A DNA stretch of 44,713 nt from Pseudofrankia coriaricola (GTDB lineage: Bacteria; Actinomycetota; Actinomycetes; Frankiales; Frankiaceae). The translations under genes and the position numbers were made by a program. The notes beneath the pieces are model-generated. The model saw only the letters and a list, made by a program, of their open reading frames with translations. It had not been told where the DNA came from and ran no database searches. The stretch covers positions 1-44,713 of the forward strand of contig NZ_MBLO01000048.1 in the NCBI RefSeq assembly GCF_001854805.1. Reading direction: 5' to 3'. This document shows, piece after piece, positions 1 to 44,713 of this stretch (position 1 is the first letter of the stretch; every line of letters begins with the position of its first letter).

Positions 1-96
1 TTGCGAGATGTGGCCATCGGGCACCTCCCACCGGAACGGCCCAGCCAGACACCACAACCGTACGTCCACCTTCCCTAACCTGACCAACCAGCGCTA

Positions 97-819
97 GTGC
101 AGGCGCTCGTCGGGGAATGCGCCCGCCGTGGCCATGAGACCCGGCCGCGAGACGACGGGCCGAGTTTCGAGCTGGTGATCCGCAGCGAGACGATCGAGGT
201 CACGGTCAACGAGGAGAAGGACAAAGCCGCCCGGATCTCTGATGAGGATCTCGCCCAGTTGAAGTACGACTGGCAACGTGCCAGCCCCACCACAGTGCTC
301 GGCTGGTCAGGCCGCCTCGTCATGACGCTGCCCAGTGAGCGGCGCTGGGCCGACCGGAAACGCTGGACCCTCGACAGCCAGTTGTCGTCGCTGCTCATGA
401 CCGCCGAGTCGATCGCCGACGGGCGTATCGCGGCCCGCGCCCACGCCGAACGGGTACGGATCGAACGCCGCGAACGGTGGGAACAGGCGGTCCAGGAGGC
501 ACGCGAGGCGTACGTCGTGGAGCTCAACCGCGGTCGGCTCGCCGACCAGCTCCAGGCTCAAGCACATGCTCGGGACCTACGCGCCTACGCCGACGCCATC
601 ACCGCCCGGGCTACGACCTTGGACATCGAGGCCGAGCGTAGGGCCGCGCTCGACTGGGCCGGATGGATCCGACAGGAAGCCGACCGCCTCGATCCCCTCC
701 TCGTGGCCGGGCAGCTGAGCTACCTGACGCCGGACGAGGTGCCCCCAGCGAAGCTGGGCCCATTCATGCCCGAGGGCATGTCCGCCTACTCCCCGCTTGA
801 CAGCCAGCGCCGCTGGTGA
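97..819 (+). CDS. hypothetical protein, probably N-terminally truncated
   Basis: This is a 240-residue soluble protein starting at GTG 97; an in-frame TAA at 76-78 prevents a longer start. It opens abruptly in what looks like a domain core (ALVGECARRGHETRP...SFELVIRSETIEVTVNEEKDK), followed by a tryptophan-rich stretch and a charged helical segment rich in Arg, Glu and Ala. It resembles a large group of actinobacterial hypothetical proteins that I remember as longer at the N-terminus, so truncation upstream of 97 is inferred. No enzymatic motif is visible. It converges on the next gene with a 7-bp gap and lies in the tRNA-Lys-linked island. Function unknown. Confidence 0.6.
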   Translation: MQALVGECARRGHETRPRDDGPSFELVIRSETIEVTVNEEKDKAARISDEDLAQLKYDWQRASPTTVLGWSGRLVMTLPSERRWADRKRWTLDSQLSSLLMTAESIADGRIAARAHAERVRIERRERWEQAVQEAREAYVVELNRGRLADQLQAQAHARDLRAYADAITARATTLDIEAERRAALDWAGWIRQEADRLDPLLVAGQLSYLTPDEVPPAKLGPFMPEGMSAYSPLDSQRRW

Positions 820-826
820 GCTCCTC

Positions 827-1675
827 CTACCGGTTCGATGGGTCGGCGCGGAGCATCTCGACCGTCTGGCCGAGTTCGCGGGCGAGCCGGTCGGCCACCG
901 ACTTCTGCCCGGCCGCGCGCAGCGTCTCGATCGCGCGCTCGGCGACGTCGCCGACCCTCTTGATCTCCTTACGCAGCTCCTCAAGCTCGTCCCACCGTGC
1001 ACTCGCTGTGGCGCCGCACCAGACCCGCAGGAGCTCGCGTTTCGGCCGGTGGTAACTCTCGCTGTCGCTCTCGCGAACCCACTCCGGCTCGAACCAGACC
1101 GGCCGGCTGCCGGAGCTGTAGTAGCCGTGGATGGCCCCGTGCTGGTACTCGCGCTCTTCTTTGTCGACCAGAGCCAGAATGCTGCGCGGATCTCGGCGCG
1201 CGAGCGCCTGCGCGGCCCGCAGCGCCACCGGCCAGGAGACGACCAATTTGCCGTCATCCTCGAATCCGACCGGGTCGCCGGTGAAATCCTCGGCAGAAAG
1301 GCCGGACTTCGCGGCCAACGCGGGCAGGTCGCTGATCTCTAGGTAGAAGTACTTCCAGTGAAGCGACGCGATCTCCTCACCGCTCAGGGTCGTGTCGAAC
1401 ACGTCGTTGGCGGCCCATGTCTCGGCCACGTCGTCGTCGGGCGAGAGCACGTAGAGCGCGTCCCAGGCCGCCTCACGCGTCTCGAAGGCCTCCACCGCAT
1501 CCCACGGGACCTTCAAACGGGCAGGCGAAACCCAGTCCTCCTTGCCCTCCATGGCAGAATCCTCGAACCGGACCAGGACTCGCGCAGGCCTTTTGGTGCC
1601 ATGGCGGACCACCCGTACTGGGATAATCCGGTCGACACGGCGGGCCCGGTAGCCCCACATCTCACCAGGTTCCAT
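827..1675 (-). CDS. hypothetical island protein
   Basis: This is a 282-residue acidic cytoplasmic protein with no signal peptide or membrane segment. Residues 1-45 look like a small beta domain (RRVDRIIPVRVVRHGTKRPARVLVRFED). The C-terminal 60 residues (WDELEELRKEIKRVGDVAERAIETLRAAGQKSVADRLARELGQTVEML) should form long amphipathic helices, possibly a coiled coil. ATG 1675 is the longest start; ATG at codon 6 (1660), preceded by GGTGAG, is an alternative. I recognise no family. Its place between two other unknown genes in an integrated element suggests an accessory function. Confidence 0.6.
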   Translation of the reverse strand: MEPGEMWGYRARRVDRIIPVRVVRHGTKRPARVLVRFEDSAMEGKEDWVSPARLKVPWDAVEAFETREAAWDALYVLSPDDDVAETWAANDVFDTTLSGEEIASLHWKYFYLEISDLPALAAKSGLSAEDFTGDPVGFEDDGKLVVSWPVALRAAQALARRDPRSILALVDKEEREYQHGAIHGYYSSGSRPVWFEPEWVRESDSESYHRPKRELLRVWCGATASARWDELEELRKEIKRVGDVAERAIETLRAAGQKSVADRLARELGQTVEMLRADPSNR

Positions 1676-2067
1676 GGTCGATCATCCCGATTCGTTCGGT
1701 CCACAACGTGTTGTAGACCTAATTGTGGACAGAAGACGGCCGCGGACGCCCGTATCTGAGCCCGATCGGGTGGCGGGCAGGATGCATATGCCAGCCGGGA
1801 CCGCGTTCTCAGTCTCCTCCGTCATCCCTCAGGTCATCGCCGCACCCACCCCAGGGGACATGGTGGCTATTTACGTCTTCGCGATAAACATCGCTACCCC
1901 CATCCAGCCACCCAGTCGGTCGGCAGAAGGCCGTCCCGCGATTTGGCCGTGAAGCAGGTCTCGACACAGGAGGCGGTGAGCGGATTCACGTCAAGACCTG
2001 TCGACCAGCATCGGCGATGTCCTTCGCGGTGACTGTCGCGGTGACTGGCCAGCGGACCGTCAGGTCC
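1676..2067. other. intergenic region with inverted repeats
   Basis: This 390-bp gap separates two divergent island genes. It holds a short perfect palindrome, ACAACGTGTTGT (1703-1714), lying between the arms TCCACAA (1700-1706) and TTGTGGA (1723-1729). It lies about 25-55 bp upstream of the minus-strand gene, so it is a plausible operator for it. The rest is less GC-rich than its surroundings and shows no convincing coding sequence. Confidence 0.4.
1700..1729. promoter_or_regulatory. candidate operator (nested inverted repeats)
   Basis: TCCACAA (1700-1706) and TTGTGGA (1723-1729) are exact reverse complements. A second perfect 12-bp palindrome, ACAACGTGTTGT, occupies 1703-1714. The position just upstream of the minus-strand gene starting at 1675 suits a repressor site. 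No cognate regulator can be assigned from this window. Confidence 0.35.
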
Positions 2068-3909
2068 ATGACAGAGCATCCAGAAGACTCGGACACGCAC
2101 ACGAGGGCGGAGGTCTGGACCGGCCACGGCCCGCGGATTCCCATCAGCCGGCTGGCGGCGGCCGGCCGCGCCAGGCCGGAGGTACGTGTCCAGGTCCCCG
2201 CCGGCTGGTGGCGGCTGGCCCCGTCGACCGGTCTCCACAAGTCCAACCCGGGCTACGTCGCCGAGTTGGCCGTACCCGTCGCCGGCCGCGACAGCCCGCA
2301 GGTCATCCACACGGCGCGCACGACCACCCTCAGCCAGCTGGAGGCAGCCCTCGGCTGGCCGATCCCGCTACCCGCCCGCCAGTTCCTGATCCTGGCGTCA
2401 CTGTCCGCCCGATCAGCGGGCACCGCGCCTCGGACGTCTCCCGGGGCGAACCGGCCCTCGACGGCGGCCGACCCGGCAGAGTCAGCGATCTACCGGCCCT
2501 CGCGCGCGAGCACAGTCCAGGCCGGCGGCCTCTCGACGACCTACGGCCGGCTACTGGCCACCGAGACAGTCATCGCCACCTGGAGCTATGGCACCGCCCG
2601 CCTCGATCTGCTCTCCGACCCACCACCCACCGGTACGGACGACGACCTGGCCTACTGGCGGATCTACGACGGTGAACGGATCTTCTTCGCCGACGCCGAC
2701 GTGCCCGGACTGCTGGACCTCACCACCGAGCCCTCCGAAGCGCTCCGCGGCCTTCTCGGCCTGCCCGCAGGTCTGCGCCGCGCCTCCATCCGTTTGACCG
2801 CTGGCCAGGCCTGGTTCGTCGACCGCTACGCGAACCTGTTCGACCAGTTCGCCGCCATCCCGGGCCGGCCCTACCCACCTGGCACCCGTGTCCGGGTCGC
2901 CCTGCCCGATGGACAGGACGCCGATGGCACCCTCTACGCGTCCGTCCCGCGCCACGGCGGAGGCACGATCTACCGGTGGCGCCCCGACGTCGCCAACCAG
3001 CCCGGCCATCCCTGGCAACACCACCCCGCCTGGGCTCTGGAAACCACCGAGCTCCACCTGGCCGACATTCTCGGCACCCACCCGACGATCGACGACCAGC
3101 CCGAACTGCCACTCGCGACCGGCGCGGTCATCCGCACCGTCGACGACCCCCGATTCACCGTCGGCACCGTGCTGCGCGCCTTGCAGTACCGCACCGGCTC
3201 GCCGATGTACGAGGTCCAACCCCACGACGCCCCGATGCGTCCCGTTCTCCTACCCGCTGATGCGGTCCTTCCGCTCCGATCCAGCGTCTGGCCCTCGCTC
3301 GACCGGCTGCTGACCGCCCGCGCCGAGGCAGGCCTGGATCTGATCCCCGGCGAGGTCCTCGCCACCACGACCGAGACCGCACGCGTCACCGACAGCCCTC
3401 ACAGACTCCGGCTCCACGACGTCCGCCCGAGGCCGCCGGGCCCAGCCGACCCCACTCGAGGGGTCGCACCCGTCACCGTCCCCGACGAGGTTCCCACCTT
3501 GCTTGCCGTGCTCTCCGGGCCCGCACCCACCGCGACCTCCCAACTCGTCGGCACGACCCGGCTCGTCCGCGACCCGATCCACGGTGACCTCGCGGTCCAC
3601 GAAGTCGAATACCAACAGGCGCTCGCGCTCAGCCCCGACCGCCTTGGGAATCTCCTCGCCCGTCGCCCGTGGCTATCTCCCGCCAACCCGCCCCTCGAAA
3701 CCGTCGCAGCCCTCGCCGCGATGCACACCCCGCTCGACGTCCTGACCGCCTTCGTCCACCTCGGCCAACCATCACCGACCTCGACGACCTCGACCCTCGG
3801 CGATCGTGGCATCGAGGATGCCGCCCGACCAGCCGTGTCCTCGCCCGACAACCCGCCAGGGGCAAGCAGCATCGGTGACTCCCCGGTTCCCACCTGCGAC
3901 GGCCCCTGA
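2068..3909 (+). CDS. large hypothetical island protein
   Basis: This protein of about 613 residues starts at ATG 2068; an upstream in-frame ATG at 2017 would add 17 residues of doubtful quality, and neither start has a strong ribosome binding site. It has no signal peptide or transmembrane helix and is rich in Pro, Thr and Ala. Segments such as LYASVPRHGGGTIYRWRPD and repeated proline-bounded beta-rich stretches suggest several small globular domains. The last 60 residues are a low-complexity Ser/Thr/Pro/Asp tail. I do not recognise a family. It is the last gene before the integrase in the integrated element, and the gap to the integrase is about 490 bp. Confidence 0.6.
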   Translation: MTEHPEDSDTHTRAEVWTGHGPRIPISRLAAAGRARPEVRVQVPAGWWRLAPSTGLHKSNPGYVAELAVPVAGRDSPQVIHTARTTTLSQLEAALGWPIPLPARQFLILASLSARSAGTAPRTSPGANRPSTAADPAESAIYRPSRASTVQAGGLSTTYGRLLATETVIATWSYGTARLDLLSDPPPTGTDDDLAYWRIYDGERIFFADADVPGLLDLTTEPSEALRGLLGLPAGLRRASIRLTAGQAWFVDRYANLFDQFAAIPGRPYPPGTRVRVALPDGQDADGTLYASVPRHGGGTIYRWRPDVANQPGHPWQHHPAWALETTELHLADILGTHPTIDDQPELPLATGAVIRTVDDPRFTVGTVLRALQYRTGSPMYEVQPHDAPMRPVLLPADAVLPLRSSVWPSLDRLLTARAEAGLDLIPGEVLATTTETARVTDSPHRLRLHDVRPRPPGPADPTRGVAPVTVPDEVPTLLAVLSGPAPTATSQLVGTTRLVRDPIHGDLAVHEVEYQQALALSPDRLGNLLARRPWLSPANPPLETVAALAAMHTPLDVLTAFVHLGQPSPTSTTSTLGDRGIEDAARPAVSSPDNPPGASSIGDSPVPTCDGP

Positions 3910-4394
3910 GTGACGGCTCTGTTCGCACCAACGGGAGCGGCCAAAACTCGGCCGGATGCTCGTGCATCTACGGGTTGGGAGCCCAAGGCCGCCGTTCGGC
4001 GAGATATCACGCTCCAGTGGCCGCAGTGGCGACTTCCTATCGAATCGCGAACAAAGACCCGACGCACCGCGCCAGCGCGGCTACAGCGCCACCTCGCCGC
4101 AGTTATTGTCCGGATACCCCGAGAAAGGCGCTAGCGACGGCCCTGAGTCCAGAGGCGACGTAATACACAGCTCCAATACAGGACTCGCGCCCGCAGATGA
4201 TGCGCCTCCCAGAAGCGGCACGGATCGGCGCATATCATCGCGATCGACAGGCTCCTCACCAGCCGCAACGAGACGCACCAGCGCATCCAGTGCGGCCGCG
4301 CACCGCGCGGTCCAGACGAGCCAGTCAATCGCAGTTCCACATTCCTTCTCGAACAGCGGCTACTCCCACACCGGGTGGCTGCGGGAGCGTTCAC
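3910..4394. other. non-coding gap before the integrase
   Basis: This stretch of about 485 bp is less GC-rich than the genes around it. Short reading frames exist but have poor third-position bias and no ribosome binding sites. In related integrative elements an excisionase gene often precedes the integrase; I could not find one here. I see no clear promoter or repeat. Confidence 0.4.
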
Positions 4395-5692
4395 GTGGAG
4401 ATTCAGACCGAAAAGCGTTGCGGCTGCCGTGACCCCGAGACCGACAAGCAGCTCGGTAAGCGCTGCCCGAAGCTCAAGGGGCGAAAGCCACACGGCAGGT
4501 GGTCGTGGCGCATCGATGTGCCCGACGAACTCATTCCGCTGGTCGGCCGGAAGGTTCTGCGCGGCTCGGGCTTCGCGACCGAGAAGGAGGCCACCCGAGA
4601 CGCCGAGGGGCAACTGCCGAAGATCCACGCCGGCCGGCAGCACCTCGGCACTTTGAGCACCAGCGACTACCTCGACCAGTGGCTGGAGGGCAAACGGCGG
4701 ATCCGGCCGAGCACCCACCGGTCCTACAGCAGCCACATCCGGCTCTACCTCAAGCCACTGCTCGGCCAGGTACCGCTCGCCGCACTCGACAAGACCCACA
4801 TCGACGCCGCCTACCGACGCATCGAAACCGACGGCCAGAGCAAAGCCCGCCCGCCCGGGCCGGCGACCATCGCCCGCGTCCACGCGACCCTGCGAGCCGC
4901 CCTCAACGACGCGGTCGACCACCGCCGCATCGACTTCAACCCGGCCGCCGGCGTCGAACTGCCCGAGCACGAGCCACCGGAGATCGAGCCATGGGAGGCC
5001 CACGAGATCGGCCGGTTCCTCGACGAGGCCACTGGCGACCGACTCGCCCCGATGTACGAGCTGATGGCACTTACCGGCCTGCGCCGCGGCGAGACCTGCG
5101 GCGCCACCTGGGACGGCCTGGACGAGGACAACGGCGTCCTGGTCATCCGCCAGCAGATCGTCGAGTTCGGCGGCAGGTGGGGCGCATGGCCACCCAAGAC
5201 AAAGTCAGGCAAGCGCAAGGTCGACCTCGGCCCAACCCTGCTAGGCACCCTCGCGCTCCACCGACTCGCCCAGGACACCCACCGCGAGAAGACCGGCACC
5301 AGCTGGGACAACGGCACCCTGACCAACCAGCACGGCAAACCCGTCCACCTCACGAACCTGATGTTCACCCAGCCCAACGGCCGCTATCTCGACCCGCAGT
5401 ACGTCTCCCACCACATGCAGGTCATCGCCCGCCGCGTCGGTCTCTGCTGCGTCGTCTCCCACGACTCCGCCGCCGGATCACTCACCGTCGACGTCGGCCA
5501 GCGCCACGAAGCACCCGAGCGGACCTGGACCGTCTACCGCGACCGCGAACCGATCGGCGAAGTCACCGTGACCCGCTCCATGCGACGGCGCGGATGCGGC
5601 GCACGGCTCACGATCCACGGCCGGCTCCCCTTCGACCTGCGCAAGGGCGACGAGCTCGGCGAGGACCTGCTGTCCCGCCGCCGGCTGCACGA
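4395..5692 (+). pseudogene. int: site-specific tyrosine integrase, 5' part (interrupted)
   Basis: This is the N-terminal part of a phage/AICE-type tyrosine integrase. GTG 4395 is chosen because GGGAG lies 8 bp upstream and the product then begins with a Cys-rich segment (EIQTEKRCGC...KRCPKL) typical of these integrases. A SAM-like core-binding domain follows (STSDYLDQWLEGKRR...), then the catalytic domain with Arg in TGLRRGE. After ARRVGL there is an inserted segment of about 80 residues ending LLSRRR. The frame then reaches the first codons of the H-D-L-R-H box and is broken at 5692 by a RIT element; translation would run into it and stop at 5774. The missing HxxR/H/Y part is found intact at 9094-9357. 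Deleting 5693-9098 gives a continuous frame of 518 codons. Confidence 0.88.
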
Positions 5693-5720
5693 TTGTGCCG
5701 ACCTTCGCGTTGTGCCGACG
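5687..5720. repeat. RIT left-end inverted repeat
   Basis: This 34-bp sequence is the exact reverse complement of 9039-9072. Inside it, TTGTGCCGAC occurs twice (5693-5702 and 5710-5719) separated by CTTCGCG. The outermost six bases, GCACGA (5687-5692), are also integrase codon sequence, so the mobile element proper probably begins at 5693. The 10-bp units look like recombinase binding arms. Confidence 0.85.
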
Positions 5721-5774
5721 CAGGCGCGCGTCCCGATGGTCAGGGGGTCGCGGGCCCGCGTCGTGTCGGTGTAA

Positions 5775-6764
5775 TCAGAGGGCCTCGAGGAAAGCGAGCA
5801 GCGGGTCGGGCGGCTGGTAACGGCCGGGCGTGGCGGCGGGTGGGTTGGCCTTGTCGATCGCCTGCTGTTTGAGCGCCATGTCGGCGTGCAGGTAGATGTT
5901 CGTCGTGGCGAGCTGCTCGTGTCCCAGCCACAACGCGATGACGGTGATGTCGTTGCCGGCTTCGAGCAGTCGCATGGCGGCGGTGTGCCGCAGCGTGTGC
6001 ATGGTGACGTGCTTCGTGCGCAGCGACGGGCAGGTCGTGGCGGCGGTGGTGACGGCGCGGGCGAGGCGGCGTTCGATCGCGTCACGGCTGAGGTGTCTGC
6101 CGGTGGTGGTCGGGAACAGCGGGTCACCGGGGGCACCTGGCCGTTCGGCGAGCCAGGCCTTGAGCACGGCCTTCGTGACGGGGACGAGCGGGGTGCGGCG
6201 TTCCTTGCGTCCTTTGCCGATGGTGTGGACGTTGGCGCCGGTGGTCAGGGTGATGTCCTGGCGGGTCAGTGCGGCGAGCTCGGAGATCCGCAGCCCTGCC
6301 TGCATGGCGAGCGCGAACATGGCGTGGTCGCGCCGGCTGGTCCAGGTGCGCTGGTCGCAGGCGGCCAGTAGGGCGTTCGCTTCATGTTCGGTGAGGTAGG
6401 TGACGATGGTCCGCTCGGCCTGTTTTGTCGGGATCGCGAGGACCCGCTGGGCGGTCGCGGCATGCTCGGGCTGGGTCAGGGCGATGTAGCCGAACAGCGA
6501 GTGGATCGCGGCGAGCCGGTTGTTGCGAGTCGCCGGGCTGTTGCCGCGGTCGCGTTCAAGGTGGGACAGGAACGCCGAGACCATGGGCGCATCGAGGTCG
6601 GTGACGGCCAGTTGGCTGGGCGTCGTGGCGCGGCGGGTGGAGGCGAAGGTCAGCAGGAGGCGGAACGTCTGCCGGTAGTTGGCGATCGTGTTCGGGCTGG
6701 CGGCGCGCTGCGCGATGAGCCGTTCGGTGAAGAAGCCCTGGAGGGCCGGTGCGAGCGTGGTCAC
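5775..6764 (-). CDS. ritC: RIT tyrosine recombinase C
   Basis: This is a 329-residue tyrosine recombinase, third gene of the RIT operon. An N-terminal SAM-like core-binding domain (about 1-105) precedes the catalytic domain. The expected residues are present: Arg159 in QAGLRIS, Lys in GKGRKERR (184-186), His256/Arg259 in HTLRH, His282 in WLGHEQL, and nucleophile Tyr291 in TNIYLHADM. GTG 6764 overlaps the stop of the preceding gene by 4 bp, so translation is probably coupled. The stop at 5775 directly abuts the stop of the read-through integrase fragment on the other strand. In RIT elements the three recombinases are thought to act together in DNA exchange; individual roles are not established. 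Confidence 0.9.
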   Translation of the reverse strand: MTTLAPALQGFFTERLIAQRAASPNTIANYRQTFRLLLTFASTRRATTPSQLAVTDLDAPMVSAFLSHLERDRGNSPATRNNRLAAIHSLFGYIALTQPEHAATAQRVLAIPTKQAERTIVTYLTEHEANALLAACDQRTWTSRRDHAMFALAMQAGLRISELAALTRQDITLTTGANVHTIGKGRKERRTPLVPVTKAVLKAWLAERPGAPGDPLFPTTTGRHLSRDAIERRLARAVTTAATTCPSLRTKHVTMHTLRHTAAMRLLEAGNDITVIALWLGHEQLATTNIYLHADMALKQQAIDKANPPAATPGRYQPPDPLLAFLEAL

Positions 6765-7693
6765 TGTGCCCCTCCTGCGGTGTGGCGCGGTCGGGTGGCG
6801 AGCCGCTGGGCGGCGAGTTCCATCAGTTCCGGCGCTGCCGACAGGTACCAGTAGGTGTCGGACGGGGCGACGTGGCCGAGGTAGGTCGACAGCACGGCAA
6901 TGTTCGCGTCGACACTCAGCCCGGCCCGGGTCCAGCGGATCAGGGTCTGGAGGGCAAAACCATGTCTGAGGTCATGTATGCGCGGATGTGTTGTTTCATC
7001 GCGAATGCCGGCCTCGGTGGTGATCCTTCGGAACGCCCTGCCCACGTCGCTGCGGTCGAGCCTGCCGCCGGTGCTCGACAGGAAGAACGTCTCGGCGCGT
7101 GGCCGGGGACAGAGCCGGTCGCGTTCGGCCGCGTAGCGGCGCAGCGCCGCGGTGGCAGTCGGGTGCAGCGGCACGAGCCGCTCGCGGTCGTGCTTGGCCA
7201 GACGGATCGTGATCAGCCCGGTGTCCAGGTCGAGGTCGTCACGTCGCAGCGTGACCGCTTCGCCGATGCGCATGCCCGAGACCGCGAGCAGTCCAAGCAG
7301 GGTGTGCAGGCTCGCGGCCCGCAGCGGCGGGTGCAGCGCCCGAGCCCGCGCCAGCAGGTCGCGGATCTGGTCGTCGGTGAACAGGTAGGGGGTGGCGCGG
7401 TGGCGCCGGGCGGGGAACACGCCGGTCGGCGGGATCTCGGTTGCCGGGTCGAGGGTGTGCAGCCAGATCGCGAACCGGTGGACCACGCCCAGGCGCTGGG
7501 CCCAGTGCGCCGGTGACGCCCCGGCGGGCAGCTTCGCCCACTCGATCGCGAGGCGGCTGCCGATGGTCGTCGTGCCCGCCACCTGAAGATAGGAGCAGAA
7601 GTCGGTAAGCCACCGTTCCTCGCGCTCGAGCCGGTAGCCGAGGGCCCGGCGCAGCCGTAGGTAGTCCTCGACCTGGCCGGCCAGCGCGGTCAC
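6761..7693 (-). CDS. ritB: RIT tyrosine recombinase B
   Basis: This is a 310-residue tyrosine recombinase. The start is GTG 7693, overlapping the TGA of the upstream recombinase by 4 bp; a longer frame further upstream is merely open and lacks coding character. Catalytic signature: Arg142 in VSGMRIGEA, Lys167 in RLAKHDRERLVPL, His240/Arg243 in IHDLRHGF, His274 in YLGHVAPS, and the tyrosine pair in SDTYWYLSAAPEL, of which Tyr283 is the likely nucleophile. The 30-residue stretch between HDLRH and LGH is longer than in RitC because of an insertion (LIRWTRAGLSVDA), a feature I associate with the RitB/TnpB type. It is the middle gene of the trio. Confidence 0.9.
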   Translation of the reverse strand: MTALAGQVEDYLRLRRALGYRLEREERWLTDFCSYLQVAGTTTIGSRLAIEWAKLPAGASPAHWAQRLGVVHRFAIWLHTLDPATEIPPTGVFPARRHRATPYLFTDDQIRDLLARARALHPPLRAASLHTLLGLLAVSGMRIGEAVTLRRDDLDLDTGLITIRLAKHDRERLVPLHPTATAALRRYAAERDRLCPRPRAETFFLSSTGGRLDRSDVGRAFRRITTEAGIRDETTHPRIHDLRHGFALQTLIRWTRAGLSVDANIAVLSTYLGHVAPSDTYWYLSAAPELMELAAQRLATRPRHTAGGAQ

Positions 7694-8916
7694 CGGTCCG
7701 CCTCCGCCCCGGGCCAGGCAAGCGCCAGAGCACGCAGTTGTCCGACGTCGGCGCGGGCGTAGAGAGCGGTGGTTTGCAGAGATCGGTGGCGCAGCACCTG
7801 CGCGGTGGCCACCAAGGGAACACCGGCGAGGACCATCTCGCAGGCCACGGTGTGGCGCAGCCGGTGCGGCCCGATCTCGTCGATCCCCGCGCGCCGGCAG
7901 GCGCGGCGCACCGTCGAGGCCACGGTGCCCGGCGCGATCGGGGCGTAGGGCGCCCGCGCCGTCAGGAACACCGCCCGGCTGGTGCTCGCTGGCCGGCCGT
8001 GCCGCAGGTAGGAGGCGAGTGCCGCGCCGACGTCGGCCGGCAACGGAAGCAGGTCGCACCGGCCGCCCTTGCTCGTCACGGTGATCTGCCCATCCCGCCA
8101 GTCGAGGTCGTCGAGTCTCAGGGCGGCCACCTCGCCGGCGCGCAGGCCGAGACGCAGCAAGGTGATCACGATGGCGTGGTCGCGCAGGCCGAGCGGAGCC
8201 GACCGGTCGCAGCCCTCCAGCAGCGCCGCAGCCGCGTCCTGGGTGATCCCGCGGGGCAGCAGCGCGCGGCGCCGCCCGGTCATCGCCAGCGCGGCGGCCG
8301 ACAGATCGACCGGCACCAGCCCCTCGGCGAAGCAGAAACGCAGGAACGACCGCAGGCCGACGAGGTAGAACCGCGTCGCGCTCGCTCCCACCCGGGCGGA
8401 CTCCGTGAGCACCGCGGCCGTCACCTGCCGCGCGCTGAGCGCCGCGAGGCCGCCCGGGGGCGTGAACGCCTCCAGGAACCGGCGCGCGTGCCCGCCATAA
8501 CCCTCGATCGTGCCGGCGGCCAGCCCCCGCTCGCTGGCGAGGTATCCCTCGAACGAGGCGACCAGCACATCCGTCGCCGAGGCCGGCCGCGCCGCCGGCC
8601 CCGCGGGCGGCGTCACCCCGGTGCGGCGCAGCATCTCCAGCAGGCACATCAGGCCAGGACGGGACCACCCCGCCCTATGCCGCCCGGCGTCCCGCTGGAA
8701 CGCCAGGAACTGGCCGATGCGCTCCTCGTCGAGGTCGCACGCCTCGAGCGCGCGTTCCTCGAGCCAGCAGCTCAACCGTCCGACCTGCCGTAACTGGTTC
8801 ACCGCCGTCAGCGGCGTGTAGCCCCGCCCCAGCAACTCGCCCCTGAACTCCTCGGCGTGCGGTACCAGTGACCCCCGCATCAGCACCCGGCTCACCCGAC
8901 TCCCAGGACCAGCCAT
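7690..8916 (-). CDS. ritA: RIT tyrosine recombinase A
   Basis: This is a 408-residue tyrosine recombinase, first gene of the RIT operon. ATG 8916 is preceded by the purine-rich AGGGAGGGGAG. The N-terminal 120 residues form an extra helical region before the core-binding domain (about 115-215). The catalytic domain has Arg259 in LGLRAGE, Lys283 in VTSKGGRCD, His351/Arg354 in HRLRHTVA, His377 in VLRHRSLQ, and nucleophile Tyr386 in TALYARAD. Its stop overlaps the GTG of ritB by 4 bp. The promoter should lie in 8917-9040, between it and the right-end repeats; I could not assign -35/-10 boxes with confidence, but an extra TTGTGCCGAC copy at 8985-8994 in that stretch could let the recombinases repress their own gene. 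Confidence 0.9.
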   Translation of the reverse strand: MAGPGSRVSRVLMRGSLVPHAEEFRGELLGRGYTPLTAVNQLRQVGRLSCWLEERALEACDLDEERIGQFLAFQRDAGRHRAGWSRPGLMCLLEMLRRTGVTPPAGPAARPASATDVLVASFEGYLASERGLAAGTIEGYGGHARRFLEAFTPPGGLAALSARQVTAAVLTESARVGASATRFYLVGLRSFLRFCFAEGLVPVDLSAAALAMTGRRRALLPRGITQDAAAALLEGCDRSAPLGLRDHAIVITLLRLGLRAGEVAALRLDDLDWRDGQITVTSKGGRCDLLPLPADVGAALASYLRHGRPASTSRAVFLTARAPYAPIAPGTVASTVRRACRRAGIDEIGPHRLRHTVACEMVLAGVPLVATAQVLRHRSLQTTALYARADVGQLRALALAWPGAEADR

Positions 8917-8984
8917 CTCCCCTCCCTGAACTCGATGTCAGGACACGGGGAAACTATGATCAAACAACCATCATCGGGGAATCG

Positions 8985-8994
8985 TTGTGCCGAC
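8985..8994. repeat. internal copy of RIT 10-bp site
   Basis: A single TTGTGCCGAC, identical to the two units in the left end, lies about 70 bp upstream of the ritA start and about 45 bp inside the right-end cluster. It could be an accessory recombinase site or an autoregulatory operator. Confidence 0.5.
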
Positions 8995-9038
8995 ATAGCA
9001 CGAGCGAGTCATCACGCTGCCAGCGACATGCTCGACCC

Positions 9039-9072
9039 CGTCGGCACAACGCGAAGGTCGGCACAATCGTGC
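9039..9072. repeat. RIT right-end inverted repeat
   Basis: This is the exact reverse complement of 5687-5720 over 34 bp. It contains GTCGGCACAA twice (9040-9049 and 9057-9066) with a 7-bp spacer, then TCGTGC. Unlike the left end, it is not the outermost part of the element: a 20-bp palindrome follows before integrase sequence resumes. Confidence 0.85.
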
Positions 9073-9092
9073 TTGCGCCGACGTCGGCGCAA
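9073..9092. repeat. 20-bp perfect palindrome at RIT right junction
   Basis: The sequence consists of TTGCGCCGAC immediately followed by its reverse complement GTCGGCGCAA, one base different from the TTGTGCCGAC arm of the left end. With the preceding arm it forms GTCGGCACAA-(6-bp TCGTGC)-TTGCGCCGAC, the layout of a tyrosine-recombinase core site. The second half-palindrome is then the arm facing the integrase CACGA. Confidence 0.8.
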
Positions 9093-9093
9093 C

Positions 9094-9357
9094 CACGACC
9101 TCCGCCACTCGTCGGCGTCGATCCAGCTCGACCAGGGCATCGACCTGACCCTCGTGTCCAAGCGGCTCGGCCACTCGTCCACCACGATCACCGGCACGCT
9201 CTACACCCACCTGCTCCGGTCCACCGGACAGCGCGCTGCGGAGACCCTGGAAAGGGCGATCCCACGACGCATACAAGATCACACCCACACGACACCCACA
9301 ACGATCAACAAAGCAAAAGACCGGCCCGAGGGCCGGTCTGAACCTGCTGGTACGTAA
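9094..9357 (+). pseudogene. int: site-specific tyrosine integrase, 3' part (interrupted)
   Basis: This is the C-terminal catalytic remainder of the split integrase: HDLRHSSASIQLDQGIDLTLVSKRLGHSSTTITGTLYTHLLRS, with the second-box His/Arg, the third-box His (RLGH) and the nucleophilic Tyr (TLYTHL). It has no start of its own, so it is not expected to be expressed as an enzyme. It is undamaged, implying that the RIT insertion is recent or that precise excision can occur. The stop at 9355-9357 is 12 bp from the 3' end of tRNA-Lys, which places the attachment site of the host element at that tRNA. Confidence 0.88.
9318..9339 (-). terminator. rho-independent terminator after tRNA-Lys
   Basis: AGACCGGCCC (9318-9327) and GGGCCGGTCT (9330-9339) are exact reverse complements with only GA between them. 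Read on the minus strand the hairpin is followed by TTTTGCTTTG, a U-rich tail, so it serves the minus-strand tRNA. It overlaps the final codons of the plus-strand integrase fragment. Confidence 0.75.
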
Positions 9358-9369
9358 CAACTTTACGGG

Positions 9370-9442
9370 TGCGCCGCCAGGGACTTGAACCCCGAACCCG
9401 CGGATTAAGAGTCCGCTGCTCTGCCAATTGAGCTAGCGGCGC
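9370..9442 (-). tRNA. tRNA-Lys(CTT)
   Basis: This 73-nt cloverleaf folds fully: acceptor GCGCCGC/GCGGCGC, D-arm GCTC...GAGC, anticodon stem GCGGA/TCCGC around CTCTTAA (anticodon CTT), T-arm CGGGG/CCCTG with TTCAAGT, discriminator A. CCA is not encoded. The 3' end faces the integrase, the usual arrangement when an element integrates at a tRNA 3' end and rebuilds the gene. I found no second copy of the tRNA 3' end in the window, so the far attachment site lies to the left of position 1 or has been lost. Confidence 0.95.
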
Positions 9443-9765
9443 ATGTTCCTCGGTCTTACTTCTTGCTGCTGGCCTTGCCGTCAGGCGCGCCTCCGCGTCG
9501 ACGTGGACGACTGTACCAGCTCGCAGGACGGACGGGTGGGCCGGGGCCCTCTCATCGAGCAAGGCCCATCGTCGATCTGCGCCGGTAAGTCCTGCCCATC
9601 ACCACCTCCACAACCTCGGGCCAACCCAGGCCAATCCGCACCTGACCGTCCGTCAGGCTCGCGGCGTCCCGCCCCCGGCGCCGACCCGCGCTCGACCATG
9701 AAGGCGGCCACCGCCGCGGCCTCATAGGGCCGCAGCCCTGGGGCGATCAACACAGACAGCGCGAT
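9443..9765. other. non-coding region between tRNA-Lys and HTH operon
   Basis: About 320 bp. A minus-strand frame (about 9481-9780, possible product beginning MLTIALSVLIAPGLRPYEAAAVAAF) would start at the divergent face of the operator pair at 9766-9810, but its C-terminal half is low-complexity and I cannot support it as a gene. Nothing else stands out. Confidence 0.4.
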
Positions 9766-9812
9766 CGTCAGCATATGTTGACGACGATTTTTCGTCAGCA
9801 TATGCTGACGAA
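9766..9812 (+). promoter_or_regulatory. promoter with two 18-bp operators for a leaderless gene
   Basis: Two palindromes, CGTCAGCATATGTTGACG (9766-9783, one mismatch) and CGTCAGCATATGCTGACG (9793-9810, perfect), lie 27 bp apart. A promoter is built into them: TTGACG (9778-9783), a 17-bp spacer, TATGCT (9801-9806). The expected start point falls at about 9813, the A of the ATG, so the transcript should be leaderless, and there is no room for a ribosome binding site. On the opposite strand CTGACG-17-TATGCT can be read in mirror image, giving a possible divergent promoter. A repressor bound here would cover both -35 and -10 boxes. Confidence 0.7.
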
Positions 9813-10052
9813 ATGCCAACCGCCGATCTTGACGCTGAGCTCGATGCCGGTCTCGGTGATGCCGTGCGAGCGGTGGACCCCGATACCGGGCTGCGGGCCG
9901 TAGCCCGTCTCCGTCGGCTCGTGGAGCAGTTGGAAGCCGAGCAGGTCGCGGCCGCTCGGCGGGCGGGCTGGTCGTGGCGAGAGATCGCTGTCCGGCTCGG
10001 CGTCACGAAACAGACCGTGCACCGCAAGTACCACCGGACTGACGAAAGCTGA
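9813..10052 (+). CDS. small helix-turn-helix protein, probable autoregulator
   Basis: This 79-residue protein has an N-terminal helical segment (LRAVARLRRLVEQLEAEQVAAARRAG) and a C-terminal helix-turn-helix (WSWREIAVRLGVTKQTVHRKY, about residues 53-73). ATG 9813 lies 2 bp after a perfect operator palindrome and 7 bp after a -10 box, so it is probably translated from a leaderless mRNA. The downstream Clp-N gene follows after 9 bp, making a two-gene operon; this HTH plus Clp-N pairing is common in actinobacteria. The small HTH is the natural candidate to bind the two 18-bp operators and repress its own promoter. That is inferred from position. Confidence 0.8.
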   Translation: MPTADLDAELDAGLGDAVRAVDPDTGLRAVARLRRLVEQLEAEQVAAARRAGWSWREIAVRLGVTKQTVHRKYHRTDES

Positions 10053-10061
10053 GGGGGGCCG

Positions 10062-10775
10062 ATGTTCAGCGGCGACCATCCGGAACTGAGCCGAGCGGTG
10101 GGCCGGGCCATGGCACTGGCCCGTGGCCTTGGGCATGCCCGCGTGGGCAGCGAGCACCTGCTGCTCGTGCTCGCGACGGGCGACGATGCCGTTTCCGCCG
10201 TGCTGGTCAGGCACGGCGCGTCGGCGGCCGTGCTACGGGAAGTCGTCCTGGTGGCCGCGCCCGCCGGGGCTGGAGTGGCAGCTGATCGGGACACCCTGGC
10301 CACGCTCGGCGTGGATGTCGACGGTCTGCTTCGCCTTGCGGGGACGGGGGTGCGGTCGCTGGATCGACCGCCCCTACGCGAGCCGCTGCTTCCGTTGGGC
10401 GCGGCCGCGGCAAGGCGGCGCTGCGCCCGGATGAGCCCGCCGCTGGGCCTCGACGCGCAGGCAGCCTACGAGGCGTCGCTCCGCCTGGCACTCGCCCGCC
10501 GCGAACGCGCGCACCGGCCCGAGCACCTGGCCCTCGCGCTCGGCGCGCTGGACCCCGGTGCCGCGTGGGTGCTCGCGAGTGCGGGCATCGACAGGCACGC
10601 CCTTGTCGCCGACCTGGCAGCCACCTTCCCTCCGCCGCGCCGCAACGCCCTGTTCCGCGCCGAACGCCAGCTCGGGCGCCGAACCCGCGGCCATGACCTC
10701 ATCCGGAGATATGAGCGCACCACGGGACGTACGGCCACGGCGGGCGGCACCGTCGCCGTGCTCATCGACGCCTGA
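10062..10775 (+). CDS. Clp N-terminal (Clp_R repeat) domain protein
   Basis: This 237-residue protein contains two Clp-N type helical repeats. The first (about 1-70: ELSRAVGRAMALARGLGHARVGSEHLLLVLA) and the second (about 128-185: LDAQAAYEASLRLALARRERAHRPEHLALALG) each carry the G/H-x-x-x-x-x-EHLLLAL signature. No AAA+ ATPase module follows, so it is a stand-alone domain that may bind substrates or partners of ClpC/ClpB rather than unfold proteins. GAGGGGGG lies 4 bp before ATG 10062. It is second in an operon with the HTH gene, whose operators probably control both. Confidence 0.85.
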   Translation: MFSGDHPELSRAVGRAMALARGLGHARVGSEHLLLVLATGDDAVSAVLVRHGASAAVLREVVLVAAPAGAGVAADRDTLATLGVDVDGLLRLAGTGVRSLDRPPLREPLLPLGAAAARRRCARMSPPLGLDAQAAYEASLRLALARRERAHRPEHLALALGALDPGAAWVLASAGIDRHALVADLAATFPPPRRNALFRAERQLGRRTRGHDLIRRYERTTGRTATAGGTVAVLIDA

Positions 10776-10879
10776 CCTTGCCACCGGGCGCCGGCTCACG
10801 CGCGGCGGACTCGGCCACCGGGGTCTCACCGCGGAGAATGGTGAGGGCACAGCCGACGACCGCGGAACCACGGAGGACG

Positions 10880-12196
10880 ATGAGCCGCCACCGCTTCCTT
10901 GACCACCCCGGGCCGATCCCGTTGGCGCACCGGGGCGGGGCTGGGCCGTGGCCGGAGAACTCATGGCCGGCGTTCGAGAACGCCGTCGCGCTCGGGTACC
11001 GCTATCTGGAGACCGACGTCCGCGTGACCCGTGACGGGACGGCCATGGTCCTGCACGACTCGACCCTGGAACGGGTGGCGGACCGGCCCGGCCGGCTCGC
11101 CGACCTGCCCCTGGCCGAGGCCAGCCGCGTCCGCCTGCGCCGTCCGTCCATAACGCCCACAACCTCGGAAACGCCGTTCTCGTCGCCGTCGGCGCCCGGC
11201 CAGGCCGTTCCCCACCTCTCCTCTGCTTCCCCCTCCGGCGGTTCGGCGGTCGACCGCGCCCAGGCTGGCGGCCCGGCCGGCAACCCGACTGACAACCCGG
11301 GCGCCGACCGCATCGGCGGCGCCGAGGTTCGTTCGAAGAGCGCCTGGGCGGGTTCGGACGAAGGGGAACCGATCCCACGGCTGGACGAGTTGCTGGACCG
11401 CTGGCCGGAGGTTCGGTTGAACCTCGACGTCAAGGAGCCGGCCGCGCTCGAGCCGATGCTCGCGGCGCTGCGCCGGGCGAACGCACTGGACCGCGTCTGC
11501 GTCACCTCGTTCGACGACGCGGTCGCCCGCGAGGCGCGCCGGCTGGCCGGGCCGGGGCTGTGTGTCGGAGCGGGGCTGTCCGCGATCGCCGTCGCCCGCC
11601 TGTGCAGCGTCCTCCCCCCATGGCTGAGCCTCGCCAGACGAGGCTGGCGACGGCCCGCGGGCGGCAGCGGCAGCCTTCGCCTGAACGGCGACCGCGGCGA
11701 CAACGGCGACAACGGCGACAACGGCGACGCCCATGGTCATGGTCATGGTGTGAGCCAGGCAGGACCGCGGGCGAACAGCGTGTTGGACGCCGAGACGCGC
11801 GACGATGCCCGGCCCGCGGTCGTGAGATCGGAAGATCTTGCCTGCGCCGCCGCCGGTCAGCGCGGCGACATGTCCAACCGCGATGCATCGAACGGTGACG
11901 CGGCCCTGGTGCCGGCCCAGGCCACTGGGGCGGCGAACAGGCAGCCACGGCGGCCTCGCGGTCTGATCGGGCGCGACGTCGTGCAGGTGCCGGTGGCGTT
12001 CCGGGCGCTCCCGGTGTGCGACGCACGGTTCGTGCGCTACATGAACACGCTCGGTCTGCCGGTCCACGTCTGGACGGTCAACGACGAGGCGTCGATGTCC
12101 ATGCTGCTCGAACTCGGCGTCGACGGAATCATCACCGACCGGCCGGAGCTGCTGCGCGACGTTCTGCGCCGCCACAACCTGTGGTCGACCGCCTGA
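10880..12196 (+). CDS. glycerophosphodiester phosphodiesterase with low-complexity inserts
   Basis: This GDPD-type TIM-barrel hydrolase splits glycerophosphodiesters into glycerol-3-phosphate and an alcohol. ATG 10880 follows GGAGG by 5 bp. Signature residues: AHRGG (16-20), PENSWPAF, the metal ligands E-T-D in YLETDVRVTRDG, and HD in VLHDSTLERV. Later blocks are PRLDELLDRWP, LNLDVKE and the C-terminal VHVWTVNDEASMSMLLELGVDGIITDRPELL. At 438 residues it is well above the 240-280 usual for the family because of two inserts: about 95-150 (Pro/Ser/Thr-rich) and about 255-365 (Gly/Asp/Asn/His-rich, including GDNGDNGDNGDAHGHGHG). The core looks intact. No signal peptide is seen, so it is probably cytoplasmic. 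Confidence 0.88.
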   Translation: MSRHRFLDHPGPIPLAHRGGAGPWPENSWPAFENAVALGYRYLETDVRVTRDGTAMVLHDSTLERVADRPGRLADLPLAEASRVRLRRPSITPTTSETPFSSPSAPGQAVPHLSSASPSGGSAVDRAQAGGPAGNPTDNPGADRIGGAEVRSKSAWAGSDEGEPIPRLDELLDRWPEVRLNLDVKEPAALEPMLAALRRANALDRVCVTSFDDAVAREARRLAGPGLCVGAGLSAIAVARLCSVLPPWLSLARRGWRRPAGGSGSLRLNGDRGDNGDNGDNGDAHGHGHGVSQAGPRANSVLDAETRDDARPAVVRSEDLACAAAGQRGDMSNRDASNGDAALVPAQATGAANRQPRRPRGLIGRDVVQVPVAFRALPVCDARFVRYMNTLGLPVHVWTVNDEASMSMLLELGVDGIITDRPELLRDVLRRHNLWSTA

Positions 12197-12289
12197 CCTG
12201 ACATCGGCGCACGGGACTCGTCGGTGCCGTCCCGCGCTGGGACGCCCGTTCACCGGGAGGCTGGGACGTCCGTCCACCAGGTGGCGGCG

Positions 12290-13438
12290 TCACACGCCAG
12301 TCGGGTCACCGTCAGCCGGGCGAGCGCCGTCACCGCCGTCACCGTCACCGTCGTCGCCGCCGTTCCGTTCGGTGGCGAGGGAGGCCGCGATGCCGTCGAT
12401 GAGCCAGGTCAGGCCGTCGGTGAAACGACGGTCGGCGGCGGCGGTCTCGGCCTCGTGGGCGTGGATCACCGAATCGATCCCGAAGTCGGCGATGTGCGGG
12501 TACTCGCCGGTCTCGACCAGCCGGCGCAGGTAGCCCTCGGCCGCCCGGAGCCGCGAGACGTGCTCAGCTCCGACGCCGCCGGCCGTCCCCGCGTCGTCGC
12601 CCGTCTCGTCGCCATGGGACGTCGGCAGACCGGCCAGCTCGCGGACAACCTGGCCGACCGTGTAGGTGTCCACAGCGACCATGATCGCGATCTTTTGTTC
12701 CCTGCCGACGTCCAGCCTGGAGAGGGCGGCGAGCGACTGGTCGAAGTGGCGCAGCGCGTTCGGACCGATCGCGGCGCGCTTCGGGACCACCGACAGCATC
12801 CATGGATATCGCCGCGCCGCGGCGCGGGTGTGATGAGCGATCATCCGCAGCGCCTCCCGCCAGTCCGCCGGCAACTGGCCCGGAACCAGGGACGCCCCCG
12901 CCGCCTCGTTGACCATTAGGTCGATCAGGTCCTGTTTGCGGGAGAAATGCGAGTACAGGCTCATCGGCCGGGCCCGAAGCGCTCCGGCCACCCGCCGGAT
13001 GGACACCGCGTCGATGCCCTCGGCGTCCGCGATCGCCATGGCGGCGGCGACGATCGCCTCCCTGGTCAGCGCCGACGACCGTTCGGCGCGCCGGGGACGC
13101 AGCCACAGCGCCTCCAGCGCTTCGGGATCGTCAGCGGACGCCGGATCCGAACGGTCCGATCCCGGCGGAGCCACCGGTCCGGTCGGATAGGCCGGGGCAT
13201 CTGGGGTTGTTGTCCCACGGCGGGGGCGGCCTCGCCAGCCCAGCAGGCCGAAGGCATCCCCCGTGCTCGCGCGTCGCCCTTCCAGGGGGCCGGCGGGCCC
13301 CACAGCCCCTGGGTGACCGGAGGGCGTGACGTGCCCGGGGTCGCTGGACCCGGACCCGGACGAGTACGGGCCGCCAGGTGGGCCGGACCCGGTGGCGGCG
13401 ACGTTCGGCGTGCGGGGCGTGTCCGCGTGGCCTCGCAT
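12290..13438 (-). CDS. TetR-family regulator with long N-terminal extension
   Basis: This is a DNA-binding repressor of the TetR family with a TetR_C_1-like ligand domain. The HTH lies at about 122-180 (LTREAIVAAAMAIADAEGIDAVSIRRVAGALRARPMSLYSHFSRKQDLIDLM). The C-terminal part (WREALRMIAHHTRAAARRYPW... FDQSLAALSRLDV... YTVGQVVRE) fits the tetracycline-repressor-like sensor. An unusual Gly/Pro/Ser-rich extension of about 120 residues precedes the HTH; a downstream start would remove it, but ATG 13438 is the only ATG before the domain. The tail is Gly/Asp-rich. It is divergent from an MFS efflux gene, with two 15-bp operators between them, so it probably represses both. Confidence 0.85.
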   Translation of the reverse strand: MRGHADTPRTPNVAATGSGPPGGPYSSGSGSSDPGHVTPSGHPGAVGPAGPLEGRRASTGDAFGLLGWRGRPRRGTTTPDAPAYPTGPVAPPGSDRSDPASADDPEALEALWLRPRRAERSSALTREAIVAAAMAIADAEGIDAVSIRRVAGALRARPMSLYSHFSRKQDLIDLMVNEAAGASLVPGQLPADWREALRMIAHHTRAAARRYPWMLSVVPKRAAIGPNALRHFDQSLAALSRLDVGREQKIAIMVAVDTYTVGQVVRELAGLPTSHGDETGDDAGTAGGVGAEHVSRLRAAEGYLRRLVETGEYPHIADFGIDSVIHAHEAETAAADRRFTDGLTWLIDGIAASLATERNGGDDGDGDGGDGARPADGDPTGV

Positions 13439-13546
13439 CGCCCAAGGATACGGAGCTGATTGGACCCTGTCCGGAATCTGAGATCATCAGGCCACCGGCA
13501 GGCCGCGCCACGCGTCAGAGGGCGGAACGCGCCGGAAGCCCGCGCT

Positions 13547-13580
13547 CGATACGCCGTATCGAAGGCGATACACTGTATCG
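13547..13580. promoter_or_regulatory. twin TetR operators in the tetR/MFS intergenic region
   Basis: CGATAC-GCC-GTATCG (13547-13561) and CGATAC-ACT-GTATCG (13566-13580) are two inverted repeats with identical 6-bp arms and 3-bp spacers, with centres 19 bp apart. They lie in the 366-bp gap between the TetR gene and the divergent MFS gene. TACACT (13569-13574), inside the second operator, is a plausible plus-strand -10 box. The rest of 13439-13804 holds no supported gene. Confidence 0.75.
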
Positions 13581-13804
13581 GTCAGCCATGGTCGCCATCC
13601 CAAGGCTGGCATCACGACGCGCTCCACGCTCCGCCGCCGCCGGAAACTCGCCACCGCCGTGCCCTGGCCCGGCGCGAACCGCCGGGCCGAAGGCGGGCCG
13701 CCGGCGGCGCGCCGACGACACTGGCAACTGGCAACGACGACCACCACCCGTGCGGGGCCCTCCGTCGAAGACCCAGGGCACCCATCGCCCCAACGGAGAG
13801 GCCG

Positions 13805-15541
13805 ATGAGCTCGTCATCCCCCGCGGCGCCCCGGACCGCCCGGCAGACCTCCCCGGCCGGCGCCGGCACCAGCGCGAAGGGCGAGAAGCTCGACCCGGCG
13901 CTGGTCCGGCTCGCGCTTGTCATCCTGGTCGGCGTCGTCGCCGTGCAGCTGGATGCGACGATCACCTCCGTCGCCATCCAGACCCTCGGCAAAGAGTTCG
14001 ACGTCGGCGTCTCGACGATCCAGTGGGTCTCCACCGGCTACCTGCTGGCACTGGCGATGGTGATCCCGCTGACCGGCTGGTCGGTCGAGCGGTTCGGCGG
14101 CAAGCGGATGTGGATTCTGTCGCTGGGCATGTTCCTGGTCGGCTCGGCGCTGTGCGGCGTCGCCTGGTCGGCGAGCAGCCTGATCGGGTTCCGGGTGCTG
14201 CAAGGCCTGGGCGGTGGTCTACTGCTACCGCTGATGCAAACGATCTTGGCGCAGGCAGCCGGCCCGGCTCAGTTGCCGAAGGTGATGGCGGCGGTCTCCC
14301 TCCCGGCGGTCGTGACCCCGGTACTCGGTCCGGTCCTCGGCGGCGTGATCGTCGACAACATCAGCTGGCGCTGGATCTTCTTCATCAACATCCCGGTCTG
14401 CCTCATCGCGATCTTCCTTGCCCAGCGCGTCCTGCCGGCCACCCGGGCAAGCGAACGCCATCCGCTCGACGTCGTGGGCCTGGCGCTGCTCTCCCCCGGC
14501 CTGGCCGTTGCCGTCTACGGCTTCTCGGAGGCTGGCAGCAAGGGCAACTTCGCCAACGCGCATGTGCTGGTCCCGATGCTGATCGGGCTTGCGCTGCTCG
14601 CCGCCTTCGCCGTGCACGCGCTGCGCACCAAGGTCGAGCCGATCATCGACCTGCGGCTGTTGCGCAACCCGGCGTTCCTCGGTTCGACGACCCTGATGTT
14701 CCTGTTCGGCATGTCGCTGTTCGGCGCGATGTTCCTGACGCCCCTTTTCGAGCAGATTGCCCGCGGTCGGGACGCGACCGGCGCCGGGCTGCTGCTCGCG
14801 CCGCAGGGCCTCGGCCTGGGAATCGGGATGATCTTGGTCGCCCCACGGGCGAACAGGATCTCCCCGCGCGTAATGGTGATCTTCGGCCTCGCTCTGACCG
14901 TGCTCGGCTCGATCGCCTATACCCAGGCCGGCCGCGGCCCGAGCGAGTGGCTGCTCGGGTTCTCGCTGGCCGTGCGGGGCGTCGGCATGGCCGTGACGAT
15001 GATCCCGGTGATGACCGCGACCTACCACGGGCTGCGCCACGACCAGATCCCGCGGGCGACCACGGCGTCGCGGATCCTGCAGCAGATCGGCGGCTCGATC
15101 GGCACCGCGGTGCTCGCCGTCGTCCTCGCGACCCAGATCCGCGGGCACGCCGGCGCTGGCGCCTCGATCGCGGTGGCGGGTGGCTCGGGGGATGGGCCGA
15201 TCCCCAGCTGGGTCGCCGACGCGTTCGGGACGACGTTCTGGCTGCCGGTGATCTTCACGGTCGTCTCGGTACCGGCGGCCTTCCTCCTGCCCAGGCGCCT
15301 TGCCGGCGCCGAGGCCGCCGTGGCCGGGCCCGCGGCGACGACCGAGCCCGCCGGCGTCGGCGCGGCCGTGTCCGTATCCACGGACGGCGTCGAGATCGTG
15401 ACAGCCGCGCCCAGCGTGACGGCGGGCGCGACGGAGGCCGTCGCGATCGAGGCGAACGCGAACGGGCAGGAGCCGTCGTCGCCGCCCCCGGCCCCACGGT
15501 CGGCCCCCGAGCACGCGTCTCCGACCGCCGTGCCCGACTGA
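13805..15541 (+). CDS. DHA2-family (EmrB/QacA-type) MFS drug efflux transporter
   Basis: This is a proton-coupled multidrug exporter with about 14 predicted membrane segments, 578 residues. ATG 13805 has GGAGAGG 4 bp upstream; longer open frame upstream runs through the operators and is not coding. Family motifs: LDATITSVAIQTL in TM1, the cytoplasmic loop GWSVERFGGKRM (motif A), GFRVLQGLGGGLLLPLMQTI, and motif C PVLGPVLGGVIVDNISWRWIFFINIP in TM5. About 80 residues of Ala/Val-rich low-complexity cytoplasmic tail follow the last helix (FLLPRRLAG). The upstream twin operators and divergent TetR gene suggest substrate-induced expression. Confidence 0.92.
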   Translation: MSSSSPAAPRTARQTSPAGAGTSAKGEKLDPALVRLALVILVGVVAVQLDATITSVAIQTLGKEFDVGVSTIQWVSTGYLLALAMVIPLTGWSVERFGGKRMWILSLGMFLVGSALCGVAWSASSLIGFRVLQGLGGGLLLPLMQTILAQAAGPAQLPKVMAAVSLPAVVTPVLGPVLGGVIVDNISWRWIFFINIPVCLIAIFLAQRVLPATRASERHPLDVVGLALLSPGLAVAVYGFSEAGSKGNFANAHVLVPMLIGLALLAAFAVHALRTKVEPIIDLRLLRNPAFLGSTTLMFLFGMSLFGAMFLTPLFEQIARGRDATGAGLLLAPQGLGLGIGMILVAPRANRISPRVMVIFGLALTVLGSIAYTQAGRGPSEWLLGFSLAVRGVGMAVTMIPVMTATYHGLRHDQIPRATTASRILQQIGGSIGTAVLAVVLATQIRGHAGAGASIAVAGGSGDGPIPSWVADAFGTTFWLPVIFTVVSVPAAFLLPRRLAGAEAAVAGPAATTEPAGVGAAVSVSTDGVEIVTAAPSVTAGATEAVAIEANANGQEPSSPPPAPRSAPEHASPTAVPD

Positions 15542-15571
15542 GCGGCGCCGACACCCAGTCCCGCCTTTCGC

Positions 15572-15605
15572 GGGGGTGAGGGTCGCCGACGCGCCCCTCA
15601 CCCCC
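15572..15605. terminator. bidirectional hairpin between convergent genes
   Basis: GGGGGTGAGGG (15572-15582) pairs perfectly with CCCTCACCCCC (15595-15605) across a 12-nt loop. It sits in the 97-bp gap between the convergent MFS and SDR genes. There is no T-run, as is common for actinomycete terminators. Confidence 0.7.
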
Positions 15606-15638
15606 ACATCTCGTCATCGGCCCGATGGCGAGAGCCGG

Positions 15639-16403
15639 CTAGCGCGGGGCCATGCGGATGGCGCCGTCGAGGCGGATGACCTCGCCGTTGAGCATCGGGT
15701 TGGCGACGATGTGCTCGACCAGCGCGGCGTACTCGTCCGGGTCGCCGAGCCGGCTGGGATGCGGAGTCTGCCTGCCCAGGGACTCCTGCGCCTCCTTCGG
15801 CAGGCTCGCGAGCAGCGGCGTCGCGAACAGGCCGGGCGCGATAGTGACGACGCGGATCAGCTTGTCGGCGAGGTCACGGGCGATCGGCAGCGTCATGCCG
15901 GCGATGCCGCCCTTGGATGCCGAGTACGCCGCCTGGCCGATCTGGCCGTCGAACGCCGCGACCGACGCCGTATTGACGATGACGCCCCGCTCGCCACCGG
16001 GCAGCGGCTCGGTGCGCGCGATCCGCTCCGCGCCGAGGCGCAGCACGTTGAACGTGCCGATCAGGTTGACGCCGACGACCTTGGCGAACAGGTCCAGCGG
16101 GTGGACACCCGCCCGGCCGAGCACCCGGGCCGGCGGGCCGATGCCCGCGCAGTTCACCACCAGGCGCAGCGCTCCCAGCTGTTCGGCCAGGTCCAGGGCC
16201 GCGGCGACCGCGCCCTCGTCGGTGACGTCGGCCGCGGCGAACCGGGCTCGCTCGCCGAGTTCCGCGGCGGCCTGCTCACCCGCGCTGGTCGGCAGGTCGA
16301 GCAGCACCACGCTCGCCCCGGCCTTGGTCATCCGACGGGCCGTCGCGAGCCCGAGGCCCGAGGCGCCGCCGGTGACGACGGCTACCGCACCCGCTATCTC
16401 CAC
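15639..16403 (-). CDS. HSD10-type short-chain 3-hydroxyacyl-CoA dehydrogenase
   Basis: This 254-residue SDR uses NAD+ to oxidise 3-hydroxyacyl-CoA (or related 2-methyl or steroid CoA substrates). GTG 16403 is preferred because it gives the family-length N-terminus [18 protein letters not shown]; upstream codons are Asp/His/Glu-rich filler. Visible features: cofactor motif TGGASGLG (11-18), NCAGIG (84-89), Asn113, Ser147, catalytic Tyr160 and Lys164 (YSASK), and the HSD10-like blocks [40 protein letters not shown] and [17 protein letters not shown]. It is in line with a racemase and FadB/FadA-like genes. Because the FadB-like protein nearby has lost its NAD-binding domain, this SDR could provide the missing dehydrogenation. 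Confidence 0.9.
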
Positions 16404-16582
16404 GTGTCCTGCCCCTTCATGTTCATGCTCTCCTGGTGCGTCGCCATCCTGGTTCGCCGTCGCACACGCACAGTCCATCATAATGAGCACTCACTCATAA
16501 GCGCTCCCGACTCACGCCGTGCCGGAGCTCCGGCCTATGCCCGTGCCGGCGCCTCGGCCTAGGCAGCGGCCCGGGCGTCGGC

Positions 16583-17758
16583 TTAGGCCTGGGCCGCTGG
16601 CTGCTCACCAAGCCAGTCGGCGAAGACCTCGTCCGTGTCGGCGCCCTTAGACGGCGGCGAGGTCGGGGTGCCGGGAACGGTGCGCGAGAACCGCGGCGCC
16701 GGCGCTGGCTGCTCGATGCCGTCCATGGTGAGCAGCGTGCCGCGGGCGGCTAGGTGTGGATGGGATCCCGCCTCGGCCCAGGTCAGCACCGGGGTAACGC
16801 AGGCATCTGTGCCGTCAAAGACGGCCGCCCACTCATCCCTGGTCTTCGACAGGAAGGCCCCGGTAAATCGGGCGCGCAGCTCCGGCCAGCCCGCACGCTC
16901 GTTCTGGCCGGGCAGGCCGGCGTCAGCGAGCCCGAGGCCGGCGAGCAGCGCGGCGTAGAACTGTGACTCGATCGCGCCGACCGCGACATAGCGGCCGTCC
17001 GCGCAGACATACGTGTCGTAGTACGGCGCACCGCCGTCGAGGACGTTGACCCCGCGCTCGTCCGACCAGAACCCGTCGCCGCGCCAGCCCCACATCATCT
17101 GGGCCAGCACGCTCGCGCCGTCGACCATCGCCGCGTCCACGACCTGGCCGGCACCGGACCGCTCCCGCTCCCAGAGCGCGGCGAGGATGCCGGTGAGCAG
17201 GAACATCGAGCCGCCGCCGAAGTCGCCGACGAGGTTGAGCGGCACCGTCGGCTTGCCGTCCCTCGGGCCGATCGCGTGCAGGACGCCGGTGATGGAAATG
17301 TAGTTCAGGTCGTGGCCGGCCGTGTGCGCCCATGGGCCCTCCTGGCCCCAGCCGGTCATCCTGCCGTAGACCAGGCGCGGGTTGCGCTCCAGGCACACGT
17401 CGGGGCCGATTCCGAGTCGCTCGGCCACGCCGGGCCGATAGACCTCGATGAGTACGTCGGCCCGCTCGACGAGCGCGAGCAGTCGTTCCGTGCCCGCGGG
17501 GTCCTTGAGGTCGAGGACGACCGAGCGCCGGCCGCGCAGCAGCTGGTCACCGGTCTTCGGAGCGCCCTGCACACCGCCGCCGCTGGGCCGGTCCACCCGG
17601 ACCACGTCGGCGCCGAGATCGGCGAGCACCATCGCCGCATGCGGTCCCGGCCCGATCCCGGCGAGCTCCACCACCCGCAGGCCGGCCAACGGCCCCGTCG
17701 ACGCCCCGGCCCCCGTTGCGGCATCGCCGGACGTCGACGCTCCAGCGCCTGGCTCCAT
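16583..17758 (-). CDS. alpha-methylacyl-CoA racemase (CaiB/BaiF family)
   Basis: This class III CoA-transferase-fold enzyme epimerises (2R)/(2S)-2-methylacyl-CoAs so that branched chains or sterol side chains can enter beta-oxidation. The residues matching the catalytic set of Mycobacterium tuberculosis MCR (His126, Asp156, Glu241) are all present with a constant offset of 23: His149 in GHDLNYIS, Asp179 in VGDFGGGS and Glu264 in GAIESQFY. CoA-binding blocks ([42 protein letters not shown]) are intact. The 23-residue Gly/Ala/Thr-rich N-terminus accounts for the offset; 391 residues against about 360 usual. It is on the same strand as the SDR downstream and the FadB-like gene upstream, consistent with a branched acyl-CoA catabolic cluster. 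Confidence 0.92.
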
Positions 17759-18047
17759 CGGCTCGTCACTCCCTCTCCGAACAGTTCGCTGTGCGGACGG
17801 CGCGCGCCGGCCGCGGGCCGCGGCCGCGGCCGCGCCCGTCCGCCGGCCCCGCCGGCATGCGTCGACGTGCTGACTCTCGCCGGGTGATGGGTCCTTGGCG
17901 CTGAACCGCTCCAGACCTCTCCAAGACCGCTCCGGGCGTAGGCCTAGAACCCATTTCGGCGACCGCAGACTGGTTTACCGCCGTGACCCCGCCGCGTCCA
18001 CCGATCGGTCACGGCACGGTGACGACGGCGAACGGGCGGGCAGGCTG

Positions 18048-20141
18048 TCAGGCGTACGGCTCGCCGCGCTCGGCTCGCGCCACCAGCGGCGCGGGCGGGG
18101 CGAAGCGGGCGCCGTGGCGGGCCGCGAGCGCGCGCGCCCGGGCCACGAAGCCGGCCACCCCGCCGGGATAGCCGTTGACGTACCGAAGGGCCCCGCCTGT
18201 CCAGGCCGGGAAACCGGCTCCGGTCAGCGAGGCGACGTTCGCCGCCGCCACCGAGCCGATCACGCCCTCGTCGAGGCAGCCGACGGTCCGCAGCGCCACG
18301 GCGAACAGCAGCCGCTCCTTCAGCTCCTCGAACGCGATCCCGGCCGGCTCCCCGACAGGGTCCCCGGCGCCGTCCCCGCCGCCGTCCCCGCCGCCATCGC
18401 CGTCGCCGTCCTTGCCGAAGAGCTCCCGCAGCCCCTTCCACAGGCCCGCGCGCCGGCCGTCGGCGTATTCATAGAACCCGGCGCCAGAAGCACGGCCGGA
18501 CCGGCCGAACTCCTCGACCATCCGGTCGAGCACCGCGAGCGCCCCGTGGTCCTGTCCCGTGGCGACGGCCCCTCCGCCCGCCGGCGCCTCGGCCACGGCC
18601 ACGGCCACGGCGACCGCCGCCGCCGCCTGGACGGTGGCGAGCGTGAGCTCGTCACACAGCCGCAGCGGCGATGAGCGGAAGCCGGCCTGCATGCCGGCCT
18701 GCTCGACGGACGGCGCGGGCACGCCCTCGCCCACCATCGCGGCCGCCTCGGCGAGGTACGCGCCGAGCAGGCGGTCGACGAACGCCTTCGGCGCCTCGAA
18801 CCGTGCCCGGCCGCCCGGACCATCCGCCGAGGCCGCGCCTTCGGCGACGACCCGGCCCATGTCCACGAAGAACGCCTGGACGAGGTTCTTCGACGCCTGG
18901 CTGGTCACCAGCTCGGCGAAGTAACGCGACTCGACGACGCCCGCGGTGTCGACGTCGAGCTGGGCACCCTCGACCGCGGCGGCAAGGATCGCGGGCCCCG
19001 CGACCTGGGCCGCCCCGGCGGGCTGGCGGCGCAGGCCCGCGGGCAGCGACGCGAGCGCGGCGGCGAGCGCGGGACTCGACGGGCCGCCACCGGGAATCTG
19101 GTAGCCCGGGATGTCCCAGCGCGCCACCGGTGCCGGGTTCGCCCGGATCCAGGCCTTCGCCGCCGGCACCAGTTCGTCCCGCGTGGCGACCAGCCCGTCG
19201 ACGAGCCCCAGGGCGCGCGCTCGCGCCGCGCTGTACCGCTGGCCCTGCAGCAGGGCGTTGACCAGCGCGTTCAGCACCCCGAGCAGGCGGACCACCCGGA
19301 CCACCCCGCCGCCCGACGGCATCAGGCCAAGCGTCGCCTCGGGCAGGCCGAGCTGTGTGCCGGGCGCGTCCAGGGCGACCCGGTGGTGGCAGGCGAGCGC
19401 GATCTCCAGCCCGCCGCCGAGCGCGGCGCCTCCGAGCGCCGCGACCACCGGCCGGCCGAGCGTCTCCAGCCGGCGCAGATGGTCCCTGCCTACGGTGGCC
19501 AGCTCGAACGCGGCCCGCGGGTCGGCCAGCTCGGCCAGCTCACGCAGATCGGCTCCGGTGGCGAAGGTCGGCTTCGCCGACGTCACCACCACGCCGGTGA
19601 GCGACGCGCGCTCGCGCTCCAGCCGCTCGATGACGGCGCCCAGCGAACTCCGGAAGGCCGCGTTGGTGGTGTTCGCGGGCTGTCCGGAGTCATCGAGCGT
19701 CAGCACGACGATCCCGTCCGCGCCCCGCTCCCACCGGATCACCCCGATCCGTTCGGCCTCATTGCCCGGCTCGCCGCTTCCCGGCTCGCCGCTCCCCCGC
19801 TCGCCGGCCGCGAGCTCGGACGGCGGCGGTACTGGCGGCCGGGTCACCGCGGGCGCCGTCGTCGCCGCGGCCGTCGTGGTCGCGGCTGTCGTGGTCACCG
19901 TCGAGGCCGCCACCGTCGAGGCCGTGGATGGCGTCGCGGGCGCCCGCGACGCCTCGGAGGTTGGCGACGCCTCGGAGGTCGACGTTGCTTCGGACGTCGA
20001 TACCGCCTCGGAGGTCGACGTTGCTTCGGACGTCGGCTCCGCTTCGGACGTCGGCTCCGCTTCGGACGTCGGTACCGCTTCGGACGTCAGCTCCGCCTCG
20101 GACGTCAGCGCGGTCGACGACGCTGGCGACGGCTCGGGCAT
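18048..20141 (-). CDS. FadB-like enoyl-CoA hydratase lacking the NAD-binding domain
   Basis: This 697-residue protein is related to the fatty-acid oxidation complex alpha subunit. ATG 20141 has GGAG upstream. Layout: residues 12-64 carry about nine x-x-T-S-E-A hexapeptides; a Thr/Ala linker; an enoyl-CoA hydratase domain from about 130 with [20 protein letters not shown] (Glu246) and [15 protein letters not shown] (Glu268), so both hydratase glutamates are present; the linking region ends [14 protein letters not shown] (about 430). Where FadB should continue with a Rossmann domain (GxGxxG, about 180 residues), the protein passes through 20 low-complexity residues straight into the C-terminal dehydrogenase helical domain ([40 protein letters not shown]). 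It should hydrate enoyl-CoA but cannot oxidise the product. Confidence 0.88.
19950..20108. repeat. 18-bp tandem repeat coding TSEA hexapeptides
   Basis: An 18-bp unit of the type GCTTCGGACGTCGGCTCC is repeated about nine times with variation in the 5' end of the FadB-like gene, giving a Ser/Thr/Glu/Ala-rich stretch (residues 12-64) before the enzyme core. Such arrays change copy number easily. Confidence 0.8.
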
Positions 20142-20301
20142 CGGCGTCGTCTCCGGGTCGGGAAGGCCGCGGGCGGCGGCGGGGTGGGCAACGGAGGTGG
20201 GGCATCGGAGGCGACTGGTACCGGCGAGCGGACAAGGGGGACGAAGAAAGGATGAACGGGGAGATGCGGCGCGTCGCCACCGGCCCCGGTCCAGGAGACC
20301 G

Positions 20302-21570
20302 TCAGACCCGCTCCAGCAGCGTCGCCACCCCCATTCCGGCGCCCGCGCTGACGCTGACGATCGCCCGGCGGGCGGCGCGCCGCTCGAGCTCGTCGACCGC
20401 GGCGATGACGAGCCTCGCACCCGTGGCGCCCAGTGGGTGGCCCAGGGCAAGCGCGCCGCCGTTGACGTTGAGCTTCTCGTCGGGGATGGCCAGGTCCTTC
20501 TGGTAGGCGAGCGCGACGGCCGCATAGGACTCGTCCGTCTCGAACAGGTCGACATCGTCGACGCCAAGCCCGGCGCGGGCGAGCAGCGCGCGGGTCGCCG
20601 CCGACGCGCCGCCCAGCGCGAGCGTCGGGTCGGACCCCGCTGGCACGACGTCCACGACCCGTGCCCTCGGCGTCAGCCCCAGTTCCTCGCCGGCCCGCTC
20701 ACCGCCGAGGAGGACGAGCGCCGCGCCGTCCGCCGGCCCCGCCGAGCTCCCCGCCGTGTGCGCGTGGTCGACGCGTTCGAGCCAGTGGTAGGCCCGGGTC
20801 GCCACCACGTCGAAGCCCGCCTGTTCGCCGGCCTGGGCGAACGCCGCCGGCAGCCCCGCCAGGTGGCCGGCGGCGGCGTCCAGCCGGGACTGTTCGACCA
20901 GGACGCCGGCCCCGACCGGTCCGATCCGCTCGTCGTGGTCGAGGACGAGCAGGCCGTGGTCATGGACGGCGACGACCGAGCGAGCGAGAAGGCCGTCGGC
21001 CCAGGCGTCCGCGGCCAGCCGGCGCGACCGCAGCGCGTAGGCGTCGAGGTCCGCGCGGGTGAGGCCCGTCAGCGTGGCCAGCAGGTCGGCCGCGACGCCG
21101 GCGGGGACGAAGCCGGTCTGGTAGTTGGTCGCCGGGTCGCTCGCCAGCGGCCCGGCGTCCGCGCCCGCCGGCACCCGTGACATCGACTCGACGCCGCCGG
21201 CGAGCAGGAGATCGTCCCAGCCCGCGCGCACCCGCGCCGCGGCCAGCGCGACCGCGTCGAGTCCCGACGCGCCGAGCCGGCTGACTACGGCCCCGCAGAC
21301 GGTGTCCGGCAGGCCCGCGACCAGCGCCGCGGCCCTGGCCAGGTCACCGGCCTGGTCACGGGCCGGGCTGGCGACACCGAGCACCAGATCGCCCAGGCGG
21401 CCGACGTCCAGCGTCGGGTTCCGCTTGCGCAGCTCGTCGACCAGACCAGCCACCAGCGAGACCGGCTTCACCCCGCGCAGCGCTCCGTCGACGCGCCCGC
21501 GTCCCCAGGGCGTGCGGACCGCGTCATAGAGGAAGGCCTCGCCCGTCACCGTGCCAGCCAAGCCCGCCAC
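20302..21570 (-). CDS. degenerate thiolase-like protein (catalytic cysteines absent)
   Basis: This 422-residue protein has the full thiolase fold and length but lacks key residues. The nucleophile position (C in NRxCxSGL) is Gly100 in VSRLGASGL; the second cysteine (TMCxGGGMG) is Ser408 in SVSAGAGMG; and the NEAF box is DESY (346-349). Only the His of [11 protein letters not shown] (His378) is kept. It therefore cannot perform the ping-pong thiolysis known for acetyl-CoA acyltransferases. GTG 21570 is the longest start; GTG 21549 ([16 protein letters not shown]) is an alternative. It is upstream of the altered FadB-like gene by 160 bp, in the fadA/fadB order reversed. A structural, CoA-binding or lyase-type role is possible. 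Confidence 0.88.
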
Positions 21571-21785
21571 CCCACCCTGGTCAACCCGTCCACTCCGCCA
21601 TGGTCACCCCTGTATCCCAGCAGCCCACACCAGGCTTACAGCAGGGTGGCCACCCGGACGGATGCGGCGACGCTCGGACAGAACGGGCGGGATGGGACGC
21701 GGTGGGCCGGGACCGGACCGGACGGGCTGCCCGCCGGCCAGCAGATCTGCCGGCAGACCCCCAGATCGCGGACATCCAGATCGCC

Positions 21786-21908
21786 GACCTCCCAGATCGG
21801 CTTCCAGACCTCCCCGATCGCTTACCTCCCAGCAGACCTCCCAGCAGACCTCCCAGATCGCTTCGCGATCCGGCAGGAACCCTGTCGCCAATCGGGCAGG
21901 GACCCCGG
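21786..21908. repeat. left arm of long inverted repeat
   Basis: This arm matches the reverse complement of 22765-22863 at 97 of 99 positions. It has in addition a 24-bp insertion made of two copies of the 12-mer AGCAGACCTCCC. It consists of short modules such as CAGATCG, CCAGACCTCCC and GGCAGGGACC, further degenerate copies of which extend on both sides (21770-21950). The region 21571-21949 shows no convincing gene. Confidence 0.8.
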
Positions 21909-21949
21909 ATCCGGCAGGGACCCTGTCGCCGATCCGGGAGGGACCCCGG

Positions 21950-22642
21950 CTAGGCCGATCCGGCGGGAACCCAGTGGGCGGGGGCGGTGGCGACGTCCTC
22001 GAGGAAGGCGATGGTGTGGGCCGCGGTGGCGCGCCAGCTCGTCTCGGTGAGGACCTGGTGGCCGCCGGGGACGGCGACCAGGCGGGCGCGTGAGGCGGTG
22101 CGGGTCGTCATCCGGACCACCTGCAGGGGGCTGACCTCGTCGCCGACGCCATGCACGAGCAGGATCGGCAGGTCGGGCAGCGCCCGCGGCGGCGGCTCGG
22201 ACGGGATCTCGCCCGCGACCGGGCGGTAGAGCAGCGGCAGGCCGAGCAGCACGAGCGCGTCGGTGCGCAGCGCCGGCGAGCCGGCGACGGCGAGCGCTCG
22301 CAGCGCGCCGGTGTCCGAGCCGACCAGCGCGAACGGCCGCCCCGGGACCCTGCACTCGCCAAGGGCGAGCGTGCTGTCCTCCCCCATGCCGAGATAGGTC
22401 ACCTCGTAGCCGTCCAGCGCGAGGCGGAACGCCAGCGGCTCGAAGAGCTCGGCGGACTCGCCGCGACCCGGGAGCACGACGACGGCGCCGCGTGGGTCTC
22501 GTTCCGGCTCGGCGCTCGGCCAGGACCGGGTGTCCCGGCGGTGCGCATCGTTCTGCCGAGTCCCCGGTGACGCGGCGTCGGTCCGCGCTCGCGCCTCGGG
22601 CGGCCGGGCCGACGGCACGGCCGGAATGAGCGTTGGGGTCAT
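21950..22642 (-). CDS. alpha/beta-hydrolase-fold protein
   Basis: This 230-residue protein starts at ATG 22642, 7 bp after AGGAG. After a disordered N-terminus of about 50 residues come an oxyanion-type motif (VVLPGRGESAELFEPLAFRL), the nucleophile elbow LVGSDTGALRALAV, the acid turn ILLVHGVGDEVSPLQVV and the C-terminal GGHQVLTETSW. The elbow reads G-S-D-T-G, placing Asp where Ser usually stands in GxSxG, as in Asp-nucleophile members such as dehalogenases and epoxide hydrolases; equally it may be non-catalytic. Substrate unknown. The gene is almost exactly enclosed by the arms of a long inverted repeat. Confidence 0.75.
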   Translation of the reverse strand: MTPTLIPAVPSARPPEARARTDAASPGTRQNDAHRRDTRSWPSAEPERDPRGAVVVLPGRGESAELFEPLAFRLALDGYEVTYLGMGEDSTLALGECRVPGRPFALVGSDTGALRALAVAGSPALRTDALVLLGLPLLYRPVAGEIPSEPPPRALPDLPILLVHGVGDEVSPLQVVRMTTRTASRARLVAVPGGHQVLTETSWRATAAHTIAFLEDVATAPAHWVPAGSA

Positions 22643-23771
22643 CGAACACTCCTGGTTTCTGGCCGGCACCGCTGCCAGCCGTTGTGCTGCCGGTCGGCGG
22701 TCGCCGGCCGTCGGTGCCCACCGGCGGATGCCGGCGCCGGGCGCCACCCGGGCTCCCGCCGGACCCGGGGTCCCTGCCCGATTGGCGACAGGGTTCCTGC
22801 CGGATCGCGGAGCGATCTGGGAGGTAAGCGATCGGGGAGGTCTGGGAGCCGATCTGGGAGGTCTGCCGGCAGGTCCGCGATCCGGGAGGTCTGCTGGGAG
22901 GTCGGCGATTCGGTGGGCGGGGGTCGTCCCCCGGCCGGCGGGTGCCGCCCAGGGGTGTCGTCCGCCGCTGGCCCGGCGGCCACACCGACCGAGACCAGTG
23001 GCATCCCGTGGTATGCGGCGGGGGCGGGGCAGCGCCCACGGGTGGTCTCGCGATTCAGACGACGGCGGACAGTACCGCGCCCGTCGCGGTCGGACGCCGC
23101 GGGGGCACGTGTTCACGTTGCGCTTCCGAAACCTGGCCGACGACACAGCGGAGTGGCGCTGGGACGAACTCCGGGCGAAGAGGCGGACAAGTGCCGCGGC
23201 GGTCCCGCCGGCCCGTGAGCGGGTCCGAGCGCGGTTCTGGACGAGTCCGATGCCCGCATGGGGCCGCGGCGAACGCGGGACGGCGGGAGCCCGCCGGCGC
23301 GATGGCGGGGCGGGCAGGCGACCAGTCGGGAACGCGCAGGTCAGCGGCACCGGGGCGAGAGTACGCCGGCCGGCCGGCTGACGCGGGTCAGGCGGATCGC
23401 CGTACCGGGCCGTTCGCCGGAAAGCGGGATGGACACGGCCGCGACGGCGTGATGGGGGCCGCGTGGCGGCCAGACAACAGTCGGGCGTGTTCGGAGAACA
23501 TGACTCTATGTTCACTGGATCAGTAGAGAATGTCAACGATCGGAGCGCCGCCGGAGACCTCGTCGACGCGGAAGCGAAACATCTTGGATACATAGTGGCA
23601 CGGCGACGACCATCCAAGCGCACTGGGCAGCCAGCTGGCGACAGCCCGGTGACGCACCGCGAGAACGGCATGAGCGCGGCGCGCACCGGTAGCCACGCGC
23701 CGCGTCACGCGCGTACCGGGCGCGTCATGAGAGGTACGAGCGGCACGCCGCGCGACGCGGTGGGGCACCGG
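22643..23771. other. 1.1-kb non-coding region
   Basis: The part up to about 22930 is the right arm of the inverted repeat and degenerate relatives of its modules (GATCTGGGAGGTC, CGATCCGGGAGG). From 22930 to 23771 there are open frames on both strands but none with coding-like third-position bias, ribosome binding site or recognisable domain. A less GC-rich patch lies at 23495-23610. No RNA gene recognised. Confidence 0.5.
22765..22863. repeat. right arm of long inverted repeat
   Basis: Reverse-complement partner of 21786-21908: 97 of 99 bases match once the 24-bp insertion in the left arm is skipped. The two arms are separated by about 860 bp that hold only the alpha/beta-hydrolase gene. Confidence 0.8.
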
Positions 23772-24701
23772 TCAGCCGAGCACGCCGCGCGCGACCGCGA
23801 GGCCGTAGCGGCGGGCCCCGCCGGAGTACACCGGGCAGACGCCGGCCGGTTCGGTGGGACGCGGGCAGAAGTGTATGCCGTCAGGAGCCCGCACCACGAC
23901 CCGGCCGTCGGGGCCGCAGGAGTCCTCGGGGGCACAGGGCAGGGTGGTGGTGAACCGGCCGTGGTCGGAGATGGACTGCCCGGCGCGGATCACCCTCGTG
24001 TGCGGCGTGGTGCTCGCGATCTGCGCCCAGAGCCGGTCGAGCTCGGTGCGCCCGTCGGCGTCGACGGCCTCCCCGCGCCGCGGCGGCGTCTCGACGAGGC
24101 GCACCTCGACGCCGCTTGCGGCCAGCTTCTCGGTCATCGCCGTCACGTCCGCGCGGTAGGCGGCGATGAGGTCGCGCCCGCTCATGCAGGGCGGCCGGTT
24201 ACCGGAGAAGGCGATCACCGCGATCGTCGGCTGGAAGTCCCGGATCGTGCCCGACACGTCGTCGAGCCAGTTGCACGGCGCGGTGCCACTCCACATCTTC
24301 ATCAGGATGGCGTGCGCGCCGGCCTGGGTCGCCGCCGCCCGGAAGTCATCCTGCGCCTCGACCATCAGCGAGTCGCCGTACACGACGATCCGCGGGTTCG
24401 CCGGCAGGTAGCCACGCAGGACGACCGCGCCCGCGAGCCCGGTAACGGCCACCGCGAGCAGTGCGACGACCTGCCAGGACCAGGACCAGGGCCGGGGTCC
24501 GCCGCGTACACGCCCGGCCGGCTCGCCGTGCCGGTGCGACGGCTCTCGTCGCTCTCCCGGCGCTCCGGCCTCGCGCCGCCCGACCGGGTCGGCGCGCCGC
24601 TCGAACGCGCCGGGCCCCGAGGGCGTGCCCGTGGAGGCCGACGGGCCGGATGGTGGCGACGGCGGAATTCGCGGAGATCGTTCGGACTGCGCGGTGGACA
24701 C
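23772..24701 (-). CDS. membrane-anchored SGNH/GDSL hydrolase
   Basis: This 309-residue protein starts at GTG 24701, with AAGGAG 5 bp upstream. A Pro/Arg/Ser-rich cytoplasmic N-terminus of about 72 residues precedes a single membrane helix (WQVVALLAVAVTGLAGAVVL), then an external SGNH domain. Block I is VVYGDSLM with the catalytic Ser, the oxyanion Asn is in FSGNRPPC, and the Asp-x-x-His pair is in APDGIHFCP near the end. Several cysteines in the external part could form disulfides. Family members act on esters or acyl groups of surface polysaccharides and lipids; the substrate here cannot be stated. An inverted repeat lies just upstream of the ribosome binding site. Confidence 0.82.
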   Translation of the reverse strand: MSTAQSERSPRIPPSPPSGPSASTGTPSGPGAFERRADPVGRREAGAPGERREPSHRHGEPAGRVRGGPRPWSWSWQVVALLAVAVTGLAGAVVLRGYLPANPRIVVYGDSLMVEAQDDFRAAATQAGAHAILMKMWSGTAPCNWLDDVSGTIRDFQPTIAVIAFSGNRPPCMSGRDLIAAYRADVTAMTEKLAASGVEVRLVETPPRRGEAVDADGRTELDRLWAQIASTTPHTRVIRAGQSISDHGRFTTTLPCAPEDSCGPDGRVVVRAPDGIHFCPRPTEPAGVCPVYSGGARRYGLAVARGVLG

Positions 24702-24711
24702 GGCGCTCCTT

Positions 24712-24745
24712 GTCCGTAAGGAAGTGCTTTGTCTCCCTTATGGAC
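24712..24745 (-). promoter_or_regulatory. inverted repeat in leader of SGNH gene
   Basis: GTCCGTAAGG (24712-24721) and CCTTATGGAC (24736-24745) are reverse complements with one mismatch, separated by 14 bp. The repeat ends next to the AAGGAG ribosome binding site of the gene starting at 24701. It could be an operator or an RNA hairpin affecting translation. Confidence 0.45.
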
Positions 24746-24859
24746 GCACCGCGCCCAGGGAAAGGTTGAAAGCTGGCGGTGGCCTCTTGATGACACGCGG
24801 GTGCCACAGGTCCTCAGGGGGCGGTCGACCGGAGGCCCGCGATCAAGACCGGCAAGGGG

Positions 24860-26350
24860 TCAATATGGATCAACGCCCTTGAGCACGCCGCAGAACTGAC
24901 GCAGATGTTCCTTCTGCCGGTCGGTGAGCGGCCGCGGGTCGAAATGCATGATCTCGTTACGGATCCGCCGGACCTCGTCGAGGTCGCGGAGAAACTGCTG
25001 GTGATCGACCGTCGCCCAGCTGAGCTTTGCCCACTGGTCGGGCGGGCGCAGCAGCTTGAGGTACTCCCCGAACATCAGGTTGCTGATGCTCGTCGCGTCC
25101 GGATTGACGGCTCGCAGGTCCTCAAGGCCGAACCTCAGCCCCAGGCATCGGCGCAGCCGCCGCTCGATCTCACCGATCAGGAAGTAGGGGTGCGCGAGCC
25201 GGTCGTAGGCGTTCGCGAGATCAGCGGTCGTGACGATGCCGCAGACCCGGCCGTCGCGCCAGACGACGACGAACCCGCGCTCGGTCACCCTGGGCAGGGT
25301 CGCCAGCAGGTCGTCGGTCACCTGGACGCTCTCCACGTCCGGGTCCGTCGCGTTCTCGAGAGTCTGCTGCCTGTGTGAGCCCTGCAACGTCGCGATCGAG
25401 CGCCAGGTCACGGCGCCGCGCAGGTTCGACGTTCCGTCCAGGACGGGCACCTGGGAATAGCCCAGCTTCAGCATGAGCGTGGTCGCCTTGGGCAGCGGCG
25501 TGCCCGAGGGGACGCTGCGCACGCCACCCGTCGCGCTCGGCAGGTGGCCGACCTTCATCGCGACCCATGGCGGGGCGTCATCCGCGTCGGCCCGCGGCTG
25601 CCCGGGCGCACCGCCTTTCTTGCGCCGGCGGTTGCGTCTACGTCCGGCGCCCGCCGGCGCCCCGTCGGACGGCGCCCCATCGGGCGCCGTCCCATCGGGC
25701 GCCGTCCCATCGGACCGCGCCACATCGGACCGCGCCACATCGGGCTGCCCCGGCTTCGCCGAGGCGTCCACCGGGCTCCGGGCCGTCTCGTCGGCGCCCT
25801 GGGCGGGCGCGGCACCGCCGTCCCCGACGGCCAGCGCGCAGCCGTCACCGTCACCGGCGGCGGCGGGGTCGCTCCGCGAGCTCCCGTCCGGGGCCACGCC
25901 GGCCCCGCCACGGTCGTCAACACCCGCGTCCGGGGGCCCGTCAGACGGGCCAGAGCCGGAGTCCGGCTCGTCATCGGGCAGGCCAGAGCCCAGGTCGGAC
26001 TTCTCCTCGGGCGAGCCGGAGTCAGGCTTCTCGTCGGGCGAGCCGGAGCCGGAGCCGGGCTTCTCGTCGGGCGAGCCGGAGCCGGAGTCAGGCTTCTCGT
26101 CGGGCGAGCCGGAGCCGGAGCCGGGCTTCTCCTGGGCGCTCGGGCCGGGTTCCGGCAGCGGGACGACGCGCACGAGCGTGCTCAACGGCCCGCGGGCGAA
26201 TCCCGGCTGGGTCGTCAGCCCGACGGCCGCGAGGTCCCGGCTGATCCGGGGCACCGCGATGTCGTCGCGGACCCGCTGGCCCCACTTCGCCAGGAGCTGG
26301 CCGATCGTCAGCGAGACGTCCCGCAGCGCGCGGATGTCGTCGGTGTCCAC
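24860..26350 (-). CDS. CBS-domain protein with C-terminal HEPN-like module
   Basis: This 496-residue protein has four parts. Residues 1-70 form an N-terminal domain (IRALRDVSLTIGQLLAKWGQRV...). Residues 75-260 are disordered, with 11-residue repeats (SPDEKPDSGSG) and DGTAPDGAPSD repeats ending in GRRRNRRRKKG. A CBS pair lies at about 270-400 (MKVGHLPSATGGVRSVPSGTPLPKATTLMLKLGYSQVPVLDGTSNLRGAVTW... RGFVVVWRDGRVCGIVTTADL), normally a sensor of adenine nucleotides. The C-terminal helical module (LIGEIERRLRRCLGL... DEVRRIRNEIMHFDPRPL) carries R464-N-E-I-M-H469, the RxxxxH signature of HEPN ribonucleases with the usual polar residue after Arg. It follows the DUF262 gene by 13 bp. Function is inferred: a nucleotide-gated RNase in a defence or stress module. 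Confidence 0.82.
   Translation of the reverse strand: MDTDDIRALRDVSLTIGQLLAKWGQRVRDDIAVPRISRDLAAVGLTTQPGFARGPLSTLVRVVPLPEPGPSAQEKPGSGSGSPDEKPDSGSGSPDEKPGSGSGSPDEKPDSGSPEEKSDLGSGLPDDEPDSGSGPSDGPPDAGVDDRGGAGVAPDGSSRSDPAAAGDGDGCALAVGDGGAAPAQGADETARSPVDASAKPGQPDVARSDVARSDGTAPDGTAPDGAPSDGAPAGAGRRRNRRRKKGGAPGQPRADADDAPPWVAMKVGHLPSATGGVRSVPSGTPLPKATTLMLKLGYSQVPVLDGTSNLRGAVTWRSIATLQGSHRQQTLENATDPDVESVQVTDDLLATLPRVTERGFVVVWRDGRVCGIVTTADLANAYDRLAHPYFLIGEIERRLRRCLGLRFGLEDLRAVNPDATSISNLMFGEYLKLLRPPDQWAKLSWATVDHQQFLRDLDEVRRIRNEIMHFDPRPLTDRQKEHLRQFCGVLKGVDPY
25958..26140. repeat. 33-bp tandem repeats in CBS-HEPN gene
   Basis: Units of about 33 bp containing TTCTCGTCGGGCGAGCCGGA recur four to five times, encoding the acidic SPDEKP(G/D)SGSG repeats of the linker. 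A separate 15-bp repeat (CATCGGGCGCCGTCC and relatives) at about 25675-25745 encodes DGTAPDGAPSD-type repeats. Confidence 0.75.
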
Positions 26351-26363
26351 CGCGAGCTCCGCC

Positions 26364-28217
26364 TCAGACGCCGGTCGGGACCGGGCCGCCGGCCAGGCCC
26401 GCCGCCGAGGTGCGCACCGCGTGCTTGCCCATCGCGTCGTCGACCAGGTCCAGCAGCCGGGCGGTCCGGTCGGCGTAGAAGGCGTCGAAGTCGGCGGCGC
26501 GCAGCAGCGCCGGGTCGATCAGGTGGGTGGCGACCCGGTCGTCGAGCCAGTCGGCCGGGGCACCCGCCTCCCTGGCGAGGACGTCCAGGTACGCGGTCGG
26601 CGCGCGGGTGCCCATCCGCTGGCCGGCCTGGTAGGACAGCGCGGTCTTGTTGACGATGCTGCCCATCCGGGCATCCCGGCGCCCGGCCCGCTGGAACCAG
26701 GACTTCGGGAAGATCAGCCGGATGTCGACGTCGCGGCCGACGGCGCTGTCGCCGTCGATCGGCGCCTCGGTGAAGTACCAGTCGTAGGCGCCCTGCTTGA
26801 CCAGCAGCGCGTACAGGCCCTTGTAGGCGGCGCTGTTGCGGGTTGTGAGGGTGGTCAGCCGCTGCTCATGGAAGGTCGCCTCGACGATGGTGTCCGGCTC
26901 GGAACCGTCGGCGGTGATCCAGGCGACCACCTGCTCGACGTCGCGCGGGAAGCGGCTCTCGAACGTGCCGCTGTACAGCTCGCCGAGCACGCCGCACCAG
27001 TACCAGCGGGCCAGCCGCTCCCGTACCGGCGGCCTGTCGGCCTCCTCGCCGAGGATCACCCGGATCGCGGCGAGGGGGATGAGCTGTGTGCGGTACGGCA
27101 GGAACTTCGACTGGAACACGCACTGCTCGCGCAGGAAGACGCCGGTCCAGTCGAACGCGTCGACGACCCGGTCGGCCCATTCCCGGTAGTCGGGCAGCGG
27201 CAGGTCGAGCAGGTCGCGCCGCTTGCAGCCGACCGCCGGCGCGGTGCCCGGCGCCACCGCGCCGGCCGCGCGGCGTGCGAGCCATTCGCGTTTACGCAGG
27301 TAGGTGACGACAAGGGCGACGGACTGCAGGAAGTCAATGTTCTCCAGGTCGGAGAGCATCTCGTGCTTCTCGACCAGCTCAGTGCGAATCCGCTCCCAGT
27401 CGGAGGCGAGATGGAAGTCCTCGCCGGTCTCCTGGAAGTAGCCGATGTCGCCGGCGTACATCGCGGTGAGCAGCTCAAAGACGTTGAGGACGACGCCGCC
27501 GGTGTTCACCTTTTCGAAGACCGCGCACACCGCGACCTTGTCCGTCGTCTTCGGAAGCTTGATCATCGGCACCTGGAAACCCGTGATCCGGTGCAGGACC
27601 CGCTTCTCGAACTCCGACCAGCGGTCCCAGTTCTCGTCGCCGGGCCGGGATCGCACGAAGCTCCGCTGCCAGGCCACGACCTTGTCGTTGTCGAAGATGA
27701 TGTTCAGCGGGAACAGGCCGGCCGCGCACTCGGCCTCGGTCGTGGTGAGGTCGAGCCTGATCCTGCGGCCGAAGTCCTCCGTGAGGATCTTCGTCGCCGG
27801 TATCGACAGGATCGCCTCCTCCCGGTCCGCCGCCGGGTCGATCGCCCTGTCGAGGTCGACGTAGTACCAGCGCTGGACCGGCTTGCGCCGGGAGTCCTCG
27901 GTGTCGACCGGCCGGTCGGCCAGCAGCGCCTGGTAGAGCGAGGTCAGCCGCTGCTGGCCGTCGAGCAGCAGCTGCTCGGGCTCGACGGCGGGCGTGGCGG
28001 GCGGTGTGCCGTGCAGGGCCCGGGTGCGGAACCTGGTCACCCCGCCGGTCTCCAGCGTCATCACCACGCCGAGCGGGTAGTCCAGCGTCACGGTGGCCAG
28101 AAGTGAGCGGATCCGGTCGTCGTCCCACTTCCAGGATCGCTGGAACTCCGGAAGCTGCACCTTGCCCTCGGCGACGAGAGTCAAGAGCTCACCGAGCCTG
28201 ATGTTGTCGAGCGCCAC
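26364..28217 (-). CDS. DUF262 (GmrSD/ParB-like) protein
   Basis: This 617-residue protein has GTG 28217 as preferred start (AGGGGGG just upstream, product beginning VALDNIRLGELL); GTG 28235 is possible. The N-terminal DUF262 domain shows VQLPEFQRSWKWDDDRIRSLLATVTLDYPLG and LLLDGQQRLTSLYQAL, the ParB-like nuclease/NTP-binding core found in GmrS-type restriction proteins. A long helical middle follows (VFEKVNTGGVVLNVFELLTAMY). The C-terminus resembles the DUF1524/HNH region (IFPKSWFQRAG... SIVNKTALSYQAGQRMGTRAPTAYL), but the residues before IFPK are R-L where the family usually has His, so the HNH active site appears lost. It forms an operon with the CBS-HEPN gene. Known relatives act in defence against modified phage DNA; here this is inference. 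Confidence 0.88.
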   Translation of the reverse strand: MALDNIRLGELLTLVAEGKVQLPEFQRSWKWDDDRIRSLLATVTLDYPLGVVMTLETGGVTRFRTRALHGTPPATPAVEPEQLLLDGQQRLTSLYQALLADRPVDTEDSRRKPVQRWYYVDLDRAIDPAADREEAILSIPATKILTEDFGRRIRLDLTTTEAECAAGLFPLNIIFDNDKVVAWQRSFVRSRPGDENWDRWSEFEKRVLHRITGFQVPMIKLPKTTDKVAVCAVFEKVNTGGVVLNVFELLTAMYAGDIGYFQETGEDFHLASDWERIRTELVEKHEMLSDLENIDFLQSVALVVTYLRKREWLARRAAGAVAPGTAPAVGCKRRDLLDLPLPDYREWADRVVDAFDWTGVFLREQCVFQSKFLPYRTQLIPLAAIRVILGEEADRPPVRERLARWYWCGVLGELYSGTFESRFPRDVEQVVAWITADGSEPDTIVEATFHEQRLTTLTTRNSAAYKGLYALLVKQGAYDWYFTEAPIDGDSAVGRDVDIRLIFPKSWFQRAGRRDARMGSIVNKTALSYQAGQRMGTRAPTAYLDVLAREAGAPADWLDDRVATHLIDPALLRAADFDAFYADRTARLLDLVDDAMGKHAVRTSAAGLAGGPVPTGV

Positions 28218-28607
28218 GTCCCCCCCTGTCCGCACCCGCCCGCGTCACCCCGCCGCGCCCCTGCCTCCCGACGTCGACGGCAGGCCGAACAACGGCGCGC
28301 CGCATCGACGAGGAATGCGCCAACCATATCGAAGCGGAACGAAGCGGAACGGACGGGTCGATTCCCGGGCCGTTTGGTTCGTCTCGGCACGTGGTCGCGC
28401 GAGCCGTGGCTCAGCCCAACGCGGAGTGACCGTCGGCGCAGTGGCCGTCGGCGCAGTGGCCGTCGGCGGGCTGGCTGGCGCGGAGGTAGGCAAAGGCGCC
28501 GCCGCGGGCGAGCGGCTCGTCGTGCGTGCCCAGCTCGACGGCCTCGTCTCCGGCCGGTTGGCGCGGCGCCGTCAGGAGGTGAGGCGCTGTCAGGAGGTGA
28601 GGCGCTG
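28218..28607. other. intergenic region upstream of DUF262 operon
   Basis: This 390-bp gap lies between helD and the DUF262 gene, all on the minus strand, so it should hold the DUF262-CBS-HEPN promoter. It contains simple repeats (GCCGTCGGCGCAGTG twice near 28433-28460; GAAGCGGAAC twice near 28332-28350) and the 18-bp repeats at its helD edge. I could not assign a promoter and see no gene. Confidence 0.4.
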
Positions 28608-28620
28608 TCAGGAGGTGAGG
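28571..28620. repeat. 18-bp tandem repeat at the helD stop codon
   Basis: GTCAGGAGGTGAGGCGCT is present twice in full (28571-28588, 28589-28606) and a third time in part (28607-28620). Each unit contains the last codons and stop of helD on the minus strand (RLTS-stop), so the coding end has been copied twice downstream. Confidence 0.8.
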
Positions 28621-31031
28621 CGGGCCAGGACGGGTGGGAGGGCGCCGGTGTGCAGGACCGTGAGCGAGCGGGTGGCGCGCGTCAGGGCGACGTACAGGTC
28701 GGCGAGCCCCCGGGTCGGCCCGGCGAGCAGCGCCGACGGCTCGACTAGCAGGACGGCGTCGAACTCCAGCCCCTTGCTGTCGGCGACGGTCAGCACCGCC
28801 ACCCGCGCGTCCAGGACCTCCGCGCCGTCGCCGGCACCCACACCGGGCCCGGCGGCGCCGAGGAGCTCGGGCGCGAGCCGGCACAGCGCGGCGCGCACCG
28901 GGCCGGCCGTCTCCGGCGGGCAGATCACCGCGAGCCGGCCCTCGCCGATGATCCCGGCCGTCCGGACGGTCTCGGCGGCCACGGCGTCCGGGAGACCGCC
29001 GGGCGAGGGCACCCGCACGGCCAGCGGCTGCTCACCGGTCGAGCGGACCGACTCGGGCGCCGCGGACGCCGACCCGCTCGCGGCCAGCACGTCCGCGGCG
29101 ACGTCCATGATCTCCCGCGGGGTGCGGTAGTTCACCGTCAGCCGCTCGACCCGGAACCGGTCGCCGACGTGCGGGGTGAGGATCCGCGCCCACGTCGCGG
29201 GCGCGCCGGGACGCGCCGCCTGGGCGAGGTCGCCGACCAGGGTCGCGCTGCGCGCCGGGCAGCGCCGCCACAGCAGCCGCCACAGCATCGGCGAGACCTC
29301 CTGCGCCTCGTCGACGATGAGGTGGCCGAACGCCCACTCGCGGTCCGTCGCGCCCTGCTCGGCCGCCGTCGTCCGCCGGCGCGGGCCGCGCCACCGGTCG
29401 GCGACGGTCTCGGCGTCGAGCTCGCCGGCGAGTCCCAGCATCTCCAGGACGTCCTCGGCGTAGCGGCGCTCGGCCGCCCGTTCCCTGGCCGCGCGTGCCT
29501 CGGCCGCCTCCCGGCTGCTCTCGTCCGGGTCACCGAGCAGCTCGGCGGCCTCGTCGAGCAGCGCCACGTCGGCGACCGTCCAGGCCCGCGCGCCGCGATC
29601 GGCGCGACCGGCGCCGCGCTCGCGGCCCGTGCCCGTCGCGCCGTCGGGCGTGAGGGCTTCGTCCCCGTCGAGGGCACTGAACAGGTCGTCGTGACCGGCG
29701 GCGCCCGGCCGACGGGTGCCCTGCAGCAGATCCCGCTCGGCCGGGGTCAGGATCCGCGCGGCGGCCCTGGCGAGCAGGTCGGCGTCGGTGTAGAGACGCT
29801 CGAGCAGCTGGAAGGAGCTGAGCCGGGGCCACAGCTCGTTGAGCGCCCGCCGCACGGCCGGGTCTGCCCACAGTCCGTCGCGGACGTCGCGACGTTCGTC
29901 GTCGTCGAGCAGCCCGCCGGAGATCTGGCGCACTACCTGGCCGGTCAGCTCGTCGAGCAGCTCTCGCAGGAACACCCAGCGGGCGCCGTTGTGCGGGCGC
30001 CGGCTTCGCCGTGCTCTGGTCCGCGCGCGGGCGACGGTATCCCGGTCGAGGCGCAGCGTCCGGTCGTCGTCGTGGACGATCTCGATCGTCCGCCGCGGCA
30101 GCCGCTGGTGCTCGCGCACCGCGGCGGCGAGCACGGCCGCCATCCGCTCGTCGCCCTTGACGCTCCCGAGCGCCACCGGGTCGGTCGCGGTCGCCGCGAC
30201 GCCGGGGAAGAGCCGGCCGGGGGTCGCGAACACCACCCCGGTCTCACCGAGCGAGGGCAGCACCTGGTCGATGTAACGCAGGAACACCGGGCTCGGGCCG
30301 ACGACCAGGACGCCGGAGCGCTCCAGCCGGGCACGCTCGGAGTAGAGCAGGTAGGCCGCCCGGTGCAGCGCCACCGCGGTCTTGCCGGTGCCCGGGCCGC
30401 CGTCGACGACCAGCACCGAGCGGGCGTCCGCCCGGATGATGCGGTCCTGCTCGGCCTGCAGCGTGGCGATGATGTCGCCCATCCGGCCGGTCCGCGGCGC
30501 GGACAGCGCCTCCAGCAGCATCGTGTCGCCGGTCGGCCTGTCGGCCTCCGCGGCACCGTCGGTCACGGCGGGCGCCGCGCCCGCGGGACCGACGGACAGC
30601 AGGTCGTCGGCGACGCCGGTCACCTCTCGGCCCTTGCTGCGCAGGTGGCGGCGGCGGACCAGGCCGCGCGGCTCGGCGAGCGTCGCCTGGTAGAAGGCGG
30701 TCGCGACGGGTGCCCGCCAGTCGACCAGGATCGGCTCCTGCTCGACGTCGGAGAGGCCGATCCGGCCGATGTAGGTGCGCGTCCCGTCAGCGCGGTCCAT
30801 CGCGCCGAAGCACAGCCGGCCCTCGGCGGCCTCCAGCCGGGCCAGCCGCTCGGCGTGGGTCGCGGCGAACACGTCGCGCTCGACGACCGCCTGCGGCGTT
30901 CCGGTGCCCACATCCAGCAGCACCTGCCGCAGCTGGGCGCGGGTCAGGTCGCGGACCTCGTCGAGGCGTGTGTAGAGCAGGTCGACGTAGGCCTGCTCGC
31001 GGACGAGCCGCGGGTCACGGGTCGGGGACAC
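28608..31031 (-). CDS. helD: HelD-type RNA polymerase-associated superfamily 1 motor
   Basis: This 807-residue UvrD-like ATPase is of the HelD type, which pries stalled or rifamycin-bound RNA polymerase from DNA. GTG 31031 follows GGAGG by 9 bp and gives the typical start VSPTRDPRLVREQAYVDLLYTRLDEVR. Motifs: Q-motif AEQDRIIRA (193-201), Walker A GGPGTGKT (211-218), VDEAQ in LIVDEAQEVSPMLWRLLWRRCP, the GDLAQAARPG block, NYRTPREI, LEFDAVLLVEP, and the C-terminal VALTRATRSLTVLH. The N-terminal arm is short, as in actinobacterial class II HelD. Some HelD proteins (HelR) give rifamycin tolerance and are preceded by a rifamycin-associated element; I saw no such palindrome upstream. It lies on the same strand as the DUF262 pair. 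Confidence 0.88.
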   Translation of the reverse strand: MSPTRDPRLVREQAYVDLLYTRLDEVRDLTRAQLRQVLLDVGTGTPQAVVERDVFAATHAERLARLEAAEGRLCFGAMDRADGTRTYIGRIGLSDVEQEPILVDWRAPVATAFYQATLAEPRGLVRRRHLRSKGREVTGVADDLLSVGPAGAAPAVTDGAAEADRPTGDTMLLEALSAPRTGRMGDIIATLQAEQDRIIRADARSVLVVDGGPGTGKTAVALHRAAYLLYSERARLERSGVLVVGPSPVFLRYIDQVLPSLGETGVVFATPGRLFPGVAATATDPVALGSVKGDERMAAVLAAAVREHQRLPRRTIEIVHDDDRTLRLDRDTVARARTRARRSRRPHNGARWVFLRELLDELTGQVVRQISGGLLDDDERRDVRDGLWADPAVRRALNELWPRLSSFQLLERLYTDADLLARAAARILTPAERDLLQGTRRPGAAGHDDLFSALDGDEALTPDGATGTGRERGAGRADRGARAWTVADVALLDEAAELLGDPDESSREAAEARAARERAAERRYAEDVLEMLGLAGELDAETVADRWRGPRRRTTAAEQGATDREWAFGHLIVDEAQEVSPMLWRLLWRRCPARSATLVGDLAQAARPGAPATWARILTPHVGDRFRVERLTVNYRTPREIMDVAADVLAASGSASAAPESVRSTGEQPLAVRVPSPGGLPDAVAAETVRTAGIIGEGRLAVICPPETAGPVRAALCRLAPELLGAAGPGVGAGDGAEVLDARVAVLTVADSKGLEFDAVLLVEPSALLAGPTRGLADLYVALTRATRSLTVLHTGALPPVLARLTS

Positions 31032-31390
31032 TGCGCTCCTCCGCGAGACGAACCGGCACAAAAGGGTACATAGACGATCTGATGTGCTTGCCGGCCGGCC
31101 ACCGGGAAACGGCCTGCCCACCGACCTGCCCCACCTCGCCGCCCCACCTCGCTCGACGCTGGATCCACGCGTTCGGCGCAGGCACGGCTTGGCGGCCAGA
31201 TCACGGACCAGCCGGGTCGGCTTCGCCGATCCGGCTGGAACCTTCGGGAGACCCCGGCCCAGCTGCAACCAGAACACAGAAGACTAGCGGGCTCCGTAAT
31301 CTTCCCGGCGATCTGCCGCACCCGGCCCGGCGTGGCCAGGCACTCGCCCCGCGTCAGCCAGGCACGATGAGCGCCTCCCGCCGAACGACG
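31032..31390. other. intergenic region upstream of helD
   Basis: About 360 bp between two minus-strand genes. It contains imperfect dyads around 31210-31235 (CGGGTCGGCTTCGCCGATCCGG). No gene, strong promoter or rifamycin-associated element was recognised. Confidence 0.4.
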
Positions 31391-32050
31391 TCAGCGGTGC
31401 GCGGCGGCGTCGATGACCTGGTCGATGTCGTGCTCCAGGCGGCCGCGGACCAACGCGGCGACCAGCAGCGGGAAGTCCTCCCGCTCGACCAGCTCGAGCA
31501 GGCGGCGCGGGTCGCCGGGCAGGCCGAGATCCCGGGCGGTCTGGCGGGTACGGGCGTCGACATAGGGGACGAGCTCGTCCCAGCCGGCCTGCGCCTCGCG
31601 CAGGAAGATGTCGGCGCCGACCGGCCCGATCCCCTTGATCTGCATGAGCAGCGTGTGTTCCCGGCCGCCGTGGTAGTCGGCCGCGTCACGCACGCCCCGG
31701 ACGTCACCATCGTAGGTGTCGAGCAGGTAGTGACACGCGTCGCCGAGGACGCGGGCAGTGCTCTCGTCGTATCGCGCGTAGCCGTGCTCGTTGAGCACGC
31801 GGACCCGCTGCTCCCAGGCGGTGTCGGCCAGCACCGCGGGGCTCGTCCACCCTTCCGCGAACAGCGCCTTCGACGCATCCAGCGCCGCCGATGACCGGAT
31901 CCGCGCGCTGGCCAGCGTCGCGAAGACGAGCAGCCGGAACATCGCCTCGGCGGTGTCGGCGGCGACGTCGGCCTCGATGTCCTCGGCGAAGGTTCGGCCG
32001 TGCCGGGTCATCAGCTCGGCCAGGACGTCCATCGGATCGGCTCCAGCCAT
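31391..32050 (-). CDS. HhH-GPD base-excision repair protein (endonuclease III-like, no Fe-S cluster)
   Basis: This protein of about 219 residues starts at ATG 32050 (GTG 32056 would add two residues). It is mostly alpha-helical. The helix-hairpin-helix is LLMQIKGIGPVGADIFLRE, matching the L-x-G-V/I-G-x-x-x-A pattern of DNA glycosylases. Downstream VPYVDARTRQTARDLGL holds an Asp in the position of the usual catalytic Asp, though its surroundings are diverged. There is no C-terminal four-cysteine cluster. A role in recognising damaged bases is likely; the substrate is unknown. It is divergent from the first Ser/Thr kinase and probably monocistronic. Confidence 0.78.
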   Translation of the reverse strand: MAGADPMDVLAELMTRHGRTFAEDIEADVAADTAEAMFRLLVFATLASARIRSSAALDASKALFAEGWTSPAVLADTAWEQRVRVLNEHGYARYDESTARVLGDACHYLLDTYDGDVRGVRDAADYHGGREHTLLMQIKGIGPVGADIFLREAQAGWDELVPYVDARTRQTARDLGLPGDPRRLLELVEREDFPLLVAALVRGRLEHDIDQVIDAAAHR

Positions 32051-32160
32051 TTCCACGAACTACCCACGACCACGCCGAGTCACTCAGCACACGCACCACG
32101 GTGAGCCGCTACCGGCGCACGTGGCCCGCTCTGCAAGGATTTCGCAGGACGATGTTCCCC

Positions 32161-32226
32161 ACCGTGACAAGTCGAAAGTCCGGGGGGTTCGGTGGTAAGA
32201 GAGGGTTGATCACGGGTGGGACCGGC
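32161..32226 (+). promoter_or_regulatory. conserved leader of kinase gene 1
   Basis: This 66-bp leader is nearly identical to 34832-34895 in front of the second kinase, with only two one-base length differences. It contains GTCGAAAGTCC, TTCGGTGGTAAGAGAGGG and GGGTGGG, the last serving as ribosome binding site for GTG 32227. An in-frame TTG at 32206 after AGAGAGGG is an alternative start and would make much of the leader coding. Confidence 0.6.
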
Positions 32227-34674
32227 GTGCTGACTCCGTTGGGCCCGACGGACCGCCGCGCGGTGGGCAACTACAGGCTCCGCGGTCGGCTGGGCACCGG
32301 TGGGATGGGGACCGTTTTCCTGGGTGTAGACGACGACGGCCAGCCGGCCGCGGTGAAGGTCATCCGGTCCGACCTGCTCGACGAGCCGCAGTTCCGCGAC
32401 CGCTTCCGCCGGGAGGTCACGGCCGCGCGGCGGGTCCGCATCTGTCGCGTCGCCCATGTGCTCGACGCCGACCCGGACGCCGACGAGCCCTGGATGGCCA
32501 CCGAGTACGTCGAGGGCACCAACCTGCTCACCGCGGTCACCCAGCACGGCCCGCTGCGCGGAGCGAACCTGACCGCGCTGGCCACCGGGCTCGCCGAGGG
32601 CCTGGTCGCCGTCCACGCCGCCGGCGTCGTGCACCGCGACCTCAAGCCGGCGAACATCCTGCTCGCCCGGGAAGGCCCGAAGATCATCGACTTCGGGCTC
32701 GCCAGGGCCGACGACCTCACCGCCAACACCAGCAGCGGAAGCGTCATCGGCACCGTCGCGTGGATGGCGCCCGAGCAGCTCAACGGCGACCCGGCCACGA
32801 CCGCGACCGACATCTTCAACTGGGGCATGTGCGTCGCGTTCGCCGCCCGCGCCCACCACCCGTTCGAAGGGCAGACGCCCGCCGCGACCGCTATGCGGAT
32901 CCTGTCCACCCAGCCGGGCCTGGACGGCATGCCGGCCGACCTGCTGCCGATGGTCACCGCCGCCCTCGACCGCGACCCAGGCCGCAGACCCGGCGCCATC
33001 GGACTTCTCACCGCTCTCGCCACCCCACGGCGGGCCAGCCCCACAGAGGCGGGCGCGGCCCGCCCACCGCTCGCGGACTGGATCCCTCCGGCCGCGATGC
33101 CGCCGCGAGGCGCGCCCGGGGACCCGGCCAGCGCGCCGGCCTCCCGCGGGTCGGCCGCACCGGTCGCGATGGCCTCGGACACGAGGGACGGCGGCGCCCA
33201 GGCGGCTGGTTTCAAGCAGACACCGCTCGCCGCGGCCACGGCCGTCGCCGTCGCGGACGCCGAGGACGACGCCGGCGGCCCGGCCGTCGCGGCGGCATCG
33301 GCCGTCTCCACGGCGGCCGGCGCGGCGGTCACGCCGCCTTCGGTGGCGCGTGACCAGACGGACCCGTGCTCCGCCTCCGACCATGCCTCCTCCGACCATG
33401 CCGCCTCCGACCATGCCGCCCCTGCCCCAGGCGCCGCTGGTCTGGACGCTCCCGACGGCGGCGGCTCCGACGCCGACCACGGCGACTCCGACTCCGGCTC
33501 CGGCCACGCCGCCCCTGCGTCCTACCGATCCCGCGACACCACGGCGCCGCGTCGTGGCGCCTGGCCGCGGTCCGTGGCGGAAGCCGACGCGGCCGTGCCA
33601 GTCGCCGACTGGGACGACGCGGCCCCAGCCCTTCGCCAGCCTGCCGGAGAACCCGCGGCCGCCAGCCAGGACGACGCGCACGACCTCGCTCCACCCAACG
33701 GCCCCACAGCGGGCGCGCCTAGCGCCACCGCGCGCCACCGGCCCCGTCGACGGCGGCTGCCGCTCCTGCTCGCGCTGCTGGCGGTCCTGCTGCTGGCCAG
33801 CACCGCGCTCAGCCATTCGCTGTTACGCGACGACCACCGGGACGAAACCGCGGGGGGCTCACCTCGCGCCGCCGGCGCCGGCGCGGGCAGCGCTGCCGGC
33901 GCCGCGCCCGACACGGGCCTGGCGAGCGCGGTCCGCTCCGCCCCCGCGCCGGGGGCCAGCGACGGGCCAGGCGGGCCGACCGCATCAGCCGCGCCGGGCG
34001 CTACCGGCTCCGCCTCGCCCCTTGCCGGGACGGCCGGCCCGGCGGCCGGCGTCGACCCGGCGACATTGCCACGCGCCGCCACCACCGGGCGGCCGCTCGA
34101 CGAGACCGCGGCCAGCAGGACCACCGTCCTAGGCAACGACGGCGCCGCCATACCCGCCTACCGGGGCCCGTCGACGGGCGGGCTGTTCGGCGGCCAGCTC
34201 GGCACCGTGCCCAGCGGCTCGCCCGTCGATGTCTACTGCGGCCTGTACGCCCAGCAGGTCAGCGGGACCACGAGCACCTCGCGGCTGTGGGTCTACACCG
34301 GCTCCGGCTGGATCCCGGCCGGCTACATCCAGACCGGCAGCGCCGAGCCCGTCAGCCCACCGGCCTGCGTCGGGACGGTCAGCTCACCGACGCTGGGGTC
34401 GAACGCCCCCCAACCGGACACCGGCCCATTCCCACTCACCCAAGACGTGTCCATACTCCGGGTCGCCGGGAAGGCCGACTCCAGCCTGACCAGCGGGCGG
34501 CTGCGCAAAGCCGAGCCGATCGGCCAGTTGCACGGTGGCGACCTCGTCGTACTGCGCTGCCAGGCGAGCGTGAAGGACACGGGCGAGGTCTGGGACCAGT
34601 TGACCTCCGGCGGCTGGATCCAGCACACCCACGTCTACAGCGGCACCTCAGGCTCCCCCGCCCCCGCCTGCTGA
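32227..34674 (+). CDS. transmembrane Ser/Thr protein kinase 1
   Basis: This 815-residue Hanks-type (PknB-like) kinase starts at GTG 32227 (GGGTGGG 6 bp upstream). The kinase domain spans about 14-275: glycine loop GRLGTGGMGTV, Lys44 (AAVKVI), HRDLKPAN (136-143), DFG (155-157), and the activation segment ANTSSGSVIGTVAWMAPEQ. A long Ala/Pro/Asp linker (about 280-505) leads to a membrane helix (about 508-530: LPLLLALLAVLLLASTALSH). The external part ends with a domain of about 180 residues, YRGPSTGGLFGGQLGTVPSGSPVDVYCGLYAQQVSG... to PAPAC, with several Cys and Trp residues; it looks SH3-like and is not PASTA. It is tandem to a paralogue sharing both end domains. Confidence 0.92.
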   Translation: MLTPLGPTDRRAVGNYRLRGRLGTGGMGTVFLGVDDDGQPAAVKVIRSDLLDEPQFRDRFRREVTAARRVRICRVAHVLDADPDADEPWMATEYVEGTNLLTAVTQHGPLRGANLTALATGLAEGLVAVHAAGVVHRDLKPANILLAREGPKIIDFGLARADDLTANTSSGSVIGTVAWMAPEQLNGDPATTATDIFNWGMCVAFAARAHHPFEGQTPAATAMRILSTQPGLDGMPADLLPMVTAALDRDPGRRPGAIGLLTALATPRRASPTEAGAARPPLADWIPPAAMPPRGAPGDPASAPASRGSAAPVAMASDTRDGGAQAAGFKQTPLAAATAVAVADAEDDAGGPAVAAASAVSTAAGAAVTPPSVARDQTDPCSASDHASSDHAASDHAAPAPGAAGLDAPDGGGSDADHGDSDSGSGHAAPASYRSRDTTAPRRGAWPRSVAEADAAVPVADWDDAAPALRQPAGEPAAASQDDAHDLAPPNGPTAGAPSATARHRPRRRRLPLLLALLAVLLLASTALSHSLLRDDHRDETAGGSPRAAGAGAGSAAGAAPDTGLASAVRSAPAPGASDGPGGPTASAAPGATGSASPLAGTAGPAAGVDPATLPRAATTGRPLDETAASRTTVLGNDGAAIPAYRGPSTGGLFGGQLGTVPSGSPVDVYCGLYAQQVSGTTSTSRLWVYTGSGWIPAGYIQTGSAEPVSPPACVGTVSSPTLGSNAPQPDTGPFPLTQDVSILRVAGKADSSLTSGRLRKAEPIGQLHGGDLVVLRCQASVKDTGEVWDQLTSGGWIQHTHVYSGTSGSPAPAC

Positions 34675-34831
34675 CCGGCCCGACGAGCCAGCCTCACCAC
34701 CGGGCCTACGGCCTTGGCCAGACAGCCTCGTATAGCAGCGCGCCGACCTGGGCCGCGATACACCCACCACGGTAGGCCACTATTAGCGCACTTGGGCCTC
34801 TCTGGGAGGATTCAACGGGACGATGGGCCCT

Positions 34832-34895
34832 ACCGTGACAGTCGAAAGTCCGGGGGTTCGGTGGTAAGAGAGGGTTGATCACGGGTGGGACCGGC
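34832..34895 (+). promoter_or_regulatory. conserved leader of kinase gene 2
   Basis: Near-duplicate of 32161-32226. Upstream similarity between the two genes continues more weakly (CCACGGT..., GCGCACTTGG/GCGCACGTGG), so the duplication included the promoter region and both genes probably answer to the same signal. Confidence 0.6.
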
Positions 34896-37067
34896 GTGCT
34901 GACTCCGTTGGGCCCGACGGACCGCCGCGCGGTGGGCAACTACAGGCTCCGCGGTCGGCTGGGCACCGGTGGGATGGGGACCGTCTTCCTGGGTGTAGAC
35001 GACGACGGCCAGCCGGCCGCGGTGAAGGTCATCCGGTCCGACCTGCTCGACGAGCCGCAGTTCCGCGAACGCTTCCGCCGGGAGGTCACGGCCGCCCGGC
35101 GGGTCCGCGGCACCCGCGTCGCCCAGGTACTCGACGCCGATCCGGATGCGGACGAGCCGTGGATGGCCACCGAGTACGTCGAGGGCGTCAGCCTGCTCGC
35201 CGCGGTAGGCCGGCACGGCCCGCTGCGCGGGGCGAACCTGACCGCGCTGGCCACCGGGCTCGCCGAGGGCCTGGTCGCCGTGCACGCGGCCGGCGTCGTG
35301 CACCGCGACCTCAAGCCGGCGAACATCCTGCTCACCTGGGAAGGCCCGAAGATCATCGACTTCGGGCTCGCCAGGGCCGACGACCTCACCGCCAACACCA
35401 GCGGCGACAGCGTGATCGGCACCGTGGCGTGGATGGCGCCCGAGCAGCTCAACGGCGACGCGGCCACGACCGCGACCGACATCTTCAACTGGGGCATGTG
35501 CGTCGCGTTCGCCGCCCGCGGCCGCCACCCGTTCGAGGCGCAGACCCCGGCCGCCACCGCGATGCGGATCCTGTCCACCCAGCCGGGCCTGGACGGCGTG
35601 CCGGCCGACCTGCTGCCGATGGTCACTGCCGCCCTGGAACGCGGCCCCGGCCGACGGCCCGGCGCCATCAGGCTCCTCGCCACCATCACCGACCAGCCAC
35701 ATGCCAGCCCGGCCGGGGCGGGCGGGCCCCGGCGGCCGGCCGCGGGCCGGGTCTCTCCAGTCGCGGTGCCGACGGGGAGCGCGCAGGCCGGCCCCGCCGA
35801 TGCGGCGGACGCTGCCAGCGCCACTGGTGCTGGCCGGGCGGCTGGTACCGGCGGTACGGCTGGTACGGCGGTCTCCGGCGGGTCAACCGCGCCGGTCGCG
35901 AGGGCCATGAGCACGGCGGACGTCGGCACGGCCGACGTCGGCACGGCCGCGCTGGTCGCAGTCGCGGACAGGGACGACGAGGCCCCTGGCCCTCGCCGGC
36001 CGGCCGGCGAGCCGGCGGCGGCTGGGCGGGGCGGCGAGCACGACCTCGTCCCGCTGAACGGCCCGACCGAGGACGGGCCGGGCGCCGTCGGGCCGGGCGC
36101 CACCGGGCGCCACCGGCCCCGCCGCCGGCGACGGCTGCTGGTCCTGATGGCGCTGCTCGTGGTCCTGCTGCTGGCCGGCGCCGCACTCGTCCACTCCCTG
36201 CTGCGCGGCACCGACCGGGGCGACACCGCGGGCGGCTCGTCCCACCCGGCTGGCGCCGACGCCCGCGCCGGGGACGACGAGGGCCAGGCGACCGACGGCG
36301 CTGGCGCTGGCGCGATGCCCGGGGCCGGGAAGGGGGCGGGAGCTGGGGCCGGCAACCAGACCGGGGGGCCGTCCGCCTCGGCAGGGCCGGGCGTCACCGT
36401 CTCCGGCTCGGCCGTTCCCGCGACGGCCGGGCCGTCGGCCGGCCCCGCCGCGACGACGTTGCCGCGCGCCACCACCAGCGGGCGACCGCTCGACGAGGCC
36501 GCGGCCAGCAGGACCACGGTTCTGGGCGCCGACGGCGCCGCGGTGCCGGCCTACCGGGGCCCGTCGACGGGCGGGCTGTTCGGCGGCCAGCGCGGCACCG
36601 TGCCCAGCGGCTCGCCCGTCGACGTCTACTGCGGCCTGTACGCCCAGCAGGTCAGCGGGACCACGAGCACCTCGCGGCTGTGGGTCTACACCGACTCCGG
36701 CTGGATCCCGGCCGGCTACATCCAGACCGGCAGCGCCGAGCCCGTCAGCCCGCCGGCCTGCGTCGGGACGGTCAGCTCGCCCAAGCTGGGGTCGGGCGCC
36801 CCGCAGCCGGACACCGGGCCTTTCCCGCTCACCCAGGAGGTGTCTGTGCTGGGGGTCGTCGGGCAGCTGGTGTCCGGTCTGACCGGGGCGCTGCTGGGCC
36901 AGGCCGACCCGGTCGGCAGGCTGCTCGGCGGCGACCTCGTCGTGCTGCGCTGCCAGGCCCGCGCGGCGGACACGGGCGAGGTCTGGGACCAGCTGGTCTC
37001 CGGCGGCTGGATCCAGCATGCCTACGTCTACAGCGGCACCTCCGGGTCCCCGGCCCCCGCCTGCTGA
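34896..37067 (+). CDS. transmembrane Ser/Thr protein kinase 2
   Basis: This 723-residue paralogue of the preceding kinase has GTG 34896 as start. The kinase domain is almost the same residue for residue (K44, HRDLKPANILL, DFG; activation segment ANTSGDSVIGTVAWMAPEQ). The juxtamembrane linker is about 90 residues shorter and unrelated in detail, containing ADVGTADVGTA repeats. The membrane helix is LLVLMALLVVLLLAGAALVHSLL. The external domain again begins YRGPSTGGLFGGQRGTVPSGSPVDVYCGLYAQQVSG and ends PAPAC, but its middle has changed (VLGVVGQLVSGLTGALLGQADPVG). Tandem duplication followed by linker divergence explains the pattern. The two may phosphorylate the same targets or form heterodimers. 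Confidence 0.92.
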   Translation: MLTPLGPTDRRAVGNYRLRGRLGTGGMGTVFLGVDDDGQPAAVKVIRSDLLDEPQFRERFRREVTAARRVRGTRVAQVLDADPDADEPWMATEYVEGVSLLAAVGRHGPLRGANLTALATGLAEGLVAVHAAGVVHRDLKPANILLTWEGPKIIDFGLARADDLTANTSGDSVIGTVAWMAPEQLNGDAATTATDIFNWGMCVAFAARGRHPFEAQTPAATAMRILSTQPGLDGVPADLLPMVTAALERGPGRRPGAIRLLATITDQPHASPAGAGGPRRPAAGRVSPVAVPTGSAQAGPADAADAASATGAGRAAGTGGTAGTAVSGGSTAPVARAMSTADVGTADVGTAALVAVADRDDEAPGPRRPAGEPAAAGRGGEHDLVPLNGPTEDGPGAVGPGATGRHRPRRRRRLLVLMALLVVLLLAGAALVHSLLRGTDRGDTAGGSSHPAGADARAGDDEGQATDGAGAGAMPGAGKGAGAGAGNQTGGPSASAGPGVTVSGSAVPATAGPSAGPAATTLPRATTSGRPLDEAAASRTTVLGADGAAVPAYRGPSTGGLFGGQRGTVPSGSPVDVYCGLYAQQVSGTTSTSRLWVYTDSGWIPAGYIQTGSAEPVSPPACVGTVSSPKLGSGAPQPDTGPFPLTQEVSVLGVVGQLVSGLTGALLGQADPVGRLLGGDLVVLRCQARAADTGEVWDQLVSGGWIQHAYVYSGTSGSPAPAC

Positions 37068-37485
37068 CCGCCCGGAACCCGCCTCGCCACCCAGCCGCTC
37101 AGCCACCCGGCCGCGCGCCTTGTCTGATGGTCGCGTCTCGCCACCCGGCTCTGGGGAGTGGCGTGTTGGCCCAGGTCGGCAGGCCAGTCGGAGTGACCGT
37201 CACGGTGACTTCGGCCCTTGATCGGAACTACCGGGCCGAGGCGGGGTAGAGGGCCGGAAGGATGGGGACGGAACACGGTATGCCGTCGCCGGAAGCTTCG
37301 CGCCAGGCCTGGAGCTCCCGGCAGGCCTCGCGGATCGGGCCCGCCGATCCGCGCCGGCAACCCCGGGAACGCCGAAACCTGGGAGGCCTGGGTCCGTGAG
37401 GCCTGGGTCCGTGTCGATGGCGGCGCTGCTCCGGTCCGGGCCGGGGGCGTGTTTCGGTTGGCGGCGGCGGGACGAGGAGACGACC
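37068..37485. other. intergenic region upstream of nitroreductase
   Basis: About 420 bp after the second kinase. It contains a 15-bp tandem duplication, GGCCTGGGTCCGTGA (37385-37412), and small dyads (CGGATCGGGCCCGCCGATCCG near 37331). No DosR-like box or gene was recognised. Confidence 0.4.
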
Positions 37486-38568
37486 ATGGTCACGCAAAGC
37501 ACGACGTTCTCGGTCGAGCAGGTGCACGCGGCCGTCGAGGCCGCGGGCCTGGCGCCGTCGATCCACAACACCCAGCCCTGGAGGTGGCGGTTCCGCGACG
37601 AGACGCTGGCGCTGTCCGCCGACCTCTCCCGGGCCGTGCCGGTCGTCGACCCGGACCACCGCCAGCTGCTGGTCAGCTGTGGCGCGGCGCTGCTGAACGG
37701 CTGGCTCGCGCTGCGAGCCGCTGGCCTGGACGTCGAGGTAGGTGAGTTCCCCGACGGCCCCGATCTCAGCACCGGGCGGCTGGCCACACTGATGATCATC
37801 GGTCACCGCCCGCCGACCGAGGACGAGTCCCGGCTCGCCGAGGCCATCTCCCGCCGGCACACCGACCGCCGCCCGTTCACCCCGGCGGCGCTGCCCGCCG
37901 ACGAGATGCGCAAGCTGCGCCGGGCGGCCGAGGCGGAGGGCTGCTGGCTCGCGTCGCTGACCGGCGAGGACGCCCGCCTCGAGCTGTCGGTGCTGCTGGC
38001 CAGGGCCGACTGGATCGAGCGCAACGACCCGGACTACCAGGCCGAGCTCGCCTCCTGGGTCCGCGACGACGCCGAGGCCACCGACGGCATCCCACGCCCG
38101 GCGGCGCTGTCGAGCGCCGAGCAGCGGCCCACCGAGTTCACGACGCGCGACTTCACCGGCGGCACGGGCGAAATCGGCGTCATCGACGAGTCACGCGACG
38201 CCGACGGCACCGGTGGCGAGCTTGCCAGCGCCGACGAGGCCGGGGAACGAGTACGGACCGCCCGGGTCGAGCACCCCGGCGTGCTGGTGCTCGGTACCGA
38301 CGCGGACGGCCCGGCGGACCGGCTGCGCGCCGGCCGCGCCCTCGGCCGGGTGCTCCTGACAGCCACCGCGGAAGGCCTCGCGACGTCCCCCCTCGGCCAG
38401 GCCGTCGACATCGAGGCGACCCGCGCGCTGGTCCGCTCGGCGACCGGCGGCACCGGCCACACCCAGATGATCATGCGCGTCGGCTACCCCGACACATCCG
38501 CTCCCCCGCACACGCCGACCAGACGCCGCCCCGTGTCAGACGTCCTCGAGCACCTCTCCGGCACCTGA
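37486..38568 (+). CDS. Acg-family FMN-dependent nitroreductase-like protein
   Basis: This 360-residue protein starts at ATG 37486, with GAGGAG 7 bp upstream. It has the split nitroreductase fold typical of the mycobacterial Acg (Rv2032) family: APSIHNTQPWRWRF near the N-terminus (flavin-binding block), DPDHRQLLVSCGAALLN, HTDRRPFTP in the middle, and the C-terminal GRALGRVLLTATAEGLATSPLGQAVDI and QMIMRVGYPD. An acidic insert of about 60 residues (DFTGGTGEIGVIDESRDADGTGGELASADEAGERV) enlarges it. Family members are linked to dormancy and nitrosative stress and may sequester FMN rather than reduce nitro compounds. It stands alone downstream of the kinase pair. Confidence 0.87.
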   Translation: MVTQSTTFSVEQVHAAVEAAGLAPSIHNTQPWRWRFRDETLALSADLSRAVPVVDPDHRQLLVSCGAALLNGWLALRAAGLDVEVGEFPDGPDLSTGRLATLMIIGHRPPTEDESRLAEAISRRHTDRRPFTPAALPADEMRKLRRAAEAEGCWLASLTGEDARLELSVLLARADWIERNDPDYQAELASWVRDDAEATDGIPRPAALSSAEQRPTEFTTRDFTGGTGEIGVIDESRDADGTGGELASADEAGERVRTARVEHPGVLVLGTDADGPADRLRAGRALGRVLLTATAEGLATSPLGQAVDIEATRALVRSATGGTGHTQMIMRVGYPDTSAPPHTPTRRRPVSDVLEHLSGT

Positions 38569-38622
38569 GAGCTGGGCCCATGACGGCCGCCGCGGCGGCC
38601 CGCGGCCTCCAAAGCATTTCCT

Positions 38623-38844
38623 GTGGATCTCGCGGGGGCGGCTGTCGGTGGCCCGGACGCCAGCTCCCATCCTGGGCTGACCCCGTATCAGCTCGCGGTG
38701 TGGGAGGTCATCACGGCGGCCGGTGACGGCGCGGCGGGTGCCCGGATGGTCGGCCTGGTGATGCGGCTACGGCCCGAGGAAGTCATGCACCTGGCGGACA
38801 TGCCGCGGGTGCGGCGGCCGGCGCGCTGCTCCTGCCGGACCTGA
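38623..38844 (+). CDS. small hypothetical protein
   Basis: A 73-residue frame from GTG 38623 with coding-like base use in its central part (HPGLTPYQLAVWEVITAAGDGAAGARMVGLVMRLRPEEVMHLADM), predicted helical. It lies just after the nitroreductase and just before a strong hairpin, which fits a real last gene of a transcript. No family is recognised and the ribosome binding site is poor, so it could be spurious. Confidence 0.35.
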   Translation: MDLAGAAVGGPDASSHPGLTPYQLAVWEVITAAGDGAAGARMVGLVMRLRPEEVMHLADMPRVRRPARCSCRT

Positions 38845-38862
38845 CGCCTCCCGGTCCCACGG

Positions 38863-38896
38863 CGGCCGGCAGCCCTCGCGCGGGGGCTGCCGGCCG
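38863..38896 (+). terminator. strong GC hairpin
   Basis: CGGCCGGCAGCCC (38863-38875) pairs perfectly with GGGCTGCCGGCCG (38884-38896) around an 8-nt loop. It is placed just after the small frame ending at 38844. There is no T-run. Confidence 0.65.
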
Positions 38897-38939
38897 TCGC
38901 CGTGTCTCGGGCTCGGCCCCGCGTCCCACATGCGGCAGG

Positions 38940-38985
38940 GGACACGACGGCACAGGCAGCGTGCACAGCGCATCACGTAGCCACA
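38940..38985. repeat. 46-bp direct repeat, left copy
   Basis: GGACACGACGGCACAGGCAG followed by a further 26 bases ending GTAGCCACA recurs at 41646-41691 with 44 of 46 identical. The two copies bracket the GntR-ABC operon and lie in non-coding DNA. The sequence contains no long internal dyad. Confidence 0.8.
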
Positions 38986-39291
38986 GTGCTGGATTTTGCA
39001 AGCGGATCGCTCGCAAAAGCGACGGTCAAGCGGCGGCTTCCGGTCCATGTGAGCACCGGCGCCTGGCGGGCCGGGTGTGGCCAGGGGCGGGTTCGGGCCA
39101 CACCCGGTCCAGCGGCGGCCATAGTGCGGAGGCGAGCCGGCGGGGTGGTCGGGCAAGCCGATGGCCGGTTGCGCCGCGGCCGCGGGGAGCGCGGAGGTCT
39201 TGCCGCGGAAGGCGGTATTTGGTCCCGGTTGACAGTCCATCTAGCTAGCATCTTAAAGTGCTAGGCACATAGATGAATGGAGCAACTCGGG
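38986..39291. other. upstream region of the GntR-ABC operon
   Basis: About 300 bp between the direct repeat and the GntR start. The final 65 bp hold the promoter and operator described separately. The remainder shows no gene; a short dyad AAGCGGATCGCTCGC lies next to the repeat. Confidence 0.45.
39229..39275 (+). promoter_or_regulatory. promoter and operator of GntR-ABC operon
   Basis: TTGACA (39229-39234) is a perfect -35 box; TAAAGT (39254-39259) is a plausible -10 at a rather long 19-bp spacing. The inverted repeat CTAGCA-N8-TGCTAG (39245-39264) covers the -10, and CATCTA (39238-39243) / TAGATG (39270-39275) form outer arms. YtrA-type GntR proteins bind such dyads at their own promoter, so autorepression of the operon is likely. 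Confidence 0.65.
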
Positions 39292-39684
39292 ATGATCGAG
39301 TTCCACCTGGACGACCGATCCGGGGTCTCGCCGTACCTGCAGCTGGTCCGCCAGGTGCGGCAGGCCCTGCGGCTGGGCCTGCTGCGCGAGGGTGACCAGC
39401 TCCCGACGGTCAAGGAGGTGGTGGCGGGGCTGGCGATCAACCCCAACACGGTGCTCAAGGCCTACCGGGAGCTCGAGCACGAGGGCCTGGTCGCCGCCCG
39501 GCCGGGGGTGGGGACGTTCGTGACCGCGACGCTCGCCGACGCCTCGCTCGCCGCGCACGGCCCGCTGCGTCAGGAGCTGCGACGGTGGCTGGCCAAGGCC
39601 CGCAGAGCCGGTCTCGACGACGAGAGCATCGAGGCACTGTTCATGACGACCTTTCGGACCGCCGCTCAGGAGGAAATAGCGTGA
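39292..39684 (+). CDS. GntR-family (YtrA subfamily) transcriptional regulator
   Basis: This regulator of about 130 residues begins MIEFHLDDRSGVSPYLQLVRQVRQALRLGLLREGDQLPTVKEVVAGLAINPNTVLKAYRELEHEGLVAARPGVGTFV, a complete GntR winged HTH (about 10-78). A short helical tail (LRQELRRWLAKARRAGLDDESIEALF) follows and there is no effector domain, as in YtrA. ATG 39292 is chosen because GGAG lies 9 bp upstream; ATG 39277 would add five residues but has no ribosome binding site. It overlaps the ABC ATPase start by 4 bp. It probably represses this operon in the absence of a cell-envelope signal. Confidence 0.9.
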   Translation: MIEFHLDDRSGVSPYLQLVRQVRQALRLGLLREGDQLPTVKEVVAGLAINPNTVLKAYRELEHEGLVAARPGVGTFVTATLADASLAAHGPLRQELRRWLAKARRAGLDDESIEALFMTTFRTAAQEEIA

Positions 39685-40571
39685 CCGCCGTTTTGCAGGC
39701 CCAGGACCTGGGCAAGCGGTACGGCCGGCGCTGGGCGTTGACCGACTGCACCCTCGACATCCCGGCCGGGCACGTCGTGGGACTGGTCGGCCCCAACGGA
39801 GCTGGCAAGACCACGCTGCTCAACCTGGCCAGCGGCCAGATCGCACCGACCTCGGGCAGCATCACGGTGCTCGGCGGCCGCCCCCCAGCCAGCCCGGCGC
39901 AGCTGGCCACGGTCGGCTACGTCGCCCAGGACACCCCGACCTACGCCGGGCTGAGCATCGCCGACCACCTGAAGCTGGGCGCCCGGCTCAACCCCGGGTG
40001 GGACGATGCGCTGGCGCGGGAACGGATCAGTCGGCTCGGTCTTGATCCCGCCAGGCGGGCGGGAAAGCTGTCGGGCGGGCAGCGCGCCCAGCTCGCCCTC
40101 ACCCTGGGCATCGCCAAACGGCCCGAGCTGCTGATCCTGGACGAGCCGGTCGCCGCACTCGACCCGCTCGCCCGCCGCGAGTTCCTGCAGGGCCTGATGG
40201 AGGCCGCCGCCGAGCACGAGCTCAGCGTGGTGCTGTCCTCCCACCTGGTCTCCGACCTGGAACGGGTCTGCGACTACCTGATCGTGCTCGTCGACTCCCG
40301 CGTCCGCTTGTCGGGAGAGGTCGACCACCTGCTGGCCACCCACCACCGGCTCACCGGCCCGCGACGCGACCCCGACCGGCTCCCCGCGGACCAGCAGGTC
40401 ATCTCCGCAAGCCACACCGACCGGCAGACCACGCTCATCATCCGCACCGACACCCCGATCCACGACCCCGCCTGGACCGTCAGCCAGCTCGGCCTGGAAG
40501 ACCTCGTCCTGGCCTATATGAGCCAGCCCGCGGCGGCCGGCCGCCGACCCGCCCTGGAGGTACAGCGATGA
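39681..40571 (+). CDS. ABC transporter ATP-binding protein
   Basis: This 296-residue ATPase starts at GTG 39681 with AGGAGG 9 bp upstream, overlapping the regulator stop (GTGA). Walker A GPNGAGKTT, Q-loop in VGYVAQDTPTYAG, signature LSGGQRAQLALTLG, Walker B ELLILDEP, the D-loop AALDP, and switch His in VVLSSHLVSD are all present. The C-terminal 70 residues form an accessory domain seen in YtrB/BcrA-like exporters. It should energise the permease encoded next, with which it overlaps by 4 bp (ATGA), to export a peptide, antibiotic or lipid across the membrane. Confidence 0.93.
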   Translation: MTAVLQAQDLGKRYGRRWALTDCTLDIPAGHVVGLVGPNGAGKTTLLNLASGQIAPTSGSITVLGGRPPASPAQLATVGYVAQDTPTYAGLSIADHLKLGARLNPGWDDALARERISRLGLDPARRAGKLSGGQRAQLALTLGIAKRPELLILDEPVAALDPLARREFLQGLMEAAAEHELSVVLSSHLVSDLERVCDYLIVLVDSRVRLSGEVDHLLATHHRLTGPRRDPDRLPADQQVISASHTDRQTTLIIRTDTPIHDPAWTVSQLGLEDLVLAYMSQPAAAGRRPALEVQR

Positions 40572-41602
40572 TGTGGCTGACCTGGCGTCAGTTCCGTGCC
40601 GGGGCCGCGATGATGTCCGCCGCGCTCGCCGTGCTCGCCCTCATCCTTGCCCTGACCGGCCCGGGTCTGGCCGATGACTACTCCACCGGGATCGCGGCCT
40701 GCGCCACCCAGAGCGGCGGCTGCTCGAACTTCGTCCAGCAGTTCCGCCACGACAACCAGGGCTTCTTCCTCGGTCTCACCGCCGTCGTGCTGCTCCTGCC
40801 CGCCGTTGTCGGGCTCTTCTGGGGAGCGCCGCTGATCGCCCGTGAGCTCGAGGCCGGCACGCACCGGCTGGTGTGGAACCAGACGATCACCCGCACCCGC
40901 TGGCTGGCCGTCAAACTCGGGCTCACCGGCCTGGCCGCCGTGACCGCCGCGGGACTGGCCAGCCTTGCGGTGACCTGGTGGTCCAGCCCTATCGACAAGG
41001 CCGCCGCCTTTGAATTCCCGCGGCCGGGGCCGGTGCTGTTCGACGCACGAGGCATCGTCCCCATCGGCTACTCGGCCTTCGCCTTCGCCCTCGGCGTGAC
41101 TGTCGGGATGCTGGTCCGCCGCACCCTTCCCGCCATGGCCATCACCCTGGCCGTCTTCGTCGCCGTCCAGATCGCCATGCCGCTGGTGGTCCGGCCGCAC
41201 CTGCTCCCCCCGACCCGCTCCACCCTCGAGATCACAGACTCGAACCTGGACGGAATTTCGGCACCGCGGGACGGCGGACCGATACGGGCGGTCCTGCAGA
41301 CGCCGGAGCTCCCGGGTGCCTGGGTGCTGTCCAGTCGGGGCGTCGACGCCTCGGGGCAAACCGTCCGCGAGATCCTCCTGTCCTCCTCAGGGGCCTGCGC
41401 GCCGCCCCGGCAAGGTCGCCCCGAGGATGGGCTTACGGCGTGCTTCGCCGAGATGAAGCAGCTCGGTTACCGGCAGCAGGTGACCTACCAGCCCGCCAGC
41501 CGTTTCTGGCCCTTCCAGTGGTACGAGACCGGGATCTACACCGCCCTCGCCCTCGGCCTCGCAGGCTTCTGCTTCTGGTGGATCCGGCGCCGCCTGTCCT
41601 GA
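40568..41602 (+). CDS. ABC transporter permease
   Basis: This 344-residue membrane protein starts at ATG 40568. Predicted helices: MMSAALAVLALILALTGPGL near the N-terminus, FFLGLTAVVLLLPAVVGLFWG, LGLTGLAAVTAAGLASLAVTWW, IGYSAFAFALGVTVGMLV, LPAMAITLAVFVAVQIAMPLVV and a last helix YTALALGLAGFCFWWIRRR. A large external loop (about 215-320) lies between the fifth and sixth. FWGAPLIARELEAGTHRLVWNQTITRTRWLAVKL is the cytoplasmic coupling segment typical of ABC-2 type permeases. It is translationally coupled to the ATPase and forms the third gene of the GntR-ABC operon. Confidence 0.9.
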   Translation: MMWLTWRQFRAGAAMMSAALAVLALILALTGPGLADDYSTGIAACATQSGGCSNFVQQFRHDNQGFFLGLTAVVLLLPAVVGLFWGAPLIARELEAGTHRLVWNQTITRTRWLAVKLGLTGLAAVTAAGLASLAVTWWSSPIDKAAAFEFPRPGPVLFDARGIVPIGYSAFAFALGVTVGMLVRRTLPAMAITLAVFVAVQIAMPLVVRPHLLPPTRSTLEITDSNLDGISAPRDGGPIRAVLQTPELPGAWVLSSRGVDASGQTVREILLSSSGACAPPRQGRPEDGLTACFAEMKQLGYRQQVTYQPASRFWPFQWYETGIYTALALGLAGFCFWWIRRRLS

Positions 41603-41645
41603 CCGACCCGAACCGCAGAGGTGCGCACTAATTTGAGCCAAGTCA

Positions 41646-41691
41646 GGACACGACGGTACAGGCAGCGTGCACAGTGCATCACGTAGCCACA
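41646..41691. repeat. 46-bp direct repeat, right copy
   Basis: Matches 38940-38985 at 44 of 46 bases, same orientation, 44 bp after the permease stop. The flanking sequences are unrelated, so the repeat is discrete. Confidence 0.8.
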
Positions 41692-41751
41692 ACGTCTGAC
41701 TGATCTTGATTTGGACGGTGCCAGCGACGGTGAGCATTCGCTGGAGTGGCG

Positions 41752-42270
41752 TTAGCAGTACGACCAGCCGGTCCAGCGGGTCACGGTGACCACGATGGCC
41801 GGGCCCGCGGGCGGGTGATCGCGGTACTGGTGGTAACGCTCGGCGAGCGCGCGGGCCGCCACCTCGTGCGCGGGATCGGGCGGTTCGGCGACGCGGGCCA
41901 CCCCGTCGGCGCGTGCCCACCACAGCCGGCTCCAGTCGTCGTCGTACTCGTCGGCGAGCAGGCTGACGCGCCCGTCGCGGGCGATGTCGTCCAGCCGGCG
42001 TAGCCGGGTTGTCCGCTTCGGCTTGTGGTCGACGGCGGTGACGACCGTCCCGAGGCCACCCGCCACGGAACGGAGGTCAGGCGCGGCGGAACCGTCACCT
42101 GTCGGCGGCCTGGCAAGCACGGCGAACGTCACCGGGACGAGTCGGGGGGTGCCGTCGGCGGCGATGGTGGCCAGCCGGGCGACTCTGGCCGCGGCGAACC
42201 GTGCCCACGCCTCGTCCTCGGAGAGGTTCACGACCCTCCCCCGCTCATCCTCGGCCAGAACCGACGCCAT
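41752..42270 (-). CDS. PPOX-class probable F420-dependent enzyme (Rv0121 type)
   Basis: This 172-residue split-barrel protein starts at ATG 42270 (AGGA 9 bp upstream; GTG 42276 is also possible). The family pattern is clear: LSEDEAWARFAAARVARLATIAADGTPRLVPVTFAV, then VVTAVDHKPKRTTRLRRLDDIARDGRVSLLADEYDDDWSRLWWARADGVARV, ending VTVTRWTGWSYC. Relatives bind F420 or FMN and reduce small electrophiles; the substrate is unknown. An insertion of about 20 residues (RPPTGDGSAAPDLRSVAGGLG) interrupts the second strand region. It is divergent from the acyl-CoA dehydrogenase. Confidence 0.88.
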   Translation of the reverse strand: MASVLAEDERGRVVNLSEDEAWARFAAARVARLATIAADGTPRLVPVTFAVLARPPTGDGSAAPDLRSVAGGLGTVVTAVDHKPKRTTRLRRLDDIARDGRVSLLADEYDDDWSRLWWARADGVARVAEPPDPAHEVAARALAERYHQYRDHPPAGPAIVVTVTRWTGWSYC

Positions 42271-42438
42271 CTTCACACGTCCTCGCCATTCCACCTGCTC
42301 GGCGATCGCGCCCCCACCGAGCGTTGATCGCCGTCTGTGCCCTCCCGTGGCCGCGATCCGGCCCCGTCGGCGCCAGCGCAGGGCTAAAACGGCGATCGGC
42401 ACCCAACAGGCGCTACGCGGGCGGCTTTCGCCAAAAGT

Positions 42439-42466
42439 TACCGGTCGGTATACTTACCGGGCGGTA
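42439..42466 (+). promoter_or_regulatory. promoter with twin 12-bp operators for acyl-CoA dehydrogenase
   Basis: TACCG-GT-CGGTA (42439-42450) and TACCG-GG-CGGTA (42455-42466) are two dyads with the same 5-bp arms, with centres 16 bp apart. TATACT (42449-42454), a near-consensus -10, links them, so a start point near 42461 would lie inside the second dyad. A TetR-type regulator of fatty-acid genes is the likely ligand; none is encoded next to it. Confidence 0.7.
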
Positions 42467-42507
42467 TCAGTTCCGACCGACCGAAACCGGCTGGGGGATC
42501 GATCGAG

Positions 42508-43722
42508 ATGACTGGCTTCAGCCTCGACCTCTCCGACGAGCAGCGCGAGCTGCGCGACTGGGTGCGCGGATTCGCCGCGGACGTGGTACGGCCGGCAGCG
42601 TCCGAATGGGACGAACGCGAGGAAACCCCCTGGCCCGTCATCCAGGAGGCCGCCAAGATCGGCCTCTACGGCTTCGAGTCGACCGCGACGATGTTCGCCG
42701 ACGAGACCGGCCTGTCGTTGCCGGTGGTCTGCGAGGAGCTGTTCTGGGGCGATGCCGGGATCGGCATGGCGTTGATGGGCACCGGTCTCGCCGCCGCCGC
42801 CATCTCGTCGACCGGTTCCCTGGAGCAGTTGCTCGAATGGGCGCCGCAGTGCTACGGCGACGCCGCCGACCCGAAGCTCGGCGCGTTCTGCGTCTCGGAG
42901 CCGGCCGCGGGCTCCGATGTCTCCTCGCTGCGCACCCGCGCCCGCTACGACGAGGCCACGGACGAGTGGGTGATCAACGGCCAGAAGGCCTGGATCACCA
43001 ACGGCGGCATCGCGAACATCCACGTCGTCGTCGCCTCCGTCGACCCGGCACTGAAGGCCCGCGGCCAGGCCACCTTCGTCATCCCACCGAACACCCCCGG
43101 CCTCGAGGCCAACAAGAAGATCAAGAAGCTCGGCCTGCGCGCCTCGCACACCGCAGACGTCTTCCTCGACGACGTGCGGGTCCCCGGCAGCTGCCTGCTC
43201 GGCGGCAAGGAGAAGCTCGACGCCCGGCTCGCCGGGGCTCGGGAGGGCACCAGCTCCAAGGGCCAGGCCGCGATGGCGACGTTCGAGCGGACCAGGCCGA
43301 CCGTCGGCGCCCAGGCGATCGGCATCGCCCGCGCCGCCTACGAGTACGCCCTGGACTACGCCAAGACCCGGGAGGCGTTCGGCCGCCCGATCATCGAGAA
43401 CCAGGCGATCGCCTTCGCCCTGGCCGACATGCGCATGGAGATTGACGCCGCCCGGCTGCTGATCTGGCGGGCCGCCTGGATGGGAAAGCAGGGCAGGACG
43501 TTCGAGGCCGGCGAGGGTTCGATGTCGAAGCTCAAGGCCGGCGAGGTCGCCGTCGCGGTCACCGAGAAGGCCGTCCAGATCCTCGGCGGCGCCGGCTACA
43601 GCCGCGACCACCCCGTAGAGCGCATGTACCGCGACTCCAAGATTTATACGATCTTCGAGGGGACGAGTGAGATCCAGCGTCTGGTGATCGCCCGCGCCAT
43701 CTCTGGCGTGCACATTCGCTGA
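42508..43722 (+). CDS. acyl-CoA dehydrogenase
   Basis: This 404-residue FAD flavoprotein oxidises acyl-CoA to trans-2-enoyl-CoA, the first beta-oxidation step. ATG 42508 follows GGGGGATCGATCGAG. The three domains are intact: N-terminal helices ([29 protein letters not shown]), the middle barrel with [42 protein letters not shown], and C-terminal helices with [47 protein letters not shown] and [35 protein letters not shown]. The Glu of [11 protein letters not shown] is in the catalytic-base position of short/medium-chain enzymes. It could feed the racemase/SDR/FadB-like cluster, though it is 22 kb away. Two operators overlap its promoter. Confidence 0.94.
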
Positions 43723-44228
43723 GCCGCGGTTAGCGGGCACTCGCCGCGGCGACGACCAGTTCAAGATCCTGTGCACACATTGTGCACGAGGATCTTGAAC
43801 GGTCTGCGGGCATGATCCGACAGAGGGCAGCCGCGGATCCCGTGGCCAACAGCGCCGAACGGCCGTCGGCCTTCGAGCCCGCATCACGCGAAGGTCGCTG
43901 CTGCTCGGCGGCGGGCGTGTGCCGTACCGCCTACGAGGTCAAGAGTCCGATCCCCCGCATGCTCGACCGCCTCATTCAGGGCTGCCCGAGTCGCCGGTCA
44001 CCAACCGGCGGGATGATCACCCGGGCATGTCGAGGCTTCCCCGGAGCCGCGTGCCCGACCCTGCGCCGCGTGGACACCCTCGCCGACGACGTGGCGGCCC
44101 TCGCGCGGGCACTCGCGGCCAGTACGTCCGGTACCGGACCCCCGATGTCGCTGACGATGTCGGTTGCGGTGCCGGGCGAGGTGTCTCGCCATTGGCGAGA
44201 CAGTCGCGTTGCAACCCAAGCAGGTGCC
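43723..44228. other. non-coding region after acyl-CoA dehydrogenase
   Basis: About 500 bp between convergent genes. Apart from the hairpin at 43759-43800 there are only open frames with poor codon character (for example 43782-44264 on the plus strand, Cys/Arg/Ser-rich with no ribosome binding site). It may be decayed sequence near the truncated XRE gene. Confidence 0.45.
43759..43800 (+). terminator. long hairpin after acyl-CoA dehydrogenase
   Basis: GTTCAAGATCCT-GTGCAC (43759-43776) pairs with GTGCAC-g-AGGATCTTGAAC (to 43800), an 18-bp stem with one bulged base and a 5-nt loop. It begins 36 bp after the stop. It is less GC-rich than typical local terminators and could also be a protein-binding dyad. 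Confidence 0.6.
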
Positions 44229-44585
44229 TCAAAGCCCGGGGGGATTCAACCCATTCCTACATGATCGGTCCATGTGAGGTTTTCGACCTCGCGCTCCTGG
44301 CTGGCGAGACCGGGGCACGCCGATGACCCGCACCCATACGACGGTTGTCCCAGCCCGGTCTCGCAGCGCGCGGGCGATCGCGTCGAGGACCTGCGCGGAC
44401 GGGTGGTGATCGGTGCCCTGTTCCAGTCGGGTGTAGTACTCGGTGCTGATGCCGGCGAGCAGAGCGAGTTCGTCACGCCGGAGGCCGGCAACGCGGCGCC
44501 GCCCGCTGTCGGGGATACCGACCTCGTCCGGTCGGACCAGTTCCCGGCGGGCCCGCAGGTACTCACCGATGCTGTTCACGCTCAC
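44229..44585 (-). pseudogene. truncated XRE (MmyB-type) regulator
   Basis: GTG 44585 begins VSVNSIGEYLRARRELVRPDEVGIPDSGRRRVAGLRRDELALLAGISTEYYTRLEQGTDHHPSAQVLDAIARALRD, a complete Xre-type helix-turn-helix of the group normally followed by a ligand-binding MmyB-like domain of about 180 residues. After RALRD the sequence turns to unrelated Arg/Gly-rich residues and stops at 44229; the missing domain is not found in the other frames. The gene therefore seems cut down to its DNA-binding part. In intact loci this type of regulator is often divergent from an oxidoreductase gene, which would lie beyond 44713. Confidence 0.7.
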
Positions 44586-44713
44586 ACCACCACGGTAGGC
44601 CCGCGCGCACGTCCTAGCCTGCCCCCAGCGGGGCACCCCTCGGCGGGAGTATGGCTACCCCCGCTGAACCAGGCCGATGCTGCCGGATGAGAAGGCGAAC
44701 GCGCCTCCATTCG

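Follow-up and report, generated by a model that had tools for sequence, protein, structure and literature searches.

Probable codon-level target sites of RIT elements: a recombinase trio at the His-Asp codons of an integrase catalytic box

The name RIT (recombinase in trio) dates from 2009 (as cited by PMC10214605 and PMC2864759), and such elements have been described inside a transposase gene and inside radC (Van Houdt et al. 2012, PMC3414803). In C. metallidurans CH34, radC and a tnpA gene of the IS66 family are the sites of rit insertions (PMC2864759). RitA has two core-binding domains and RitC an extra C-terminal helix (PMC8138268). According to a 2023 table, neither the movement of RITs nor their target specificity had been formally tested (PMC10214605). 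The RIT section of PMC3414803 gives no target motif, spacer or role for a palindrome; an earlier statement on targets may appear in Ricker et al. (2013) or Van Houdt et al. (2009). Among the relatives treated in PMC10214605, strand-biased circularizing integrative elements (SE), GInt and Tn554 resemble the elements considered here in having several tyrosine recombinases, imperfect inverted repeats, a 6-bp spacer with a footprint, and target specificity.

The window (the whole stretch of 44,713 nucleotides of Pseudofrankia coriaricola DNA that was analysed) carries a RIT element that splits the integrase gene next to a tRNA-Lys gene within LHD|LRH. CTnDOT-type integration is the work of one integrase, a partial match of the overlap is sufficient, and the target is not known to be a coding motif; RIT junctions share with it the partial identity of a short spacer, with three recombinases instead of one. 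Compared with the RITs of PMC3414803, the element ends are resolved here, and each lineage has a target of its own at the level of codons. The host genes also differ from those of the CH34 elements, for which the relevant passage of PMC2864759 is without junction analysis. SE, GInt and Tn554 have other gene sets, including the non-recombinase partners Tfp, Srap/GinD and TnpC (PMC10214605), for which the window element has no space: just ∼55 and ∼125 bp separate its three rit genes from the terminal inverted repeats (TIRs).

The interrupted integrase is read from the plus strand in two parts. The N-terminal part (4395..5692) ends at the GA of the HDLRH Asp codon, and the C-terminal part (9099..9357) runs from the remainder of HDLRH to the catalytic tyrosine region; both assignments are based on the in-frame join and on a homologue. 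The gene ends 9 bp from tRNA-Lys (ctt; 9367..9443, minus strand). Joining 5692 to 9099 gives an open frame of 1557 nt encoding 518 residues plus a stop and restores RRRLHDLRHSSASIQL (LHDLRHSSAS), reproducing the join of the preliminary description, whose coordinates, genes and reading frame for the split integrase were all correct. Two of the five joins tried were in frame, this one and the equivalent 5693/9100, and the other three were out of frame. The homologue (L077), from a different genome of the same genus, is an uninterrupted integrase with 0 stops in 508 codons, 75% identical to the N-terminal and 86% to the C-terminal part, which reads CTG CAC GAC at the insertion point. The search of related genomes for such a gene, proposed at the outset, was thus rewarded with two halves that abut at exactly this junction and, together with the joined frame, bears out the claim of a precise insertion into the HDLRH codons of an otherwise open integrase. 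Three further uninterrupted homologues (L078, L079 and L080, the last two from the window's own genome) read CTN-CAC-GAY at this point. A tRNA-Lys lies ∼1.2 kb past the integrase of L078 and a tRNA-Ser ∼0.1 kb past that of L079; no tRNA was found beyond the integrases of L077 and L080. The inserted element breaks the integrase, we infer, and its precise excision would restore the protein.

The element itself occupies 5693-9098, and its 3,406 bp fit the RIT length of ∼3.5 kb. It is preceded by a left spacer, X, GCACGA (5687..5692, plus strand), probably the host copy, and begins with a left TIR (5693..5719, plus strand) containing two 10-bp repeats, TTGTGCCGAC, with a 17-bp period. Three tyrosine recombinase genes follow on the minus strand: ritC (5775..6764, 329 aa), ritB (6761..7693) and ritA (7690..8916, 408 aa), with overlaps of 4 bases between ritB and the start of ritC and between ritA and the start of ritB. 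RIT relatives keep this A-B-C order. The pattern R...HxLRH...Y, whose residues we take to be catalytic in RitA, RitB and RitC, was seen by eye in all three translations. Beyond ritA lie the right TIR (9040..9066, minus strand, same sequence as the left), an inner spacer (9067..9072, GCACGA on the minus strand), a perfect 20-bp palindrome, P, of two inverted TIR-like arms (9073..9092), and an outer spacer, CCACGA, the second copy of the target spacer (9093..9098, plus strand). The TIRs form a perfect 27-bp inverted repeat (34 bp counting the spacer), and the palindrome is present at the right end only, in keeping with the TIRs of ∼28-34 bp and the single-ended palindrome of RIT elements. The CACGA noted earlier at both junctions as a short target duplication is indeed there, but the true unit is the 6-bp spacer with five of six bases equal, which rules out a simple 5-bp direct repeat. 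The mismatch between left and outer spacers falls on the third base of the CTN (Leu) codon, and therefore either copy would restore LHD. This equivalence is the one, anatomical, support for the earlier proposals that the host island may be frozen in place and that excision may act as a switch.

Besides the window's, four RIT ends adjoin integrase C-halves that start exactly at HDLRH (L063, L168, L169 and L227). L063, from another family of the same class and located by RitA similarity, encodes a RitC, RitB and RitA 71%, 59% and 57% identical to those of the window. Its RIT sits between LHD and LRH of another integrase, 31-34% identical to the window's, in the orientation opposite to that of the window element and with P again on the C-terminal side; when the pieces are scanned apart, the Phage_integrase Pfam match stops at model position 128 on one side and restarts at 132 on the other. 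L227, from another class of the phylum and located by RitC similarity (71%), adjoins HDLRHTCAALL. A search of 393 genomes of the class, with a pattern in which HD-Leu codons come after the P arm, gave four matches in three genomes (window, L063, L168 and L169) and none with the reversed pattern used as a control. L168 and L169 are two contigs of one genome on which a near-identical RIT end faces two different integrases. A second pattern matched 2 of 396 genomes of the phylum, the window's and one adding L206, a decayed integrase C-half next to P; RIT genes were sought on its 4.3-kb contig and not found. The query held the HD codons, and therefore only the integrase reading frames of L168, L169 and L206 are independent evidence; N-halves are unseen for these three and for L227. 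In viral contigs, the first pattern gave one chance match (L167) without RIT genes and the second gave none.

A scan of 169 RIT-like ends from 148 loci, with C-halves detected by a relaxed regular expression, found the integrase C-box in seven rows, each starting at the HD codons; these represent five distinct ends, two rows being copies of the window. The box was not found at any other position in the first 80 residues from these ends, L235 and L206 lying beyond the view of the scan. In L235, a different RIT lineage, the same box is entered two codons on, at R|H (IHSLR|HSFATHLLEAG), and its spacers AAGGCA, GCGCCA and GAGGCA each encode Arg-His; this placement rests on a short motif with flanks of just 59 and 41 nt. 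In favour of a near-random element that met the HDLRH box once by chance, exact TIR matches in the window's genome are confined to the two of this element. We nevertheless consider chance insertion highly improbable: different integrases are occupied at the same codons by five RIT ends and by one scar, L063 and L227 were reached through protein similarity alone, and in other target classes, too, insertions recur at one Pfam position. That the window RIT's lineage integrates site-specifically into tyrosine integrases, at the His and Asp codons of their HDLRH box, is strongly favoured by these junction sequences.

In another genome of the genus, ritA is joined at its own HRLRH codons to an integrase C-half 62% identical to the window's (L068:6887-8138), which looks like recombination between two catalytic boxes.

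Other RIT lineages have other targets. Elements were found at the HExxH of ArdC (L103, L105, L110, L112, L123 and L140), the Walker B motif of IstB (L094, L097 and L231), the catalytic Glu/Asp region of DDE transposases (L090, L199, L145, L189, L194, L198, L216 and L237), YADD/FADD of group II-type reverse transcriptases (L066, L067, L185 and L234) and the QGG of another (L069), RCxxH of IS256 (L100, L201 and L228), large serine recombinases (L085 and L197) and IS66 genes (L150, L160, L220 and L233). Less clearly catalytic, or not obviously of mobile elements, are DUF3489 (L095), DUF932 (L184), a nuclease (L101), helicase-like AAA_34 proteins (L143 and L153) and the unnamed L114/L115 target. 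Pfam names part of these classes, and a Pfam scan of L114 and L150 gave no match. The remaining names come from motifs spotted by eye in L066, L067, L105, L110, L115, L143, L150, L161, L184, L185, L189, L194, L198, L201, L216, L220, L228, L231, L233, L234, L235 and L237. Elements with the same target, where scanned, share the Pfam model position: IstB 160 in L094 and L097, Resolvase 122 in L085 and L197, and MPTase-PolyVal 52-53 in L103, L112, L123 and L140 (pieces scanned apart). Two RITs (L083 and L195) sit at two different places in one AAA_22 (ExeA-like) ATPase family.

A RitC tree of 44 elements places these targets in a phylogenetic frame. The 26 target labels need 25 changes, the minimum, compared with a mean of 36.4 when labels are shuffled and with none of 200 shuffles as low as 25; a smaller tree of 36 elements needs 21 changes for 21 labels. 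The three HD elements in the tree form one clade with 98/98 support, and the nearest lineage outside it (L184) has a different target. Ten labels have at least two rows; HD, serine recombinase, DDE-Glu, L114/L115 and helicase-like each form one clade, and ArdC, YADD, IstB, IS256 and IS66 TnpB do not. Judged from these trees, RIT target follows phylogeny, and lineages outside the HD clade use sites of their own, in many cases conserved motifs. The early suggestion that RITs recognize HDLRH holds for the window element's lineage, and comparison of insertion sites places the HD clade and L235 in the box, but most RITs of the tree lie elsewhere; with 3 HD, 1 RH and 40 other targets among the 44 elements, HDLRH is ruled out as the target of all RITs. 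Two closely related RITs share a GTCGAC spacer but not a host gene: L216 occupies an IS701-type transposase and L097 occupies IstB, each at an (I/V)-Asp codon pair. They represent a target-switching lineage that is the main exception to the codon-phase rule described below.

Resolved ends have a common layout, host-X6-TIR...TIR-X6-palindrome-X6-host. The loci examined include the best 80 of 325 confirmed when genome contigs were searched with a RitB alignment. A-B-C triples numbered 87 in 88 sources, with both ends and P resolved in 26; 7 of 18 additional loci and, as a replication, 2 of 16 plasmid loci were also resolved. Many of the unresolved loci are contig ends, incomplete trios or complex arrangements. 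Spacer bases 5-6 are equal across the left, inner and outer copies in 33/33 elements, and in both of two later ones, and bases 1-4 are equal in 70-88% of the 33. With frames assigned by third-position GC (GC3), and with L133 (resolved, with tandem ends) left out of the frame count, bases 5-6 fall at codon positions 1-2 in 29/32 elements, the exceptions being L094, L097 and L195. Counted by target class, the figure is 19 of 21 (P = 8e-8 against 1/3). The GC3 rule is blind to sense versus antisense and chose the wrong strand for the window element, L115 and L161; both strands mostly yield the same codon position under it. In nine elements resolved after the codon-phase rule was framed (L216, L220, L227, L228, L231, L233, L234, L235 and L237), it held in seven, L235 being assigned by motif where GC3 was inconclusive. 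The exceptions are L216 and L231, the latter showing positions 1-2 at just one of its two flanks and being counted as an exception by motif.

Spacer copies that differ preserve the encoded residues more often than expected. Within elements, 12 of 31 differing spacer pairs are synonymous compared with 5.5 expected (simulated P = 0.0014, pairs of one element not being independent). All 12 differing pairs of L069, L085, L090, L199 and the HD elements are synonymous, and the ArdC elements have 0 synonymous pairs, their variation lying at the free x position of HExxH. Concentration of spacer mismatches at the wobble position was not significant (10/20, 17/27 and 18/29).

These counts bear on the idea that a short DNA word (∼NCAYGA plus unseen flanking features) is recognized, that integrases are merely common and that the coding motif is irrelevant. 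In its favour, host flanks have no clear likeness to the element arms (left 2.72 vs 2.43 and right 2.75 vs 2.49 matches per 10, L133 included), scores that also fail to support recognition via host arms resembling element arms, and one lineage uses a single spacer, GTCGAC, for two targets, an IS701-type transposase and IstB. However, a 6-bp word is expected, by arithmetic, thousands of times per 11-Mb genome, yet five of five HD-clade or HD-spacer ends are in integrases, and the codon phase of bases 5-6 and the excess of synonymous differences also speak against such a word. We regard this explanation as unlikely.

The side of the target on which P lies is constant in 19/19 elements from six target classes (HD 5, ArdC 6, IstB L094/L097, DDE-Glu 2, serine recombinase 2 and L114/L115), while both element orientations occur; for this count, the senses of the window element and L115 were set by homology or motif. 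This combination would result from insertion via either of two mirror-image spacers. We propose that the three recombinases would act on a circular form, the junction of which would be a near-perfect palindrome with P between two crossover spacers. Recombination of either spacer with the target could then produce entry in both orientations with P on the same target side. Spacer bases 5-6, which mostly coincide with the pair of positions in a conserved codon that has the least degeneracy, would have to match for pairing, and the remaining four would tolerate variation. The inner and outer spacers would be footprints of earlier targets, carried along with the element. A strict SE-like rule, in which the left spacer is host and the right a footprint, does not hold for every element, as the outer spacer equals the left in some elements and the inner in others.

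Spacer identity could instead be made by the insertion itself, copying the host 6 bp; the shared spacer would then carry no information on a sequence requirement, and the target would be chosen by contacts of protein with the DNA alongside. A footprint of 6 bp from the donor site is left by related SE elements (PMC10214605), and the unlike inner spacers of L168 and L169, despite their near-identical ends, point the same way. However, among the 33 elements spacers often vary at bases 1-4 and never at 5-6, which copying alone would not give, and we consider this account, too, improbable. A broader reading, with a probability of roughly 0.55, is that RITs are motif-homing parasites, largely of other mobile elements, whose lineages are tuned to a few catalytic or signature codons. 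The only base pairs that require identity would lie on the least degenerate positions, and a mirror-symmetric double attachment site would allow entry either way and leave a nearly protein-silent footprint recording past victims.

RIT junctions supply a concrete attachment-site model, a targeting rule and predictions open to direct test. If these are right, RITs would inactivate the integrases, transposases, reverse transcriptases and anti-restriction genes that other mobile elements carry, and tools addressing protein motifs through DNA could naturally be drawn from recombinases with conserved codons as their targets.

Several loci have more complex RIT arrangements. On another contig of the window's genome (C46), L064:5635-10173 contains five consecutive RIT-type recombinase genes, truncated or whole (A, partial B, partial A, partial B and C), an arrangement that could stem from the insertion of one RIT into a second or from their fusion. 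The long terminal repeats of one RIT contig (L065, the same contig as L106) reach or nearly reach the contig ends, which suggests a multi-copy element collapsed in assembly. In L091 (2301-5642), the RIT ends face what appear by eye to be N-halves of two different IS3-type OrfA genes, with a palindrome at neither end, suggesting recombination between two RIT copies.
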